64,000 nt of DNA from an uncultured Collinsella sp. (GTDB taxonomy: Bacteria > Actinomycetota > Coriobacteriia > Coriobacteriales > Coriobacteriaceae), in contig CAKUFD010000005.1 in assembly GCA_934647195.1 (NCBI GenBank), forward strand, positions 107,773-171,772. The letters are read 5' to 3'. The stretch's first letter is position 1. Each line of letters starts with the position of its first letter. A program made the translations under genes and the position numbers. This document shows positions 1 through 64,000 of the stretch, piece after piece. The notes below the pieces were generated by a model, which saw only the letters and a list, made by a program, of their open reading frames with translations, was not told where the DNA came from and ran no database searches.

Positions 1-238
1 TGGCGCGGCGGGCGGCCCGCGACCGAGCTTCTACATGGCCTGCGGTGAGGACGACGACCTGCTTGAGCCCAATCGTGCATACCGCGACAAGTTGATGGGC
101 GAGGGTTTCGACGTTGATTATCACGAGGGCCCCGGCGTACACAACTGGAAGTTTTGGGATACCTGGATCGAGCGTTCTCTCGACTGGCTTCCGCTTGACG
201 GCGCCGATGATCCGTTGAGCAGTGGAAACGTGTCGTAG
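1..238 (+). CDS. Esterase D / tributyrin esterase-type hydrolase, 3' end
   Basis: This is the C-terminal 79 residues of a serine hydrolase whose start lies before the window; reading frame 2 is open from the first base. The ending with GVHNWKFWDTWIERSLDWL matches the C-terminus of esterase D-like (S-formylglutathione hydrolase/tributyrin esterase) enzymes, where the histidine of the G-x-H-x-W motif completes the Ser-Asp-His triad. The nucleophile serine is not visible. Such proteins cleave short-chain acyl esters in the cytoplasm; the substrate cannot be read here. It is followed by a palindromic repeat rather than a classical terminator. Confidence 0.75.
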   Translation, partial: GAAGGPRPSFYMACGEDDDLLEPNRAYRDKLMGEGFDVDYHEGPGVHNWKFWDTWIERSLDWLPLDGADDPLSSGNVS

Positions 239-260
239 CAGCAAGTACGACCCGCATCGA

Positions 261-294
261 TGTGCCAAAAAGTCGACAGGTTTATTTTGACGCA
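261..294 (+). repeat. Dispersed ~34-bp palindromic repeat, copy 1
   Basis: The sequence has the core AAAAAGTCGACAGGTTTATTTT found with small changes in several intergenic regions of the window. In this copy the outer arms (TGTGCC / GACGCA) no longer pair well. It lies between the esterase and ligA, in inverted orientation to copy 2 at 348-381. Confidence 0.8.
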
Positions 295-347
295 TCGATA
301 AAAATGCAGCGTCAGGGGTATGCGATGGCGCATGGGTGCACAAAGAG

Positions 348-2619
<2,272 letters not shown>

Positions 2620-2679
2620 AAAAACTAGATAACGGTTGGCTTTCAAGAAGACTCACTCAAGTTCTAGGTCAAAATGATT

Positions 2680-2707
2680 TATCATAATTATGTACATGAT
2701 CATGATA
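2680..2707 (+). promoter_or_regulatory. Palindromic operator/promoter candidate of the toxin-antitoxin pair
   Basis: TATCAT at 2680-2685 pairs with ATGATA at 2702-2707, and a perfect CATGATCATG palindrome lies at 2695-2704. The AT-rich centre could hold the -10 box. Phd/YefM antitoxins usually bind palindromes at their own promoter, so autoregulation is likely but inferred. Confidence 0.5.
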
Positions 2708-2717
2708 GGAGTGCGCC

Positions 2718-2987
2718 ATGCCTGTTTGCGTGCCAATCAAAGATATGCGTGACACTGCCAAGTTCTCAGAGCTTGTCGAGTCTACTCCGGGTCCCATCAC
2801 AGTGACGAAGAATGGCTATAGCAAGTTCGTTGTCATGCGCTCCGCGGACTACGACCGTATGGTTCAAGAGCAGGCCAAGGCCCGCCTTATGGAACGAGTC
2901 GCGATTGCGGAACGCGAACGGGTGGCAGGTTTGGGACGTAACGCCTTTGAGGCTTTGAATGATCTTGAGACAAAATATGGCCTATAA
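2718..2987 (+). CDS. Phd/YefM-family antitoxin
   Basis: An 89-residue antitoxin. The N-terminus (PIKDMRDTAKFSELVESTP followed by PITVTKNGYSKFVVM and SADYDRM) has the Phd/YefM DNA-binding and dimerisation fold; the C-terminal charged helix would wrap around the toxin. It presumably neutralises the following RelE/ParE-type protein and represses the operon through the palindrome just upstream. AGGAG at 2707-2711 supports the ATG at 2718. The next gene overlaps its last 11 bases, the usual translational coupling in type II systems. Confidence 0.88.
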   Translation: MPVCVPIKDMRDTAKFSELVESTPGPITVTKNGYSKFVVMRSADYDRMVQEQAKARLMERVAIAERERVAGLGRNAFEALNDLETKYGL

Positions 2988-3315
2988 CGTCAAAATCCTT
3001 CCCACGGCGGAACAAGAGGTTGACGACATCGTTGAGTATTTAATGTGCCATGGTGTTAATACTGCGCGTCGCTTTTTGGCAAAATATCGGCAACAACTCG
3101 AGATGTTGCAGAGCGGGGTTGTCGACTACGGGCTCTCCTTTCTACGCGAGTTGAGGGGCCTGGGATACCATGCGTGCTCCGTAAACTCTTATGTCATGCT
3201 GTACTACTACGAAGGAAACGATGTCGTAATCGCTCATGTGTTTCATCAGAGCCAGGATTATGCGTCGCTTGTCGTCTCCTATGATGCAAACAATGAGCCC
3301 AAAGGGGCCGATTAG
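2977..3315 (+). CDS. RelE/ParE-superfamily toxin
   Basis: A 112-residue protein whose sequence (YNVKILPTAEQEVDDIVEYL ... YGLSFLRELRGLGYHACSVN ... VVIAHVFHQSQDY) follows the RelE/ParE fold, with the typical late basic/His segment HVFHQSQDY. RelE members cleave mRNA on the ribosome and ParE members poison gyrase; the sequence alone does not settle which. The ATG at 2977, giving MAYNVKIL, is chosen over an upstream ATG at 2959 because homologues begin close to the first beta strand. It overlaps the antitoxin gene by 11 bases. A large inverted repeat follows. Confidence 0.82.
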   Translation: MAYNVKILPTAEQEVDDIVEYLMCHGVNTARRFLAKYRQQLEMLQSGVVDYGLSFLRELRGLGYHACSVNSYVMLYYYEGNDVVIAHVFHQSQDYASLVVSYDANNEPKGAD

Positions 3316-3401
3316 TCGCCCCGTCGTTCGCTCCCGCGACGCCATGCGGATCCGTGTGCGGCTTTCGCGCTGCCGCGTGCTCTCCGTCCCCCGTTCGCTA
3401 A

Positions 3402-3464
3402 ATGAAGCAAAAAATCCCTTTTGGCACGTCTACCAGGCGTTCTAAAAGGGATTTTTTGCTTCAT
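3402..3464. repeat. Perfect 21-bp inverted repeat
   Basis: ATGAAGCAAAAAATCCCTTTT at 3402-3422 is exactly complementary to 3444-3464, with a 21-base loop. Both arms carry runs of A or T, so a transcript from either side could fold into a long hairpin next to U-rich sequence. It may act as a bidirectional terminator after the toxin gene, or be another dispersed palindrome; only one copy is present here. Confidence 0.8.
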
Positions 3465-3594
3465 GTAGGCATGTCCAAGGTATGTGCTCCTTGGGGCACC
3501 ACGCTGCGCTGCGCACTACCACTGCTCGCGCACACTTTGTTGCTTGCGTTAGAAAATCACATCGATGCTTGACCTACGGCCTCTTTTCACAATA

Positions 3595-3623
3595 CTTGAG
3601 TAGTCATTAATTGAGTATTCAAG
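3595..3623 (+). promoter_or_regulatory. MarR-type operator candidate
   Basis: The imperfect palindrome CTTGAGTAGTCA-N5-TGAGTATTCAAG lies 9 bases before the MarR start and overlaps the likely promoter region. Ten of twelve positions pair. Half sites of the CTTGA/TCAAG type are common for MarR proteins, so it probably mediates autorepression of the marR-ABC operon. Confidence 0.55.
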
Positions 3624-3632
3624 GAGATGAAG

Positions 3633-4151
3633 ATGGAACAGAGCGATCCTGCCTCCACGGGCGTGGCGGCGCAGCAGCCGGCCTTCGATGAAGACATGCG
3701 TTTGGGCATGTCGCTCAACGATATCCATATGAGCATCAGCCGTGCGTTCCATACCATGAACAACACGACGCGCCCCTGCGCGCGAAGCTTGGGGCTGGGC
3801 CAAGGCCAGCCTCGCATCCTTTCGTATATCGCGGTGCACGGGGTGAGTACCCAACGCGAGATCGCCCGCTTCTATTCCATCGATCCTTCGGCTGTGTCGC
3901 GTCTGCTCGACCCGTTGGAGCGCGAGGGCTTCTTGACGAGCGTTCCGGGCCGCGATCGCCGTACGCGCGCTCTCGACATCACCGAAAAAGGTAGATGTGC
4001 CCTTGCCGCTTGGGAAGAGGAGTGCCGTCGCGTCGACCGCATCATGTTCCGCGGCTTTAGCCCGGAGGAAGAAACTGCGCTCAAGGACATGCTCGAGCGT
4101 GTGCGCAAGAACATGGCAGATGAGCTTGAGGCGGGTAAAAAGCATGAATAA
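3633..4151 (+). CDS. MarR-family transcriptional regulator
   Basis: A 172-residue winged-helix regulator. The DNA-binding part reads STQREIARFYSIDPSAVSRL followed by DPLEREGFLTSVPGRDRRTR, the typical helix-turn-helix and wing with the D-x-R-x3 signature. It probably represses itself and the downstream ABC exporter and is released by a drug-like ligand, as for many MarR-exporter operons (inference). AAGGAG at 3621-3626 directly abuts an ATG at 3627, so the ATG at 3633 with 6-base spacing is preferred. Its last 8 bases overlap the next gene. Confidence 0.9.
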   Translation: MEQSDPASTGVAAQQPAFDEDMRLGMSLNDIHMSISRAFHTMNNTTRPCARSLGLGQGQPRILSYIAVHGVSTQREIARFYSIDPSAVSRLLDPLEREGFLTSVPGRDRRTRALDITEKGRCALAAWEEECRRVDRIMFRGFSPEEETALKDMLERVRKNMADELEAGKKHE

Positions 4152-5919
4152 CTTGCGCCGTATGATTCATTACCTGGGAACATACAAGATCGATGCCGTG
4201 CTCGGCATCTTGATTGTCGCCATCGAGACCTCTATCGAGCTCTTTATCCCGGTGCTCATGGCGCGCATCATCGACGAAGGAATCGCGCAAGCCAATATTC
4301 CCCTCATCCTGCATCAGGGTGCGCTGATGCTTGCCTGTGCGCTCACATCGCTTGTCCTGGGCTTTTTCTACGCCCGTTTTGCGTCGCGTGCCTCGGTGGG
4401 TCTCGGTGCGAACCTGCGCCAGGCAGAGTACGAGAAGATTCAGCGCTACGCCTTTGGAAACCTCGACCATTACCAAACGTCCTCACTGGTCACGCGCATG
4501 ACCACCGACATCACCGTCATTCAAAACGCTATGGCGAACGGCTTTAGGCCCTGTGTGCGCGGACCGATGATGCTCATCATGTCTCTCGTCTATGCGTTTT
4601 CGCTCAACCGTGAGCTCGCCATGGTGTTCGTCTGCATCCTGCCGGTCCTCGCGGTGGCGCTCGGCATCATCACCTGGCGCGTATCGCCGCTCTACCAGCG
4701 CCTTCAGACCTCGATGGACCACGTGAACCGCGTGGTGCAGGAAAACCTGACCGCCGTCCGCGCCGTCAAGGCCTATGTGCGCGAACCGCAGCAGTGTGAC
4801 GTGTTTGACAATGTGAACAGCGAGCTTGCGCAGGGGGCTACCAAGACGTTTGGAACCGCGCAGTTCAACCTGCCGGTATTTCAAGCTGCCATCTACACGG
4901 CGGCGACGCTCGTGCTGTGGGTGGGCGGCCAGATGATTTGCGCGAACACCTTGACCGTGGGCGAGCTCACGGGCTTCATGAGCTATGTCTTGCAGGTCAT
5001 GAATTCGCTGATGATGATCTCGAACGTCTTTTTGCTGCTCACGCGTGCGCTTACGAGCGTCGAGCGCGTGGGCGAGGTTCTTGACGAGGAACCGCTGATC
5101 GCCTCGCCGGCAGCCGCGTGTGCGCTCACAATCGTGCCAGACGGCTCGGTCTCCTTCCGTAACGTCGACTTTAAATATCGCGCCGAGGCGGAGGAGAACG
5201 TGCTCGAGGGCATCTCGTTTGATATCGAGAGCGGCTCCACGGTGGGCATCCTTGGAAGCACGGGCGCGGGCAAAAGCTCGCTCGTGCAGCTCATCGCGCG
5301 TTTGTACGATGCGACGGCGGGCGAGGTGCTGGTGGGCGGCTGCGATGTGCGCGAGTACGACTTGACCGTCCTTCGCGATGCCGTGGGCGTGGTGTTGCAG
5401 AAAAACGTGCTGTTCACGGGTACCGTGCGTGACAATCTGCGCTGGGGCAATGCCGGGGCGACCGATGATGAGCTTCTCGAGGCATGCCGTCTGGCGTGCG
5501 TGGACGAATTTTTGGATCGCATCGGCGGGCTCGATGGCGACTTGGGGCAGGGCGGTGCCGGTGTATCTGGCGGCCAAAAACAACGCCTGTGCATCGCCCG
5601 CGCTCTGCTCAAGCGTCCGCGTATCTTGATTTTCGACGATTCGACAAGTGCTGTGGATATGGCCACCGAGGCCAAGATCCGTGCCAACCTGGCGAGTATC
5701 CCGGGCGTCACCTGCATCATCATCGCGCAGCGCATCACCTCGGTGATGGATGCCGACGAGATCATCGTTCTGGATGACGGTCGTCTCCATGCACAGGGCA
5801 CTCATGCGGAGTTGCTCGAGACCGATACTATTTACCGGGAAATCTATGCTTCGCAGGTGGGACATGCCGACGAGACGGCGACGGACGACGCATCGAAAGG
5901 AGGCGAGGTCGATGCCTAA
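4144..5919 (+). CDS. ABC exporter half-transporter, subunit with degenerate ATP site
   Basis: 591 residues: six-helix ABC membrane domain (about 15-320) followed by an ATPase domain with Walker A GSTGAGKSS, signature VSGGQ and Walker B ILIFDDSTS. The residue after the Walker B aspartate is Asp499 instead of the catalytic Glu, the hallmark of the degenerate-site subunit in heterodimeric exporters such as TM287/288, BmrCD and LmrCD. It should pair with the next protein to export a drug or lipid-like substrate. The ATG at 4144 overlaps the marR stop by 8 bases; an upstream-extended frame runs inside marR and is not used. Substrate unknown. Confidence 0.93.
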   Translation: MNNLRRMIHYLGTYKIDAVLGILIVAIETSIELFIPVLMARIIDEGIAQANIPLILHQGALMLACALTSLVLGFFYARFASRASVGLGANLRQAEYEKIQRYAFGNLDHYQTSSLVTRMTTDITVIQNAMANGFRPCVRGPMMLIMSLVYAFSLNRELAMVFVCILPVLAVALGIITWRVSPLYQRLQTSMDHVNRVVQENLTAVRAVKAYVREPQQCDVFDNVNSELAQGATKTFGTAQFNLPVFQAAIYTAATLVLWVGGQMICANTLTVGELTGFMSYVLQVMNSLMMISNVFLLLTRALTSVERVGEVLDEEPLIASPAAACALTIVPDGSVSFRNVDFKYRAEAEENVLEGISFDIESGSTVGILGSTGAGKSSLVQLIARLYDATAGEVLVGGCDVREYDLTVLRDAVGVVLQKNVLFTGTVRDNLRWGNAGATDDELLEACRLACVDEFLDRIGGLDGDLGQGGAGVSGGQKQRLCIARALLKRPRILIFDDSTSAVDMATEAKIRANLASIPGVTCIIIAQRITSVMDADEIIVLDDGRLHAQGTHAELLETDTIYREIYASQVGHADETATDDASKGGEVDA

Positions 5920-7885
5920 GACCACAGCTCAGGCGCGCCCGGAAAACCTCAAGCATACGTTGCGCTGCCTGCTTTCCTATATGGGCCATGCCAAGATTTC
6001 GCTCGGTATCGTGGGCGTGCTCGCCGTCGTATCGGCGCTTGCCAATCTGTTGGGTACCTACATGATCAATCCCGTTGTGACGGCGCTCACCACGGGGCAT
6101 GCCGATAAGCTTGGCTCGCTTATCGCGCTTACCGCCACCATCTACGCACTGGGTGTGGCCTGCGCGCTGGGCTACACGCAGATTATGGTCCGTGCGGCAC
6201 AGCGGGTGGTGTTCGACATTCGCCGCGACCTGTTTGCGCACATCCAGACGCTTCCGCTTGGCTATTTTGACCGCACGCGGTCGGGCGACATCATGAGCTT
6301 TTTCACGAACGACGTGGATGCCGTTTCCGAGGCGCTCAACAATAGCTTTGCAACGGTGATCCAGGCGGCTGTGCAGACGGTGGGAACGTTGGTCTTGATG
6401 TTCGTGCTCAATTGGCGTCTCGCGCTCATCACCGTGGCATGCGATGTGGCCATCGTGGCGCACGTGCGCTATTCGGGCGCGCGCAGCAAGACGTTCTATG
6501 CGCGTCAGCAAAAGGCGCTCGGTGCGCTCGACGGCTATATCGAAGAGATGGTCTCGGGGCAAAAAGTCGTCAAGGTTTTCAATCATGAGCAGGCAAATGT
6601 TGCCGAGTTTACCGACCGCAACGAGGGCTTACGCCAGGCGGGAACCTCTGCACAGAGCTATGCTGCGACGATGGTGCCGGTTACGGTGTGCATCGGGTAC
6701 GTGAACTACGCGATTGTGGCCGTGGTGGGTGCGATCTTGGCCATCCACGGCTTGGCGACCGTGGGCGCGCTCGCGAGCTACCTGGTGTTCGTGCGCCAGG
6801 CGGCGATGCCGTTCAACCAGGTGACGCAGCTGGGAAACTTCCTGCTCAATGCCCTTGCGGGTGCCGAGCGCCTGTTTTTTGCGATGGAGCTTGAAAGCGA
6901 GTGCGACGAGGGTCGCGTGACGCTTGTGCAGGATAGTGACGATACCTGGTCGTGGAAGCTGCCTGAGGGCCAGGGCTTGGGAGCCTACGGCAAGCTCGTG
7001 CCCGTGGCGGCAGGTGCGTCCGATACGGGCGCTGGCAAGCGGGTTGCCTCGTCGGCTGACTGCGCGGCGGATGCCGAGTCATCGGGTGCACGCCCGCAAC
7101 GTACAGCGCCAGGCGCAGATGGAACGCTGTTGGCGATCGATTCGGTCCCACTGCGAGGCGACGTTCGTTTCCATGGCGTGGACTTTGGCTACGTGCCGGG
7201 GAAGCTGGTCTTGCACGACCTTAACCTGTTTGCCAAGCCGGGGCAGAAAATCGCTTTCGTGGGATCGACCGGTGCCGGCAAGACCACCATCACTAACCTC
7301 ATCAATCGCTTTTACGAGCTCGATGCAGGCGAGATTACCTTCGACGGTATCGATGTGCGCAACATCGCCAAGGCGGACTTGCGCCGAAGCCTTGGCATCG
7401 TGCTGCAGGATACGCACCTGTTCACGGGGACTATTGCCGACAACATTCGCTTTGGCAAGCTTGACGCCACAGACGAGGAAGTGCGTGCGGCGGCGCGTGC
7501 AGCGTGCGCCGATTCATTCATTCGCCGTATGCCGCATGGCTACGACACCATGGTGACGTCTGACGGCGCAAACCTGAGCCAGGGGCAGCGCCAGCTGCTT
7601 GCCATCGCCCGCGTGGCGGTGGCCGATCCTCCCGTGCTGATTTTGGATGAGGCTACGTCGAGCATCGATACGCGAACCGAGAAACTTGTCGAACGAGGCA
7701 TGGACCGCATCATGGACGGCCGCACGACCTTCATGATCGCGCATCGCCTGTCTACGGTGCGCAATGCCAACGTCATCATCGTTTTGGAGCACGGACGCAT
7801 CGTCGAGCGCGGCACGCACGAAGAGCTGCTGGCCCAACATGGCGAGTACTGGCAGCTCTACCAGGGCCTCAAGGAACTCGACTGA
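5912..7885 (+). CDS. ABC exporter half-transporter, subunit with canonical Walker B
   Basis: 657 residues: ABC membrane domain (about 20-330), a long acidic/Ala-Gly-rich linker of roughly 90 residues, then an ATPase domain with Walker A GSTGAGKTT, signature LSQGQ and Walker B ILDEATS with catalytic Glu580. The Gln-containing signature is the partner of the degenerate site in the preceding subunit, so the two proteins fit a heterodimeric exporter of the TM287/288 kind. AAAGGAGG at 5897-5903 supports the ATG at 5912; it overlaps the previous gene by 8 bases. The extended linker with WSWKLPEGQGLGAYG is unusual and unassigned. Confidence 0.93.
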   Translation: MPKTTAQARPENLKHTLRCLLSYMGHAKISLGIVGVLAVVSALANLLGTYMINPVVTALTTGHADKLGSLIALTATIYALGVACALGYTQIMVRAAQRVVFDIRRDLFAHIQTLPLGYFDRTRSGDIMSFFTNDVDAVSEALNNSFATVIQAAVQTVGTLVLMFVLNWRLALITVACDVAIVAHVRYSGARSKTFYARQQKALGALDGYIEEMVSGQKVVKVFNHEQANVAEFTDRNEGLRQAGTSAQSYAATMVPVTVCIGYVNYAIVAVVGAILAIHGLATVGALASYLVFVRQAAMPFNQVTQLGNFLLNALAGAERLFFAMELESECDEGRVTLVQDSDDTWSWKLPEGQGLGAYGKLVPVAAGASDTGAGKRVASSADCAADAESSGARPQRTAPGADGTLLAIDSVPLRGDVRFHGVDFGYVPGKLVLHDLNLFAKPGQKIAFVGSTGAGKTTITNLINRFYELDAGEITFDGIDVRNIAKADLRRSLGIVLQDTHLFTGTIADNIRFGKLDATDEEVRAAARAACADSFIRRMPHGYDTMVTSDGANLSQGQRQLLAIARVAVADPPVLILDEATSSIDTRTEKLVERGMDRIMDGRTTFMIAHRLSTVRNANVIIVLEHGRIVERGTHEELLAQHGEYWQLYQGLKELD

Positions 7886-7919
7886 CGTGACAAAAAGTCG
7901 ACAGGTTTATTTTGTCACA
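7886..7919 (+). repeat. Dispersed ~34-bp palindromic repeat, copy 3
   Basis: Starts on the base after the ABC stop codon. Arms GTGACAAAA / TTTTGTCAC pair perfectly around the shared core AGTCGACAGGTTTA. It is the first structure a transcript of the exporter operon would meet. Confidence 0.85.
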
Positions 7920-7988
7920 TTTTCACAGGTCCTACACATGTGGCCCCTGCAGGACACGCCGGGCCGCATGTAACGGTTCTGTACGCGC

Positions 7989-8017
7989 TTGCATGCCGGG
8001 CACGGAAGATGGATATA
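7989..8017 (+). promoter_or_regulatory. Promoter candidate for the HAD phosphatase
   Basis: TTGCAT at 7989-7994 and GATATA at 8012-8017 are separated by 17 bases. Both boxes are imperfect; reported as a weak sigma-70-type candidate. Confidence 0.3.
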
Positions 8018-8070
8018 GTAGGAGCAGAAGAAGCGAAAGCTATTGCGATTGAAGAGGATCGTGCCCGCGC

Positions 8071-8637
8071 ATGCGCGTTTTTGATTTTGATAACACCATC
8101 TACGACGGCGAGAGCCCTTACGACTTCTATCTGTTCTCGCTCAAGTACAATCCGAAAGTCGTGCGTTTCGTGCCGCCACTTGCCTATTATGGCATGCGCT
8201 ACTCCAAGGAAAAATGCACGTTGGAGGAGCTTGAGCATGCCATGGCCAAGTATCTCAAGGCCTATCTGAGCTCTTTTGATGATATCGAAGGCATGGTGAG
8301 TGCCTTTTGGGACGCGCACATGCACAAGATCAAGCACTGGTATCATCCGCAGCCCGACGATGTGATCATGACCGGGTCGTTCGACTACACTATGAACGAG
8401 ATTCAGCGGCGTCTGGGTATCAAGACCATGGTCTGCTCGACGGTCAATCGCGATACGTTGGAGCTCGAGCATCTCAATTTTGGAACCAACAAGGTCAAGG
8501 TGTTCCGCGAGATGTTTGGGCCAGACGCTGTGCCCGATGAGTTCTATAGCGACAACATGATCGACCTGCCCATGATGAAGCTCGCGCGCCGCGCCTTCCT
8601 GGTGAACGGCAACCATATCAAGCAGGTTAACGTTTAA
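8071..8637 (+). CDS. HAD-superfamily phosphatase (subclass IB-like)
   Basis: A 188-residue cytoplasmic protein beginning with the HAD motif I VFDFDNTIYDG (Asp5 nucleophile, Asp7 acid/base). Motif II lies in VIMTGSFDYT, and motif IV-like acidic residues in FYSDNMIDLPMM; the closing stretch AFLVNGNHI also fits the HAD-IB group that includes phosphoserine phosphatase-like enzymes. The exact substrate is not evident. The ATG at 8071 puts the DxD motif at the usual N-terminal place, although the ribosome binding site (GAGGA) is about 13 bases away. Appears monocistronic. Confidence 0.82.
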   Translation: MRVFDFDNTIYDGESPYDFYLFSLKYNPKVVRFVPPLAYYGMRYSKEKCTLEELEHAMAKYLKAYLSSFDDIEGMVSAFWDAHMHKIKHWYHPQPDDVIMTGSFDYTMNEIQRRLGIKTMVCSTVNRDTLELEHLNFGTNKVKVFREMFGPDAVPDEFYSDNMIDLPMMKLARRAFLVNGNHIKQVNV

Positions 8638-8834
8638 CCGCTGTGACAGGTCAGGCCGCGGCATTTTGACTGACGCCGGGATGGTCGAAGTGCCCCTCCA
8701 GCCGTTACCTGCGGCCCCAACGAGTAAAGATGTTACGAACCTGTGTCCATTTGTGCAATCTGCACGGACGCAGAAGATTTTCGTGTGACTCAGGCGTGAC
8801 AATGCGGGTGGATGCCAACGACAAGGAGGACGCC

Positions 8835-10040
8835 ATGGACTCATTTATGTATTTTGCACCCACCCGCTTGCTGTTTGGACCGGGCAAGCTCAATGAGCTC
8901 GGAGACCAGGAACTGCCGGGCAAGCGCGCCCTTTTGGTCACCACGGGCGGCAAGTCCGTCAAGGCAAATGGCTATCTTGCTCGCGTGGAAGAACAGCTTG
9001 ACCGTGCCGGAGTGGAGCACGTTCTCTTTGATCGCATCGAGCCCAACCCCTTGCGCGACACCGTGAATGCGGGAGGCTGGATGGCGCGTACGGAAAGCTG
9101 CGATTTCGTGCTCGCGCTGGGCGGCGGCTCCGTTATGGACGGCTGCAAGGGCATCTGCGTGGTGGCTGCCAATCCCGGGTGTGATGCCGGGGGTAACGAG
9201 GTCGCTGGCGACATCTGGGACTATGCCATGGGCGGCACCGCAAAGGGCCTTCCCATTCCAAACGATCCGCTTCCGTTGGTGTGCGTGACCACGACGGCGG
9301 GCACCGGTTCTGAAGTCGATGCGGGCGCCGTGCTTTCTTGCGAGGAGACCGATGAGAAGCTTCGCTTAGGCAACCCTCGCCTGTTCCCGCGTCTTTCGGT
9401 GGTCGATCCGGAACTCATGTTCACGGTTCCTCCGCGTCTCACTGCTTTTCAGGGGTTCGATGCCCTGTTCCACTGCGTGGAGTGTTATATCAACAATGCG
9501 CACACTCCTATGGGCGATATCATTTGCCGCGAAGGTATCCGAAACGCTGCTGCGGCGCTTCCTGCCTGCGTACGCGATGGGTTTGACCTTCATGCACGCA
9601 CGCAGCTTGCCTTTGCCAATACCCTGGGCGGTTACGCCATGGTCTGCACGGGCTGCGCCGGCTGCCATGGAACAGAGCACGCCATGAGCGCGCACCATCA
9701 TGACCTTCCGCATGGTGCGGGCCTCATCATGATTAGCGTGGCCTATCATCAGCATATGATCGACGCCCACGTGTGCGATGACCGCTATGTCGATATGGCA
9801 CGCCTGATGGGAAACTGGCTTGCCAGCAAGCCCGAAGATTTCATTGCCGAGCTTGAGCGCCTGATTGACGAGTGCAACATGGAGGATCTCAAGATGAGCG
9901 ACTGGGGCATCACGCCCGACGAGTTCGACGTCATGGCGAGCAAGGCCCTCGACACCAACGATGCCCTGTTTGCGCATGATCCTGCACAACTCTCTCATGA
10001 CGACGTGGCGAATATCCTCAAGGCGTCTTGGGCCGACTAA
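8835..10040 (+). CDS. Iron-containing (type III) alcohol dehydrogenase
   Basis: 401 residues. The N-terminal dinucleotide domain has LALGGGSVMDGCKG, and the C-terminal domain carries the metal-ligand pattern Asp-x3-His in GFDALFHCVE plus histidines in EHAMSAHHHDLPHGAGL. It resembles the NADH-dependent butanol dehydrogenase branch, which reduces aldehydes to alcohols during fermentation. The start is the ATG at 8835 with AAGGAGG at 8823-8829; an in-frame upstream extension lacks such a site. A strong terminator follows at 10123. The exact aldehyde substrate is unknown. Confidence 0.93.
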   Translation: MDSFMYFAPTRLLFGPGKLNELGDQELPGKRALLVTTGGKSVKANGYLARVEEQLDRAGVEHVLFDRIEPNPLRDTVNAGGWMARTESCDFVLALGGGSVMDGCKGICVVAANPGCDAGGNEVAGDIWDYAMGGTAKGLPIPNDPLPLVCVTTTAGTGSEVDAGAVLSCEETDEKLRLGNPRLFPRLSVVDPELMFTVPPRLTAFQGFDALFHCVECYINNAHTPMGDIICREGIRNAAAALPACVRDGFDLHARTQLAFANTLGGYAMVCTGCAGCHGTEHAMSAHHHDLPHGAGLIMISVAYHQHMIDAHVCDDRYVDMARLMGNWLASKPEDFIAELERLIDECNMEDLKMSDWGITPDEFDVMASKALDTNDALFAHDPAQLSHDDVANILKASWAD

Positions 10041-10357
10041 AGGATGTTCCCGAGTGCGGGTGGCCAGGTAGGCGCAATAGGCGAACCGATTATCCGATAA
10101 AACATGCAGATAGCTAGCCTCTAAGGGCGTCGAGCGAAAGGTCGGCGCCCTTTTTGCCGCCCTTTTGTTTTTGCGAGAGACGGGTGTTTGCAGACGGGCG
10201 CTTGCGAGCATAAGCGTCTTGATGCGTGCGCGTTTTGCGGTAAGACGCCCTTTCTCGCGTGAGGCCACGTCTGCATGCGGCGCGGCGGGCATAATGAAGG
10301 CCGTCCGTACGCTGTGGACGAGAATGTCAAGAGACGATTGATGCCGGGGGAGTGCAT
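10041..10357. other. Intergenic region with terminator
   Basis: 317 bases. It contains the intrinsic terminator at 10123-10155; the remaining ~200 bases before the HD-domain gene hold no gene and no convincing promoter consensus that I can see. Confidence 0.6.
10123..10155 (+). terminator. Intrinsic terminator of the alcohol dehydrogenase
   Basis: AAGGGCG at 10123-10129 pairs with CGCCCTT, followed by a T run ending at 10155. The loop is 16 bases. Confidence 0.75.
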
Positions 10358-10894
10358 ATGAAGAGGAGATATGCGTTTGCTCGCGATCGCGCATGCCCTG
10401 AACATCCTTTGGCCTACGTGCACAATATAGCCCAGGAGCTCGAAAAGGAAGGACGCTTGGGCCTCACGCGCTCATTCATACAGCATGGCGATGTCTCGGT
10501 ATACGCTCACGTGCTTTCGGTCGCGCGGTACAGTTTGTGTATGGCGCAGGTACTCGCGTGCGTTGGCGTCGATATCGATACGCGTTCTTTGGTGCGCGGC
10601 GCGCTTCTGCACGATTACTTTCTCTACGACTGGCACGATTCGGATCCGAGCCATCGCCTTCATGGGTTCAAGCACCCCTTCTTTGCTCTTGAGCGTGCCG
10701 AAGAAGATTTTGATCTGACCCCCATCGAGCGCAATATCATTGCTCGCCATATGTTTCCCCTCGTGCCGATTCCGCCTGCGTGCCGCGAGGCGTGGATCGT
10801 GTGCTTGGCCGATAAGGCGTGCGCGCTGGGTGAGACGGTTGGCGGGCGTGTTGGCGGCAAGCGCCGGATGAGGGGAAGAGGGGAGCGCGCATGA
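10358..10894 (+). CDS. HD-domain protein
   Basis: A 178-residue protein with the HD phosphohydrolase pattern: His51 in VYAHVLSVARYS, the His85-Asp86 pair in GALLHDYFLYDWHD, and a later Asp in VCLADKACAL. HD proteins are metal-dependent phosphohydrolases, often acting on nucleotides; no specific substrate can be named. The tail is very Arg/Gly rich. ATG at 10358 is favoured over GTG at 10352 because GGGGGAG at 10346-10352 then has a 5-base spacing. It overlaps the next gene by 4 bases (ATGA), so the two are translationally coupled. Confidence 0.8.
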   Translation: MKRRYAFARDRACPEHPLAYVHNIAQELEKEGRLGLTRSFIQHGDVSVYAHVLSVARYSLCMAQVLACVGVDIDTRSLVRGALLHDYFLYDWHDSDPSHRLHGFKHPFFALERAEEDFDLTPIERNIIARHMFPLVPIPPACREAWIVCLADKACALGETVGGRVGGKRRMRGRGERA

Positions 10895-11919
10895 ACAGTG
10901 TGTTGAGGCATGCGATGGCGGCAATCACTTCTGCTGTTCTGGCTATTCAAGTTGCGATTTCCATCCCGGGCGTTCCGCTTTCAGCGCTCGTGCTCTCTTT
11001 TATGGTGTACGGGTTTGCGGGATGGCTGTGGGAGTCGACGGTTTGCGCCATGCTCAACCATGGTTCGTTTGCCAACAGCGGGTTCTTGCTGGGACCATGC
11101 TGTCCCATTTACGGCGTGGGGGCGCTCGTCTGCTGGTTCGCGCTGCGCGGCATCGAGAGCGTGCCGGTGCAGTTTTTGGCGGCGGGCGCCCTTTGCTGCT
11201 GCGTTGAGTACCTTGTGGGCGTGATTCTTGAGGTCACGACCCATGCGCGTTTTTGGGATTATTCCGACATGCCGCTTAATTTTCAGGGACGTATATGTCT
11301 GTACGGCTTTTTGATGTTCGGCGCGGGCTGCGTGCTCATTTGCCGTGTTGCCGAGCCGGCGCTCTTGGGGCTGCTCGCGTCGATGCCCGTGTGGTTGGTG
11401 AGAATGCTTGCCGTGGCCGCGCTGGTGGTGATTGTGATTGATGCGGCGTCGTCGATGGCGAGCTTCCGGCGCCTGTCCGCCTCGCTGGAGGAGTTGCGCA
11501 GCGAGCTTGCCGACCGCATCAACGATTCGCTCAAAGACGCTTCGGACTCGCTGGTCGAGCGTATTCCGGAGACCGCCCTCGATTCTGCGCAGACGGCGCA
11601 TGTGCGTGGTCGCGCCATCAATGGTTGGCTGCTCGAGATTTCCGATGCGGTGATGGATTCTCTGCGCGAGAAGGTTGAGATGCCGGCGTTTATTGCCGAC
11701 GGCGCCCGTGGTTTGCGCCTGGCTGCACAGCGCCTTGCAGATGCGGCGCCTCGTCCGCGCCTGCCCAAACGTTCGGCGCGCAAGATTTCGATTTCCAAGC
11801 GTGACCTGCGCTTCTTCAATGCGTTTCCGCATTTGCGCATGATGAAGTATGAAGGCGTCATCAGGGCGACGAGGCTTAAAGCCCACGCCTACACCCTCTT
11901 CCGCCGCAAGGGGCTGTAG
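10891..11919 (+). CDS. CmpB-like putative ABC-transporter type IV membrane protein
   Basis: 342 residues. The N-terminal ~190 form about five or six membrane helices with the family motifs GWLWESTVCAM, NSGFLLGPCCPIYGVGA and FWDYSDMPLNFQGRICLYG, which I recognise as the PF06541 (putative ABC-transporter type IV, CmpB) family. The C-terminal ~150 residues are cytoplasmic, helical and strongly basic near the end. No ATPase partner is adjacent, and transport has not been shown for the family to my knowledge. Coupled to the HD-domain gene by a 4-base overlap. Confidence 0.8.
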   Translation: MNSVLRHAMAAITSAVLAIQVAISIPGVPLSALVLSFMVYGFAGWLWESTVCAMLNHGSFANSGFLLGPCCPIYGVGALVCWFALRGIESVPVQFLAAGALCCCVEYLVGVILEVTTHARFWDYSDMPLNFQGRICLYGFLMFGAGCVLICRVAEPALLGLLASMPVWLVRMLAVAALVVIVIDAASSMASFRRLSASLEELRSELADRINDSLKDASDSLVERIPETALDSAQTAHVRGRAINGWLLEISDAVMDSLREKVEMPAFIADGARGLRLAAQRLADAAPRPRLPKRSARKISISKRDLRFFNAFPHLRMMKYEGVIRATRLKAHAYTLFRRKGL

Positions 11920-11920
11920 C

Positions 11921-12003
11921 ACCGCATCTCGGCCCTCAATCGTCGGGCGCCGCACGCAAGGCGCGGTACCCTCCTCTTTCGAGCCGACCTGCGGCGCTAC
12001 AGC
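11921..12003 (+). repeat. Diverged ~80-bp intergenic repeat, distant copy
   Basis: Shares the pattern CACCGCA-CTCG-CCCTCAATCGTCG ... CCTCCTCTTTCG-G-CGACCTGCGGC with the clustered copies near 48.7 kb. It lies directly after the CmpB-like gene. A still weaker similarity (GGTCTTTCGGGCAACCTACG) continues to about 12110. Confidence 0.55.
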
Positions 12004-12182
12004 CCCTTGCGGGCGTTGGCGGGGGTGGCGGCGTGTTCCGCTTCGAGCCTTCGGGCATCGCCCCAAGGCGCATGGCCTGGTCTTTCGGGCAACCTACGGC
12101 GCTGCGACCCCTCACAGAAGTGTGGCTGCCCGCAAGGCCCATTTGTCACATAATGGATTGCATCGTTGTGCGCAGTTTTCCG

Positions 12183-12211
12183 TTGACGTTGACGCGTGGA
12201 CAGCGCATAAC
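12183..12211 (+). promoter_or_regulatory. Promoter of the osmoprotectant transporter operon
   Basis: TTGACG at 12183-12188 and CATAAC at 12206-12211, 17 bases apart. A second TTGACG directly follows the first. The predicted start is about 65 bases before the first gene. Confidence 0.5.
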
Positions 12212-12283
12212 ATTGCCGAATGACGCGAGCGCTCATTAACGCATGGATGGGCAGGGTAAACGCGAAAGGAGGGGTAAAGGACA

Positions 12284-12925
12284 TTGCAGGACGTTATCGC
12301 GTACTTTTCGACGCATGGTGCGGACTACATTCAGATGGTGCTCGAGCACCTGAATGTCAGCATCCTTTCGCTCGCGATGGCTATCCTCATCGCTGTGCCG
12401 CTCGGCATCGCCTGCAGCCGGTCCCCGTTGCTCGAGAAGGTCTCGGTCGGGGTCTCCGGCATCTTGCGCATCATTCCGAGTCTTGCCGTGCTTGTCGTTT
12501 GCGTGCCGATCTTGGGCACGGGGACGCTGCCCGCGGTCGTGGCGCTCACCGTGCTCGCTATTCCGCCCATCCTCATCAATACAGCCCTCGGCTTTCGCTC
12601 GGTGCCGGCTGATGTTTTGGAAGCAGCGCGCGGCATGGGGATGGACGAACGCTCGGTCTTCTTCAAAATCAAGGTTCCGTTGGCGTTTCCCGTGTCCTTT
12701 GCGGGCGTTCGCACAGCTGCTTCCGAGGTTGTGGCATCTGCGACGCTTGCCGCCTACATCGGCGCGGGTGGCCTGGGCCAGATTATCTTCACGGGCCTCG
12801 GTCTCATGCGAACCGATCTGCTTGTTATCGGCGGCGCCTCGGTCGCGGCTCTTTCCCTTTTAGTGGGTATGTTTCTCTCAGCAATCGACCGAAGGATGCG
12901 CCCGTACGAATTTGCCAAGCAATGA
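12284..12925 (+). CDS. Osmoprotectant ABC importer permease (OpuC/ProW type), first
   Basis: 213 residues, about six membrane helices, with the binding-protein-dependent permease loop EAARGMGMDERSVFFKIKVP and SEVVASATLAAYIGAGGLGQ typical of the ProW/OpuCB family. It would form half of the membrane channel with the permease at 14766. The start is a TTG at 12284 with AAAGGAGGGG at 12265-12274; no better in-frame start is present before the first helix. The order permease, binding protein, ATPase, permease makes a complete four-gene importer for glycine betaine, choline or a related compatible solute. Confidence 0.9.
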   Translation: MQDVIAYFSTHGADYIQMVLEHLNVSILSLAMAILIAVPLGIACSRSPLLEKVSVGVSGILRIIPSLAVLVVCVPILGTGTLPAVVALTVLAIPPILINTALGFRSVPADVLEAARGMGMDERSVFFKIKVPLAFPVSFAGVRTAASEVVASATLAAYIGAGGLGQIIFTGLGLMRTDLLVIGGASVAALSLLVGMFLSAIDRRMRPYEFAKQ

Positions 12926-12986
12926 TGGGCATTAACGCGCTATGTCAAATCGTCTCGATAAAGATCATTTAGAAAAGGAGATGCAC

Positions 12987-13922
12987 ATGTCTCAATCTAT
13001 CGATTCCGCCTCGCCGATGTCTGGCGGCCTTACGCGTCGTCAATTCGTCCGCATCCTCGCGGCGGCGGCTCTCGCTACGACCGTTCCCACTGCACTCACC
13101 GCTTGCGGCTCCAAGGGCGCTGCCGGCGCCATCACCGTAGGTTCCAAGGATTTCACCGAGGGCGAGATCATCTCCGAGATCTATGCTCTGGCGCTGGAGG
13201 ACGCCGGCTTTACCGTCAAGCGCTCGTTTGATATTGCGGGCTCCGTGATCGCCACGGCGCTCGAGAAGGGCGAGATCGACCTTTACCCCGAGTATACGGG
13301 CACGGCGCTTCTCACCGTTCTCAAGGCCGACATGGAGACCGACCCCCAGGCTGTCTACGAAACGGTCAAGAAGCAGTACAAGGAAAAGTGGGACCTGGTG
13401 TGGCTCGATATGGCAGACGCCGCCGATAGCCAGGCTCTGGTCATTACCACAAAGGCTGCGGAGCGGTATGGCATCAAGACCATCAGCGACCTGCAAGCTC
13501 ATGCCTCTGAGCTCCGCTTTGCCTCGCAGGGCGAGTTCGACGAGCGTTCGGACGGCCTGCCTGCCCTCGAGGCGGCCTACGGGGCCTTTGATTGGAAGGA
13601 ACATACGAGCTTCAACAATGGCCTCAAGTACGAGGTCCTCAGGAACGACGAGGCCGACGTTGCGCCCGTCTACACCACCGAGGGCCAGCTCGTGGACGAT
13701 GCGTTCACCCTGCTCGAGGACGATAAACACGTGTGGCCGCCCTACAACGTGGCGCCCGTGGTGCGTGGCGAGGTTCTCGAGGCCAATCCCGATATCGAGG
13801 ACGTTCTCAACGCTGTGAGCAAACAGCTCACCACGAAGGGCCTGACCGAACTCAACGCCAAGGTCGATATCGACAAACAGGATTTCGAGGACGTTGCTGC
13901 CGAGTATTTCGACAGCTTGTAG
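12987..13922 (+). CDS. opuCC: Osmoprotectant-binding lipoprotein
   Basis: 311-residue substrate-binding protein of the OpuAC/OpuCC family. It begins with a signal containing twin arginines (TRRQFVRILAAAALATT) and a lipobox LTAC, so it is probably a lipoprotein anchored outside the membrane, perhaps Tat-exported. The mature part has the family landmarks ITVGSKDFTEGEIISEIYA, LYPEYTGTALLTVL and the second-lobe ending VLNAVSKQLTTKGLTELNAKV. ATG at 12987 is preferred because AAAAGGAG ends just before an ATG at 12981; the longer frame from 12942 lacks a ribosome site. The ligand, betaine, choline or carnitine, is not resolved. Confidence 0.92.
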   Translation: MSQSIDSASPMSGGLTRRQFVRILAAAALATTVPTALTACGSKGAAGAITVGSKDFTEGEIISEIYALALEDAGFTVKRSFDIAGSVIATALEKGEIDLYPEYTGTALLTVLKADMETDPQAVYETVKKQYKEKWDLVWLDMADAADSQALVITTKAAERYGIKTISDLQAHASELRFASQGEFDERSDGLPALEAAYGAFDWKEHTSFNNGLKYEVLRNDEADVAPVYTTEGQLVDDAFTLLEDDKHVWPPYNVAPVVRGEVLEANPDIEDVLNAVSKQLTTKGLTELNAKVDIDKQDFEDVAAEYFDSL

Positions 13923-13983
13923 AAGCGAAAGATGCGAGCGCTGGGCGCCAACGGCCCGGTTGATTCTCTAGAGGGGTGCCGAT

Positions 13984-14766
13984 ATGACTGCGGCCGTCGA
14001 ATTCAAACATGTGAGCAAGCGCTTCGCGGGCATGTCGCACCCGGCGCTCGACGACGTGAGCCTGACCATCGACGAGGGCGAGCTCGTGTGCGTGCTCGGC
14101 ACCTCGGGCGGCGGCAAGACCACGCTCATCAAGCTCATCAACCGCCTGCACGACGCCGATTCCGGCCAGGTTCTCGTGGAGGGCAGGGATGTCGCCAAGG
14201 TCGACCCGGTGGAGCTCCGCCGGGGCATCGGCTACGTGATCCAGCAGATTGGCCTGTTCCCGCACATGCGCGTGGGGGATAACGTCGCTACCGTGCCGCG
14301 CATCCTCGGGTGGGACCGTCCGCGTATCGATACCCGCGTCGACGAGCTGCTGTTCCTCGTGGGTCTGGACCCCGACGAGTTCCGCGACCGCTGGCCCAGC
14401 CAGCTCTCGGGTGGCCAGCAGCAGCGTGTGGGCCTGGCGCGTGCCCTCGCCGCCGGGCCGCGCATCATGCTGCTCGACGAGCCTTTCGGCGCCCTCGACG
14501 CCATCACCCGAAACGAGCTGCAGGACGAGCTGCTGCGTATCCACCGCGGCTCGGGAAAGACGTTCGTCTTCGTAACGCACGACGTCGCCGAGGCGTTCAA
14601 GCTCGGCACCAAAGTGCTCATTATCGACCAGGGCCGCGTCCAGCAATACGACACTCCCGAGCACATTCGCGAACAGCCTGCTACGGAGTTCGTGCGTACA
14701 CTGCTGCGCTCCAGCGCGGGCGCCGGCGCGGCGTTTTGCTCTGTCGCCAGTGGAGACGGTGTCTGA
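13984..14766 (+). CDS. opuCA: Osmoprotectant ABC importer ATPase
   Basis: 260 residues with Walker A GTSGGGKTT (39-47), Q-loop IQQIGLFPH, signature LSGGQQQR near 141, Walker B IMLLDEPFGALD and switch His in FVTHDVAEAFKLG. It energises the importer formed with the flanking permeases. It lacks the C-terminal CBS pair of the ~380-residue OpuCA/ProV proteins that sense ionic strength, so regulation by that route is missing. Its stop codon overlaps the start of the next permease by one base (TGATG). Confidence 0.93.
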   Translation: MTAAVEFKHVSKRFAGMSHPALDDVSLTIDEGELVCVLGTSGGGKTTLIKLINRLHDADSGQVLVEGRDVAKVDPVELRRGIGYVIQQIGLFPHMRVGDNVATVPRILGWDRPRIDTRVDELLFLVGLDPDEFRDRWPSQLSGGQQQRVGLARALAAGPRIMLLDEPFGALDAITRNELQDELLRIHRGSGKTFVFVTHDVAEAFKLGTKVLIIDQGRVQQYDTPEHIREQPATEFVRTLLRSSAGAGAAFCSVASGDGV

Positions 14767-15401
14767 TGGGCGATTTTGTTGCATATTGGATAAGCCATCA
14801 AGATAAGTTCTTGGCGGCTCTCGGCGAGCATCTCGTCATCGTGGGGGTTGTGCTCGTATGGTCCCTTGCGGTGGCGGCGCTCATCACGCTCGCGATCAGG
14901 CGCTCGCGCCGTGTGGAGGGCGCGGTGCTCCAGGTCCTCGGCGCGCTCTACTCCGTTCCCAGTCTGGCTCTGTTCTCGCTGCTCATCCCCCTGACCGGCC
15001 TGGGCCTCACCTCGGCGACCATCGTCATGGTGGCGTATAACCAGTTTCTGCTCGTGCGCAATATCGTCGAGGGCCTCAACGGCGTGGACTCGGGCGTCGT
15101 TGAGGCGGCGACCGGCATGGGCATGAGCCCGATGCAAGTGCTGTTGCGCGTGGAGCTGCCCCTGGCCTTCCCGGTGATCATGGCGGGCATTCGTTTGGCC
15201 GTGATCAGCACCATCGGCATCGCCACCATCGCGGCGACCATCAACGCTGGTGGCCTGGGGACCATTCTCTTCAGTGGCTTGCGCACCATGAACGTCTACA
15301 AGATCGTGGACGGCACGATTTTGTGCGCGGCTGTGGCGCTCATCGCCGACGCCGTGCTCAAGGGCGTTGAGAATCTCGTTACCAAGAGGATGTCACAGTA
15401 G
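14766..15401 (+). CDS. Osmoprotectant ABC importer permease, second
   Basis: 211 residues with about six membrane helices and the permease signature EAATGMGMSPMQVLLRVELP followed by TIGIATIAATINAGGLG. It is a paralogue of the permease at 12284 and corresponds to the second membrane subunit of OpuC-type systems. The ATG at 14766 is reached by one-base overlap with the ATPase stop. A short hairpin and T run at 15458-15479 may end the operon. Confidence 0.92.
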   Translation: MGDFVAYWISHQDKFLAALGEHLVIVGVVLVWSLAVAALITLAIRRSRRVEGAVLQVLGALYSVPSLALFSLLIPLTGLGLTSATIVMVAYNQFLLVRNIVEGLNGVDSGVVEAATGMGMSPMQVLLRVELPLAFPVIMAGIRLAVISTIGIATIAATINAGGLGTILFSGLRTMNVYKIVDGTILCAAVALIADAVLKGVENLVTKRMSQ

Positions 15402-15457
15402 ACTGCGGCGCTTGCGTGCTTGTCGCATCTGATGGACGTGAGCCGGCGCAGCCCGCG

Positions 15458-15479
15458 GGGACGAAAAGGTCCCGTTTTC
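15458..15479 (+). terminator. Terminator-like hairpin after the osmoprotectant operon
   Basis: GGGAC-GAAAAG-GTCCC followed by GTTTTC. The stem is only 5 bp, so it is a modest candidate. Confidence 0.4.
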
Positions 15480-15523
15480 TCGATGCGTACTGTCTCCGAC
15501 GTGCCGTGCAATTCCCGTTCTGA

Positions 15524-15668
15524 CAACAAATTTCCTGATTTCAGTACCAGTATTACGTTTTGCTGAGTAGACCCCGTTTTTTCTAATAAAATCCCAGTTG
15601 ACGTAAGCCTAAAAGGGAGAGCTACTCGAACCTTTGCAATACTGCTACTGAAATCAGGAAGTTCGTTA
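15524..15668 (+). repeat. ~140-bp palindromic (MITE-like) element, left copy
   Basis: The left end TTCCTGATTTCAGTACCAG is inverted at the right end (CTACTGAAATCAGGAA), followed inward by ATTACG/GCAAT and, further in, GAGTAG / CTACTC. The element shares most of its sequence, in the same orientation, with 17866-18010 and would fold into a long hairpin. It contains no ORF of note and resembles a non-autonomous mobile element or large intergenic hairpin repeat. Confidence 0.85.
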
Positions 15669-15717
15669 GCAAAAAGGACTTAGGACAGGTTGCGCGACAC
15701 ACTGTAAGCGCCTTGCA

Positions 15718-15746
15718 TTGACTCGACGGCTGCTCGTGCGACAATA
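15718..15746 (+). promoter_or_regulatory. Promoter of the TetR gene
   Basis: TTGACT at 15718-15723 and ACAATA at 15741-15746 with 17-base spacing, about 30 bases before the start codon. Confidence 0.5.
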
Positions 15747-15777
15747 AGCACGATTTGCTGCCTGTTTTGGAGGGGCC

Positions 15778-16437
15778 ATGGCGCGTAATAAGTATCCCGA
15801 CCAGACGGTCGAAAAGATTCTTGATGTGGCGTTTGGCCTGTTTTGCTCCAAAGGTTACGACAATACGAGTATCTCCGATATTGTGGCCGGGCTTGATGGG
15901 CTTACCAAAGGCGCCATCTATCATCATTTTGATAGCAAAGAAGCCATTCTCGACGCCGCATTTGAGCGAGCGATGGCTCCGATTGCTCAGGCTCGCCGCG
16001 CCGTTCGCGAAGACCGTGGTTACAACGGGGCGCAAAAGTTGCGGGACATCGTTTCTCCCGAATCGGTTGTGCCGCAGGTTGAGCTTTGGCAACGCATGGG
16101 GCTTCTCAACGATCCCATCGCCAATGCGCGCATCCTCGCTACCGAGTATCGGGATTCCCTGGACGTTTCGGCGCGCTCTTTTTTGCAGCCGCTTATCGAG
16201 GAGGGCGTGGCCGACGGGTCGATTGTCTGTCCTCACCCGCGCGAGGCGGCGGAAGCGTTGAGTCTTCTTGCTAATCTCTGGCTGATTCCGCTATTCGATC
16301 AAGAAGCAACGCGCGACGATATGCTCGCCCGCGGCGATGTGCTGGTTGATATGGCATCTGCGCTCGGTATCGATTTGGGCCGAAATAACGTACACGCAAC
16401 CATCGAGGCCGTTGCCGACATTTTGCACCGAAAATAG
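15778..16437 (+). CDS. TetR-family transcriptional regulator
   Basis: 219 residues. The N-terminal helix-turn-helix is typical: ILDVAFGLFCSKGYDNTSIS, then GLTKGAIYHHFDSKEAIL. The C-terminal ~150 residues form the ligand and dimer domain and are not assignable to a known inducer. It lies just upstream of an MFS exporter whose promoter carries two short palindromes, its probable operators. GGAGGGG at 15769-15775 supports the ATG at 15778. The gene pair is enclosed by two copies of a ~140-bp palindromic element. Confidence 0.92.
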   Translation: MARNKYPDQTVEKILDVAFGLFCSKGYDNTSISDIVAGLDGLTKGAIYHHFDSKEAILDAAFERAMAPIAQARRAVREDRGYNGAQKLRDIVSPESVVPQVELWQRMGLLNDPIANARILATEYRDSLDVSARSFLQPLIEEGVADGSIVCPHPREAAEALSLLANLWLIPLFDQEATRDDMLARGDVLVDMASALGIDLGRNNVHATIEAVADILHRK

Positions 16438-16508
16438 AGGCTGACCTGCATTTTCTTGTGTTAACTCGTGCTTTTGAAAAGTGCGGGGTATGAGCTCTTT
16501 CAAATATA

Positions 16509-16555
16509 CATACCGATGGTATCTAACTTTGATATATTACATACCAACGGTATGT
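16509..16555 (+). promoter_or_regulatory. Double TetR operator over the MFS promoter
   Basis: CATACCGATGGTATC (16509-16523) and ACATACCAACGGTATGT (16539-16555) are near-identical palindromes with CATACC/GGTATG half sites, 30 bases centre to centre. TTGATA at 16529-16534 lies between them, so binding would block the promoter. The TetR protein encoded upstream is the obvious candidate binder (inference). Confidence 0.7.
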
Positions 16556-16579
16556 ATATTTGAAATGAGGGTGGGTCGG

Positions 16580-17830
16580 ATGCGCGGCTGGAAGATCAAA
16601 GAGTATTCGCACTTCGGAATGCTGCTGGTTGTGCAGGCGCTTGCGCTTATTTCCGAGGGCATATTGCGCTTTGCTCTGCCACTTTATCTGTTGAATGTCA
16701 GCGGTTCTCCGAGCCTTTATGGCGTGGTGACGGCAGTGGCCTTTGTGCCGTCTGTTTTGCTTATGCCCTTCGGCGGAGTTGTTGCCGATCGGGTGGATAT
16801 GCGGCGCATCCTCGCGATTGCCGGTTTGGTTCTCATATTGTGTGGCGTCTGTTACCTTTTCTTATTTACAACTCGTCTGCTGTTGGTAACGGTGCTTTCC
16901 CTCATTGCGCTCTATGCCGTGCATGCACTGTATGCTCCGATGTTCCAAGCCCAGATTCCCCGCATGTTGGATGCGGCTCATGTCAAGCAAGGGGTCTCGC
17001 TTGTGAACCAAGTGAGCACGGCGAGCAATGTCGTTGGGCCTGTGGTGGCGGGCGTTTTAATGGGATGGATGGGCATCGCGCCGCTTGTTTGTTTTGGAAT
17101 GGCTTGTCTCGCTGCGGTGGTGGCGTTCGCATGCGTGTGCTCTTCTTCAATGAGATTTCCTACTGCTTCGGCGGATGCGCGCGCGGGCGACTCTGCGATA
17201 GCGGGAAGAGGGGGCCTTTTTCGAGATATGCGCACGGGCATTCTCTTCCTGCGTGATGAGAAGTCACTGCTCCTTTCCATTGTCTTTGCATGCCTGGTCA
17301 ATGCTGTACTTGCCGGGGCCAATGTGATACTTCCCTATGTGATTACCGAACAGCTTGCATGGAATGCGGCTGCTGTGGGCTCGGCTGAGGCGGTAGGTGC
17401 CGTAGGCGCTTTAGCGGGCAGTGCATTTGTGGGTCTTGCGCCCGGATTTTGTACGATGAGGCGATTCTCCGCTTTTGTCGCATTGCTTGGTTTTGGCCCC
17501 CTGATTTCGGTGGCAGGGACGTTTTTTGGCTTCAACGCTGCGGTTCAGTTTCTTTGCTTGACTGTAGGGGTGTCATGGATTCTTTTTTGGGGAAGCGTGG
17601 CCACGGTGGTGTTGGTGAGCGATATCCAGCTTCATTGCGGGAGTGACATGGTTGGACGTGTGCTGGCGTTGTTCTTTGCTGCGGCTACCTGCGCTTCTCC
17701 TATCGGCCAAGCAGCGTGCGGCGTCGCGATTGACATGTGCGGCGCGGCGGCCCTGCTTGTGTTTATGGCGACGGCGATGGGGCTTTTTGCCGTTTTGATG
17801 GCCTTGCTTTCCAGACGCTATGCGGATTAA
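16580..17830 (+). CDS. MFS transporter, drug-exporter type
   Basis: 416 residues with about twelve membrane helices. The loop after helix 2 reads FGGVVADRVDMRRIL, the MFS motif A (G-x3-D-R-x-G/D-R-R). The overall type resembles the macrolide-efflux/enterobactin-exporter-like group, but substrate cannot be set. The ATG at 16580 is preferred, with GAGGGTGGG upstream; longer in-frame starts would run through the operators. Probably repressed by the TetR protein encoded upstream. Some codons and the T-rich start look less GC-biased than neighbours, which fits an acquired cassette. Confidence 0.88.
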   Translation: MRGWKIKEYSHFGMLLVVQALALISEGILRFALPLYLLNVSGSPSLYGVVTAVAFVPSVLLMPFGGVVADRVDMRRILAIAGLVLILCGVCYLFLFTTRLLLVTVLSLIALYAVHALYAPMFQAQIPRMLDAAHVKQGVSLVNQVSTASNVVGPVVAGVLMGWMGIAPLVCFGMACLAAVVAFACVCSSSMRFPTASADARAGDSAIAGRGGLFRDMRTGILFLRDEKSLLLSIVFACLVNAVLAGANVILPYVITEQLAWNAAAVGSAEAVGAVGALAGSAFVGLAPGFCTMRRFSAFVALLGFGPLISVAGTFFGFNAAVQFLCLTVGVSWILFWGSVATVVLVSDIQLHCGSDMVGRVLALFFAAATCASPIGQAACGVAIDMCGAAALLVFMATAMGLFAVLMALLSRRYAD

Positions 17831-18225
17831 TGGCAAGGATATTTGCCATAGAGGCGGCTGTTTGATAGAAACTTCCCGATTTCAGTACCAGTATTGCGTT
17901 TTGCCGAGTAGACGGCGGTTTTCTTTAATAAAACCCCAGTTGGCGCGAGCTTAAAGGAGCCGGCTACTCGCGCAGTTGCAATACTGCTACTGAAATCAGG
18001 AAGTTCGTTGCGTGATGGGGCATAAAGAGCAACGTGGGCGGTGAAATAGGACCCGGAAAAGCCGTGCTTGCCGTTTGCGCACCGCCCACGACGGGGCGCA
18101 GGGCCTTTCGATACGCGCCGCCGACCGCCCATTCGCCCCGGGCGCTTGACGTTTGACCTGCCGCGCTGCTTTGTTGTGCCTTCTTTTCCGCTATGCTGGG
18201 AAAAACGTGCGGAATGGAGCCTGGT
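17831..18225. other. Intergenic region with second palindromic element
   Basis: 395 bases. It holds a small hairpin after the MFS stop (TGGCAA/TTGCCA), the right ~140-bp element and an 11-bp inverted repeat CGTGGGCGGTG (18033-18043 with 18080-18090). No gene or strong promoter is seen. Confidence 0.65.
17866..18010 (+). repeat. ~140-bp palindromic (MITE-like) element, right copy
   Basis: Direct-orientation copy of 15524-15668 with the same terminal inverted repeat (ACTTCCCGATTTCAGTACC / CTACTGAAATCAGGAAGTT) and internal GAGTAG / CTACTC pair. The middle has diverged while the ends are conserved. The two copies flank the tetR-MFS pair. Confidence 0.85.
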
Positions 18226-19083
18226 ATGATCAAACTGTTCGCTTGCGACCTGGACGGTACGCTGCTCAATCTCTTTCATACTACCGACGATAAAATCCTT
18301 GCAGCGATTCGCGAGATCATCGATGCGGGCGCGCACGTTGCCGCAGCTACGGGACGCACGAGCGTGTGGTACACCGACGGTGGTTTCGAGCCCGGAACCA
18401 TTGAGGCGATTTGCGCCAACGGTTCTATCATTCGCGGACGCGACGGCGAGGTCCTTAAGTCCTACATCGTGGACCCGGCGTTTTTGGAAGAGCTTATTCC
18501 AGCTTTTCCTGGCATCTGCTTTGACTGCGTGACGAGCGATTCGATTCTTTCGAGCAACACGCGCGAGGTGCGCGAAGCGGGTTTTGTGACCGACAGCCCC
18601 TGGCGCCGCATTCTCATGCGCGGCATGCGCGCAAAAGCTTCCTTTTTGGCGCACCATCGCTACGAGGTGCCACTCGCCGAGATCTTGCAGCACGATGTCT
18701 GCAAGGTGAACTGCCGCGTGCCCGATCCCGGTATGGAGCGCGAACTTCACGCGTTTTTGGCCGAGCACGCCGACACCGTGGTCAACGCCCCGTTTAATCC
18801 GGCGATGTTCGAGATAACCGACCGCGCCTGCAATAAGGGCGCGAGCGTGGCTTGGCTTGCTAACTATCTGGGCTTCTCTGAAGACGAGGTGGCAGTCTAT
18901 GGAGACGGCGGCAACGACATCGTCATGCTCGATCGCTTTGAGCACGCCTATGCTACGAGCAATGGTTCGGATGCTGCCAAGCGCGCGGCTGGCAACGTCA
19001 TTGGTAACTGCGCGGCCCATGCTGTGCCGCGCCATATGGTTGTCATGCTTCGTAACGAGCGCAACCGTACCGTGATTTCCTAG
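18226..19083 (+). CDS. Cof-type HAD-IIB hydrolase
   Basis: 285 residues with the Cof/YidA-family layout: motif I FACDLDGTLLN (Asp8, Asp10), motif II AAATGRT, a cap domain, Lys of motif III in CNKGASVAWLANYLG and motif IV YGDGGNDIVMLDR. These proteins dephosphorylate sugar phosphates, cofactors or other small metabolites in the cytoplasm; the substrate is not predictable. The ATG at 18226 starts just before the first motif and has GGAG about 9 bases upstream. Confidence 0.92.
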   Translation: MIKLFACDLDGTLLNLFHTTDDKILAAIREIIDAGAHVAAATGRTSVWYTDGGFEPGTIEAICANGSIIRGRDGEVLKSYIVDPAFLEELIPAFPGICFDCVTSDSILSSNTREVREAGFVTDSPWRRILMRGMRAKASFLAHHRYEVPLAEILQHDVCKVNCRVPDPGMERELHAFLAEHADTVVNAPFNPAMFEITDRACNKGASVAWLANYLGFSEDEVAVYGDGGNDIVMLDRFEHAYATSNGSDAAKRAAGNVIGNCAAHAVPRHMVVMLRNERNRTVIS

Positions 19084-19116
19084 CGGCGGGGAAGCGGCGG
19101 GCGCACTGGGCAACGA

Positions 19117-19145
19117 CGCGCCAAACCTGTCGACTTTGTGGCGCG
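19117..19145 (-). repeat. Dispersed palindromic repeat, short variant copy 4
   Basis: CGCGCCA-AACCTGTCGACTTT-TGGCGCG type palindrome with the same AACCTGTCGACTTT core as the 34-bp family but lacking the ATAAA part. It follows the Cof hydrolase stop codon. Confidence 0.65.
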
Positions 19146-19162
19146 TGGAATAAAATGCACAC

Positions 19163-19192
19163 AGTGTGAAATAATACTCGGAGTGTGAAATA
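19163..19192 (+). promoter_or_regulatory. Direct repeats upstream of the second TetR gene
   Basis: AGTGTGAAATA occurs at 19163-19173 and again at 19182-19192, 19 bases apart, shortly before the start codon. Such spacing (about two helical turns) fits a regulator binding site, possibly for the TetR protein itself. Confidence 0.4.
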
Positions 19193-19208
19193 GCACCCGA
19201 GGAGGCCT

Positions 19209-19910
19209 ATGCCGCAAACAGATTTTAAGTGCGACCCCCGATCTCTGCGTTCGCAGACGTCGCTTCGGGACGCACTTGTGCAACAGCTTGGGGCGGGCGA
19301 GGATTTGTCGCGCATCACGGTGGCGTCGCTTACCGATTGCGCGGGCCTGACGCGCCGCACGTTTTACAGCCACTACAAAGACATTCCCGATTTCATCCAA
19401 CAGGTCGAAGATGCCATTATGGATGAGATTCGCGTGCTCGTCCGCAATATCGGCGCGGCTACGTTGCCCGAGCTCTATCACAGCATCGACGAGCTGGAGC
19501 CGGCGCCCGGTGCGGTTGAGCTGCTCGAATACCTGGCGGGCAATCGCGACCTCATCGGATCGCTGCTGGGTCCTGGCGGTGACCCTGCCTTTATCAAGCG
19601 CTTAATCGACCTTGCGCGCGACGAGATTTCAGGCCGCATGCAGACGGGCATTTTCCCTGCGGTCTTGGGGTCGTTTTTCGATTATTACCTGAGCTATGTG
19701 GTTACCGCCGAGGTGGGCGTGGTTCAGCGCTGGTTCGAAAACGGCCTGCCCGAATCGCCCAAAACCATGGCGCGCATCATGACGGTGATCGCTTTTGTGC
19801 GTCCCGGCGACCTGTATGGCCAACCTATCGATATCAACGTGCCGGCATATGGCATGAAACTGTTGAATCTTCAGCTCGACGACACCGACGAGCGCAACGA
19901 GAGGGAGTAA
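19209..19910 (+). CDS. TetR/AcrR-family regulator of the dehydratase activase gene
   Basis: 233 residues. The helix-turn-helix region reads RITVASLTDCAGLTRRTFYS followed by HYKDIPDF, the TetR signature. The C-terminal domain (GAVELLEYLAGNRDLIGSLL) resembles regulators found next to acyl-CoA metabolism or hydroxyacyl genes. It ends three bases before the next gene, so both are one operon and it likely controls the activase. GGAGG at 19201-19205 precedes the ATG at 19209. Confidence 0.88.
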   Translation: MPQTDFKCDPRSLRSQTSLRDALVQQLGAGEDLSRITVASLTDCAGLTRRTFYSHYKDIPDFIQQVEDAIMDEIRVLVRNIGAATLPELYHSIDELEPAPGAVELLEYLAGNRDLIGSLLGPGGDPAFIKRLIDLARDEISGRMQTGIFPAVLGSFFDYYLSYVVTAEVGVVQRWFENGLPESPKTMARIMTVIAFVRPGDLYGQPIDINVPAYGMKLLNLQLDDTDERNERE

Positions 19911-19913
19911 CCG

Positions 19914-22900
19914 ATGAACGAAGTGAACGAGGAGACGAACGAGATCCGCCCCGGCGTGGTTCCCGAGGGCGCCATCTACAATGCCGAGGCCGCGACTGGC
20001 CAACTGCACCTGGGCATCGACGTGGGTTCCACCACCGTTAAACTCGCCGTGCTGAATGACGAGAACCAGATCGTTTACGCCAAGTACCAGCGTCACCACA
20101 CCGACGTGCGCGCCTGCGCGCGCGACCTGTTCGTGGGCGCCGCGGGCCTTTTGCCCGAGGCTCAGATGACCTGCGCCATCACAGGCTCGGGTGGTCTGCT
20201 GCTTTCCCAGTGGCTGGGCCTCGAGTTCGTGCAGGAGGTCATCGCCAGCAAGCGCGCTGTCGAGACACTCATTCCGGCAACCGACGTCGCCATCGAGCTG
20301 GGCGGCGAGGACGCCAAGATCATCTACTTCGATAACGGCATCGAGCAGCGTATGAACGGCACTTGCGCTGGCGGCACGGGCGCCTTTATCGACCAGATGG
20401 CAACCCTTCTGCATACGGATGCTGCGGGCCTGAACGAGCTCGCAAAGCAGGCAACGACCATCTATCCCATCGCCAGCCGCTGCGGTGTCTTTGCCAAGAC
20501 CGACGTTCAGCCTCTGCTCAATGAGGGCGCGGCCCCCGCAGACGTTGCCGCCTCCATCTTCCAGGCTGTGGTGACCCAGACCATCTCCGGCCTTGCGTGC
20601 GGCCGCCCCATCCGCGGCAACGTCGCCTTCCTGGGCGGCCCGCTGCAGTATCTCTCCGAGCTTCGCCATCGCTTCTACGTGACGCTCGAGCTGGACGAGG
20701 AGCATCGTATCGTTCCCAACAACGCCCACCTGTTTGTGGCATCGGGCGCCGCCATGGCTCACGAGTCCAACAAGCTCTCCACGTTCCCGCAGCTTATCGA
20801 GGCAATCGATGCCCTGGGCGACACGCAGGGCTCCGAGGTTGCGCGTCTGGAGCCGCTCTTCGCCACGCCCGAGGAGTATGACGAGTTCAAGACTCGCCAC
20901 GACAGGGAGGTAGTGCCCAAGGGCGACCTCGACAACTATCAGGGCCGCGTTTTCATCGGCATCGATGCCGGCTCCACCACCATGAAGGCAGCACTTGTGG
21001 GCGAGGACGGCCAGCTGCTGCATACCTGGTACGGCAACAACAACGGTGACATCCTGGGCACGGCCAAGATCATCATGGCCGATTTCTACGAGCACATTCC
21101 CGCGGGCTGCACCATCGGCCACGTGACCACTACCGGCTATGGCGAGGCGCTGCTCATCGAGGCCCTCAAGGCCGACTCCGGCGAGATCGAGACGGTCGCG
21201 CACCTGCGCGGTTCCAAGGCGTTCCTGCCCGGTGTGCAGTTCATCCTCGACATCGGCGGCCAGGACATGAAGTGCCTGCGCGTGCGCGATGGCGTGATTG
21301 AGCACATCATGCTCAACGAGGCGTGCTCTTCGGGCTGCGGCAGCTTTATCGAGAGCTTTGCCGTGTCGATGAACATGGACGTGCGCGCTTTCGCCGCCGC
21401 GGCGGTGGATGCCAAGAACCCCGTCGACCTGGGCAGCCGCTGCACCGTCTTTATGAACTCCCGCGTGAAGCAGGCGCAAAAAGAGGGTGCCACCGTGGGC
21501 GATATCGCGGCTGGCCTCTCGTACTCCGTGATCAAGAACGCCCTGTTCAAGGTCATCAAGCTGCGTGACTCCAAGGAGATCGGCACGAGCGTGATCGTCC
21601 AGGGCGGCACCTTTATGTCCGACGCCACCCTGCGCGCGTTTGAGAAGCTCACGGGTGTCAACGCGGTGCGCCCCGATATCGCCGGCTGCATGGGCGCCTA
21701 TGGTGCGGCCCTGCTCGCGCGCGACCGTGCGGGCGAGGACGGCGTCTCCACCATCCTCTCCGCCGAGGAGGTGGCTGCCCTCACCGTCACGCAAAAGCAC
21801 GCGCGCTGCGGCCGCTGCTCCAACAACTGCCAACTCACCATCAACGACTTTGGCGGTGGCCGCCGCTTTATCACCGGCAATCGCTGCGAGCGCGGCGCGG
21901 GCCACAAAAAGAAGAAGAGCGAGGCCCCGAACCTCTTCAAGCGCAAAAATGAGCTGCTGTTCAACCGTGAATGCCTAGCACCCGAGGACGCCCCGCGCGG
22001 TACCGTGGGCATCCCCCGTGCACTCAATATGTATGAGAACTACCCGTTCTGGCATCGCTTCTTTACCGAGCTCGGCTTCTCGGTCGTGCTGTCCGACCAG
22101 TCCAATAAAAAGACCTACGAAGCGGGCATCGAGTCCATGCCGTCCGAGAGCGTGTGCTACCCGGCCAAGCTCAGCCATGGTCACATCATGAACCTGCTGG
22201 ACAAGGACCCCGATTTCATCTGGATGCCCTGTGTGCGCTGGGAGCGCAAGGAGGACCCGACGGCGGGCAACTGCTACAACTGCCCGATCGTCATGAGCTA
22301 CCCCACCGCGCTCGGCCTCAATATCGACGAGCTCTCCGAGCAGCATGTCGAGTTCATGTATCCCTTCGTGCCGTATCACGATAAGGTCGAGCTCAAGCGC
22401 CGCCTGTACCAGCTCATCGCTGTCGACCGCGTGGCCGATGCCGAGGCCGGTTGCGGGCGCGTGACGGGTCCCAAGATCACGCGTTCCGAGATCGACGCCG
22501 CCGTGAACGCCGCCTATGAAGAGGACGCTCGCTTCCACGAGGCCATCCAGACCATGGGCGAGGAGACCGTCCATTGGATCGAGGAGCACGGCGGCCATGG
22601 CATCGTGCTCGCCGGCCGTCCCTACCATAACGATCCCGAGATTAATCACTCGCTGCCCGAGCTTATCAGTTCCTTTGGCTTTGCCGTGCTTACCGAGGAC
22701 TCGGTGGCGCACCTCATCAAGCCCGAGCGCCCCATCCGCGTGGTCGACCAGTGGATGTTCCACTCGCGCCTCTATGCGGCCGCGCGCTTTGTGACCATGC
22801 GCAACGACCTCGACCTCATCCAGCTCAACTCGTTTGGCTGCGGCCTTGATGCTCTTACCACCGATCAGGTGCAGGAGATCATGGAGGCGTCCGGCGAGAT

Positions 22901-24455
22901 CTACACCGTGCTCAAGATCGACGAGGTGTCGAACCTCGGTGCCGCGCGCATTCGCGTGCGCTCGCTCATGGCTGCCCTCAAGGATCAGGAGGCCGAGCGC
23001 CGCGCCGAGGCCGAGGCCGCAGGCGAGACCTACGAGGTGGGCGAGGCGAGTCCGGTCGAGCCCTCGAACGAGCAGCCCGTCTTTGCCACCCATAAGTACC
23101 GCATCGAGCCGCAGCGTGAGAGCAAGTCCACGGCCTGGGACAAGGTGCCCTTTACCGAGGAGATGCGCCGCGAGGGCTACACCATCCTGTGCCCGCAGAT
23201 GGCGCCCATTCACTTTGACCTGGTCAAAGAGGTGTTCCACGCCTACGGCTATAACCTGGAGCTTCTGCCTTCGACCGACCGCGGCGCCGTCGAGGCGGGC
23301 CTGCGCTATGTGAACAACGACATCTGCTATCCCTCGATCCTCGTGACGGGCCAAATCATGGAGGCTATCGAGAGCGGCAAGTACGACCTCACCAAGACCG
23401 CTGTGGTCATCAGCCAGACGGGCGGCGGCTGCCGTGCTACCAACTACATCGCGCTCATTCGTAAGGCCCTGCGCGATTCGGGCCATCCGGAGATTCCGGT
23501 CATCTCGCTTTCGGCTGTGAAGCTCGACGAGAAGAACCCTGGCTTCAAGTTGACGGTGCCCATGCTCAAGGCCGCTGTCTACTCCATCCTGTTTGGCGAC
23601 GTGATGATGCAGATGCTCTATCGCTGCCGTCCGTACGAGGCAACGCCCGGTGCCGCCAACGCGCTCTTTGACGAGTACATGGCGCGCGCCCGCACCCTGG
23701 CGCCCAAGTTCAATCGCCGCAACTTCACGCGCCTGGCGCGCGAGGCCATCAAGGCGTTCGACACCATGCCGCTTGAGGGCGAGGGATGCAAGCCGCGCGT
23801 GGGCGTGGTGGGTGAGATTCTCGTCAAGTTCCATCCCACGGCAAACAACCACGTGGTCGAGGTTATCGAAAACGAGGGCTGCGAGGCTGTGGTGCCGGGC
23901 CTGCTCGACTTCTTCCTGTACTCCATGAGCAACTCCAACCTGCAGAAGGACGAGCTGGGAAGCTCTGCGGTCACGCGTGCGGGCATGGATGCGCTCATTG
24001 GCATGGTGGATTGGATGCGCAAACCGGTCGAGGACCTGCTGGATAAGTCCGAGCGCTTTGAGGCTCCCGAGCCCATCAGCGCCATGGCCGCCAAGGCCTC
24101 GCAGGTGCTTTCGCTGTGCAACAACATGGGCGAGGGCTGGCTGCTCACGGCCGAGATGCTCGACCTCATCGACCACGGTGCGCCCAACATCATCTGCACG
24201 CAGCCGTTTGCGTGCCTGCCCAACCATGTGGTTGGCAAGGCTGTGATCAAGGAGCTGCGCCGTCAACATCCCGAGAGCAACATCGTGGCCGTGGACTACG
24301 ACCCGGGCGCCTCGGAGGTCAATCAGCTCAACCGCATCAAGCTGATGATCAGCGTGGCCAAGGAGAACATGCGCGCCGGCAAGGGCTTTGTAATGGAGCA
24401 TATCGCCCCGCTCGAGATGGACGCAGTGGACTCCAAGTTCCGCCCGCACCATTAA
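19914..24455 (+). CDS. Giant acyl-CoA dehydratase activase-related protein
   Basis: 1513 residues. Two ASKHA ATPase (BadF/BcrA/HgdC-type) domains lie in tandem: LGIDVGSTTVKLAVL (about 33-300) with Cys151 in NGTCAGGTGAF, and FIGIDAGSTTMKAALV (about 345-620) with Cys471/Cys475 in EACSSGCGSF. A DUF2229 part follows (GIPRALNMYENYPFWHRFF, about 700-920), then a charged linker and an HgdB-like segment rich in Cys. Known activators use an [4Fe-4S] cluster between subunits to deliver an electron to 2-hydroxyacyl-CoA dehydratases; this fused family is widespread in anaerobes but its partner is often unknown. No HgdA/HgdB pair is adjacent. Oxygen-sensitive and cytoplasmic by inference. Confidence 0.9.
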   Translation: MNEVNEETNEIRPGVVPEGAIYNAEAATGQLHLGIDVGSTTVKLAVLNDENQIVYAKYQRHHTDVRACARDLFVGAAGLLPEAQMTCAITGSGGLLLSQWLGLEFVQEVIASKRAVETLIPATDVAIELGGEDAKIIYFDNGIEQRMNGTCAGGTGAFIDQMATLLHTDAAGLNELAKQATTIYPIASRCGVFAKTDVQPLLNEGAAPADVAASIFQAVVTQTISGLACGRPIRGNVAFLGGPLQYLSELRHRFYVTLELDEEHRIVPNNAHLFVASGAAMAHESNKLSTFPQLIEAIDALGDTQGSEVARLEPLFATPEEYDEFKTRHDREVVPKGDLDNYQGRVFIGIDAGSTTMKAALVGEDGQLLHTWYGNNNGDILGTAKIIMADFYEHIPAGCTIGHVTTTGYGEALLIEALKADSGEIETVAHLRGSKAFLPGVQFILDIGGQDMKCLRVRDGVIEHIMLNEACSSGCGSFIESFAVSMNMDVRAFAAAAVDAKNPVDLGSRCTVFMNSRVKQAQKEGATVGDIAAGLSYSVIKNALFKVIKLRDSKEIGTSVIVQGGTFMSDATLRAFEKLTGVNAVRPDIAGCMGAYGAALLARDRAGEDGVSTILSAEEVAALTVTQKHARCGRCSNNCQLTINDFGGGRRFITGNRCERGAGHKKKKSEAPNLFKRKNELLFNRECLAPEDAPRGTVGIPRALNMYENYPFWHRFFTELGFSVVLSDQSNKKTYEAGIESMPSESVCYPAKLSHGHIMNLLDKDPDFIWMPCVRWERKEDPTAGNCYNCPIVMSYPTALGLNIDELSEQHVEFMYPFVPYHDKVELKRRLYQLIAVDRVADAEAGCGRVTGPKITRSEIDAAVNAAYEEDARFHEAIQTMGEETVHWIEEHGGHGIVLAGRPYHNDPEINHSLPELISSFGFAVLTEDSVAHLIKPERPIRVVDQWMFHSRLYAAARFVTMRNDLDLIQLNSFGCGLDALTTDQVQEIMEASGEIYTVLKIDEVSNLGAARIRVRSLMAALKDQEAERRAEAEAAGETYEVGEASPVEPSNEQPVFATHKYRIEPQRESKSTAWDKVPFTEEMRREGYTILCPQMAPIHFDLVKEVFHAYGYNLELLPSTDRGAVEAGLRYVNNDICYPSILVTGQIMEAIESGKYDLTKTAVVISQTGGGCRATNYIALIRKALRDSGHPEIPVISLSAVKLDEKNPGFKLTVPMLKAAVYSILFGDVMMQMLYRCRPYEATPGAANALFDEYMARARTLAPKFNRRNFTRLAREAIKAFDTMPLEGEGCKPRVGVVGEILVKFHPTANNHVVEVIENEGCEAVVPGLLDFFLYSMSNSNLQKDELGSSAVTRAGMDALIGMVDWMRKPVEDLLDKSERFEAPEPISAMAAKASQVLSLCNNMGEGWLLTAEMLDLIDHGAPNIICTQPFACLPNHVVGKAVIKELRRQHPESNIVAVDYDPGASEVNQLNRIKLMISVAKENMRAGKGFVMEHIAPLEMDAVDSKFRPHH

Positions 24456-24461
24456 CCAGAA

Positions 24462-24495
24462 TGTGACAAAAAGTCGACAGGTTTATTTTGTCACA
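24462..24495 (+). repeat. Dispersed ~34-bp palindromic repeat, copy 5
   Basis: TGTGACAAAA / TTTTGTCACA arms pair perfectly around AGTCGACAGGTTTA. Identical to copy 3 over nearly the whole length. Starts 7 bases after the activase stop codon. Confidence 0.85.
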
Positions 24496-24562
24496 TTCTG
24501 CCGTTTACCGGTCATTACCTGCCGTTTGTCACTCGGGATGCAATGGGCGAGTACCCGATTGA

Positions 24563-24596
24563 TGTGACAGCAAAACGACAGGTTTATTTCGACACA
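24563..24596 (+). repeat. Dispersed ~34-bp palindromic repeat, copy 6
   Basis: Diverged copy with TGTGACAGCAAAACGACAGG start and TTTATTTCGACACA end; same length and core as copy 5, 101 bases downstream of it. Confidence 0.75.
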
Positions 24597-24602
24597 TTGC
24601 CA

Positions 24603-24635
24603 GACCGTCGCGGAGTCGCCCGCGGCGGTCTTTTT
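24603..24635 (+). terminator. Intrinsic terminator after the activase gene
   Basis: GACCGTCGCGG pairs with CCGCGGCGGTC (one G-U wobble), followed by TTTTT. It ends the tetR-activase operon. Confidence 0.85.
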
Positions 24636-24772
24636 ACAGACGAAAGATAGCTTACAGATGTAGCCGTTTCCCGATGCCTCGATGCCGCTGACCGGCGGGC
24701 AGCGGCTGTGCCTCGACGCATCATTTTTAATGATGTCTATTGCAAGGATGACGAGAACAAAAGGAGACACCC

Positions 24773-25738
24773 ATGAGCTACAAGAACGTTTGCGTGGCCG
24801 GCGGCGGCGTACTGGGGAGCCAGATTGCGTTCCAGGCGGCGTATTGCGGCTTTGACGTCACCATTTGGCTGAGGAGCGAGGGCTCCATCGGCCGCACCCA
24901 ACCCAAGATCGACCATGTGCGCGAGGAATACATCGCAGCTATCGAGGGCATGGCGGACGGCACGGGCGGGTGGTGCCCGGGCATTGCCGATAGCGACAAG
25001 CCGTTCGATAAGCAGGCGGCACTCGATGCAGTGGAGCGTGCGTACGGCTCGCTCAAGCTTGAGCTCGACCTGGCGGCTGCTGTGTCAGATGCCGACCTGG
25101 TAATCGAGAGTATGGCCGAGGACACGCAGGCAAAGATCGAGTTCTACCAGAAGCTCGCGCCGGTGCTGCCGTCAAAGACAGTCGTGGTTACCAACTCGTC
25201 CACGCTGCTGCCCAGCACCTTTGCCAAGTACACGGGCCGTCCGGAAAAGTACCTGTCTCTCCACTTTGCCAACTCCATCTGGAAGAACAACATGACCGAG
25301 GTCATGGCGCAAATCCAGACCGACAAGCGCTACTTCGATGAGCTCGTTGAGTTCGCGACCCAGATTCGCATGCTCGCGCTCCCCGTCAACAAGGAGAAGA
25401 ACGGCTACCTGCTCAATTCCATGCTGGTGCCATGGCTGCTTTCCGGTCTTGACCTGTACGTCTCGGGCGTCTCGGACCCCAAGAGCATCGACCTTGCCTG
25501 GACGCGCGGTACCGGTGCGCCCAAGGGCCCGTTCCGCGTGTTCGACACCGTGGGCATCCAGACTGCCTACAACATCGTGATGCAGTACCAGAAGGTCCCG
25601 GGTCTTGTGAGCCCGCTGCTCAAGAAAATGATGATGCCGTACAACTTCAAAGCCATGGCAGCTGTCCTCAAGAAGATGCTCGACGAGGGCAAGCTCGGCG
25701 AGTCCTCGGGCGAGGGGTTCTTTAAGTACGAGGGCTAG
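24773..25738 (+). CDS. 3-hydroxyacyl-CoA dehydrogenase-type oxidoreductase
   Basis: 321 residues. An N-terminal NAD-binding Rossmann fold starts at VCVAGGGVLGSQIAFQAAYC, followed by DADLVIESMAEDTQAKIEFY and the catalytic-loop region YLSLHFANSIWKNNMTEVM; the C-terminal helical domain contains NKEKNGYLLNSMLVPWLL. This is the layout of 3-hydroxybutyryl-CoA dehydrogenase, but the usual H-F-x-N-P is H-F-A-N-S here, and the protein carries an insertion around residues 55-80. A role in a short hydroxyacyl-CoA conversion is likely, possibly linked to the activase upstream, but the substrate is uncertain. AAAGGAG precedes the ATG. Confidence 0.85.
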   Translation: MSYKNVCVAGGGVLGSQIAFQAAYCGFDVTIWLRSEGSIGRTQPKIDHVREEYIAAIEGMADGTGGWCPGIADSDKPFDKQAALDAVERAYGSLKLELDLAAAVSDADLVIESMAEDTQAKIEFYQKLAPVLPSKTVVVTNSSTLLPSTFAKYTGRPEKYLSLHFANSIWKNNMTEVMAQIQTDKRYFDELVEFATQIRMLALPVNKEKNGYLLNSMLVPWLLSGLDLYVSGVSDPKSIDLAWTRGTGAPKGPFRVFDTVGIQTAYNIVMQYQKVPGLVSPLLKKMMMPYNFKAMAAVLKKMLDEGKLGESSGEGFFKYEG

Positions 25739-25785
25739 AGCTTGAGGTCGGCGCCCACGCCGCATGTATGAAGCCCCTGTGAAAA

Positions 25786-25819
25786 TGTGACAAATTAAAC
25801 CTGTCTTGTTGGTGTCACA
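25786..25819 (-). repeat. Dispersed ~34-bp palindromic repeat, copy 7
   Basis: TGTGACAAATTAAACCTGTC followed by TTGTTGGTGTCACA: reverse-orientation family member with a variant right half. Lies between the convergent genes ending at 25738 and 25932. Confidence 0.75.
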
Positions 25820-25840
25820 TGGAGAGGTGGCTGGCGCACG

Positions 25841-25878
25841 GAAAAGGGCCGCTGCGAGGCTGTTACCTGCAGCGGCCC
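25841..25878 (-). terminator. Intrinsic terminator of asnS
   Basis: GGGCCGCTGC (25846-25855) and GCAGCGGCCC (25869-25878) pair perfectly over 10 bp. On the minus strand the stem is followed by TTTTC, so it fits the end of asnS; it may also stop the convergent plus-strand gene. Confidence 0.75.
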
Positions 25879-25883
25879 AGAAG

Positions 25884-25915
25884 GTGACAAAATAAACCTG
25901 TCTTGTTGGTGTCAC
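25884..25915 (-). repeat. Dispersed ~34-bp palindromic repeat, copy 8
   Basis: GTGACAAAATAAACCTGTC followed by TTGTTGGTGTCAC. Nearly identical to copy 7, with the terminator of asnS between them, so the region is a repeat-hairpin-repeat block. Confidence 0.75.
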
Positions 25916-25931
25916 ATTGGTTGAGTGAACC

Positions 25932-27335
25932 TTAGAAGTCGGCGTTGCCTACGGTGCGCGGGTGCGGCAGGACGTCGCGGATGTTGCCCACGCCGGTGAG
26001 ATACATCACCAGACGCTCGAAGCCCAGGCCGTAGCCAGCGTGCTTGCAGGAGCCATAGCGACGCAGGTCCAGATAGTACTTGTACTGCTCGGGGTTCATG
26101 CCCAGGTCCTTGATGCGGCCCTCGAGCAGGTCCAGGCGCTCTTCACGCTGGGAGCCGCCGATGATTTCGCCGATGCCGGGAACCAGGCAGTCTGCCGCGG
26201 CGACGGTCTTGCCGTCGTCATTCATGCGCATGTAGAACGCCTTGATCTCGGCGGGGTAGTCAGTCACGAAGGTCGGGCGGCGGAAGTGCTCCTCGGTGAG
26301 GAAGCGCTCATGCTCGGTTTGCAGGTCGATACCCCAGCTGACGGGGTAATCAAACTTGTGGCCGGCGGCAACAGCCTCCTCCAAGATCTTGACGGCATCG
26401 GTGTAGGTCACGCGGGCAAAGTCGGAGCTAGCCACATGCTTCAGGCGCTCGAGCAGGCCCTTGTCCACGAACTTGTTGAGCATATTGAGCTCGTCGGGGC
26501 AGGTATCCATCACCTTATTGAGCACGTACTTGAGCATGGCCTCGGCATTATCCATATAGTCGTTGAGGTCGGCGAACGCCATCTCGGGCTCGACCATCCA
26601 AAACTCGGCGGCGTGGCGCGTGGTGTTGGAGTTCTCGGCACGGAACGTGGGGCCAAAGGTGTACACGTCGCCAAACGCCATGGCGAAGTTCTCAGCATTG
26701 AGCTGACCGGAGACGGTGAGGCTTGCATGCTTGCCAAAGAAGTCCTGGCTCCAGTCGACCTCGCCCGCGTCCGTCAGGGGCGGATTTTGCGGATCGAGCG
26801 TGGTCACGCGGAACATCTCGCCAGCGCCCTCGCAGTCGCTCGTGGTGATGATGGGCGTGTTCACGTAGACAAAGCCCTGCTCCTGGAAGAAGCTGTGGAT
26901 AGCTGCCGCGGCGACGGAGCGGATGCGGAAAACGGCGCGGAAGAGGTTCGTGCGCGGGCGCAGATGTTGCTGCGTGCGCAGGAACTCGACGGTGGCGCGT
27001 TTCTTCTGCAGCGGATAACTGGGGTCGGAGACGCCCTCGACCACAATCTCGGTCGCGGTGAGCTCGAAGGGCTGTGGCGCGTCGGGCGTGAGTTTGATCT
27101 CGCCGGTGCAGATGAGGGCGGCCGAGACGTTTTGATGCGCGATCTCATCGTAGTTGGAAAGGGCATCGCGGTTCATGACAACCTGAAGGTCGGCAAAGCA
27201 GCTGCCGTCGTTCAGGGTTACGAAACCGAAGTTCTTCATGTCGCGGATGGACTTGACCCAACCGGCAACCGTGACGGTCTGGCCGCCAAAAGCCTTGGCG
27301 TCGGCGTGAAGCTGGGCGATCTTCGTGCGTTTCAT
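25932..27335 (-). CDS. asnS: Asparaginyl-tRNA synthetase
   Basis: 467 residues. Charges tRNA-Asn with asparagine. An N-terminal OB-fold anticodon-binding domain (about 15-105, starting [20 protein letters not shown]) is followed by the class II core with motif 2 [20 protein letters not shown] and motif 3 [13 protein letters not shown]. The E-P-E-M-A pattern after motif 2 separates it from aspartyl enzymes. The ATG at 27335 with AAAGGAGG just upstream is used; a longer in-frame start at 27398 lacks a ribosome site. Monocistronic with its own terminator. Confidence 0.97.
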
Positions 27336-27408
27336 GCATCCTCCTTTAGGCGCAATAAGCAAGGCGAGGTACCCACATTGCGTATCGCGCAAAACCAATC
27401 AGCTCATC

Positions 27409-27417
27409 ATTCTAGCA
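27409..27417 (-). promoter_or_regulatory. Extended -10 promoter candidate of asnS
   Basis: On the minus strand TGCTAGAAT forms an extended -10 element about 75 bases before the asnS start. No good -35 is visible, as expected for extended -10 promoters. I saw no T-box. Confidence 0.4.
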
Positions 27418-27493
27418 GGGACGCCGCATGCCATTGGCCGGGTTTGGCACTTGGTGTCTGTTGCTGCGATTCCACCCGCAACGCCGCTTTGTC

Positions 27494-29476
27494 CTATTGC
27501 CCGCACAGGGCGCGGCGCACCATGAGGGCGTAGGCATCCCTGCCTGCACTGGTGAGGTGGATGCCGTCGTCGGCAAGATACTCGTCGTGGCCCTCGCTTG
27601 TGCCGTACCAGTCGATGATGCCCACGTTGTCGTTCTTGGCGGCAAAGTCGCGGAAGACCTGGTTATTGGGGTCTTGCAGCTCAAGCGGGCAGCGGATGGT
27701 AACAAAGTAGAGCGGCTTTCCGCCCACGGCGTCGACGAGCGCCTGCACCGTGGAGGTGTCGCGAATCAGGCCGTTCGTTCCCAGCGCGAACACCACGACG
27801 TCGGGGTCGTATCCGGTGGCAACATCTTGCGCGTAGACGTCTTGGCCCACATAGAGCTGGCGGCTCACCTTGCCATCGACATAGGCACAGGGCAGGTATT
27901 GCTGCAGCGCGGGCGCGGCGCCCTCGGTCACCGAGTCGCCGATATAGAGAACCTTGGCGTTGCAGGTGCCCGTGTTGGGGTCGAAGGTCCAGCGGCTGGG
28001 GTCGAGATTTTTGGGCACAACCTCGGCCACGGGCTTAGGGCTTTTGTCCTTTTCCTTCTTCTTTTTTGCATCGGCCTCCTTGGCATCTGCTTTGGAGGTT
28101 GCCTTTTGCTTGGGCACAGCTTGTGTTTGCGCAAGTTCAGGACGCAGCCTCTCCGCACGCGCTTGGGCAATATCGCCCCAGTTCACGGGTGCGATGGCCA
28201 GGATGAGCACCATTGCGCAGGCGACGACGCAAGCGATACGCGCGCCCGCGGCGATGGGCTTTCGCGAGGCAAAGGGCTGTTCAAACAGACGATAAAACAC
28301 TTCGGCCGTCAGCAGGATAACGACAATCTGGACGATCCATCCCCACCAGGGGAGCGCCTGAGTGCGCGTCGCGGGATTCATGATCTCGAGCAGCGGGTAG
28401 TGCACCAGGTAGATGGAAAACGAGCGGCTGCCCAGATAGACAAGCGGGGCAGACGAAAGCATGTGCCCGACCTCGCAATCCGGGTGCTGTACGGTGCAGA
28501 TTAGCAGGCCGCAGACGAGCGCCGTTATCAAAAAGCCTCCGTAATAAAGCCAGGTATCCTGGCCCGTTGCCATAATAAAGCCGACGATGAGCGCGAAAAG
28601 CGTAACCTTTGCCACTGCGTTCACATGCCTGACCAGGTGAGCGCGTCCGGCAATCAGCTGCTTTACATAGGGAAAGCCCAGCGCAAGCGCGGCGCCCACG
28701 AGCAGCTCCGCCGCGCGCGTGTCGAGCCCGTAGTAGATACGAGCCGTGTCTTGACCGGGAACGAACTGCAGCGCCATGGCAATCGTAGAGAGAAGTGCCA
28801 GTGCACCGACGCAGACCATGAGCGGCTTTCTTTTGTGCGTGAACTTCGCCAGCCCTAAGAACACGAGCGGCCAGACGATGAAGAACTGCATGCTTACGCC
28901 CAGATACCACAGGTGAGTGAGGGGTGAAGGGAGGCCCGCGGCGTCGAAATAGGAAACCTTGCGGAAGATATAGGACCAGTTGCTTACAAACAGTGCCGAG
29001 GGCAGCGCATCGGCCTGCAGCTTGGGCAGCAGGCTGGGGCTTGCGGCGTAGACCGAGAACGCCGTGAGTGCGATTGTTGCAAGCACGGGCGGCATAAGCC
29101 TGCGCAGGCGTTTGACCAGGTAGCGTTTGTAATCAAACGATCCGGTATCTTTAAGCTCGTGCACCATGCTCCGGGTTGCAAAGTAGCCCGCGAGCACGAA
29201 GAACAAGGTGACGCCTAAAAAGCCGCCGGAGAGTAGCGACGGGCGCGTATGGTAGAAGACAACGCCAATGATGGCGAGTGCGCGCAGGCCATCGAGCGGA
29301 AGGATTCGCGAAGAAGGCGAGCCTGTCTTCTTCGCATGGGCTCCAGCGCTCGTTCGCTTGGATTGCCAAGGGATAGACCCCTTGATCCCTTTTGTGCCGA
29401 ATCGCTCGTCACCCAGTCCTTGCTCTTCCATTGATTCGTTAGATTCGCTACGACTCAGTTTCGCCGTCATGCACAT
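27494..29476 (-). CDS. Acyltransferase-3 / SGNH hydrolase fusion (OafA type)
   Basis: 660 residues. About ten membrane helices (residues ~60-410) begin with the acyltransferase-3 motif ILPLDGLRALAIIGVVFYHT; a Lys/Ala/Glu-rich linker (~430-475) leads to an extracytoplasmic SGNH domain with VLYIGDSVTEGAAPALQQYL, FALGTNG and the catalytic DGIHLTSAGRDA. OafA-like proteins O-acetylate cell-surface polysaccharides, peptidoglycan or teichoic acids. The ~55 residues before the first helix are cytoplasmic and of low complexity. Start is between 29476 and 29470; AGGGGG lies 4 or 10 bases upstream. No neighbouring polysaccharide genes identify the acceptor. Confidence 0.9.
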   Translation of the reverse strand: MCMTAKLSRSESNESMEEQGLGDERFGTKGIKGSIPWQSKRTSAGAHAKKTGSPSSRILPLDGLRALAIIGVVFYHTRPSLLSGGFLGVTLFFVLAGYFATRSMVHELKDTGSFDYKRYLVKRLRRLMPPVLATIALTAFSVYAASPSLLPKLQADALPSALFVSNWSYIFRKVSYFDAAGLPSPLTHLWYLGVSMQFFIVWPLVFLGLAKFTHKRKPLMVCVGALALLSTIAMALQFVPGQDTARIYYGLDTRAAELLVGAALALGFPYVKQLIAGRAHLVRHVNAVAKVTLFALIVGFIMATGQDTWLYYGGFLITALVCGLLICTVQHPDCEVGHMLSSAPLVYLGSRSFSIYLVHYPLLEIMNPATRTQALPWWGWIVQIVVILLTAEVFYRLFEQPFASRKPIAAGARIACVVACAMVLILAIAPVNWGDIAQARAERLRPELAQTQAVPKQKATSKADAKEADAKKKKEKDKSPKPVAEVVPKNLDPSRWTFDPNTGTCNAKVLYIGDSVTEGAAPALQQYLPCAYVDGKVSRQLYVGQDVYAQDVATGYDPDVVVFALGTNGLIRDTSTVQALVDAVGGKPLYFVTIRCPLELQDPNNQVFRDFAAKNDNVGIIDWYGTSEGHDEYLADDGIHLTSAGRDAYALMVRRALCGQ

Positions 29477-29645
29477 CCATCCCCCTTGAGTTCACGAATT
29501 CAGTCTACACGGGAAAGCGAAGAGGTGGACACCCGTGCAAGAGACTCTGCAGAAGTTTGACGGCGATTGTGCAAATGGAGCGGAGGGTGTAGACGGGAAG
29601 GGTAAGCTAGTGCCCGATTGACAACGAGGATAGGCGGACAACACC

Positions 29646-30557
29646 ATGATTATTCAGCAGCTTGCCCTTTGGGGAGACGAGGCTACGCAGGAGCATCCCG
29701 CGACGTTTACGACGTATTTGGCAGACCCTATGCCAGAGCATGAGGACGCACGCCGGCCCGCAGCGATTATCTGCGGTGGCGGGAGCTTCACGCATGTGGG
29801 GGCGCACGAGAAGGAGCCGGTCGCCCTCGCCTTTTTGCAGGCTGGCTACCAGGCGTTTACGCTCGATTACGTAACGAGCTCCACCGGTGACGTCTCCTAC
29901 CCCAACCCCGAGGCCGATCTTGCGCGCATAGTCGCGACCGTTCGCGTAAACGCCGCGGATTGGCGCGTGGACCCTGCGCGCGTTGTCGTTGTGGGTTTTT
30001 CTGCTGGCGGCTTTGTATGCGCTAGCCTTGCAACCTCGTGGAGGGGCAGCACCTTGCCCAAGCTCGTGGGGGCTCCTTCGGAATCCATTCGTCCCGATGC
30101 GGTGGTGCTGGGCTATCCGGCGCTGGACTTTGCACATCTGTGCCGCATGCAGCTTAAAGACCCCCGTATTGATCTGCGCGTTCCCAAGACGGGCGGCAAA
30201 ACGGGCCGCGACCTTCTTAACGATTACGGTCGCATGATCGCCGAGGGCGAGCCGACGGACGACGAGTTGCTCGATGCGCTCGATTCCATCTGTCCCACCG
30301 CGCATGTCGATCGCCATGTGCCGCCGGTGTTCATGTGGGGCACTTCTGACGACGATGCCGCTCCCGTGGCGCAGCTCTACCCGTTTGCGCAGCGTCTTGC
30401 CGAGGAGGGCGTGGCGCATGAACTGCACGTCTTTGATCGCGGCGGACATGGCCGTTCGGTGGCAAATGCCAATTCCGAGCACGGGGATGTCGAAAAGCAA
30501 GAGGCCGTGCGCCCCTGGTTCAACCTCGCGCTGTCGTTCCTCGCTCGCGTGATGTAG
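29646..30557 (+). CDS. Alpha/beta hydrolase, acetyl-esterase-like
   Basis: 303 residues. The oxyanion region is AAIICGGGSFTHVG (a variant of HGGG), the nucleophile elbow VVVGFSAGGFVCAS, the acid probably in MWGTSDDDAAPV and the histidine in FDRGGHGRS. The type resembles acetylxylan esterase/endo-xylanase-associated hydrolases and BD-FAE-like enzymes that deacylate small esters. It seems cytoplasmic, with no signal peptide. The ribosome site is weak (GGCGG, 9 bases). Not clearly in an operon. Confidence 0.82.
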   Translation: MIIQQLALWGDEATQEHPATFTTYLADPMPEHEDARRPAAIICGGGSFTHVGAHEKEPVALAFLQAGYQAFTLDYVTSSTGDVSYPNPEADLARIVATVRVNAADWRVDPARVVVVGFSAGGFVCASLATSWRGSTLPKLVGAPSESIRPDAVVLGYPALDFAHLCRMQLKDPRIDLRVPKTGGKTGRDLLNDYGRMIAEGEPTDDELLDALDSICPTAHVDRHVPPVFMWGTSDDDAAPVAQLYPFAQRLAEEGVAHELHVFDRGGHGRSVANANSEHGDVEKQEAVRPWFNLALSFLARVM

Positions 30558-30571
30558 CGAGCGGGGCATGC

Positions 30572-30653
30572 GCCTGCGCGCCGTCTCGAATCTTGGATAT
30601 GGGCCCGGCTGCATGGAGCGGTTGACTCCCTGCGCGCCGTCTACGAGATTTGG
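30572..30653 (+). repeat. Short direct repeat after the hydrolase gene
   Basis: CCTGCGCGCCGTCT occurs at about 30573 and again at about 30629, each followed by a related CGA-AT-TTGG segment. It occupies most of the 145-base gap before the signalling operon and may be a decayed intergenic repeat. Confidence 0.45.
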
Positions 30654-30687
30654 GACCTCCGGCCCGTTTTTCGAGACGCCCCGTCGG

Positions 30688-30693
30688 TAAAAT
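30688..30693 (+). promoter_or_regulatory. -10 box candidate directly before the signalling operon
   Basis: TAAAAT lies 9 bases before the ATG at 30703, which has no Shine-Dalgarno sequence. A transcript starting at or just before the A of the ATG would be leaderless. No clear -35 is seen. Confidence 0.35.
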
Positions 30694-30702
30694 TGAATAA
30701 CT

Positions 30703-32586
30703 ATGAAAATACGTGAGCGACATACCCGCCGCATGGCAAACCCTTTCATACCTGCTGCAGATTCGCGAAGCAACAGGCTATTTGTCATGCCGCGCTTTCT
30801 TTCCGACGTGTCGCACGAGGCATATCGTCGTCGCGCTTTTGCGATTGCGGCTATCGTCACGGGCCTGTTTTTGCTCCTATTCGCCAACCTTCCGTTGCTA
30901 TTTCGCTCGAACCCGTTCCTCTCCTTAAGGACGCCTGCCTATGAGGAAATCGCTACGGAGGTGCTCGGAAATCTTGTGCAGTCGAGTTCCTTTCCGTTGC
31001 TGATCGCCTCTATCGTTTTTTCCATCTGGGGCGTAAGCGTTTATCTTCGTTGCCTGGATGCCGTGCTCAGGCGGCGCCTCGTCGCCATCGCTGCAATCTG
31101 CACGCTTTGGATGATCGAGGTCATCGTTAAGTACAAGTCGTTCACGCCGGCATACGCTTCGCTGTTGTGGTACCTCTACTACGTCCCCATGACGCTCATC
31201 CCGATTATGTGCCAGCTGTGCGGTTTTAGGCTTGCGGGCCTGGAGCGACGCCGCCCTTGGCGCCGCTATCGCAACGTCTTGTGGGCTCTAGCGGGCATCA
31301 TTATTCTTTTTGTTCTTACCAACGACCTTCACCATCAGGTGTTTTGCTTTGACCCTGCGAGTGATAACTGGAGCAGCGACTATACCTATGGCTGGGGATA
31401 TGTCCTTGTTCTCGTGTGGAGCGTTGCCAACTTCGCGGGCTTCTTCATCTTGATCGGCCTGTCTTCTTCGTATCGAATCAGACGTTTTACGTTTACTGCT
31501 GCGCTTGTCTTCTGTGCGGGCGTGTTCTTTGCCGTCTCTTACGCACTGCGCGTCCCGTGGGCGTGGAGGCTCAATTTTTCCCTGGTATATTGCATCTTTT
31601 GCGTGGTGGTTCTCGAGATCTGCCTGGAAAGCGGTGTTTTCCCCTCGTATCACGATATCGCGGGCATCTTTGATACGCTGCCGCTTGACCTCAAGGTCAT
31701 GACGCGTGATTTTGAGGTAGCGTACGCGACACCGGCATCGGAGCCTCTTGCCGATGGCGTGTGCGACGAGTTGCGCGCACAAGAGCACGGCCGTATGCAT
31801 GCCTTTGCCGTGATTTCGAAACCCGATGTGATGTATCGCGCCTTTCCGCTGATGGGCGGGTGTGCCCTTCTTGCCCAGGACGTTCATGAGCTCAATGAGC
31901 TTAACGGCGAGCTGGCGCACCGTCGCGCTGAGCTCCAACGTCAAAATGAGCTGCTTGCTGCCGACTACGGCCTCAAGGCGCATCTTGCCGACCAAGAGGC
32001 CGAAGCGCTGCTCATACAGGATGTCGACCAGGCACTCGCGCGCTCGTTGAGCAGCCTCTACGATCTTTTGAGTTCGCTTCCGCCGCTTACGGACGAAACG
32101 TCTTTGGATGAGCGGTACCGGCTACTGCAGTGCGCCAAAATGCATATCGCCTACTGTAAGCGCAAGGGGTCTCTCACGCTCGCCCAGCACGGCGAGAGCG
32201 GCTTTGACCGCAACCGCATCCAGCTGATCGCAAACGAGCTGGCAAGTGACCTGCGCACTCTCGGCGTCGATTGCGCCTCGATTATCGCAATTGGGCGGCC
32301 GATGCATGCAAGCACTGTGAGTGCGCTGTACGACTGCGTTTACGATTTTGCATTCTTTGCCTATACGACCGAGCGCCCTGCCCTTATGTACCACTTGAGC
32401 GACCATGATCCAGGTAGCGTAGAGCTGCGTGCAACGTTGGTCTCGACTGATGATATCGACCTGTCCAGCGTTTCTGCGGCGCGTGAGCTCGAGCGTGCCC
32501 TGCAGGGAAGAGACGTTGCGTATCGCCTAGAAGGCGAGCCGGGCGAGCTGCGCATGATCGTCTTGATGCCGCGGGTGGGTGAATGA
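30703..32586 (+). CDS. Multi-pass membrane signalling protein, kinase-like but without recognisable ATPase motifs
   Basis: 627 residues. Roughly seven or eight membrane helices in the first ~310 residues, then a PAS-like stretch (FDTLPLDLKVMTRDFEVAYA), a coiled coil (ELNELNGELAHRRAELQRQ, about 395-440) and a C-terminal ~190-residue segment that has the size and order of a kinase DHp-CA core. I find no H-box with adjacent acidic residue and no N/G1/G2 boxes, so it may be a pseudokinase or sensor. It is coupled by a 4-base overlap to a genuine histidine kinase and then a response regulator. Start at 30703 lacks a ribosome site; the alternatives at 30733 and 30787 also lack one. Confidence 0.7.
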   Translation: MKIRERHTRRMANPFIPAADSRSNRLFVMPRFLSDVSHEAYRRRAFAIAAIVTGLFLLLFANLPLLFRSNPFLSLRTPAYEEIATEVLGNLVQSSSFPLLIASIVFSIWGVSVYLRCLDAVLRRRLVAIAAICTLWMIEVIVKYKSFTPAYASLLWYLYYVPMTLIPIMCQLCGFRLAGLERRRPWRRYRNVLWALAGIIILFVLTNDLHHQVFCFDPASDNWSSDYTYGWGYVLVLVWSVANFAGFFILIGLSSSYRIRRFTFTAALVFCAGVFFAVSYALRVPWAWRLNFSLVYCIFCVVVLEICLESGVFPSYHDIAGIFDTLPLDLKVMTRDFEVAYATPASEPLADGVCDELRAQEHGRMHAFAVISKPDVMYRAFPLMGGCALLAQDVHELNELNGELAHRRAELQRQNELLAADYGLKAHLADQEAEALLIQDVDQALARSLSSLYDLLSSLPPLTDETSLDERYRLLQCAKMHIAYCKRKGSLTLAQHGESGFDRNRIQLIANELASDLRTLGVDCASIIAIGRPMHASTVSALYDCVYDFAFFAYTTERPALMYHLSDHDPGSVELRATLVSTDDIDLSSVSAARELERALQGRDVAYRLEGEPGELRMIVLMPRVGE

Positions 32587-34091
32587 CCATGCGAGTCGAT
32601 TTGATTCTTCCCCAGTTTGTGCTTCTTGACGTGATGTACGTTTTGGCTGCCTGCATGCAAACGATTCACGTGCCGCTTGTCGTTTCGCGGCGCATGTCCT
32701 ACAACCGTGTGGCGGTGTGTCTTTACGAGGCGAGCCTGGTCGTGCATCTGGCCATCGTAGCCGATATCCTCTTATGCTCGACGGGCAATCGTTTGCTGGC
32801 GCCGCCGTTTGCCATCGCGCATGCTCTGACGGGCGTCTTGTGGCTTAACCTGCTGCTTGTCGCCTTTGGTGTTGGTCTTGCCGTGTACTACCGTCGTCCT
32901 TGTATGATTCCCGAGCTGACGCTTATCGCGACATCGATTCCTCCCGTCGTGAAGCTGTTGGGCCCAGTGTGGATTGGTGCTGTCATCGTCGAAGGGGCGT
33001 TTTTCCTCTTCCGCTCCATTTCGGCGCTTCTTTTGGATGCGCGCCATCGGCAAGAGGATGTCACTGCATTCTCGACGATCGAGACTATCAACGTGATTCC
33101 GGTTGGCATTCTTTACCTCGACCTACAAGGTCGCCCGCTGCTTATGAACCGCTGCATGCGCTCGAATCTCACCAGCTTGCATCTCCCCACCGATTTGCGC
33201 GATATGAGCGAAACGTGGAACGAATTGCGCAAGCTGGGGGCGAAAGAGTCCGATGGCAAGGGAGAAGGCCGCCGTCTTGACTTTGCGCGCTTTGGCGACG
33301 CTCGTTCGGTTGTCGAGATCTCGCCTTCGGAGATTCGTCTGTTCGTGCGCGACAATCTCATCATCTCGGGTCGTCCGTTCGAGCGCATCATCGGTCTCGA
33401 CGTGACTGAGTATGCCCATGCCTATGACCGCCTGGCCCATGCGAACCATTTGCTCGAGCTTGCGGCAAAAGAGCTCCGCGTGCAGATCGAAGAGGTCAAA
33501 AAAGTTGCTGACAATGCCGCGTACCTGCGCATGCGCGCCCGTGTTCACGATGTTATCGGGCAGCGTCTCTCCATCATGCACCGTTATTTGGAAGAGGGGC
33601 GCTTGGATGACGAATCGCTTGAGCAGATCGAGCCGCTGCTGCGCTCCATTGCTATCGACTTGCATGGAAAAGACGGAGACGGCACACGTGATGCTGCCGA
33701 AGAGCTAGACGATATCGTTCACGCTTTTGGCTTGGTGGGCGTACGCATCGTTGTTGACGGCAAACTTCCTGCCGATGTGCGCACTGCTGCGGCTTTCTTG
33801 CAGATTGTTCGCGAGGCCTCGACCAATGCGACCAAACATGCGCAGGCCCATCAGATTCAAGTGCGCTTTTGGGAAGAGGGCACCGAGTCGTGGCGCACGG
33901 CGCGCATGACCGTCTTGAACGATGGAACTCCAGCCCCGGCATCGATTCGCGAAGGAACGGGTATTCCAGGTATGCGGCACGTTGCTCAAGACTTGGGAGG
34001 GTCACTTGAGGTTGACCCAGGACCGCCGTTCACGCTCGTTGTATCCATCCCGCTTTCTTCCGACATCACCGCCCAGAGGAGGAACTCATGA
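32583..34091 (+). CDS. Membrane histidine kinase
   Basis: 502 residues. About six membrane helices (1-150) precede a PAS-like region starting near TIETINVIPVGILYLDLQGR, a helix with YDRLAHANHLLELAAKELRV, and the phosphoacceptor segment MRARVHDVIGQRLSIMHRY with candidate His322 (H-D as in HisKA_3 kinases). The ATPase part has the N-box FLQIVREASTNATKHAQA and the G-box EGTGIPGMRHVAQDLGGSL. It should phosphorylate the response regulator encoded next. The overlapping ATGA with the gene upstream and downstream makes a tightly coupled three-gene operon. Signal unknown. Confidence 0.9.
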   Translation: MTMRVDLILPQFVLLDVMYVLAACMQTIHVPLVVSRRMSYNRVAVCLYEASLVVHLAIVADILLCSTGNRLLAPPFAIAHALTGVLWLNLLLVAFGVGLAVYYRRPCMIPELTLIATSIPPVVKLLGPVWIGAVIVEGAFFLFRSISALLLDARHRQEDVTAFSTIETINVIPVGILYLDLQGRPLLMNRCMRSNLTSLHLPTDLRDMSETWNELRKLGAKESDGKGEGRRLDFARFGDARSVVEISPSEIRLFVRDNLIISGRPFERIIGLDVTEYAHAYDRLAHANHLLELAAKELRVQIEEVKKVADNAAYLRMRARVHDVIGQRLSIMHRYLEEGRLDDESLEQIEPLLRSIAIDLHGKDGDGTRDAAEELDDIVHAFGLVGVRIVVDGKLPADVRTAAAFLQIVREASTNATKHAQAHQIQVRFWEEGTESWRTARMTVLNDGTPAPASIREGTGIPGMRHVAQDLGGSLEVDPGPPFTLVVSIPLSSDITAQRRNS

Positions 34092-34708
34092 TCAGCGTCC
34101 TTATCGTCGAAGATCAAGCTATCCTGCGCGAGAGCCTTGCGCGCTCCATTGCCGACCAGCCCGATATGACGGTGGCAGCCGCTATCGCAGACGCCTCTTG
34201 CGCTCTCGACGTCGTGCGCGAGCAGCGTCCCGATATGATCTTGATGGACGTATGCACCGAGCATGATTCCAGCGGCATCGTTGCAGCTGGGCATATCAAA
34301 GAGGAGATGCCGGAGTGCCGCATCGTCATCATGACGGGCATGCCCGAGATCACCTTTGTCGACCAGGCGCGCGAGGCCGGTGTCGACAGCTTTGTGTACA
34401 AGAACGTAGGCATCGAGGAGCTGCTTGCCGTGATGCGCTCCACGCTTGCGGGCTACTGCACTTTCCCTAAGCCACCGCAGAGCATCTTCTCGGGCACGGC
34501 GGCGCTCGACGAGGTGGAGGTCTCGATTTTGCGACTCGCCTGCGAGGGGAAGAGCCGTCGTGAGATCGCAGCCGAGCTGTTTATGAGCGAGGGTACGGTC
34601 AAGCGCCGTATCTCGGAGATTCTCAACAAGACCGGCTACGACAATATCATGCGTCTGGCGGTCCATGCGGTGACGGAGGGAAGCATCGTTCCCAACATGG
34701 AGCGTTAG
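34088..34708 (+). CDS. LuxR/NarL-family response regulator
   Basis: 206 residues. Receiver domain with acidic pocket VLIVEDQAILRE, phosphoacceptor Asp54 in MILMDVCTEH, the Thr/Lys switch positions in IVIMTGMPE and FVYKNVG. A C-terminal LuxR-type helix-turn-helix follows (LDEVEVSILRLACEGKSRRE then IAAELFMSEGTVKRRISEIL). It overlaps the kinase stop by 4 bases. Target genes are not evident; the next genes downstream run on the other strand. Confidence 0.93.
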   Translation: MISVLIVEDQAILRESLARSIADQPDMTVAAAIADASCALDVVREQRPDMILMDVCTEHDSSGIVAAGHIKEEMPECRIVIMTGMPEITFVDQAREAGVDSFVYKNVGIEELLAVMRSTLAGYCTFPKPPQSIFSGTAALDEVEVSILRLACEGKSRREIAAELFMSEGTVKRRISEILNKTGYDNIMRLAVHAVTEGSIVPNMER

Positions 34709-34733
34709 TTGGCGTTTAAGAACGTATGCACAA

Positions 34734-34776
34734 AAGCGGCGAGGCCGCGGGGGAGTGTTCCCTCGCGGCCCCGCTT
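34734..34776. terminator. Strong hairpin between convergent operons
   Basis: AAGCGGCGAGGCCGCG pairs with CGCGGCCCCGCTT. The minus strand continues with TTTTGTG, so it fits termination of the lipoprotein transcript; for the response-regulator side it lacks a T run but could still act. Confidence 0.65.
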
Positions 34777-34818
34777 GCTGTTCGAGTGAGCGCTACTCGT
34801 TGCTGCCCGCCGCGCGCG

Positions 34819-35688
34819 TTACGGGATAGTCGCGCTGTAAGAGGCGATGTCTTCATAGGTGTCGTCCTCGAAGACACCGATGGTGAAGTTGATATTCACG
34901 AGTTCGTCGATGCTGTTGAGATCGCCAGTCGAGAAGGTGAATTTTTCGGTGGCATTGGTTCCGCCCATCATGCGGCAGGAGAACCATCCGGTTTTCATGG
35001 TGTTGTTGACGCTCGTCTTGCCGCTTACGGAATGGAACGTCAGGTCCTTGTCGGTCTTGTTGGTGATCTCGACCTTCAGGCCGATGATACCCCACCTGTC
35101 CTCGAACTTCTCGGTGACGGTGATGGTGCACAGGTCGTCGTCGGCAACGGTAACGGCGGGAAGAATGGGCTCGTTGATGTCCTTGCTGTCCGAGGTGCCG
35201 CTGGTCGTGCCTCCGGTTCCGCTGCTCGTACCACTCCTGTCGTCTTCGGCTGCCTCGCGGTCCTTCTTCACGGTGCCGGAGAGGTCCTTCTTGGATTTGG
35301 TGAAGATGATGCTGTTCTCACCCTCCTTAAGGGTGAGTTCGCCGTCCTTGAGGATGGCCTTGAAGCTCAAGCCGTCGGCTTTGATTTTCACGGTGCCGTC
35401 GTCTTTGATCTTCCAGGTGATGTCTGAGACATGGTTGTACAGATCGATCTGGCCTTCGCCGTCCTCCTCAAAGATCAAGATGCAGTTGATTCCCCAATCC
35501 TCTAAGGCATCGAGGGTTTCCTCGTCGAATTCCTCGCCTTCGAGCTCGCCGCCGGAGATTTTCCAGCTGCCCAGGAATGCTTCCTCGGGGTCGGCTTTGG
35601 ATCCGCCGCAGCCCACCAGGGCAAAGGCGAGCGCCAGGATGAAGGTGACGAATAGGAGAGCCGATTTCTTAAAGGTCGCGGTCTTCAT
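34819..35688 (-). CDS. Lipoprotein, tandem paralogue A
   Basis: 289 residues. A lipoprotein signal (KKSALLFVTFILALAFALVG with lipobox VGCGG) is followed by a conserved domain (PEEAFLGSWKISGGELEGEE), a Ser/Gly/Thr linker (about 145-170) and a C-terminal beta-rich domain (AVTVADDDLCTITVTEKFED). The last part has the look of DUF4352/DUF5067-type Ig-like domains. About 60% identical by eye to the next upstream gene, so a tandem duplication. Function unknown; surface-exposed. The start at 35688 has AAGGAAG upstream. Downstream of a zinc-ribbon/SPFH cluster on the same strand. Confidence 0.82.
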   Translation of the reverse strand: MKTATFKKSALLFVTFILALAFALVGCGGSKADPEEAFLGSWKISGGELEGEEFDEETLDALEDWGINCILIFEEDGEGQIDLYNHVSDITWKIKDDGTVKIKADGLSFKAILKDGELTLKEGENSIIFTKSKKDLSGTVKKDREAAEDDRSGTSSGTGGTTSGTSDSKDINEPILPAVTVADDDLCTITVTEKFEDRWGIIGLKVEITNKTDKDLTFHSVSGKTSVNNTMKTGWFSCRMMGGTNATEKFTFSTGDLNSIDELVNINFTIGVFEDDTYEDIASYSATIP

Positions 35689-35724
35689 GGTGTTCTTCCT
35701 TACGGTCGGGGTCCATTAAACGAT

Positions 35725-35755
35725 AGGGGCCGCCGGAATCGATCCGGCGGCCCCT
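35725..35755 (-). terminator. Hairpin between the two lipoprotein genes
   Basis: AGGGGCCGCCGGA and TCCGGCGGCCCCT pair perfectly over 13 bp with a 5-base loop. On the minus strand it is followed by TCGTTTAAT, a modest T-rich tail. It probably ends or reduces transcription of the upstream lipoprotein. Confidence 0.7.
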
Positions 35756-35797
35756 GGTTGCACGAGCGGATACTTCCGTCGGTTTTGCGAGCGCTGC

Positions 35798-36643
35798 TTA
35801 CGGGATAAGAGCGCTGTAGGAGGCGACGTCCTCGTAGCTTTCGGTTTCGTAGGCGTCGATTCCGATGGTGACGTTCACGAGGTCGTCGATGCTATCGAGG
35901 TCGCCGGTCGAGAAGGTGAACTCGCCGGTGGCGTTGGTGCCAGGCATCAGATGGCAGGAGAACCAAGGCTCCTTCATGGTGCCGTCGACATTGGTCTTGC
36001 CGCTGGGGGAGTAGAACGTCAGGTCCTTGTCGCTCTTGTTGGTGATCTCGACGGTAAAGCCGATGGTGCCCCACTCGTCCTCGAACTTCTCGGTGACGGT
36101 GATGGTGCACAGGTCGTCGTCGGCAACGGTGACGGCGGGGGAGATGGCCTTGCGGGTGCCCTCGTCCTCGGCCTCTTCCTCCTCGGCCTCTTCGTTGGCG
36201 GCGGCCATGTCGCGGTCCTTCTTCACGGTGTCGGAGAGGTCCTTCTTGGACTTGGTGAAGGAGATGTTGTCGTCGCCGTCCTTGAGGGTGAGGGTGTCGT
36301 CCTTGAGGGTTGCCTTGAAATCGACGTCTTCGGCGCTAATCTTTGCGGTGCCGTCACTCTTGACCTTCCAGGTGATGTCCTCGACATCGCCAAAGAGGTC
36401 AAGCTGGCCCTCGCCGTCCTCATCGAGGATCAGGATGCAGTTGAGGCCCCATTCCTCCATGGTCTCGATGGTCTCGTCGTCGAGCTCCTCGCCGTAGATC
36501 TCGCCACCGGAGAGCTTCCAGCTACCCAGGAATGCTTCTTCGGGATCGGCCTTGGATCCGCCGCAGCCCACCAGGGCAAAGGCGAGCGCCAGGATGCATG
36601 CCATGAGGGCGAGAGCCGATTTCTTGATCGTTGTGGTCTTCAT
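35798..36643 (-). CDS. Lipoprotein, tandem paralogue B
   Basis: 281 residues with the same architecture as paralogue A: signal peptide and lipobox VGCGG, N-terminal domain (GSWKLSGGEIYGEELDDETI), acidic linker (EEAEEEEAEDEG in place of the Ser/Gly/Thr linker) and C-terminal domain AVTVADDDLCTITVTEKFED. The clear difference in linker with conserved domains suggests divergence after duplication. AAGGAGG lies before the ATG at 36643. Function unknown; likely anchored on the outer face of the cytoplasmic membrane. Confidence 0.82.
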   Translation of the reverse strand: MKTTTIKKSALALMACILALAFALVGCGGSKADPEEAFLGSWKLSGGEIYGEELDDETIETMEEWGLNCILILDEDGEGQLDLFGDVEDITWKVKSDGTAKISAEDVDFKATLKDDTLTLKDGDDNISFTKSKKDLSDTVKKDRDMAAANEEAEEEEAEDEGTRKAISPAVTVADDDLCTITVTEKFEDEWGTIGFTVEITNKSDKDLTFYSPSGKTNVDGTMKEPWFSCHLMPGTNATGEFTFSTGDLDSIDDLVNVTIGIDAYETESYEDVASYSALIP

Positions 36644-36724
36644 AGTGTCCTCCTTACGGTTGGAAAACCCGTTTATGCAAGGCGCGGGGCGTATGCTTCC
36701 GCGCAGGTTGCCGATGTTTGGGTG

Positions 36725-37975
36725 CTAGGGCCTCGGGTTGCCGCAATTGCTGCAGAACTTGCCGTTGTTCTCGGTGCCGCAGCTGGGGCAGTACCACTTG
36801 GTGGGAGCCGGTGCCGGCGCGGGGCTGCCGCATTCGGAGCAGAACTTGCCCGTGTTGGTGGCGCCGCAGCTGCAGGTCCAACCGCCGGCTGCGGGGGCAG
36901 GTGCCGGTGCCGGCGCGGGCGCTGCCTGCTGGACAGGCATCGGCTGCGGCTGGGCTGCCGCCTGCTGTGCCTGGCCCGCAGCGAAGAGCTGGGTCGCGTT
37001 CATGCCGCCCATGCCGCCTGCCATACCCATGCCCATGAAGCCGGCCATGGCACCGTTGGGGTTCGAGGCCGCTGCACGCATAGCGTCGCTCTGGGCGCTT
37101 GCGAGGTTCGCTGCCGCCATGGTCGGATCGCGCATGACCGCTGCCTTCTGCAGGTCCTTGATCATCTGTTCGTCTTCTTGCGAAGCCGCGATGGAGTTCA
37201 CGCCAAAGCTCACGATCTCCACGCCGCGCAGGTCGCGCCAGTCGGCCGAGAGCACATCGTTCAGCGCGCGAGCGACCTCGGTGGTGTGGCCGGGGATGGC
37301 ACTGTAGCGAATGCCCATCTCGGAGATTCGGGCAAATGCCGGCTGAAGCGCCGTGAGCAGCTCGGACTTGAGCTGGCTGTCAATCTTGTCGCGCGTGTAG
37401 TCTTCGGTCACGTTGCCGCAGACGTTGGTGTAGAACAGCAGCGGGTTGGTGATGCGATAGGAGTACTCACCGTTGCAGCGCACGGAGATATCGACGTCGA
37501 GGCCGATGTTGTTGTCGACCACGCGGAAGGGGACGGGCGCGGCGGTGCCGTACTTGTTGCCGATGATCTCCTTCATGTTGATGAAGTAGACGCGCTGGTC
37601 CTTGCCGGCGTCGCCGCCAAAGGTAAAGCGGCTGCCGATGCGTGCGAAGGTGTCCTTGATGGCGTCGCCAAGGTTGCCCGAGAACACGCTGGGCTCGCTG
37701 CCGGTATCGAAGACGAACTTACCGGGCTCGAGGGCGACTTCGATGATCTTGCCGTCCTGCACCACGAGCATACCCTGGCCGTCGTTGACGGCGATGACGG
37801 AGCCGTTGGAGATGACGTTGTCCTCGCCGTGGACGTTCGAGCTGCGATCGCCGGTGCGCTTGCAGCCCTTGCAGGCCAAGACATCAGCGGGCATCGATTC
37901 ACAGTAGATATACTCTTTCCACTGGTCGGCCATAACGCCGCCGGCAGCTCCCATTCCAGCCTTCAAGAGTCCCAT
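36725..37975 (-). CDS. SPFH-domain protein with double zinc ribbon (YdjI-like)
   Basis: 416 residues. An SPFH/band-7-like domain spans about 40-300 (VISNGSVIAVNDGQGMLVVQ ... EVARALNDVLSADWRDLRGV), followed by a Gly/Met/Ala/Pro-rich linker and two C-terminal zinc ribbons (WTCSCGATNTGKFCSECG and WYCPSCGTENNGKFCSNCG). This layout matches B. subtilis YdjI and the so-called virion-core-like SPFH proteins, which act with PspA/YdjG at stressed membranes. Neighbours on the same strand are a zinc-ribbon membrane protein and a DUF4428-type protein, supporting one module. No PspA gene is in the window. Confidence 0.85.
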   Translation of the reverse strand: MGLLKAGMGAAGGVMADQWKEYIYCESMPADVLACKGCKRTGDRSSNVHGEDNVISNGSVIAVNDGQGMLVVQDGKIIEVALEPGKFVFDTGSEPSVFSGNLGDAIKDTFARIGSRFTFGGDAGKDQRVYFINMKEIIGNKYGTAAPVPFRVVDNNIGLDVDISVRCNGEYSYRITNPLLFYTNVCGNVTEDYTRDKIDSQLKSELLTALQPAFARISEMGIRYSAIPGHTTEVARALNDVLSADWRDLRGVEIVSFGVNSIAASQEDEQMIKDLQKAAVMRDPTMAAANLASAQSDAMRAAASNPNGAMAGFMGMGMAGGMGGMNATQLFAAGQAQQAAAQPQPMPVQQAAPAPAPAPAPAAGGWTCSCGATNTGKFCSECGSPAPAPAPTKWYCPSCGTENNGKFCSNCGNPRP

Positions 37976-38022
37976 AGCAGTCTTCCTTTCCTATCGAGGG
38001 TGGTATACGGGATGGGTATCGT

Positions 38023-39339
38023 TTACTTCTTTTGCTGCTTCATCTCGACGCGGGTCTCGGTGCGGATGAAGGTGTCGCTTTCGTCTGTGAGGTCGAACTG
38101 CCCGCAATAGCTATCGGCATTCGTCGCTTCGACCGCGGTCTTGAGCTGGCCTACCAAGAACAGGTCGGCGATAGCTGCAATCACAAGGGGAACAACGATG
38201 TTGATGAGGATCCCCTCAAGGTCAAAGTCGAGATACGCCATGTCGAAGGCGTTCGATCCCAGGCAGGCAAAGCGCGTGATGACAAAGGCCACGATAAAGA
38301 AGATCAGCGTGGCGAGCGCGAGCTTGGGCTTGGAGCAGGGAAGCTCGCCCACCATGCGGCCCGTCTGCCCGTTCATGGCAAACAGGTAGTTCTTGCCGTT
38401 CCACGAGGTGGAGAGCATCCAAACGGGGAAGAGCGCGTAGTCGGCATCCTCCCAGTCGTAATCGAGGTTCTGGCTTATGAGGGACGCGGTGTTGTAGGAG
38501 CTGACGGTCTGCCTAAAGGCCGAGATCAAACTGCCCTCCATGCGCTTTTCGGCGCGGTCCCTGCATACGCTGCTGTCCTCGTCGTAGCGATTGGCGATAA
38601 ATCCGGGCATGTACGCTACCGAGAACGGGCGCAGCGAGCTGTAATCAAAGGGTTCGATAGCGTCCATGTGACCATCCGGCATCTTGGTCGAACCATCGAC
38701 CGGCACGCGCTCGAACGACATGTTTCCCTTGCGATATGCATCATAGTGGCTGATGGTCGTGACGGTGCGATCGGAGTACTCGGTCACGCGGTGGTTTTCG
38801 GCATCGAAGTGCACCTCGCCGTCCACATGTGCTCCGTAAAGCCAAAACGGCACGTAGACACCCTGGACCTCGTCGATATGATTGCCAGAGATAAAGCTCT
38901 TGGGGAGCAAAATCTTGCCTTTGTAGTGCTCTTGGAGAGCAGAGAGGGCGTCTTTGCGCTCGAGTTTGAACGGAATCACGAGGTCGGGGGAGAACGATCC
39001 CGAGAGCTGCCCGGGCGCTACGGCGGGGTTGCCGCAGTAGGGGCAGGTGGTGACGGCGACGGTGCCGTCCGAAATCAGCTCGGCGCCGCAGGAGGAACAA
39101 ATGTAGCCCGCATTTTGACCGAGCATCTCGGCTTCGCTGGGAGATGCAGTCTGCGCCGGCGTGGGCGCCGCGTCTGCCTTGGCATCAGCCTTTGCTTGGC
39201 GTTCACGATAGAGAGCCTCAACTTCTGCCACCTCGAAGCGAGAATCGCAGTAATCGCATGCCAGCTTTTGCTCTGCGCTCGAAAAATGCAGAGGTCCGCC
39301 ACACGCGGGGCATTGATAGTTGACGCTCTCGTTTGCCAT
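38023..39339 (-). CDS. TFIIB-type zinc-ribbon membrane protein (YdjG-like)
   Basis: 438 residues. The N-terminus has a zinc ribbon CPACGGPLHF ... CDYCDSRF, a charged Ala-rich linker and a second ribbon CSSCGAELISDG ... CPYCGNPAV, then a mixed alpha/beta domain (FVPVWLYGAHVDGEV-like segment and WMLSTSWNGKNYLFAMNGQ). Two to three membrane helices lie near 340-400 (LALATLIFFIVAFVITRFAC and GILINIVVPLVIAAIADLFL). It resembles B. subtilis YdjG, a partner in the PspA/YdjI membrane-stress response. The start at 39339 is an ATG after GGAAGG. Confidence 0.82.
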   Translation of the reverse strand: MANESVNYQCPACGGPLHFSSAEQKLACDYCDSRFEVAEVEALYRERQAKADAKADAAPTPAQTASPSEAEMLGQNAGYICSSCGAELISDGTVAVTTCPYCGNPAVAPGQLSGSFSPDLVIPFKLERKDALSALQEHYKGKILLPKSFISGNHIDEVQGVYVPFWLYGAHVDGEVHFDAENHRVTEYSDRTVTTISHYDAYRKGNMSFERVPVDGSTKMPDGHMDAIEPFDYSSLRPFSVAYMPGFIANRYDEDSSVCRDRAEKRMEGSLISAFRQTVSSYNTASLISQNLDYDWEDADYALFPVWMLSTSWNGKNYLFAMNGQTGRMVGELPCSKPKLALATLIFFIVAFVITRFACLGSNAFDMAYLDFDLEGILINIVVPLVIAAIADLFLVGQLKTAVEATNADSYCGQFDLTDESDTFIRTETRVEMKQQKK

Positions 39340-39374
39340 GATCGGTCCTTCCCAGTTGTCGCGTTATGCGCCCG

Positions 39375-40112
39375 TTATGCGCCGATGGCGCCGCCGCAGT
39401 ATTCGCAACGGCCGCTGGCATCGGGGATGGTGGTGGCGCCGCAGAAGGGGCACGTTACCGCGGTCTTGGGGGCCTGAGCAGCAACGACGCTGTCGCGGGT
39501 CTCTTGGCGCAACTGAGTCAGGGCGTCGCGGATCTCGTTTGTTTGGCGCTCTGCCTCGCGGTACTCGATGGAGCCGCGCTGCTCGATGGTCGAGTCGTTG
39601 ACGCGCAGGTTGATCTCGGTGAAGTACGGCGTGTTGACATGGATCGTGACATGGAAGTCGTAATCGAGGTCATAGCGCGGGGGATTGTAGCTCACGCGCT
39701 CGCCATCCTTGTTTTCGCGATACTGCTCGGTGCGATGCTCCTCGATTTCTGTATCACAGCCCAGTACCTGGGTGAACTCGATGATGTCGGGGTTGGCGTC
39801 GCGCCAACGGGTCGCCGAGGTGATGATCAGGAGCTTTGCATCTTCATCGAGCATGATGTTGGTGCGACCAGCCGAAAACGTGCGCGTAGGATTGAAGGAA
39901 GCCAGGCGCTGCGCGTTCGCCTCGCGATAAGCGAGCTGCTCGCGGATGTCGTCTGCAGTGCTCGAGCGATGGCCACGGAAGAAAGGCGAAAGCTTGCCTG
40001 CGCACTCCTTGCACAGATAGCCTTCGTTGATTTTGGTCTTTCCCAAAAGTCCTAACTCGGTACCGCAGATCGCGCACTCTTTCTTTTCGAACATCTTGTC
40101 AAAGAAGCCCAT
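39375..40112 (-). CDS. DUF4428-type protein with C-terminal zinc ribbon
   Basis: 245 residues. The first ~55 residues (KKECAICGTELGLLGKTKIN ... YLCKECAGKLSPFF) match DUF4428, a small cysteine-rich domain. The middle shows a PH/GRAM-like beta-rich region (TFSAGRTNIMLDEDAKLLII), then a coiled coil (REAERQTNEIRDALTQLRQE) and a zinc ribbon CPFCGATTIPDASGRCEYCG. ATG at 40112 has GGAGG 5 bases upstream; an upstream ATG at 40124 lies before that site. It is the promoter-proximal gene of the minus-strand zinc-ribbon cluster. Molecular function unknown. Confidence 0.82.
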   Translation of the reverse strand: MGFFDKMFEKKECAICGTELGLLGKTKINEGYLCKECAGKLSPFFRGHRSSTADDIREQLAYREANAQRLASFNPTRTFSAGRTNIMLDEDAKLLIITSATRWRDANPDIIEFTQVLGCDTEIEEHRTEQYRENKDGERVSYNPPRYDLDYDFHVTIHVNTPYFTEINLRVNDSTIEQRGSIEYREAERQTNEIRDALTQLRQETRDSVVAAQAPKTAVTCPFCGATTIPDASGRCEYCGGAIGA

Positions 40113-40326
40113 GGCAGCCTCCAATCATCTTGAGTTGCTCTTCGCTTTAGATGATGGGGGTGCGCGGAGGTTTGCACGATGCCCCTGCGGCCCGAGGTGC
40201 ACAACCCAGTGGGACACATGGCCCAATGTGTTGGGCAATTAAGGGATATAGGGCTATGAGCTGGGAAAACGCTTCAAAATGACGGCACTTGCCTGAGATT
40301 TGTCGCGGTGCGAGATGCGCTATGCG

Positions 40327-41310
40327 CTAGCCGATGGGGTCGCGGTAGAAGCCGCCGTAGAAGTCCTCGGTGCGCAGAACATTGATCACGGCGCGCTCGT
40401 CTTGGGTGCGCACGAGCGCCACGATGTCGCCCACCTCATAGGACGAGACGACGGTTGAGATGAGCCAGTACTGCTTGCCGCTGTAGCCGCCTGTCGCCTC
40501 GATACACGATGAGCCATGGCGGTAATGCTTGCTATAGGCTTCGAGCACCTGATGGGGCTTGGACGTGGTGATCTGCAGTGTCATGCGGTCGTAGCGGTGA
40601 TAGAACGTCTCGATCGTCTTGGTCGAGATGAACTGGAAGATGATCGAGTAGGCAGCGAGGTCCCAACCGAACATGGCGCCAAAGATGCAGATGACAGCGC
40701 AGTTGCCCGCGAATATCAACCCCCAGATGGAGTGCCCGGTGCGGTTGGAGACCATCAGCGAGATGAAGTCGGTGCCGGCTGTGGAGGCTCCGCCCTTAAG
40801 GGCAAGCGCGATGGAAAGACCGTAAAGGAATCCGCCAAACACAACTTCGAGCAAGATGTTGTGGAAGGGCGGCAGGATATGCATCTCGGTGAGGGTGCGC
40901 AGGAAAAATGAGGTTAAAAAGACCTGCGCCATGGAGAAGAGCACGAAGCGGCGGTTGATGGACCTCCAGCAGATCACCGCAACGGGGATATTTAGCGCCA
41001 GCATGCCCACGAAGGTGGGAAACGAGAATCCCACGAGCGAGGTGATACGGTCGATGAGAATGGCGAGCCCGGTAAAGCCGCTGGATAGAAGGTTTGCGGG
41101 GTTCACGAAGGCGCGAATGGTAAAGGCTTGCAGCAGCGCAGACAGGAAAACCGAGCTTGCGGTGATCAGGTTGCGCACAAGCGCAATACGGCGCAGGCGG
41201 CGGAGCTTTTCGAACTCTTCGCCCAGATTGGGAAGATGCGAGCGACCTTCTTTGCCGGCATTCTTCTTTTTTGAGGTCGATGTATCTTTCGAGTCTCTAT
41301 CCGTTTGCAT
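40327..41310 (-). CDS. YitT-family membrane protein
   Basis: 327 residues. A basic cytoplasmic N-terminus (about 45 residues) precedes five or six membrane helices with family motifs AFVNPANLLSSGFTGLAILI and LKGGASTAGTDFISLMVSNR. The C-terminal cytoplasmic domain (about 240-325; YDRMTLQITTSKPHQVLEAY and GDIVALVRTQDERAVINVL) is DUF2179, usual for the family. Function of YitT proteins is not established. Ribosome site AGAGGAAAG supports the start at 41310. Monocistronic. Confidence 0.9.
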   Translation of the reverse strand: MQTDRDSKDTSTSKKKNAGKEGRSHLPNLGEEFEKLRRLRRIALVRNLITASSVFLSALLQAFTIRAFVNPANLLSSGFTGLAILIDRITSLVGFSFPTFVGMLALNIPVAVICWRSINRRFVLFSMAQVFLTSFFLRTLTEMHILPPFHNILLEVVFGGFLYGLSIALALKGGASTAGTDFISLMVSNRTGHSIWGLIFAGNCAVICIFGAMFGWDLAAYSIIFQFISTKTIETFYHRYDRMTLQITTSKPHQVLEAYSKHYRHGSSCIEATGGYSGKQYWLISTVVSSYEVGDIVALVRTQDERAVINVLRTEDFYGGFYRDPIG

Positions 41311-41442
41311 GTATGCGCTTTCCTCTGCAAAACCGTCCTTGTTGCCGGGTTATTCGGCAACCAAACTATAACAACGCCCGCGACGGCAGCGCTAGGCGAA
41401 ACGTCGCGGGCGGTATCGAATCGTATGCGAGTGAACGGGTGC

Positions 41443-41988
41443 CTATTGGACCGGGTCGTTAATGACCTCCACCTGGCAGCTGCGCAGGGTGGCGAGTGCC
41501 GCCTTGTGACTGTCGGGCGTGACCCCGGCGCAAAGCGACGCGTCCACCTTGAGCGGGACCTCGGGAATCCAGCCCTTGATGAGAAGCGCATTGCTGACCA
41601 CACAGATGTCGGTGCACAAGCCGATAAGCTCAATGGACTCGATGGGCTCGGCGACGTTTTCCTCGGCGAGCCACATGGCAAGGTCGAGCGATCCAAAGGT
41701 CGTTTTCTCAAAGACGAAGGAGTTGCGCTCGTCGCGTATCGCCTGGAGCTCGGGAATGAGTTCCCAGCCCGGCGTGCCGTGCAGGCAATGCTCGACGGGC
41801 AGGTTCTTGCCCTCCAGGGTTTGGAGGTAATCGCTGTAGTGCGTATCCTTGGTGAACACGACGGTGCCATCAAAGGCTCGGGCTTTGGCGGCGACGTTTG
41901 CCACGATGGCCTGTGCCTCGGGCGTTCCCAGTGCGCCATCGACAAAATCGCGCTGCATATCTACGACAACCAAATACCTTTGACCCAT
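41443..41988 (-). CDS. Nicotinamidase-like cysteine hydrolase
   Basis: 181 residues of the isochorismatase superfamily. The candidate triad is Asp10 (YLVVVDMQRDF), Lys95 (FVFEKTTFGS) and Cys129 (IGLCTDICVVSNA). In nicotinamidases the enzyme deamidates nicotinamide to nicotinate for NAD salvage; residues around VFTKDTHYSDYL and PVEHCLHGTPGWEL (metal-binding His) agree with that subgroup. AGGAGG about 6 bases upstream supports the ATG at 41988 rather than the codons before it. No NAD biosynthesis genes nearby. Confidence 0.85.
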   Translation of the reverse strand: MGQRYLVVVDMQRDFVDGALGTPEAQAIVANVAAKARAFDGTVVFTKDTHYSDYLQTLEGKNLPVEHCLHGTPGWELIPELQAIRDERNSFVFEKTTFGSLDLAMWLAEENVAEPIESIELIGLCTDICVVSNALLIKGWIPEVPLKVDASLCAGVTPDSHKAALATLRSCQVEVINDPVQ

Positions 41989-42233
41989 GATGCCCCTCCT
42001 CATTCGTGGATGTACCTGGAATAGTACACCCCGCGTCTGCGGCGTCGCGGTGCGTGGCAGCAGCTATCGGCGAATGTTCAAAAAAGTTCAGGCAGCGAAA
42101 GGACTCGGTTAATTATGACGTCTGACAAACCTTACGAAAGGGAAAGCGGCGTGTAAGGCAAATCGATGGCATGGGCGGCACCTGCGCGCGAGTATAGAGG
42201 CCAAGATAAGACCTTGTTTGAAGGAGGAACGCC

Positions 42234-42398
42234 ATGAGCGCACGTGGACCGTATGACATCAACTGGTATGCAGACGATGCTTTGGAGGTGTCGGGCAATC
42301 CCTTCGCGACCTTGGCTAGCAGGCTGTGCTGCCTGGCGGCTATGGCCGTGCTCTGCTTGGGCATGATCGTGATGCTGTGGAGGGTCTCGGGGCGCTAA
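42234..42398 (+). CDS. 54-residue single-span membrane peptide
   Basis: A small ORF with a strong ribosome site, AAGGAGG at 42221-42227, six bases before the ATG. The protein has a hydrophilic N-terminus (MSARGPYDINWYADDALEVS), a hydrophobic span of about 20 residues with three Cys (LCCLAAMAVLCLGMIVMLW) and a short basic end. It lies in a gap of over 500 bases between a minus-strand gene and the SotB-like exporter. Function unknown; the coding call rests on the ribosome site and the well-formed membrane segment. Confidence 0.6.
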   Translation: MSARGPYDINWYADDALEVSGNPFATLASRLCCLAAMAVLCLGMIVMLWRVSGR

Positions 42399-42550
42399 GG
42401 GTGTCGATGGTAGTTGGCTCAAATCCCCGTGCCAAGGGGACATCGTAACTTCTTGTGGCGCATGCCAAACGAGGGGCCTTCGTTGCCAGCGCACGCGTAT
42501 AATCGCGCAGGCATTGATAGATACCATGAGGGTATGGCGGAGGAAAACCT

Positions 42551-43732
42551 GTGGCACAGCGAGGAATCACGATACGGCAATGGCTTCCATTGATTGGTCT
42601 GACTTGCGCTGCCTTTATCTTCAACACCTCCGAGTTCATGCCCATCGGTCTTTTGACCGATATTGCCGCCTCATTTCATATCAGCGAAGCGGCGACGGGC
42701 GTGATGATCTCGGTGTATGCCTGGGGCGTCATGCTGCTCTCGCTGCCGCTTATGGTGTTCGCTTCGCGCTTTGATCTGCGTCGCCTGCTCCTTGCGGTGA
42801 TCGCGCTGTTCGCGTGCGGGCAGTTTCTCTCTGCCGTGGCGCCGACGTTTCCCATCCTGGTTCTTGCCCGCTTGGTGGTTGCCGCCGCGCATGCCATCTT
42901 TTGGTCTATCGCATCGGTGATGGCGGCGCGCCTGGTCGATACCGAGCATGGTGCGCTGGCACTTTCGATGATCGCTACGGGTTCGTCTATCGCGCAGATC
43001 TTCGGCCTGCCGCTGGGGCGCGCCATTGGTCTTGCCGTGGGCTGGCGCATGACTTTTTGTGTTGTGGGGGCGGTCTCTGCGGGCATTCTCGTGTATCAGG
43101 CAGTTGTCTTTCCTGTCATGCCCGCGGGCGAGCGCTTCACCCTGGGGCAGCTCCCCTCGCTTCTGCGCAATCGCGTGCTGCTTGCCCTCTATGCCGTGAC
43201 CATCTTCATGTCCTGCTCGTATTACGTGGGTTACAGCTATATTGAGCCGTTCTTGCAGCAGGTAGCGCATCTCGATGCCGCCGTTATCACCATGGCACTT
43301 ACCGTGTTTGGCTTTGCGGGCCTGCTTGGGTCCGTTTCGTTTTCGCGCTTTTTTGACGGGCATCGCTTTGACTTTTTGCTCAGCATGATCGGTGGGCTTG
43401 CGCTGTCCCTCCTCCTTATGCAGGCGGCATCGTTCTCGCTTGCGAGTGTGCTTGCCCTCTGTGTGCTTTGGGGCCTGTGCGCCACTGCGTTCAACGTAGC
43501 GTTTCAGGCCGAGGTCATCTCGTTTACGCAAGCCTCGGCGAGCGCCGTTGCCATGTCGATTTTCTCTGGTCTGTTCAATTTGGGCATCGGCTGCGGCACG
43601 GCTATTGGCGGTGCCGTGGTGTCGCAGGGCGCCATCGCAAGTATCGGTTACGTGGGCGCAGGTATTGGCGCTGTAGGCGTTATCTGCACGGTAGCCTGGC
43701 TGTTTCCTGCTATCAGGCGTACTCGCGGATAG
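42551..43732 (+). CDS. sotB: SotB-like MFS sugar/drug exporter
   Basis: 393 residues with twelve membrane helices. The beginning AAFIFNTSEFMPIGLLTDIA and the segments YAWGVMLLSLPLMV and AHAIFWSIASVMAARLVD closely follow E. coli SotB (sugar efflux transporter, DHA1 family). The start is a GTG at 42551 after GGAGGAAAA. SotB exports arabinose, IPTG-type sugars and some drugs; the native substrate here is unknown. Monocistronic as far as can be seen. Confidence 0.88.
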   Translation: MAQRGITIRQWLPLIGLTCAAFIFNTSEFMPIGLLTDIAASFHISEAATGVMISVYAWGVMLLSLPLMVFASRFDLRRLLLAVIALFACGQFLSAVAPTFPILVLARLVVAAAHAIFWSIASVMAARLVDTEHGALALSMIATGSSIAQIFGLPLGRAIGLAVGWRMTFCVVGAVSAGILVYQAVVFPVMPAGERFTLGQLPSLLRNRVLLALYAVTIFMSCSYYVGYSYIEPFLQQVAHLDAAVITMALTVFGFAGLLGSVSFSRFFDGHRFDFLLSMIGGLALSLLLMQAASFSLASVLALCVLWGLCATAFNVAFQAEVISFTQASASAVAMSIFSGLFNLGIGCGTAIGGAVVSQGAIASIGYVGAGIGAVGVICTVAWLFPAIRRTRG

Positions 43733-43906
43733 CGTAGATAGCGCGGACCGCGTGTGGGCGGGGCGGTGTTTGCCGTTTGTGCGGCGTGGCGTTTTGATTA
43801 GCGCGGGGGATGTCTTGTGCATGGCCGGAGCTGTGTTTTCGCTCGCATCGGAGTGTCCCCGCTGTGTCGTCCCTGTGAAATACTGCCGTTTGCCAGGAAA
43901 GTTTCA

Positions 43907-43991
43907 AAATTGAACTTTTTTCCTCGGGCAAGTCGTATACTGCCGTCTAAATTGAACTTCCGAATTGCTCTGCGATATAAAAGTTCAATTT
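43907..43991 (+). promoter_or_regulatory. Promoter with three TTGAAC operator boxes
   Basis: AAATTGAACTT occurs at 43907-43917 and 43949-43959 and, inverted, as AAGTTCAATTT at 43981-43991. The second box contains the -35 TTGAAC (43952-43957), with ATATAA at 43975-43980 after 17 bases; the third covers the expected transcription start. The layout suggests autoregulation by the XRE domain of the following gene. Confidence 0.65.
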
Positions 43992-44021
43992 GAGATGAAC
44001 ATGAACGATGGAAGAGGATTC

Positions 44022-45566
44022 GTGGTCCAAGCAACGTTTGCACAACGCCTAAAACAGCTGATGGAGCTGCGCGGTGCGAAACAGGCCGACGTGATTCGTA
44101 TGGCTCAAACGTGCGGCAAGCACTTGGGAAAAAGCCAGGTGAGCCAATACGTAAGCGGCAAGACGATTCCGCGTCGCGACGTGATGGACGTGCTTGCCGC
44201 CGTGCTCGAGGCAGACGCAACGTGGCTTGCCACGGGCGAGGGGCCGGGTCCCGATACCGCACGAGCTAGCAAGCCGGGTTCAGCCCCGGCGCCTTCAGCA
44301 CGACCGGCCCGCAGCGATTCTGCATTACACACAACAGGGGGAGTACCCATGCGTACGTTTAAGAAATCTAGCAAGCTCGATAACGTTTTGTACGACGTTC
44401 GCGGACCTGTGGTCGACGAGGCGGCCCGCATGGAAGACGACGGCGCGCGCATCCTCAAGCTCAATATCGGCAACCCTGCGCCCTTTGGTTTCCGCGCGCC
44501 CGACGAGGTGGTCTTTGACATGCGCCAGCAGCTGGCGGACTGCGAGGGCTATTCCGATTCGCGCGGCCTGTTCTCTGCACGCAAGGCCATCATGCAGTAC
44601 TCGCAGCTGCGCAATATCCCCAACGTGGACATGAAGCACATCTATACGGGCAACGGCGTGTCCGAGCTCATCCAGCTCTCTATGCACGCGCTGATCGAGA
44701 ACGGCGATGAGGTGCTTGTTCCCGCGCCCGACTACCCGCTGTGGACCGCCTGCGTGACGCTTGCCGGTGGTAACGCTGTGCACTACATTTGCGACGAGCA
44801 AAACGAGTGGAACCCCGACCTTGAGGATATGGAAAAGAAGGTCACCGAGCGCACCAAGGCCATCGTCGTCATCAACCCTAACAATCCTACGGGCGCTGTC
44901 TATTCACGAGAGATTTTGGAGGGCATCGTCGAGATCGCCCGTAAGCATCAGCTCATGATTTTTGCGGATGAGATTTACGACCGTTTGATCATGGACGGCT
45001 ACGAGCACATCTCTATCGCCTCGCTTGCACCCGACCTGCCGTGCGTTACCTATTCCGGCCTCTCCAAGTCGCACATGATCTGTGGCTACCGCGTGGGCTG
45101 GATGGTGCTTTCTGGCAATCAGGCATGCATGAAGGACTTTATTTTGGGCATCAACATGCTCTCCAACATGCGCCTGTGCTCAAACGTGCCCGCGCAGTCC
45201 ATTGTCCAAACGGCGTTGGGCGGCTATCAGTCTGTAAACGAGTACATTCGTCCCGGTGGGCGTGTGTACGAGCAGCGCAACTACGTGTACGAGGCGCTCA
45301 ATGCCATCGACGGTATCACGGCGGTGAAGCCCAAGGCTGCGTTCTATATCTTCCCCAAGATGGACGTCAAGAAGTTCAATATCACGGATGACGAGCAGTT
45401 CGCGCTCGACCTGTTGCATCAGAAGAAGATCTTGATCACCCGCGGTGGCGGCTTTAACTGGGGCGAGCCCGACCACTTCCGTATCGTCTACCTGCCGCGC
45501 ATGGAGGTACTCAAGGAGTCGATGGAAGATCTGGCCGATTTCTTCGCGCATTATCGTCAGAGCTAA
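44022..45566 (+). CDS. XRE helix-turn-helix fused to class I/II aminotransferase (AlaA/AlaT-like)
   Basis: 514 residues in one open frame. Residues 1-72 form an XRE-type DNA-binding domain (FAQRLKQLMELRGAKQADVI, KSQVSQYVSGKTIPRR), a Pro/Ala/Ser-rich linker follows (about 75-108), and from residue 110 an alanine-aminotransferase-like PLP enzyme begins. PLP Lys349 lies in YSGLSKSHMICGYRVGWM, and VVINPNNPTGAVYS and DEIYDRLIM are fold-I landmarks. The GTG at 44022 is chosen because GAAGAGGA precedes it; ATG at 43995 or 44001 is possible. An in-frame ATG at 44349 has its own GGGGGAG, so a separate 405-residue enzyme may also be made. Promoter boxes suggest autoregulation. Confidence 0.85.
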   Translation: MVQATFAQRLKQLMELRGAKQADVIRMAQTCGKHLGKSQVSQYVSGKTIPRRDVMDVLAAVLEADATWLATGEGPGPDTARASKPGSAPAPSARPARSDSALHTTGGVPMRTFKKSSKLDNVLYDVRGPVVDEAARMEDDGARILKLNIGNPAPFGFRAPDEVVFDMRQQLADCEGYSDSRGLFSARKAIMQYSQLRNIPNVDMKHIYTGNGVSELIQLSMHALIENGDEVLVPAPDYPLWTACVTLAGGNAVHYICDEQNEWNPDLEDMEKKVTERTKAIVVINPNNPTGAVYSREILEGIVEIARKHQLMIFADEIYDRLIMDGYEHISIASLAPDLPCVTYSGLSKSHMICGYRVGWMVLSGNQACMKDFILGINMLSNMRLCSNVPAQSIVQTALGGYQSVNEYIRPGGRVYEQRNYVYEALNAIDGITAVKPKAAFYIFPKMDVKKFNITDDEQFALDLLHQKKILITRGGGFNWGEPDHFRIVYLPRMEVLKESMEDLADFFAHYRQS

Positions 45567-45591
45567 TACAGGGCAAGACGGTCTATTTGGG

Positions 45592-45632
45592 GCAGGGGCC
45601 GCAACGGGATGTCCGTTGCGGCCCCTGCTTTT
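45592..45632 (+). terminator. Intrinsic terminator of the XRE-aminotransferase gene
   Basis: GCAGGGGCCGCAACGG and CCGTTGCGGCCCCTGC form a perfect 16-bp stem with a 5-base loop, followed by TTTT. Confidence 0.9.
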
Positions 45633-45640
45633 CCATATGC

Positions 45641-45673
45641 AAAAAAGAACCGGGGAACTTGTGCTCCCCGGTT
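45641..45673 (-). terminator. Intrinsic terminator of the N-acetyltransferase gene
   Basis: On the minus strand AACCGGGGA pairs with TCCCCGGTT, followed by CTTTTTT. It lies right after the NAT stop codon. Confidence 0.88.
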
Positions 45674-45689
45674 TGCTCAACGTTGTCTA

Positions 45690-46457
45690 TTACAGTCCAA
45701 AATAGGTCTTGAGCCAGGTTTTCTCGGTTTCTGGCGAATCGCAGACGTGGCTTTCTATGCTGCCGTCTTCTTTCTGGATGGTGAGCGTGTCTCCGGTAAG
45801 GGCAACGCTTCCTGTAGGCGTGCTGATGCTGACCGCCGTTTTTTGCGTAAGCCACATGTCCGGCGAGGTCGAGCAGTAGTAGTTAAGGACTTCGAAATCG
45901 GTATCCTGCGCAGGGTGCAGCGTAAAGCTCATGAGGGGACGATACTCTCCGTCTCGCTTCCTTTCCATCAGGATTTCCCCGTTGGTATCCTGCGGCTCCA
46001 TTGTCACGCGGAAGCTGCCGTTTTTCTCGGTATGAAGGCCGTCTTCCAACTTGACCGGATACCGGGGACCGGGACCGCCGTAGCCCACGTCGCAGAAATA
46101 GGGACCGTCTTCCAAGACAACCATCGTGGCCCTGTGCAGGATGCGGCGAAGATCGTCCGGGCTCCACAGCATTCGTATCGCAAGCGGTGTGACGTCAAAG
46201 CCCAGGCCCTTGAGGAGCTCGTAGAAGATCTTGTTCAGCTCAAAACAGTATCCACCCCGTCCTTGGTGGACGATTTTGTGGAAGATGTCCTCGGTTTTGA
46301 GGGAGGGAACCCTCTTCTCCTTGAAGACCTCCAAATTTTCAAAAGGAACGCTTTGAAGCTGCAGCTCCATAAGCTTTTCCAGACAATCCTTATCTGTATG
46401 TGGCTCTTCCTGGTAGCCGATGCGCTCCAGGTATGCCTTGCATTCCAGTGCATTCAT
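45690..46457 (-). CDS. nat: Arylamine N-acetyltransferase
   Basis: 255 residues. The Cys-His-Asp triad is visible: Cys71 in GRGGYCFELN, His108 in RILHRATMVV, Asp123 in YFCDVGYGGPG. The enzyme transfers acetyl groups from acetyl-CoA to arylamines, hydrazines or arylhydroxylamines in the cytoplasm; in gut bacteria it can modify drugs such as 5-aminosalicylate. AAGGAGG about 6 bases upstream supports the ATG at 46457. Codon and base use look less GC-rich than its neighbours, hinting at transfer. Single gene between divergent and convergent neighbours with its own terminator. Confidence 0.93.
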   Translation of the reverse strand: MNALECKAYLERIGYQEEPHTDKDCLEKLMELQLQSVPFENLEVFKEKRVPSLKTEDIFHKIVHQGRGGYCFELNKIFYELLKGLGFDVTPLAIRMLWSPDDLRRILHRATMVVLEDGPYFCDVGYGGPGPRYPVKLEDGLHTEKNGSFRVTMEPQDTNGEILMERKRDGEYRPLMSFTLHPAQDTDFEVLNYYCSTSPDMWLTQKTAVSISTPTGSVALTGDTLTIQKEDGSIESHVCDSPETEKTWLKTYFGL

Positions 46458-46648
46458 ATGCCGTTCCTCCTTACGTTCACAAATAACAGCACGTATATGC
46501 AGCGATGCGAGAGCCCATTGAAGTTAGGGATGGCGAGGGACTCACATTCAAGACGATTATCCCATATTTCAAGCTTCGCCAATATTACGTATCGGTCGAG
46601 CGGCAACGTGGGGCGGTTGTGCTCCTCACGTTCAACCAGCTCGTCAAT

Positions 46649-46656
46649 GCTATGAT
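46649..46656 (+). promoter_or_regulatory. Extended -10 promoter candidate of ispF
   Basis: TGCTATGAT provides an extended -10, about 40 bases before the ispF start. No good -35 is seen. Confidence 0.35.
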
Positions 46657-46696
46657 GGTTCGGACGTATCGGCATTGACATGAAGGGGCTATCTGC

Positions 46697-47191
46697 ATGT
46701 CCTCTCAACTTCGCATCGGACACGGCTACGATGTCCATCGTCTGGTGGAAGGGCGCCGATGTATTATCGGCGGGGTCGATATTCCGCACGATAAAGGGCT
46801 GCTCGGTCATTCCGATGCCGACGTCTTGGCTCATGCCCTGGCAGATGCCATCTTGGGCGCTGCTCGTGCCGGGGATATCGGGAAGCTTTTTCCCGACACC
46901 GATCCTGCCTATGAGGGTGCCGACTCGCTGCTGCTGCTCGCACGCGTCATGGAACATGTGCGCGGCCTTGGCTTCGAATTTGTTGACGCCGACTGCACCA
47001 TCGCTTGTCAGGAGCCCAAGATCTCGCCTCATCGCGACCAGATGCGCGCCAACTTGAGCCGCGCTTTGGGGGTCGATATCGAATCGGTGGGCGTCGCGGC
47101 AACGACAACCGAGCGCTTGGGCTGGGAAGGCCAAGGCGAGGGCATCGGCGCTTGGGCCGTTTGCTTGCTCGAAAAGAAATCTGAGGAGTAA
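46697..47191 (+). CDS. ispF: 2-C-methyl-D-erythritol 2,4-cyclodiphosphate synthase
   Basis: 164 residues. Converts CDP-ME 2-phosphate to MEcPP in the non-mevalonate isoprenoid pathway. Zinc ligands are in RIGHGYDVHRL (Asp12, His14) and LLGHSDADV; the family end motifs KLFPDTDP and ERLGWEGQGEGIGAWAV are intact. GAAGGGG at 46682-46688 supports the ATG at 46697. It is followed 3 bases later by cysS, a pairing common in many bacteria. Confidence 0.95.
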   Translation: MSSQLRIGHGYDVHRLVEGRRCIIGGVDIPHDKGLLGHSDADVLAHALADAILGAARAGDIGKLFPDTDPAYEGADSLLLLARVMEHVRGLGFEFVDADCTIACQEPKISPHRDQMRANLSRALGVDIESVGVAATTTERLGWEGQGEGIGAWAVCLLEKKSEE

Positions 47192-47194
47192 CCC

Positions 47195-48661
47195 ATGCGT
47201 ATCTACAACAGCGCCACGCATAAAAAAGAAGAGTTCGCGCCCATCGAAGAGGGCAAGGTCCGCATGTACGTGTGCGGCCCCACCGTCTACGACAATATCC
47301 ACATTGGCAACGCCCGTACCTTTATTAGCTTCGACGTCATTCGCCGTTGGCTCATGGCCAAGGGTTTTGAGGTGACCTTTGCGCAGAATCTTACCGACGT
47401 GGACGACAAGATCATCAAGCGCGCCAACGAGCAGGGTCGCACTGCTGCCGAGGTGGCAAGCGAGTTTTCCGACAAGTTCATCGGCGTTATGCGCGCCGCC
47501 AACGTGCTCGATCCCGATATTCGCCCCCGCGCGACCAAAGAGATCGGTCCCATGATCGGCATGATCAAGACCTTGATCGAGCAGGGCCATGCCTACGCCG
47601 CCGATAATGGTGACGTGTACTTTGCCGTGCGCAGCGATCCCACCTATGGCGAGGTTTCGGGTCGCAATATCGACGACCTGATGGTGGGCGCGCGTATCGA
47701 GGAGAACGAGGACAAGCACGATCCGCTCGACTTCGCTTTGTGGAAGGCCGCCAAGCCCGGTGAGCCCATGTGGGATTCTCCGTGGGGCAAGGGCCGTCCC
47801 GGTTGGCACACCGAGTGCGCTGCCATGGTGCATCGCTATTTGGGCGTGCCCATCGATATTCACGGGGGCGGATCCGACCTCGCCTTCCCGCACCATGAGA
47901 ACGAGTGCGCTCAGGCCACCTGCGCTTGGCATCAGGGCTTTTCCAATACCTGGATGCATACGGGCATGCTTTTGGTCGATGGCGAGAAGATGAGCAAGTC
48001 GCTTGGCAACTTCTTTACGCTGGCCGAGGTTTTGGAGAAGCACTCTGGCGCGGCACTGCGTCTGCTCATGCTGCAAACAAGCTATCGCTCGCCGCTCGAT
48101 TTCTCGTGGGATCGTTTGGACGGTGCCGAGAGCTCGCTGACGCGTATCGCCGGCACGGTGCAGAATCTGCGCTGGGCGGCATCGCATGCAACGGCTCAGG
48201 CAGATGCTGCTCTTGCCGAGGATTTTGATGCAAAGACCGCTGCCGTTCGCGCGAGCTTTGCCGAGTGCATGGACGACGACTTCAATACCGCCGGTGCCCT
48301 GGGCGCTGTCTTTGGTTTTGTGACCGAGTGCAACCAGTACTTGGAGGCCGCGGGCGACGCTGTCGCGGCGCCGGTGACACTTGCTGGAGCCGATGTCCTG
48401 GCAGAGTTGCTCTCCACACTGGGTATCGAGTTGCCCGAGCCCGAGGAGGAGCTGCCCGCAGGTTTGCTTGACGTGGCTCGCGAGCTGGTTGATTTTGAGG
48501 GCGACGACGTTGCGGAGGCCGCCGAGAAGATCTTGGCCGCCCGCTCCGAGGCCCGTGCAGCCAAGAACTGGGGCTTGGCCGACGCCATTCGTGACCAGCT
48601 CAAGGATCTGGGCTTGGTTATTGAGGATACCGCAGCAGGCACCCGTATTAAGTCGGCCTAG
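47195..48661 (+). CDS. cysS: Cysteinyl-tRNA synthetase
   Basis: 488 residues. Class I synthetase with zinc ligand Cys27 and HIGH-type motif in YVCGPTVYDNIHIGNARTFI, other zinc ligands in WHTECAAM and FPHHENECAQ, and KMSKS in GEKMSKSLGNFF. The C-terminal DALR-type anticodon domain is complete to the stop. Starts 3 bases after ispF; the GAGGAG ribosome site is inside the end of ispF, so the two are co-transcribed. Usual length for the family. Confidence 0.97.
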   Translation: MRIYNSATHKKEEFAPIEEGKVRMYVCGPTVYDNIHIGNARTFISFDVIRRWLMAKGFEVTFAQNLTDVDDKIIKRANEQGRTAAEVASEFSDKFIGVMRAANVLDPDIRPRATKEIGPMIGMIKTLIEQGHAYAADNGDVYFAVRSDPTYGEVSGRNIDDLMVGARIEENEDKHDPLDFALWKAAKPGEPMWDSPWGKGRPGWHTECAAMVHRYLGVPIDIHGGGSDLAFPHHENECAQATCAWHQGFSNTWMHTGMLLVDGEKMSKSLGNFFTLAEVLEKHSGAALRLLMLQTSYRSPLDFSWDRLDGAESSLTRIAGTVQNLRWAASHATAQADAALAEDFDAKTAAVRASFAECMDDDFNTAGALGAVFGFVTECNQYLEAAGDAVAAPVTLAGADVLAELLSTLGIELPEPEEELPAGLLDVARELVDFEGDDVAEAAEKILAARSEARAAKNWGLADAIRDQLKDLGLVIEDTAAGTRIKSA

Positions 48662-48680
48662 TCCCAGCGACCGGATCACA

Positions 48681-48766
48681 GCACCGCACCTCGCCGCTCA
48701 TTCGTCGCTTGCGTACCCAAGTACGCGGCGCTCCTCTTTCGGGGCGATCTGCGGCACTGTGACCGG
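48681..48766 (+). repeat. ~80-bp intergenic repeat, unit 1
   Basis: GCACCGCACCTCGCCGCTCA then TTCGTCGCTTGCGTAC, a GTACGC inverted half, GGCGCTCCTCTTTCGGGG and GCACTGTGACCGG. The internal GCGTAC-N-GTACGC palindrome would form a small hairpin. Confidence 0.7.
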
Positions 48767-48782
48767 TCGTACTTCCGGGTCC

Positions 48783-48864
48783 GGGCACCCGACCTTGCCC
48801 CTCATTCGTCGGTCGCGTACCTCAGTACGCTTCCCTCCTCTTTCGGGGCAATCTCGGGCACCTG
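48783..48864 (+). repeat. ~80-bp intergenic repeat, unit 2
   Basis: Second unit with CCTCATTCGTCG, GCGTACCTCAGTACGC and CCTCCTCTTTCGGGGCAATC in the same order as unit 1. Confidence 0.7.
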
Positions 48865-48887
48865 GAAAACCCGTGGCCCCGGGTCCG

Positions 48888-48950
48888 GCATCGCACCTCG
48901 CCGCTCAATCGTCGCTTGCGTACCTCAAGTACGCGGCGGCGGGGGAGCAC
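48888..48950 (+). repeat. ~80-bp intergenic repeat, unit 3 (truncated)
   Basis: Left half only: GCATCGCACCTCGCCGCTCA, ATCGTCGCTTGCGTACCTCA and AGTACGCGG, then it breaks off into GGCGGGGGAGCACGGG. Confidence 0.65.
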
Positions 48951-48994
48951 GGGTCCATCTATTGTTGTAACTTCTTTAAACGAGGAGAGATATC

Positions 48995-49894
48995 GTGGCG
49001 GACAAGCGCGCACGTGGCAATAACCAAAAGAAGGACGCCTCTCGTGGCGGCCGCTCGCAGGCCCCGCGCAAGGCCGCTTCTCGCGCTCCCAAGCAGGGAA
49101 GTGAACCTTCCCGTCGTGGCGGCGCACCTCGCGAACGCGTCGCTGTGCCCGCGGGCGACTTTATCGAGGGACGTCGTGCTGCTGCCGAGGCACTGCGCAC
49201 GGGCTTTCCCGTCAAGCGTGCCCTTGTTGCCGACGGCCAAGGCTCCGACGCCGCTCTTGCTCGCCTGATTGACGACCTCTATCGTGCGAACATTCCCATC
49301 AAGACGGTGCCGCGCGCGCAGCTCGATGCTATCTCCAGCCATGGTGCGCATCAGGGTATCGCGCTCGAGGTGGGTTCCTTCCCCTATGCGGACATCTCAG
49401 ACATCATTTCTCGTGCGGGCGAGGGTCCTGCTCTCGTTCTCGTGCTCGACCATGTGACCGACGATGGAAACTTCGGCGCCATCGTTCGTTCTGCCGAAGT
49501 CGTGGGGGCCGCCGGCGTCGTCATCGCCAACAAGCGCGCCGCGGGCGTCACCGTGGGCAGCTATAAGACCTCCGCGGGTGCCGTGATGCACCTGCCTATC
49601 GCGCAGGTTCCCAATATCGCCCGTGCACTCGACGATCTTAAAGATGCGGGCTTTTGGGTGGCGGGTGCTTCCGAGCACGCACAAGATGTGTGCTGGGATT
49701 CTCCCCTCCAGGGACGCGTTGCGCTTGTTATGGGTTCCGAGGGCGATGGCATTTCGCGCTTGGTGCTCGAGAAGTGTGACTTTTTGACCAAGCTTCCGCA
49801 GCGCGGTCTTACCGAGAGTCTGAATGTTGCCCAGGCAGCGTGCGCCCTGTGCTTTGAGTGGATGCGTCGCAACGCGTCCGATCTGGGGGAGTAG
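48995..49894 (+). CDS. rlmB: 23S rRNA 2'-O-methyltransferase, TrmH/RlmB type
   Basis: 299 residues. A Lys/Arg/Ala-rich N-terminal tail of ~55 residues leads to the substrate-binding domain (FIEGRRAAAEALRTGFPVKR) and the SPOUT catalytic domain with motifs DHVTDDGNFGAIVRSAEVVG, ALVMGSEGDGISRLVLEKCD and LTESLNVAQAACALCFEWMR. RlmB methylates G2251 of 23S rRNA (E. coli numbering); the same family includes other SpoU methylases, so the site is probable rather than sure. GTG start at 48995 with GAGGAGA upstream. Followed by yacP after 2 bases. Confidence 0.9.
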   Translation: MADKRARGNNQKKDASRGGRSQAPRKAASRAPKQGSEPSRRGGAPRERVAVPAGDFIEGRRAAAEALRTGFPVKRALVADGQGSDAALARLIDDLYRANIPIKTVPRAQLDAISSHGAHQGIALEVGSFPYADISDIISRAGEGPALVLVLDHVTDDGNFGAIVRSAEVVGAAGVVIANKRAAGVTVGSYKTSAGAVMHLPIAQVPNIARALDDLKDAGFWVAGASEHAQDVCWDSPLQGRVALVMGSEGDGISRLVLEKCDFLTKLPQRGLTESLNVAQAACALCFEWMRRNASDLGE

Positions 49895-49896
49895 CC

Positions 49897-50583
49897 ATGG
49901 GAAAGAAAAGTCGCGCCAAGGCCAAAGCGAAGCGATTTGGCGAGAGTTCGGTGCGCGAGACCGTTTCGGCCAGCACGTATGGAGTGGGCAATGCGTTTTC
50001 GGCGGCATTCGAGACGCCCGATGTTCCTCCGCGTGGCACCAATGCCTCGGGCAAGCGCGAGCTGCTGGTGGTCGATGGCTACAACATCATTCACTCGACG
50101 CCGCGCTACGAGCGTCTGGTGTACGATCGCTCGGACGATCCCTATTCTCGCGACGTCCATGCCTCCGCGCGCACGGCGCTCATTTCGGATGTTGCCGCGT
50201 TTGCCCAGGGTCGTTACGAGGCTGTGATCGTTTTCGACGGCGCAGGCAATGTTTCTGCCGAGCGCCCGAATATCTCCCAGGCGGGTTGCCGCATTGAGTT
50301 TTCGCCCACAGGGGTTTCGGCCGATACCGTGGTCCAGCGCATCTGCACTGAGGCGCGCGAGACCGGCCGCGCTTGCACGGTGGTGACGAGTGACGCCATG
50401 ATTCAGGCGACGGTGATGGGCAAGGGCGTGACGCGCATCTCTGCCCGCATGCTTCTGGGCGAGATCGAGCAGATCGACCGCGACGTGGCCGAGGTTGAAG
50501 AGGCTCCGCAGATCAAGATGACCTTGGGTAGCCGTCTGAGCCCCGAGGCGCTGGCGAAGCTCAAGGCCCTTCGCGGACGGTAG
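49897..50583 (+). CDS. yacP: NYN-domain ribonuclease (YacP/Rae1 type)
   Basis: 228 residues. The basic N-terminus (KKSRAKAKAKRF) and ~50-residue linker precede a NYN/PIN-like domain beginning ELLVVDGYNIIHST with further acidic residues in AVIVFDGAGN and VVTSDAMIQATVMG. B. subtilis Rae1/YacP is a ribosome-associated endonuclease that cuts mRNA in the A site; it is usually encoded next to rlmB, as here. ATG at 49897 follows GGGGGAG; an earlier in-frame start lies inside rlmB. Confidence 0.88.
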   Translation: MGKKSRAKAKAKRFGESSVRETVSASTYGVGNAFSAAFETPDVPPRGTNASGKRELLVVDGYNIIHSTPRYERLVYDRSDDPYSRDVHASARTALISDVAAFAQGRYEAVIVFDGAGNVSAERPNISQAGCRIEFSPTGVSADTVVQRICTEARETGRACTVVTSDAMIQATVMGKGVTRISARMLLGEIEQIDRDVAEVEEAPQIKMTLGSRLSPEALAKLKALRGR

Positions 50584-50616
50584 AGCGCGAAGGGCGGCGC
50601 AGGTTGGCTTTGTCCG

Positions 50617-51957
50617 CTAATTCCATTCAGCGATATCGACCATTCTGCGGACGCGCCACGAGAGTGCTTCTCTTATAAAGGGTAGCCTTGATGCCAAGGC
50701 TTCGTTTCCGGATAGAATTTCGATAGCCTCATCAACAAAACCCTCGAGCTTGTCTCCGTCAAACCAGCTCATGTCCTCAACAAGCAGCATCTGTTTGGCG
50801 GGGCTTGAATGAAATTGTGTACTGGTAAAGCTATGCTCTCCGGCCTCGAGCGCTTCCAGCGATACATTGCACCACAGCGACGACCCCGAATCAAAAATCG
50901 GAGCTGGTCTGCAGGCCAGTGTGTTGACGTTGCGCACCAGCCCGAAGTTGCGCCAATGACGATCGTAATTGGCGATGATGTCGTCGCACACAATCATTCG
51001 ATCAAGGGCATCTTGGATGTTTGCGACACCGAGTTCTTCGCAGCTTGCAATGTATTTCTCATAATCGGTTAGGCGTTCGTCTGCGCTTGCCCGTTCGTTT
51101 ACATAGAACGCGGGCACGTATTCCTCTTCATCGGTCAAGAAGACATCGCATGCGCTCAGGGCAGAGGTTCCTTTGCCCTCGAGCGAATAGGGCACATAAT
51201 CTTTAGCGTCAAGAACCCTTCGATGGAGCGCGGTGGCTACTAGCTCGTTATACGGCTCCTGATTGAGATGGGCGCCAGCTTTATGGAGAACCCTGCGTGC
51301 CCCTTCGCAAGTCCAGTACTTTTGAAGATTGCCGTCGGAAGTGTTATCGGGTTTTGCTGCGGTCGCTTTTCCTTCCGGTGCGAAAGGGGCGATAGTCAGC
51401 GAGACATCCTCAAATGAGTTGTTGAAGAAGTTGATGTCCTCCCATTTAAGACCGGAACTTTGAGGCAAGATCCAATACTGATCGGATAGAGAGAGGCCGA
51501 GGTTGCGTTGAACGAGCTCTTCAGGGAGATCGACTGCAGCTTCTGCCAATAGGGCGGTTAACCCGATACGGGCGAGCGGGATGCCGCGCCCCTTCCACCA
51601 CATGCGAAATGAATCGAGCGATGCGAGGTTGTTGCGGCCGAAGACTCCGATGGGGGCATGTGACGTGTCGATGTCGGCGCCGATATGGATGAAGTCTTTT
51701 CGCGATTTGCTGTATACCAACCGGGCAACTTCGTGGGTTCGATTCATGAGCGTGAACGTGATTTCGTTTTTCCCGCTCCCTCGGCGAGGGCGTCCCCCGC
51801 TCTTGTCTGCCGAGCGGAGTCGTTCGTTGACGCTGTCTTTTTCAATAAGCCATACACCGGATGCCTTGCGGGCTGCCAATGTGCCACATTTAATGAGCTC
51901 CTGCACCCTTCGTGGGGTGATATTGAGTAGTTCGGCAGCTTCCCGGGTAGTCAACAT
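50617..51957 (-). CDS. Excisionase-type HTH fused to HipA-like kinase
   Basis: 446 residues. The first ~45 residues (LTTREAAELLNITPRRVQEL ... SGVWLIEKDSV) form a MerR/excisionase-like helix-turn-helix (HTH_17). From about residue 95 a HipA-type Ser/Thr kinase fold follows: the ATP-region lysine in DNTSDGNLQKYW, catalytic-loop residues Asp332 and Asn337 in ANYDRHWRNFGLVRN, and the metal Asp356 in APIFDSGSSLW. The D-x4-N spacing equals HipA (Asp309/Asn314). HipA phosphorylates GltX and its homologues other targets, and is usually paired with a separate HipB antitoxin; here the DNA-binding part is in the same chain and no partner ORF is adjacent. A palindromic operator overlaps its promoter. Confidence 0.78.
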   Translation of the reverse strand: MLTTREAAELLNITPRRVQELIKCGTLAARKASGVWLIEKDSVNERLRSADKSGGRPRRGSGKNEITFTLMNRTHEVARLVYSKSRKDFIHIGADIDTSHAPIGVFGRNNLASLDSFRMWWKGRGIPLARIGLTALLAEAAVDLPEELVQRNLGLSLSDQYWILPQSSGLKWEDINFFNNSFEDVSLTIAPFAPEGKATAAKPDNTSDGNLQKYWTCEGARRVLHKAGAHLNQEPYNELVATALHRRVLDAKDYVPYSLEGKGTSALSACDVFLTDEEEYVPAFYVNERASADERLTDYEKYIASCEELGVANIQDALDRMIVCDDIIANYDRHWRNFGLVRNVNTLACRPAPIFDSGSSLWCNVSLEALEAGEHSFTSTQFHSSPAKQMLLVEDMSWFDGDKLEGFVDEAIEILSGNEALASRLPFIREALSWRVRRMVDIAEWN

Positions 51958-51970
51958 AACGAAACCCTTC

Positions 51971-52038
51971 GTCAGAACGAATAGTTTTATCTATCAACGA
52001 TTATAATAAACTATTCGTTCTGACGAATAGTTTTTGAC
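51971..52038 (-). promoter_or_regulatory. Operator/promoter of the HTH-HipA gene
   Basis: GTCAGAACGAATAGTTT (51971-51987) and AAACTATTCGTTCTGAC (52008-52024) are a perfect 17-bp inverted repeat; a third related half, GACGAATAGTTTTTGAC, overlaps at 52022-52038. A minus-strand TATAAT (52005-52000) lies between the arms. The fused HTH likely represses its own promoter here (inference). Confidence 0.7.
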
Positions 52039-52180
52039 AGTTAAAAGGTTTTCTCTTGATGTTTGCACTAGAGAGTGCCGTCTTGAGCTTGGCGTTTATG
52101 TCGTGTCCTTGCGACCACATGTTGCGTCCAGCTCTCAATTCCTTTATCCTAAACAAGCTTCGCGCGATAGCGCCAAGCGT

Positions 52181-52255
52181 GCCAGTGTGGCGCAACGGTA
52201 GCGCAACTGATTTGTAATCAGTGGGTTGCGGGTTCGATTCCTGTCACTGGCTCCA
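52181..52255 (+). tRNA. tRNA-Thr (anticodon UGU)
   Basis: 75 bases including encoded CCA. The acceptor stem GCCAGTG / CACTGGC is fully paired; the anticodon arm is ACTGA-TTTGTAA-TCAGT with anticodon TGT; the T-arm contains GGTTCGATTCC. Discriminator base T precedes CCA. A terminator follows at 52264-52307. Confidence 0.97.
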
Positions 52256-52263
52256 TGAAAAAT

Positions 52264-52307
52264 AGCAGGTCAGGCGGTATAAAAATCCGTCTGGCCTGCT
52301 TTCTTTT
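52264..52307 (+). terminator. Terminator of tRNA-Thr
   Basis: AGCAGGTCAGGCGG pairs with CCGTCTGGCCTGCT (two wobbles), followed by TTCTTTT. Confidence 0.85.
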
Positions 52308-52376
52308 GCGATGTGCCCCGCTATGCCAAAAAGCTCATTTTGCAGCTGCTGCCTGGCTTTATGCTTCAGCGCGTGC

Positions 52377-53222
52377 CTAGAGAAGCTCGTTCATCCATTC
52401 GATGATCTCGCGATACGTTTCAAGGCCTTCTGGCTTTGTGGTGTCGCGATCAAAATCGTGCGGGAGATAGTACACGGTTTTCATTTTGGCCTGAGGGGCT
52501 TTGCGCCAAAGGGTTTTAGAGATGCGAAGGGGAATGTCCTCGTCTCCGCTGCTCGCAGCGATAAACAGCGACGGGAGCGAGGCTATATCCTGTTCGGAGA
52601 GCGACCAGGATTCAGGCTCGCGAGAAGGGTCTTTGCAATCGAGTCCAATCATGTTCAGCCATGCGCCGGGCTGTTGACGCGCGTATACGTACAGCGCATA
52701 GCGGGTTGCCTTGGCCCCCGTTGTCGGTTGTCCGCTGTCGCGCGTGATGGCGTCAACGGTTTTGTCGCTTACCTCCGGCAGGCTGGAATAGGCCTTGGCA
52801 GGAAGCGCGATAGCCTTATCGGTTAAATCGTAATAGCCGTAAAGGTCGATGATTCCCAGCGGCTGAGGGGAGATGTTTTGCCTTTTGAGCTCACGGGACA
52901 GAAGAAGCGTGAGATTTGCCCCAGCCGATCTTCCAAAAAGAACGTAGCCATCAAATTCGCCGCTCTCGGTGGGCGCCAAGACCGCTTCTTTGAACGTCTC
53001 GGTTATCGCCGCCATGATATCCGGGAGTGCGCTTTCGGGGGCAAGGGGGTAATCGGCGGCGATAACCGTATAGCCAGCTTTTGTAAGGAGTTCGATATAG
53101 GGGGACGGCAAATCGTCTCGCTCTCCGTACAAAAGACCTCCTCCGTGGAGGTAAAAGACGGCGACATGCTTATCGCTAAGCTCAGATGCTTTGTATGTCG
53201 TTAGAAGGTTATGAACATCCAT
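52377..53222 (-). CDS. Alpha/beta hydrolase of the hormone-sensitive lipase type
   Basis: 281 residues. The oxyanion motif is FYLHGGGLLYGERDD, the nucleophile elbow LFGRSAGANLTLL, the acid in AASSGDEDIPL and histidine in YYLPHDFDRD. Members hydrolyse small acyl esters; the natural substrate is unknown. AAAGGAG about 8 bases upstream supports the ATG at 53222. It ends close to the PucR gene on the same strand (12 bases), so they may share a transcript, in which case it could belong to the catabolic locus. Confidence 0.82.
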   Translation of the reverse strand: MDVHNLLTTYKASELSDKHVAVFYLHGGGLLYGERDDLPSPYIELLTKAGYTVIAADYPLAPESALPDIMAAITETFKEAVLAPTESGEFDGYVLFGRSAGANLTLLLSRELKRQNISPQPLGIIDLYGYYDLTDKAIALPAKAYSSLPEVSDKTVDAITRDSGQPTTGAKATRYALYVYARQQPGAWLNMIGLDCKDPSREPESWSLSEQDIASLPSLFIAASSGDEDIPLRISKTLWRKAPQAKMKTVYYLPHDFDRDTTKPEGLETYREIIEWMNELL

Positions 53223-53234
53223 GTGGTTTCTCCT

Positions 53235-54860
53235 TTAGAACTGGCCGGAAGTGATGCGGAGGATTTTTTCTGCAAAGGCGATTTGCAGATAATCGTCGGG
53301 ATTCTTGATGTCGATTCCGACGGTTTCTTTGATTCGATCGACGCGGTAGCGAACGGTTTTAGGGTGGATGAAGAGCTCATTGGCTGTCTTGTTGTAGTCG
53401 ATTCCGTTGGAGCACAGTTTGGTCAAGGTTTCAAAAAGGTCGGGATGGTCTTCTGACAATTGCTTGAGCCGGGGGTCGATAAACGAGCTGAGCTCCGAGG
53501 TGTCGTCTACGGTGAGCATGAGTTTGTAAATGCCAAGGTCGTCGTAGCGATAGCAAGCGTTTTTATGCGTGGTCCCTTCAAAGAGACGGTGCGTATCGAG
53601 CGCTTCCTGGTTTGCGATATCGATGGAATAGCGATCGTGAATGCCGCTCAGCGAAGCGAGATGCGTGAAGGGCGGCAAGGTCGAGCGGGCATGAAGATCT
53701 GCAAAGGCGGTCTCGATCGAATCGATATCCATCGAGGACATTTGACTGCGAACATTTCGAAGGTATACAGCGCGGTTTCCGTTCATAAAAAAGACCATGC
53801 CGGGATAGACCGTGCGCAGCTTTCTCCTGATGGCCTGGTGAATCTCGTCTTGACGGTCGATGTCGGCTGGATCATCAAGATCAAAGAAAACCAGGAGCAC
53901 CTCATAGAACGGGTACTGGTCTATTCCCAGTCCGTTGAGAGCGGCGTCGATTTTCTCTTTGTCCTGATAGCGCCCAAGCAAAAGATCGTGGACGGTGTTG
54001 TTGTTTTGGAAGAAGACTTTCTGCTTAATCGCGTTTTGCTTGAGGATTTCCATTTGCAGCAAGCTGACGATATTCTCGACCGTCATGGTGTCGAAAGGCG
54101 TCAGGTCTTTGCCGTCGTTGTGGATGATGAGGTAGTAGTCGATTGCATCTGAGCTTGGTATCCGTACTGCTAGGGCATGCTCGGCTACGGGGTTTTCGCT
54201 TTGTGCGGTGGGCTGATCTGCAAAGTAAAGCTGCGCGGAGAAATATGCGTGCGTCTGATATTGACTGGGATCGCGCCTGCGAAGGGAAAACGCTGTAAAC
54301 GAGTCGCAACTCTTGCCGGTTGAGAGGCGGCGGTCACGCTCGGTGTCGTAATAAGTCACGTCGACATGAAGGGCGTTTTTGAGCGTGCTGAGAATATAGG
54401 GGATAGACGGCTGCTTGAGGGCAAGCGCCATAAGGTGTCGATGGACTTCGTAGAAGCGATTGAGAAGCGTTAGGTTCGAGTCCAGGATGTGCCCCATGAC
54501 ACCGAGGAGAATCGCCTCGTATTTTACGCTTGGTCGCAGCTCAATAAGGGGGATATCAAAATCGTTGCAGAGGTCAATGATCTGCTGCGGCGCCTCGGCA
54601 ACCAACCGTTCGGGCTTAAATGCAATGGCAGCAATGCCAATGAGGCCCATCTTGGTAAAGAACCGTGCGATTTCACGTTCGGAAAGATGCTCAAGGGCGT
54701 AAAAGCTCGAGATGATGAGCTGCCCACGCTTGCCCCAGTTTTCGATATCGGTAGCTTCGAGGACCATGGCGCTCGTGACGTCGTTTTCAAGGCCGTTTTT
54801 ACCTGCGATGACGTGTGAGGAATCGAAGGCGGGAAGAATCAGCATATCCTGAACGATCAT
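53235..54860 (-). CDS. pucR: PucR-family transcriptional regulator
   Basis: 541 residues. The N-terminal ~125 (VQDMLILPAFDSSHVIAGKN ... AIAFKPERLV) is the purine-catabolism regulator-like domain (PF07905). A central CdaR/GGDEF-like region (about 290-430) precedes the C-terminal HTH_30 domain (NGIDYNKTANELFIHPKTVR, YRVDRIKETVGIDIKNPDDY). PucR activates purine breakdown genes in B. subtilis. It is transcribed divergently from the FdrA operon, so it is the likely local activator, sensing a purine-derived metabolite (inference). ATG at 54860 has AAGGAG upstream. Confidence 0.9.
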   Translation of the reverse strand: MIVQDMLILPAFDSSHVIAGKNGLENDVTSAMVLEATDIENWGKRGQLIISSFYALEHLSEREIARFFTKMGLIGIAAIAFKPERLVAEAPQQIIDLCNDFDIPLIELRPSVKYEAILLGVMGHILDSNLTLLNRFYEVHRHLMALALKQPSIPYILSTLKNALHVDVTYYDTERDRRLSTGKSCDSFTAFSLRRRDPSQYQTHAYFSAQLYFADQPTAQSENPVAEHALAVRIPSSDAIDYYLIIHNDGKDLTPFDTMTVENIVSLLQMEILKQNAIKQKVFFQNNNTVHDLLLGRYQDKEKIDAALNGLGIDQYPFYEVLLVFFDLDDPADIDRQDEIHQAIRRKLRTVYPGMVFFMNGNRAVYLRNVRSQMSSMDIDSIETAFADLHARSTLPPFTHLASLSGIHDRYSIDIANQEALDTHRLFEGTTHKNACYRYDDLGIYKLMLTVDDTSELSSFIDPRLKQLSEDHPDLFETLTKLCSNGIDYNKTANELFIHPKTVRYRVDRIKETVGIDIKNPDDYLQIAFAEKILRITSGQF

Positions 54861-55094
54861 GGGCGCTCCTTATCGTATGAGATTAGTTTATCGATACGAA
54901 AGTTCCTGTCTTTTCCCATTTGTCTAAAAAAATGGGTTGAACACTAGAATTACGGTACAAGTTTTCCAATTTCGTCTATGGAACAATCTCCTCGTGCGCA
55001 ATTGAGGGGCTGACACCCGGGTCCGCAGCCTCTTTTTTGGTGCTTTTGGCACCGGCGCTTAAGGTAATCCCCTTAAAGTTGAGGAGGGTATTCG
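54861..55094. promoter_or_regulatory. Divergent regulatory region between pucR and fdrA operon
   Basis: 234 bases. Features visible: CCCATT-N10-AATGGG inverted repeat (54915-54936), a GGTGC-TTTTG-GCACC hairpin (55039-55053) and a TTAAGG ... CCTTAA pair (about 55059-55076) just before the ribosome site GAGGAGGG. No convincing -35/-10 pair was found. The inverted repeats are candidates for PucR sites. Confidence 0.45.
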
Positions 55095-58000
55095 ATGCTG
55101 AAAACCGTAATCAAGCAGAATGCATATCAGGATTCAATCAACCTGATGCTGTTGACCAACAAGATCAACACGCTTGATGGTGTCATCCAGAGCCAGATCA
55201 TGATGGGAACGGATGCCAACAAGGATATCTATAAGGCCGCGGGCCTTTTGACCGATGAAGCTGCTGCTGCAAGCCCGAGCGATATGGTTATCGTTGTCGA
55301 GACCGAAGACGAAGCCGTTATCGATACGGTGCTCGCCGAGGCCGAGACGTTCTTGAACGACCTTTCGGTAAAGAAGGAGGCTGCAGGCGCCCCCGCCGAG
55401 GCGACGAGTTGGGAAGAGGCAGTGGCGATGCTTCCCGATGCCAACATGGCGCTCTTCTCCATCCCTGGCGAGTACGCCGCTCCCGAGCTCGAGCGCGCGC
55501 TCGACCTGGGACTCAACGTCTTTTCCTTCACGGATAACGTTCCCCTGGAGGATGAGGTTCGTCTGAAGCAGAAGGCTCACGAGAAGGGCCTGCTCTTCAT
55601 GGGTCCCGACTGCGGTACCGGCGTCGTTTCGAGCGTTCCCGTGGCATTCACCAATGTCATCAATCCTGGCAACATCGGCATCGTCGGTGCTTCTGGAACC
55701 GGTATCCAGGAGGTCACATGCGTGATTGACCGTCTGGGTGAGGGCTGCGTGCACGCAATCGGCACCGGCGGCCGCGATCTTAACGAGAAGGTTGGCGCCG
55801 TCACCGTCAAGGACGCCATCGTCGCACTCGAGCATCATGATCCGACCGACGTCATCTGCGTTATTTCCAAGCCGCCCGCGCCCGAGGTTCGCGATGAGGT
55901 TGTCGATCTTCTGGAGAAGTGCACCAAGCCCGTTGTCGCCATCTTCATTGGCGAGAAGCCCGAGGCACATCAGGGTAAGGTCTACCTTGCGCACACTCTC
56001 GAGGAGACCGCTCGTATCGCCGTCGATCTTGCTCGCGGCGAGGCCGTCAAGAAGAACTACACCGAGCCGCTCGATATTACCGTCGACGCTCCGCTCGGCG
56101 AGGACAAGACCGTTATCGGCCTGTACTCCGGCGGCACCCTCGCTGGCGAAGCTGCCATGATGATCACCGAGGCGCTGAATCTCGGCCACATCATCAAAGA
56201 AGATGGCTACATGCTGCGCCACGGCGGCTACGACGTTATCGACCTTGGCGACGACGTGTATACCCAGGGCCGTCCGCACCCCATGATCGACCCCGAGGTC
56301 CGCATCAAGATGATGCGCGATTATGCCTCCAAGGAGACCACGGGCGTTATCGTGTTCGACTGCGTGCTCGGTTATGGATGCCATCCCGATATGGCCTCCG
56401 AGCTCGCTCCGGTCATCTCTGAGTGCATTGCTGCCGCCAAGGCAGAGGGCCGTGACGTCAAGTTCGTCGGCACCGTTGTGGGCACCAAGCACGATCCCCA
56501 GGATTACGACCGCTCCGTCGAGATTCTTCGCGAGGCCGGCGCCATCGTCGAGTCCAGCAACGCTCGTGCCGTCCGTGCAGCGCTTGCTTTCAAGGGTATC
56601 GATTATGCCGAGGAAGATCGCGAAGTCGTTCCTTACGAGATTAAGGACAACAGCCCGCTGCCCGAGCCCTCCGAGGCCGTCATGGAGCTTTTGACCACCA
56701 AGCCGCGCGTTATCAATGTTGGTGTGGAGAGCTTCAACGAGCCGCTGCGCAAGTACGGTGCCCAGAGCGTCCAGTACACCTGGAAGCCCAAGGCGGGTGG
56801 CAACAAGCGCATGATCCATCTGCTCAACGAGCTCGATAAGATCGACGGCATCGATGAGGCAAATGAGCGTATCTGCCAGCGCTTCAAGGAGTCCCAGCCG
56901 CAGCTTGTGGACGTGAAGGTCGCCAAGGACGTTATCCCCGAGCTCAATCGCGCCAAAAAGACGCTGCTCCACGCTGGTCCTCCCATCACCTGGGAGAACA
57001 TGCAGGGCCCGATGAGGGGTTCGTGCATCGGCGCCGCGCTCTTCGAGGGCTGGGCTGAGACCGAGGAAGAGGCTCTTGCCCTGCTCGAGTCCGGTGAGGT
57101 CGAGTTCATCCCGTGCCACCACTGCCATGCGGTGGGCCCCATGGGTGGCATCACCTCTGCCAACATGGCTGTCCTCGAGGTTGTGAACACCGTCGACAAC
57201 ACGGTTGCCTACTGCACCATGAACGAGGGCATCGGCAAGGTTCTGCGCTTTGGTGCCTATAGCCAGGAGGTCGTCGATCGCCTGCACTGGATGGCCGACG
57301 AGCTCGGTCCCGTTCTTGCAAAGGCTCTCAAGCTTTCCGACGGCGGCATCAACCTCAACGTCCTTATGGCTCGCGCCATCACCCAGGGCGACGAGTTCCA
57401 CCAGCGCAACATGGCTGCTACGCTCAACTTCGTAAAGGAGATGGCTCCGCTCATCGTCCAGACCGATGTGCCTGAGGATGCCAAGCAGCGTGTCATCCAG
57501 TTCCTGTGCGATACCGACCAGTTCTTCCTCAACGTGATGATGGCCACGGGCAAGTCGATTGTCGACTATGTCCGCAAGGATCAGGAGGGCTGCGTTGTCT
57601 CCACGATGACCCGTAACGGTTACGAGTTTGGCGTGCGCGTCTCCGGCCTGGGCGATCAGTGGTTCACCGCTCCGGTCAACACCCCGATCGGCCTTTACTT
57701 CACGGGCTTCACGGCAGAGGACGGCTGCCCGGATAACGGCGACTCCGCAATCTGCGAGACGGTCGGCGTTGGCGGTATGGCCATGGTCGCAGCACCCGGC
57801 GTTACCCGCTTTGTCGGCGCCGGCGGGTTCGAGGACGCCCTCAACATCTCCAACGAGATGGAGAAGATCTGCGTGACCCATAACTCCAACTGGGCTATTC
57901 CTACGTGGGACTTCAAGGGTACCTGCCTGGGTATCGATATCCGCAAGGTCGTCGCCACCGGCATCACCCCGATCATCAACACCGGTATCGCCCACAAGAA

Positions 58001-58100
58001 GGCGGGTATCGGCCAGGTTGGCGCCGGTACGGTTCGCGCTCCGCTTGCGTGCTTCGAGCAGGCGCTTGAGGCCTATTGCGCCAAGCTCGGTATCGAGTAG
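55095..58100 (+). CDS. fdrA: Fused FdrA-DUF1116 protein (candidate oxamate carbamoyltransferase subunits)
   Basis: 1001 residues. Residues 1 to about 520 are FdrA, which has a succinyl-CoA-synthetase-like fold (GIVGASGTGIQEVTCVIDRL, GTGGRDLNEKVG). After a short hinge (about 515-535) comes a complete DUF1116 (YlbE) domain with FIPCHHCHAVGPMGGITSAN and APGVTRFVGAGGFEDALNIS. In E. coli FdrA (~555 residues) and YlbE (~419) are separate and, with YlbF, were recently linked to oxamate carbamoyltransferase (AllFGH), which cleaves oxalurate to oxamate plus carbamoyl phosphate. The sum of sizes and intact frame show a real fusion. GAGGAGGG supports the ATG at 55095. First gene of the operon. Confidence 0.88.
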   Translation: MLKTVIKQNAYQDSINLMLLTNKINTLDGVIQSQIMMGTDANKDIYKAAGLLTDEAAAASPSDMVIVVETEDEAVIDTVLAEAETFLNDLSVKKEAAGAPAEATSWEEAVAMLPDANMALFSIPGEYAAPELERALDLGLNVFSFTDNVPLEDEVRLKQKAHEKGLLFMGPDCGTGVVSSVPVAFTNVINPGNIGIVGASGTGIQEVTCVIDRLGEGCVHAIGTGGRDLNEKVGAVTVKDAIVALEHHDPTDVICVISKPPAPEVRDEVVDLLEKCTKPVVAIFIGEKPEAHQGKVYLAHTLEETARIAVDLARGEAVKKNYTEPLDITVDAPLGEDKTVIGLYSGGTLAGEAAMMITEALNLGHIIKEDGYMLRHGGYDVIDLGDDVYTQGRPHPMIDPEVRIKMMRDYASKETTGVIVFDCVLGYGCHPDMASELAPVISECIAAAKAEGRDVKFVGTVVGTKHDPQDYDRSVEILREAGAIVESSNARAVRAALAFKGIDYAEEDREVVPYEIKDNSPLPEPSEAVMELLTTKPRVINVGVESFNEPLRKYGAQSVQYTWKPKAGGNKRMIHLLNELDKIDGIDEANERICQRFKESQPQLVDVKVAKDVIPELNRAKKTLLHAGPPITWENMQGPMRGSCIGAALFEGWAETEEEALALLESGEVEFIPCHHCHAVGPMGGITSANMAVLEVVNTVDNTVAYCTMNEGIGKVLRFGAYSQEVVDRLHWMADELGPVLAKALKLSDGGINLNVLMARAITQGDEFHQRNMAATLNFVKEMAPLIVQTDVPEDAKQRVIQFLCDTDQFFLNVMMATGKSIVDYVRKDQEGCVVSTMTRNGYEFGVRVSGLGDQWFTAPVNTPIGLYFTGFTAEDGCPDNGDSAICETVGVGGMAMVAAPGVTRFVGAGGFEDALNISNEMEKICVTHNSNWAIPTWDFKGTCLGIDIRKVVATGITPIINTGIAHKKAGIGQVGAGTVRAPLACFEQALEAYCAKLGIE

Positions 58101-58109
58101 GCGGCACCC

Positions 58110-59003
58110 ATGACCCCATCTCTGGTGAGCGATTATGCCCTGAAGCGTCTGGAAGGGTGCCGGATGGGCAGCGTGCACAGCACGTTTGCGACGAGCTTCA
58201 ATATCGACATGGACGGGTTCCTTCTCCATGTCGGATCCGATGACGCGCCGCTTTCGTGCCTGGGACTTTCGATCGCCACCGATGAGATGGAAAGGCTTCG
58301 CACATCGGTGGAGCTCGGCGATCGCGCCGTGCTCCACGATGGTGTGCTCCGTATCTACGGACGCTATGGAATAGGTGAGATCGATATCTGCGCTGCTCCT
58401 ATTCACGCATGCAGCGTGCCCGCCTTTGCTTCGGATGAGCCCGTGGGTATCGATTCTCTTCTCCTATATGCGCTCGAGCCGTTTGACCTTCCTGCACGTT
58501 GTGGCCTTCCCGACGAGCCGAGGTCGCGCCGCGTGCTCTCTGAGCTTGCGCGGTATTCGGCGATTTGCTCGTGCAGCGCGGCAGGGGATGCGCAAGTTGC
58601 CTCGTCGACGCGTGCATGTGCCGCCCGACGTGCCATGGCTGGCGCGGTCGATTATCTAGTTGGTAGGGGGCTGGGGCTTACCCCATCGGGCGACGACGTT
58701 CTGTGCGGCTATGGTACCGGCCTAAGGTTCCTCTATTCGGAAACGTATCCGGAAGCTTGGGACCTGTACATACGCACGGTTCGCGATGAGGCTCCCTCCA
58801 AGACCACGCGGGTGAGCGAGGCGTATCTCGAAGCCATGTGCCAGGGATACGCAAACGCCGATTACCTCGATCTGCTCGATGCGATTCGGTTTGGTAGATC
58901 GGACGACTTGCCCGCGCTTATCGAGACGGTGCTAAACGTTGGCCATACGTCGGGGGCCGACAGCCTTTTGGGTTTTGCGGCGGCGTTTTGTTGCCTGCTC
59001 TAA
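58110..59003 (+). CDS. allH: DUF2877 protein (YlbF/AllH-like, third carbamoyltransferase component)
   Basis: 297 residues. The hallmark GRGLGLTPSGDDVLCGYGTG of DUF2877 is present near 190, with a Ser/Thr-rich C-terminal part ending in GADSLLGFAAAF. In E. coli the homologue YlbF is the third protein of the oxamate carbamoyltransferase set together with FdrA and YlbE; its biochemical share is unclear. Starts 9 bases after the FdrA-DUF1116 fusion, so co-translated in one operon. Confidence 0.82.
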   Translation: MTPSLVSDYALKRLEGCRMGSVHSTFATSFNIDMDGFLLHVGSDDAPLSCLGLSIATDEMERLRTSVELGDRAVLHDGVLRIYGRYGIGEIDICAAPIHACSVPAFASDEPVGIDSLLLYALEPFDLPARCGLPDEPRSRRVLSELARYSAICSCSAAGDAQVASSTRACAARRAMAGAVDYLVGRGLGLTPSGDDVLCGYGTGLRFLYSETYPEAWDLYIRTVRDEAPSKTTRVSEAYLEAMCQGYANADYLDLLDAIRFGRSDDLPALIETVLNVGHTSGADSLLGFAAAFCCLL

Positions 59004-59043
59004 CACATGAAAGTAGCTGTTCCATCACGGAAAGGAAACTGAA

Positions 59044-60294
59044 ATGGCAGCTGAAACTAAGAAAAAGAAAGGCATCGACATTACAGTCTGGCTGTTGATC
59101 TCTATGATTGCCGCTGTTGTCGTGGGCCTTGTCGTCGGAGAGCCGATGAAGAATGTCCAGTTTATCGGTGACATCTTCTTCCGTCTGATTCAGATGACGA
59201 TTCCCATCTTCATCCTCTGCACGATCGTTAAGTCCGTTGGTGGCTTGACGCCGCAGACGCTTTCGGGCATCGGCCTCAAGGGCATCATCGTCTTTATCGT
59301 CACGACCGGTCTTGCTGCCGCAATCGGCGTCGGCCTGGGCGTTACCCTGCAGCCCGGTTCCGGTCTCGAGAACTCCTCGATCGTTGCCAATGCCAGCTTT
59401 GAGGGCGAGGCAACCGCGATGATGTCCATCCAGGACACCATCACGAGCTTCTTTGGTAACAACATCGTGGCATCGCTTTCCAACGGCTCCATGATTCAGA
59501 TCATCATCTTTGCCGTTGCCTTTGGCCTGGTCATCAGCTTCTGGCGTCATTCCCATGATGGCGAGTGCCTGGCATATGACCTGTGCTGCGAGGTTTCCGA
59601 CCTGCTGCTCAACATCATCCGTGCCGTCATGAAGATCGCTCCTATCGGTATCTTCTGCTACGTGTCCGCCATGATTGGTACGCTCGGCATGGACGTCCTG
59701 CTGCCTTTGGGCAAGTACTTCCTCGTCATGCTTCTGGGCATGGCCATCATGTTCGTGATTTACTTCATCGTCGTTCCGATCTACTGCCGCGTGAGCCCGT
59801 TCAAGCTCATGAAGAAGATGCTGCGCATGACGGTGACGGCATTCACCACCATCTCTTCTGCCATTACGCTGCCCACCGCTATGGAAGATGCTAAGAACCG
59901 CATCGGTATCCGCGAGGACATCGTCGACGTTCTGCTTCCCCTTGGCGTGCCCCTGAACTCCAACGGCGTTGCCATCCATATGGCGGTTGACGCCCTGTGC
60001 ATCGCCCAGATGTACGGTGTCCACTTTGGTCCCAATGAGTTGCTGACCGTTTGGGTTATCTGCACCATGATCGCGTTCGTGAACGCAGCCACCCCGGGTG
60101 CATCCCTGGTTTCCCTCACCATGATGGTTCCTGCTCTCAACCTGCCTATGGCCGCTATCGGCATCTTCGGTGGTCTCGAGTACCCCACCGGCGCTTCCCG
60201 CACCCCGCTTAACGTTGACGGCGATGTCTTCGCAGCCATGCTGGTTGCTGGACCCGATGGTATCGATCACGAGATCTTCGACACCACCGACTAG
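59044..60294 (+). CDS. SDF-family dicarboxylate/amino acid:cation symporter, first copy
   Basis: 416 residues of the DAACS (sodium:dicarboxylate symporter) family with eight or more membrane helices and two re-entrant loops. The first hairpin has TTISSAITLPTAMEDAKN and the second PLGVPLNSNGVAIHMAVDAL, corresponding to the S-S-x-T-L-P and N-G motifs of the family. It probably imports the anionic substrate of this operon, such as ureidoglycolate, oxalurate or allantoate (inference). Followed closely by a paralogue. Confidence 0.88.
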   Translation: MAAETKKKKGIDITVWLLISMIAAVVVGLVVGEPMKNVQFIGDIFFRLIQMTIPIFILCTIVKSVGGLTPQTLSGIGLKGIIVFIVTTGLAAAIGVGLGVTLQPGSGLENSSIVANASFEGEATAMMSIQDTITSFFGNNIVASLSNGSMIQIIIFAVAFGLVISFWRHSHDGECLAYDLCCEVSDLLLNIIRAVMKIAPIGIFCYVSAMIGTLGMDVLLPLGKYFLVMLLGMAIMFVIYFIVVPIYCRVSPFKLMKKMLRMTVTAFTTISSAITLPTAMEDAKNRIGIREDIVDVLLPLGVPLNSNGVAIHMAVDALCIAQMYGVHFGPNELLTVWVICTMIAFVNAATPGASLVSLTMMVPALNLPMAAIGIFGGLEYPTGASRTPLNVDGDVFAAMLVAGPDGIDHEIFDTTD

Positions 60295-60305
60295 CGTTTC
60301 TCCCT

Positions 60306-60326
60306 GGGGCACCCCCGCGGTGCCCC
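60306..60326 (+). other. GC-rich hairpin between the two symporter genes
   Basis: GGGGCACC-CCCGC-GGTGCCCC is a perfect 8-bp stem with no T run after it. It may stabilise or attenuate the mRNA within the operon rather than terminate. Confidence 0.55.
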
Positions 60327-60443
60327 GGTCCCCACTCGGACCTAAAAGCCTCTTGCCGCAGAGTTCTAACGCGGCCTTCTCCTATATGAGATGCATATTC
60401 ATCCCAACAATGCGGGGGAGAGCGGTTCCCCCAAGGGACAGTG

Positions 60444-61721
60444 ATGAAAATGACGGGTCAACTTTCGACTGAGTCAAAACGATTCAAGTACAACCCTACG
60501 GCCGCCATGGTTGTTGCTATGGTTGCCGGCGTGGTCACGGGCCTTGTTGTCGGACCCACCATGCAAAACATCCAGTTTATCGGCAACATCTTTTTTCGTC
60601 TGATCCAAATGGGTATCGTTCCCTTCGTGATGTGCGAGATCATCGGTGCCATTGGATCTTTGACGAAGAAGGAGCTTGCAGGCATCGGCTTGCGGGCAAC
60701 GGTCGCCTTCCTGGTTTCGTCTTTGCTCGCCGCATCGTTTGGCATCTTGTGCACGGTGGTTTTCAAACCTGGTGCCGGGCTTGCGCAGACAGCGCTCGTG
60801 CAATCTGCGACTACCGACCTTGAGGCGACTTCGGTGAGCATTACGCAAACCATCACGGATTTCTTCCCATCCAACATCATCGGTGCCATTGGGACGGGGT
60901 CCATGGTCCCCTGCATCGTCTTCTCCATCTTCTTTGGGATCGCGATCATTCTTGTTCGCGAAAACGGAGACGGTACCTGCCCGGTTTACGATTGGGTGCT
61001 CAATCTCAACGAGATTTTGCTCCAGATCATCAAGATCGTCATGAATATCGCACCGATCGGAATCTTCGCTTACGTCTCCTCATCGGTGGGTGCTCTTGGA
61101 TTCGACGTTCTCCTTGCGATCGGCAAGTACATCCTAGTGCTTGCGGGAGCAACCCTTGTATTCACGATTGTCTGGTTCATCGTCGTGAGCGTGCGCTGCA
61201 AGCTCAACATCATGACGCTGATGAAAAAGATGGTCCCGATGTCCGTTATGGCAGCCGCCACCATCTCTTCGGCAGTGACGCTGCCCATGGAGATGGAAGA
61301 TGCCAAGAACAAGATCGGCCTGCGCCGTGACATCGCCGACCTCGTTCTTCCTCTGGGCGTTCCGTTGAACTCCAATGGCTCGGCCCTGCATATGGCGGTT
61401 ACGGCGGTGTTCGTTTCCCAAATGTATGACATGGAGTTTGTGGGCAGCGCACTGATCATGGTCTGCGTTATCTCTTGGTTGCTTTCGCTTGCCAACGCAG
61501 TTGCCCCAGGTGCAACCCTCATCTCGCTCACGATGCTCATCCCGGCGCTCGGCCTTCCCCTGCAGGCCGTTGCCATCCTCGGAGGCCTCGAGTATATCGT
61601 TGCCGCCATCCGCACCACGCTCAACGTCAACTCCGACGTCTTTTGCGCTTTGCTCGTTGCTGCGAGTGAAAAAGACGGTATCGACCGAGACATCTTCAAC
61701 GATGCCCGGAATGCCGCATAG
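60444..61721 (+). CDS. SDF-family dicarboxylate/amino acid:cation symporter, second copy
   Basis: 425 residues, similar in layout to the preceding symporter (TISSAVTLPMEMEDAKNKIG, LGVPLNSNGSALHMAVTAVF) but with a different N-terminus (TESKRFKYNPTAAMVVAMVA). Roughly half identical by eye, so an old tandem duplication with diverged function or a two-protein transporter. ATG at 60444 follows AAGGGA by 5 bases. Same operon as the FdrA genes. Confidence 0.88.
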   Translation: MKMTGQLSTESKRFKYNPTAAMVVAMVAGVVTGLVVGPTMQNIQFIGNIFFRLIQMGIVPFVMCEIIGAIGSLTKKELAGIGLRATVAFLVSSLLAASFGILCTVVFKPGAGLAQTALVQSATTDLEATSVSITQTITDFFPSNIIGAIGTGSMVPCIVFSIFFGIAIILVRENGDGTCPVYDWVLNLNEILLQIIKIVMNIAPIGIFAYVSSSVGALGFDVLLAIGKYILVLAGATLVFTIVWFIVVSVRCKLNIMTLMKKMVPMSVMAAATISSAVTLPMEMEDAKNKIGLRRDIADLVLPLGVPLNSNGSALHMAVTAVFVSQMYDMEFVGSALIMVCVISWLLSLANAVAPGATLISLTMLIPALGLPLQAVAILGGLEYIVAAIRTTLNVNSDVFCALLVAASEKDGIDRDIFNDARNAA

Positions 61722-61777
61722 TTCGTATCCGTTCCTATCAATCCTTGTGTATCAAATTCCATTAGGAGGTTTTACCC

Positions 61778-62830
61778 ATGCTCGTATCACGTGAAGAACT
61801 CAAAGACCTTATGAAGAAGAAGTTTATGGCGGCAGGCATGCATGAAGATCATGCAGACGCTCAGGCCGAGGTCCTCGCCTGGTCCTCCGAGCGTGGGCTG
61901 CACAGCCACGGCGAGGTGCGTGTCGAGTACTACACCGAGCGCATCTCCAAGGGCGGTATGACGATCGACCCGAAGTGGACCTGGGAGCAGACGGGTCCCT
62001 GCACGGGTATTCTCGATGCCGACAACGGCTGCGGCTACCCCTTTGCTATCCAGGGCATGGAGAAGGCTATTGAGCTTGCAAAAGAGAACGGCATCGGCTT
62101 TGTTGGCGTTGCCAATGTTTCTCACACCGGCGCTATCGGCTATTACACCGAGATGGCCGCCAAGGCGGGCATGATCGGTTTGTGCTGCACCCAGTCCGAC
62201 CCCATGGTTATTCCGTATGGCGGAGCCGAGCCGTTCTACGGCACGAACCCCATCGCCCTTGCCTGCCCCACGGCAGACGATCGTATCGTCGAGTTCGATA
62301 TGGCAACGACGGTGCAGGCATGGGGCAAGATCCTCGACGCCAAGAGTGCCGGTCGCTCCATTCCCGAGGGTTGGGCTGTCGACGAGGACGGTCGTCCCGT
62401 CACCGATCCGCATTTGGTCAACGCGCTTGTCGCCATCGCCGGTCCCAAGGGCTATGGCCTCATGATGATGGTCGATATTCTTTCCGGCGTGCTTATGGGT
62501 GTACCTGCGGGAAAGAACGTGTCCTCCATGTATCACGATCTTTCCGAGGGCCGTCGTCTTGGCCACCTCAACGTCGCCATCAACCCCGAGTTCTTCTGCG
62601 GCGATAAGAACTTCCGCGAGCACATGTCCGAGGTTCTGGATGAGCTTGGCGCAGTCAAGCCCGGCGTCGGTTTTGACAAGGTCTACTATCCGGGCGAGCG
62701 CGCACAGCTGCGCATCAAGGCTACCGCTGAGGCAGGCGGCATCGAGATCGTTGACGATATCTACGATTACCTGGTGTCCGACAAGCTCTATATCAACAGC
62801 TGGGATCACAAGAACCGCTTTGCCGAGTAG
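61778..62830 (+). CDS. allD: AllD-like NAD-dependent ureidoglycolate/malate/lactate dehydrogenase
   Basis: 350 residues of the malate/L-sulfolactate/ureidoglycolate dehydrogenase family. Landmarks are SERGLHSHGEVRVEYYTERI with the conserved SHG, NVSHTGAIGYYTEMAA and YGTNPIALACPT, and the NAD-loop GPKGYGLMMMVDILSGVLMG. The size equals AllD (~349). With the adjacent FdrA/DUF1116/DUF2877 genes, oxidation of ureidoglycolate to oxalurate is the most likely reaction. AGGAGG at 61764-61769 supports the ATG at 61778. Confidence 0.88.
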   Translation: MLVSREELKDLMKKKFMAAGMHEDHADAQAEVLAWSSERGLHSHGEVRVEYYTERISKGGMTIDPKWTWEQTGPCTGILDADNGCGYPFAIQGMEKAIELAKENGIGFVGVANVSHTGAIGYYTEMAAKAGMIGLCCTQSDPMVIPYGGAEPFYGTNPIALACPTADDRIVEFDMATTVQAWGKILDAKSAGRSIPEGWAVDEDGRPVTDPHLVNALVAIAGPKGYGLMMMVDILSGVLMGVPAGKNVSSMYHDLSEGRRLGHLNVAINPEFFCGDKNFREHMSEVLDELGAVKPGVGFDKVYYPGERAQLRIKATAEAGGIEIVDDIYDYLVSDKLYINSWDHKNRFAE

Positions 62831-62902
62831 CAAATAAGGGATACGGCGGGTCCATGCGCCCGCCGTATCCGGTTTTGACCCATACGTTGAAAGGGGCATG
62901 AC

Positions 62903-63874
62903 ATGGCTAATAAGAAGATTGTCATTCTCGATGCGTATGCCACCGTCCCCAATGACATCTCCTGGGACCCTATCGCGCAGATGGGGGAGCTGACTATTTA
63001 CGACCGCACGCCACCTGAGCTTATTGCCGAGCGCATCGGCGATGCGAATATCGTCATTTCGAGCAAGGTGGATATCGGGCGCGAGGTTTTTGAGAAGTGT
63101 CCGAACCTCGAATACATCGGTTTGCTTTCGACCGGATTCAATGTAATTGACATCGATGCTGCTCGCGAACATGGCATCTCGGTGTGCAATGTGCCTGGCT
63201 ATTCCACCATGGCGGTGGCGCAGATGGCCATGGCATTGCTGCTCGAGATCGCCAATATGGTGGGCATGCATTCTGCTGCGGTGAATGCGGGCAAGTGGGT
63301 CGAAAGCCCCGACTGGTGCTTCTGGCTCAAGGACCATATCGAGTTGCTCGACAAGACCATGGGGATCATCGGCTACGGCTCGATCGGTCAGGCGGCCGGA
63401 AAGATGGCAAATGCCTTTGGCATGAAGGTCATCGGTCAGAGCCGGCATCCTCATCCCGAGCTCGAAAACGACATGGTTCGCACCACGGCCGACCTTGAAG
63501 ACGTGTTTGCCAACTCAGATGTGATTCTTATCGCAGCGCCCTTGAACGATCAGAGCCGTGACGTCATTTGTCGCGAGAATATCGCCAAGATGAAGGACGG
63601 CGTGATTGTCATCAACATCGCTCGCCCCGGACATGTGGTCGAAGAGGATGTTAAGGAAGCACTTGAGAGCGGTAAGATGCGCGGCTTTGGCGCCGATGCG
63701 TCCTATACCGAGTGGACGGGCGGACATACGGTTCTCGAGAATGTCGAGAACTGCTATCTGACGCCGCATATCGCCTGGTGCCCCTATGAGACGCGCGTGC
63801 GCATGATCGATATCGTTACCGATAATCTGCGACATTACCTCGACGGAAATCGCATCAACTGCGTGAATCCGTGA
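62903..63874 (+). CDS. D-2-hydroxyacid dehydrogenase
   Basis: 323 residues of the D-isomer-specific 2-hydroxyacid dehydrogenase family. Rossmann motif MGIIGYGSIGQAAGKMANAF; catalytic Arg in VVINIARPGHVVEEDVKEAL; the catalytic His in YLTPHIAWCPYETR. The usual Arg-Gly after Ala is Arg-Pro-Gly here. Likely reduces glyoxylate or a 2-oxo acid (or oxidises the reverse) and could balance NAD from the AllD step, but its substrate is not known. GAAAGGGG precedes the ATG at 62903. Confidence 0.85.
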   Translation: MANKKIVILDAYATVPNDISWDPIAQMGELTIYDRTPPELIAERIGDANIVISSKVDIGREVFEKCPNLEYIGLLSTGFNVIDIDAAREHGISVCNVPGYSTMAVAQMAMALLLEIANMVGMHSAAVNAGKWVESPDWCFWLKDHIELLDKTMGIIGYGSIGQAAGKMANAFGMKVIGQSRHPHPELENDMVRTTADLEDVFANSDVILIAAPLNDQSRDVICRENIAKMKDGVIVINIARPGHVVEEDVKEALESGKMRGFGADASYTEWTGGHTVLENVENCYLTPHIAWCPYETRVRMIDIVTDNLRHYLDGNRINCVNP

Positions 63875-63908
63875 TTTTGATTAACTAATCGAATAGATAG
63901 GAAGTGCC

Positions 63909-64000
63909 ATGAAAAAGACTGCTAAGCCCGACCGCATCGTCGTCGCCCTCGGCGGCAACGCCCTCGGCAACACCCCGGCCGAGCAGATCGAGGCCGTGGG
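63909..64000 (+). CDS. arcC: Carbamate kinase, 5' end
   Basis: The first 30 residues (MKKTAKPDRIVVALGGNALG NTPAEQIEAV) contain the amino-acid-kinase start V-x-A-L-G-G-N-A-L of carbamate kinase; the rest lies beyond the window. It would use carbamoyl phosphate from the FdrA-DUF1116/DUF2877 reaction to make ATP, ammonia and CO2, completing the energy-yielding branch. AGGAAG precedes the ATG. Too short to distinguish ArcC from AllK-type paralogues. Confidence 0.82.
   Translation, partial: MKKTAKPDRIVVALGGNALGNTPAEQIEAV

What the first reader, a model, noticed from the sequence alone, without database searches (positions are those of the whole stretch)
50617..51957. Single-chain HTH-HipA kinase: a possible self-contained toxin-antitoxin
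Canonical HipA is encoded next to a separate HipB. Here an excisionase-like HTH is fused to a HipA-like kinase with Asp332, Asn337 and Asp356 conserved, and no partner ORF lies next to it. The fusion would couple DNA binding and kinase activity in one molecule.
Basis: partly seen in the sequence, partly recalled or inferred. Interest (0 to 1): 0.75.

Follow-up and report, generated by a model that had tools for sequence, protein, structure and literature searches.

The report
One-piece self-regulating HipA-type kinase
A gut bacterium carries a gene for a single protein that joins a DNA-reading head to a HipA-type kinase, probably with an inhibitory lid between them, and it most likely switches off its own gene; in the well-studied relatives these jobs are split between two or three toxin-antitoxin proteins.

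Summary
50617-51957(-) encodes 446 aa: HTH_17 (1-50), a stretch (65-166) whose structural matches are almost only the HipA N-subdomain-1/HipS lid (weak, specific), and a HipA/CtkA-fold kinase (167-446). D332, N337, D356, K226 and E238 are invariant in 59 of 59 aligned rows. No HipB-like gene lies beside it. New evidence: two inverted ~20-bp sites flank a TATAAT and cover the ribosome-binding site. They are 93-94% identical between the window and 14 other Collinsella loci; the spacer is 55% and upstream DNA 24-39%. Inverted repeats near the start codon go with the fused HTH (19 of 28 loci), not with HTH-less relatives (1 of 24). I read it as an autorepressing kinase carrying hipB-, hipS- and hipT-like functions in one chain. 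Toxicity, target and self-inhibition are untested. Single-chain HTH-HipA kinases are known (HipH/YjjJ); HTH type and kinase branch differ here, but HipH may share the layout, since I could not test it for a lid. The gene is patchy (14 of 43 Collinsella genomes), and 7 genomes without it keep the operator pair. New variant of a known kind.

The parts
50617..51957 (-). gene for the HTH - lid-like domain - kinase protein, 446 aa, stop TAG
51808..51957 (-). residues 1-50, HTH_17 (excisionase-family) DNA-binding domain
   Evidence: PF12728 E 1.9e-9; TIGR01764 29.5 bits, cut-off 28.8
51460..51765 (-). residues 65-166, HipA N-subdomain-1/HipS-like lid; W120 in 59 of 59 rows
50620..51459 (-). residues 167-446, HipA/CtkA-fold kinase core
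51319..51342 (-). residues 206-213, TSDGNLQK, putative Gly-rich loop; T206 sits where HipA has Ser150 (mapping by eye)
   Evidence: T or S at 206 in 59 of 59, G209 and K213 invariant
51280..51282 (-). K226, putative ATP lysine
   Evidence: 59 of 59; aligned with a lysine of a canonical Collinsella HipA, low-scoring alignment (8.9 bits)
50947..50964 (-). D332-N337 catalytic loop (DRHWRN)
50890..50892 (-). D356, Mg-binding Asp
51962..51987 (.). operator site B (proximal), covers the ribosome-binding site
51965..51970 (-). Shine-Dalgarno-like GAAGGG, 7 nt before ATG
   Evidence: sequence
52000..52005 (-). -10-like TATAAT between the two sites (TACAAT in the other Collinsella); no consensus promoter found
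52008..52033 (.). operator site A (distal), itself an 11-bp palindrome with a 4-nt centre

Best explanation
A single-chain, self-regulated HipA-superfamily Ser/Thr kinase. The HTH_17 head binds the two inverted sites around its own promoter and represses transcription (supported by comparative evidence, not by experiment). The same chain carries a HipS-like lid next to the kinase, so DNA-binding, lid and kinase functions that hipBST spreads over three genes in the same order are in cis (lid rests on structure prediction). Inferred: lid-closed and DNA-bound, the kinase is idle; a signal that frees the lid, with autophosphorylation at T206, lets it phosphorylate a cell target and slow growth, while loss of operator binding raises its synthesis. 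The inhibitor cannot be lost apart from the kinase, so the gene should not be addictive, which fits its frequent absence.
For: Domains and fold. Catalytic residues invariant in 59 of 59. Purifying selection on HTH, lid and kinase: dN/dS 0.134, 0.085, 0.054. Operator sites 93-94% identical against 55% in the spacer and 24-39% upstream; the 8-nt leader is 75%. Inverted repeats near the start in 19 of 28 HTH-fused and 1 of 24 HTH-less loci, Fisher p 1.8e-6. Relatives with other HTH sequences have other palindromes. A distant relative in Vescimonas carries a Cro-type HTH_3 instead, a separate fusion. HipS blocking HipT at the active site, through Trp65, is published (PMC10627512, passages).
Confidence: 0.5

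Rival explanations
1. A kinase-controlled transcription regulator, not a toxin: the kinase senses a signal and tunes DNA binding by autophosphorylation; slowed growth is not its purpose.
For: Strong operator-HTH link; found as a lone gene in ordinary chromosomal places; purifying selection.
Against: HTH-less relatives keep the catalytic residues (19 of 19 rows), so the kinase has work to do apart from DNA. In 43 genomes the operator pattern was found as a pair only at its own site (with or without the gene); the 17 other hits all have 2 mismatches, against 17 hits of the control pattern, so no regulon is seen.
Confidence: 0.3
2. A single-gene anti-phage (abortive infection) kinase: infection lifts the lid or removes the protein from its operator.
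For: Only PADLOC family matched is PDC-M03A, best E 3.8e-14; patchy, 14 of 43 Collinsella genomes; 21 loci on viral contigs encode relatives; two HTH-less relatives overlap or abut a Fic gene that matches PADLOC candidate families.
Against: The name PDC-M03A suggests a multi-gene candidate (recalled), and six neighbours have no PADLOC hit. In Collinsella the gene sits at one chromosomal position among housekeeping genes, not in a defence island.
Confidence: 0.2
3. An ordinary two-gene toxin-antitoxin whose antitoxin is encoded elsewhere, for example by a canonical HipB of the genome.
For: Other Collinsella carry a canonical hipA with a HipB-like ORF upstream about 8 kb away.
Against: No tblastn hit of those HipA proteins in the window; the fused protein has its own HTH and operator; HTH-less relatives occur across Bacillota without a HipB-like neighbour.
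Confidence: 0.08
4. Part of a mobile element at tRNA-Thr, the HTH being an excisionase.
For: Gene sits by tRNA-Thr; a decayed tRNA-Thr fragment follows the leftover operator in 6 of 7 gene-less genomes (five clearly above shuffles, the sixth 29 against a shuffle maximum of 28).
Against: No integrase among the four flanking proteins scanned with Pfam (one of them the 64-aa ORF); gene and neighbours have diverged alike (83-84% against 73-88%), as in vertical descent; relatives in five loci without a tRNA keep the gene, and L016 and L018 of these also a repeat.
Confidence: 0.05

Closest known systems
HipH (YjjJ), E. coli K-12
   Same: single gene, N-terminal HTH fused to a HipA-type kinase; its HTH was already proposed as a cis-acting antitoxin (PMC8262856). 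HipA_C starts at residue 200 of 443, so there is room for a lid-like stretch there too
   Different: HTH resembles MarR weakly (E 0.044) rather than HTH_17; the A1 profile gives only 0.3 bits against it, over the catalytic loop. Whether HipH has a lid was not resolved
HipBST
   Same: same functional order: DNA binding, HipS-like domain, kinase
   Different: three genes there, one here; HTH of another family
HipBA
   Same: N-subdomain-1 plus kinase co-linear with residues 66-446; palindromic operators in the promoter
   Different: HipB is separate; identity 9-13% in the structural alignments
CtkA, Helicobacter pylori
   Different: matches residues 201-446 only; no HTH or lid in the alignment
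HipL
   Different: HipL order is kinase-HipS-HIRAN; no HIRAN match here
PDC-M03A (PADLOC candidate defence family)
   Same: match over the kinase, also by HTH-less relatives
   Different: no partner gene identified here

Membership tests
HipA-homologous kinase superfamily | Gly-rich loop, catalytic loop and Mg-binding Asp | tested here: met
HipA-homologous kinase superfamily | Pfam HipA_C above its gathering score | tested here: not met
   20.7 bits against 30.5; some fused relatives carry it in precomputed Pfam
HipH/YjjJ | N-terminal HTH in one chain, monocistronic | tested here: met
HipH/YjjJ | kinase core without HipA N-subdomain-1 (as the paper's alignment with HipT implies) | tested here: inconclusive
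   a lid is predicted here, but HipH was not folded, and neither protein matches Couple_hipA
HipH/YjjJ | member of clade X of the Hip tree | not tested
   no tree with HipH was built; profile similarity is 0.3 bits
hipBA | separate adjacent HipB | tested here: not met
hipBST | three genes | tested here: not met
hipBST | HipS-like domain | tested here: met
HipL | C-terminal HIRAN domain | tested here: not met
   no HIRAN in Pfam at E<=1
type II toxin-antitoxin | toxicity neutralised by a cognate antitoxin | not testable with these tools
   needs expression experiments
PDC-M03 | full set of components | tested here: inconclusive
   only M03A matches; six neighbours have no PADLOC hit; the make-up of PDC-M03 was not seen in any call

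The most novel reading that the evidence does not exclude
A family of one-gene toxin-antitoxins in Coriobacteriia in which HipB, HipS and HipT functions are one polypeptide: the HTH tethers the chain to its own promoter, the lid blocks the kinase, and release does both things at once (de-repression and kinase activation). Toxin and antitoxin cannot separate, so activation must be conformational rather than by antitoxin decay.
Probability: 0.33. Interest if true: 0.7.

Novelty: new variant of a known kind. Interest (0 to 1): 0.45.

Why it matters
Classical toxin-antitoxin logic rests on an antitoxin less stable than the toxin. A chain in which both halves are covalently joined cannot work that way, so it would test whether Hip kinases are switched by conformation, operator occupancy or autophosphorylation instead. 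The family offers natural contrasts: HTH-fused and HTH-less versions, different HTH types with different operators, and a clear catalytic residue set. The genes occur in Coriobacteriia (65 of 246 genomes of the class have some relative) and are named only 'DNA-binding protein' where searches show a name for a close relative.

Tried and rejected
Separate antitoxin upstream: rejected; the only ORF (52001-52195 -) begins inside the antisense of tRNA-Thr and its middle is poorly conserved. Separate HipB-like gene next to HTH-less relatives: neighbours listed by ORF and read by eye; 20 of them from 19 loci were scanned with Pfam. No HipB-like HTH_3 gene appeared, but there are DNA-binding neighbours: an HTH_17 ORF 0.8 kb upstream on the other strand in L041, a GntR ORF 0.5 kb downstream in L031, a MazE-type antitoxin ORF just downstream in L020, and a sub-threshold sigma-70 match upstream in L019. 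No two of these loci share such a neighbour. Profile comparison with an E. coli-like HipA alignment (11 rows) and of the lid with HipH was uninformative. Promoter scan found nothing. Literature searches: 'PDC-M03', 'CtkA+HipA+kinase' and 'HipA_C+HTH_17' gave 0 papers; some searches gave 2, 2, 8, 1, 1 and 11. They cover open PMC papers only, so 'not in print' is not claimed. Of these papers I read PMC8262856 (abstract, passages, two parts of a section) and passages of PMC10627512, PMC9325769 and PMC11077975; the others were seen as listings.

For this reason I lowered confidence (0.55 to 0.5), interest (0.5 to 0.45) and the novel case (0.35 to 0.33, its interest 0.72 to 0.7), and raised the regulator rival (0.27 to 0.3).

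Rows dropped before counts: the upstream-repeat test used 28 fused loci (near-identical Collinsella and paralogue copies, L014, L015 and L036 left out) and 24 solo loci (L024, L042, L108, L117 left out as near copies; L033, L035, L038-L041 as copies, fragments or broken ORFs). Starts were picked by rule: in L074, L142 and L144 probably an internal ATG; L110, L113 and L116 were cut at a downstream in-frame position, L110 not at a start codon. A1 holds the window, 37 of the 120 listed proteins and 21 of 42 loci.

Full report
What is there. The ORF at 50617-51957 on the minus strand (ATG, 446 aa) is as described. Pfam gives HTH_17 at residues 1-49 (E 1.9e-9) and a sub-threshold HipA_C match at 298-363. 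The nearest solved sequence is the kinase CtkA (single sequence E 3.8e-4; family profile E 2.5e-15). AlphaFold2 on a 59-row alignment gives a confident model (mean pLDDT 89.9, pTM 0.83).

Active-site residues. D332, N337 and D356 line up with HipA D309, N314 and D332. K226 and N237-E238 line up with a canonical Collinsella HipA, at a low score (8.9 bits). All are invariant in 59 of 59 rows. Position 206, which by eye occupies the place of the HipA Ser150 autophosphorylation site, is Thr or Ser in 59 of 59; D208 is kept in 56 of 59. In the 19 rows without an HTH the catalytic residues stay. The lid has a tryptophan (W120) in 59 of 59; in HipBST, HipS inhibits HipT by wedging a tryptophan at the Gly-rich loop (PMC10627512, passages). 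That W120 plays this part is my inference.

Operator. Two inverted copies of a ~20-bp site lie at 51962-51987 and 52008-52033, with TATAAT between them and the ribosome-binding site inside the proximal copy. Against 14 other Collinsella loci, sites A and B are 93% and 94% identical, the 8-nt leader 75%, the spacer 55%, the region just upstream 24% and further upstream 39%, although gene synonymous sites are near saturation (dS 1.4). The Olsenella-group relatives, with another HTH sequence, have another palindrome in the same place, and the 40%-identical Collinsella paralogue another again. Across 28 HTH-fused loci, 19 have an inverted repeat within 100 bp of the start that beats dinucleotide shuffles at p 0.05 (median p 0.02); of 24 HTH-less loci, 1 does (median p 0.69). 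Fisher p is 1.8e-6; counting only repeats within 60 nt of the start gives 16 of 28 against 0 of 24, p 3.0e-6. Loci are related, so these p-values are optimistic. This is the strongest evidence that the fused HTH regulates its own gene.

Family. The search returned 734 proteins (120 listed, mostly with HTH_17). One genome scan gave 42 loci: Coriobacteriia with the HTH, and Bacillota, a Treponema and two Coriobacteriales or Coriobacteriaceae bins without it. HTH-less genes have no HipB-like neighbour in the ORF lists, though a few have other DNA-binding neighbours (listed under Tried and rejected) and two a Fic gene. In a 60-row tree the main fused clade of 28 rows is well supported (100/97); the fused state needs 2 changes on the best tree and at least 1 by well-supported branches. 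In a more distant group, a Vescimonas protein has a Cro-type HTH_3 (E 3.5e-13) in front of the kinase. In class Coriobacteriia, 65 of 246 genomes have a match at E 1e-10, distant subfamilies included.

Place and history. In 14 of 14 Collinsella loci from the genome scan the gene lies between the YacP-NYN gene and tRNA-Thr(TGT), as in the window; in L002 the tRNA is 1.7 kb off, in the others about 0.2 kb. Gene identity (83-84%) is like that of its neighbours (73-88%), as in vertical descent. Yet only 14 of 43 Collinsella genomes have this orthologue (their completeness is not told). The window's nearest relative among those fetched (G016; cysS 98%, YacP 97.5%) has no similar gene there, only one degenerate copy of the site. 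Seven genomes without the gene keep the paired sites at the same spot, without the -10-like element; in six of them a decayed tRNA-Thr fragment follows. I cannot explain the retained sites.

Mechanism. Supported by comparison: own-promoter binding and an intact kinase. Inferred: repression, a closed lid, autophosphorylation control, a growth-related target. The HTH-less relatives suggest that the HTH is not required to tame the kinase, so the lid is the likelier inhibitor and the HTH mainly a dose controller.

Known things. HipH/YjjJ is a single-chain HTH-HipA kinase whose HTH was proposed as a cis-acting antitoxin, and HipL is a single-chain kinase-HipS-HIRAN (PMC8262856: abstract, passages and parts 1 and 2 of 3 of section 3 read). 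This protein differs from HipL in order, and from HipH in HTH type and sequence: its profile scores about 0 bits against E. coli HipA and HipH. But HipA_C starts at residue 200 in HipH, leaving room for a lid there, so the layout itself may not be new. That paper collected sequences by similarity to HipA, HipH and HipT, so this family may have been missed; I could not check its tables. Collinsella also carry canonical hipA with a HipB-like ORF upstream (L151; the HipB reading is by eye), so both designs coexist in the genus. Verdict: a real, widespread, little-described variant of the Hip theme, not a new category.

Noticed in passing
L096-L102 (G005, G006, G007, G011, G015, G022, G034), between tRNA-Thr and YacP: The paired operator survives without the gene and without its -10-like element; a decayed tRNA-Thr anticodon-arm fragment follows in 6 of 7.
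   Followed up: partly
L103 (G016), 2781-3660: Nearest relative of the window among those fetched (cysS 98%) has about 670 nt of unrelated sequence with no similar gene at this site, only one degenerate copy of the operator site.
   Followed up: partly
L151 1231-2967 and the same place in other Collinsella: Canonical hipA with a HipB-like ORF upstream, about 8 kb from the fused gene in several Collinsella; no hit in the window.
   Followed up: partly
L180 2102-3514 (Vescimonas fastidiosa): Distant relative with a Cro-type HTH_3 fused to the kinase: a separate one-chain fusion.
   Followed up: partly
L029 6001-7943 and L187 1839-3829: HTH-less kinase gene overlapping or abutting a Fic-family gene in Anaerococcus and on a Helicobacter cinaedi plasmid; a Fic gene also lies about 1 kb upstream of the fused gene in L014.
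   Followed up: partly
L041 4967-5203 (-): A free HTH_17 ORF (E 1.2e-14) 0.8 kb upstream, on the other strand, of an HTH-less relative: a possible unfused counterpart or chance.
   Followed up: partly
G179:C32 94157-96557 and G114:C1 2838964-2841337: Two copies of the family in tandem.
   Followed up: no
L159-L179: 21 loci on viral contigs encode relatives; the listed matches begin at query residue 52 or later, so they do not include the HTH.
   Followed up: no
window 53235-54860 (-) and 55095-58100 (+): PucR-family regulator beside a 1001-aa ORF that by eye resembles FdrA/YlbE-type proteins (recalled, not searched).
   Followed up: no
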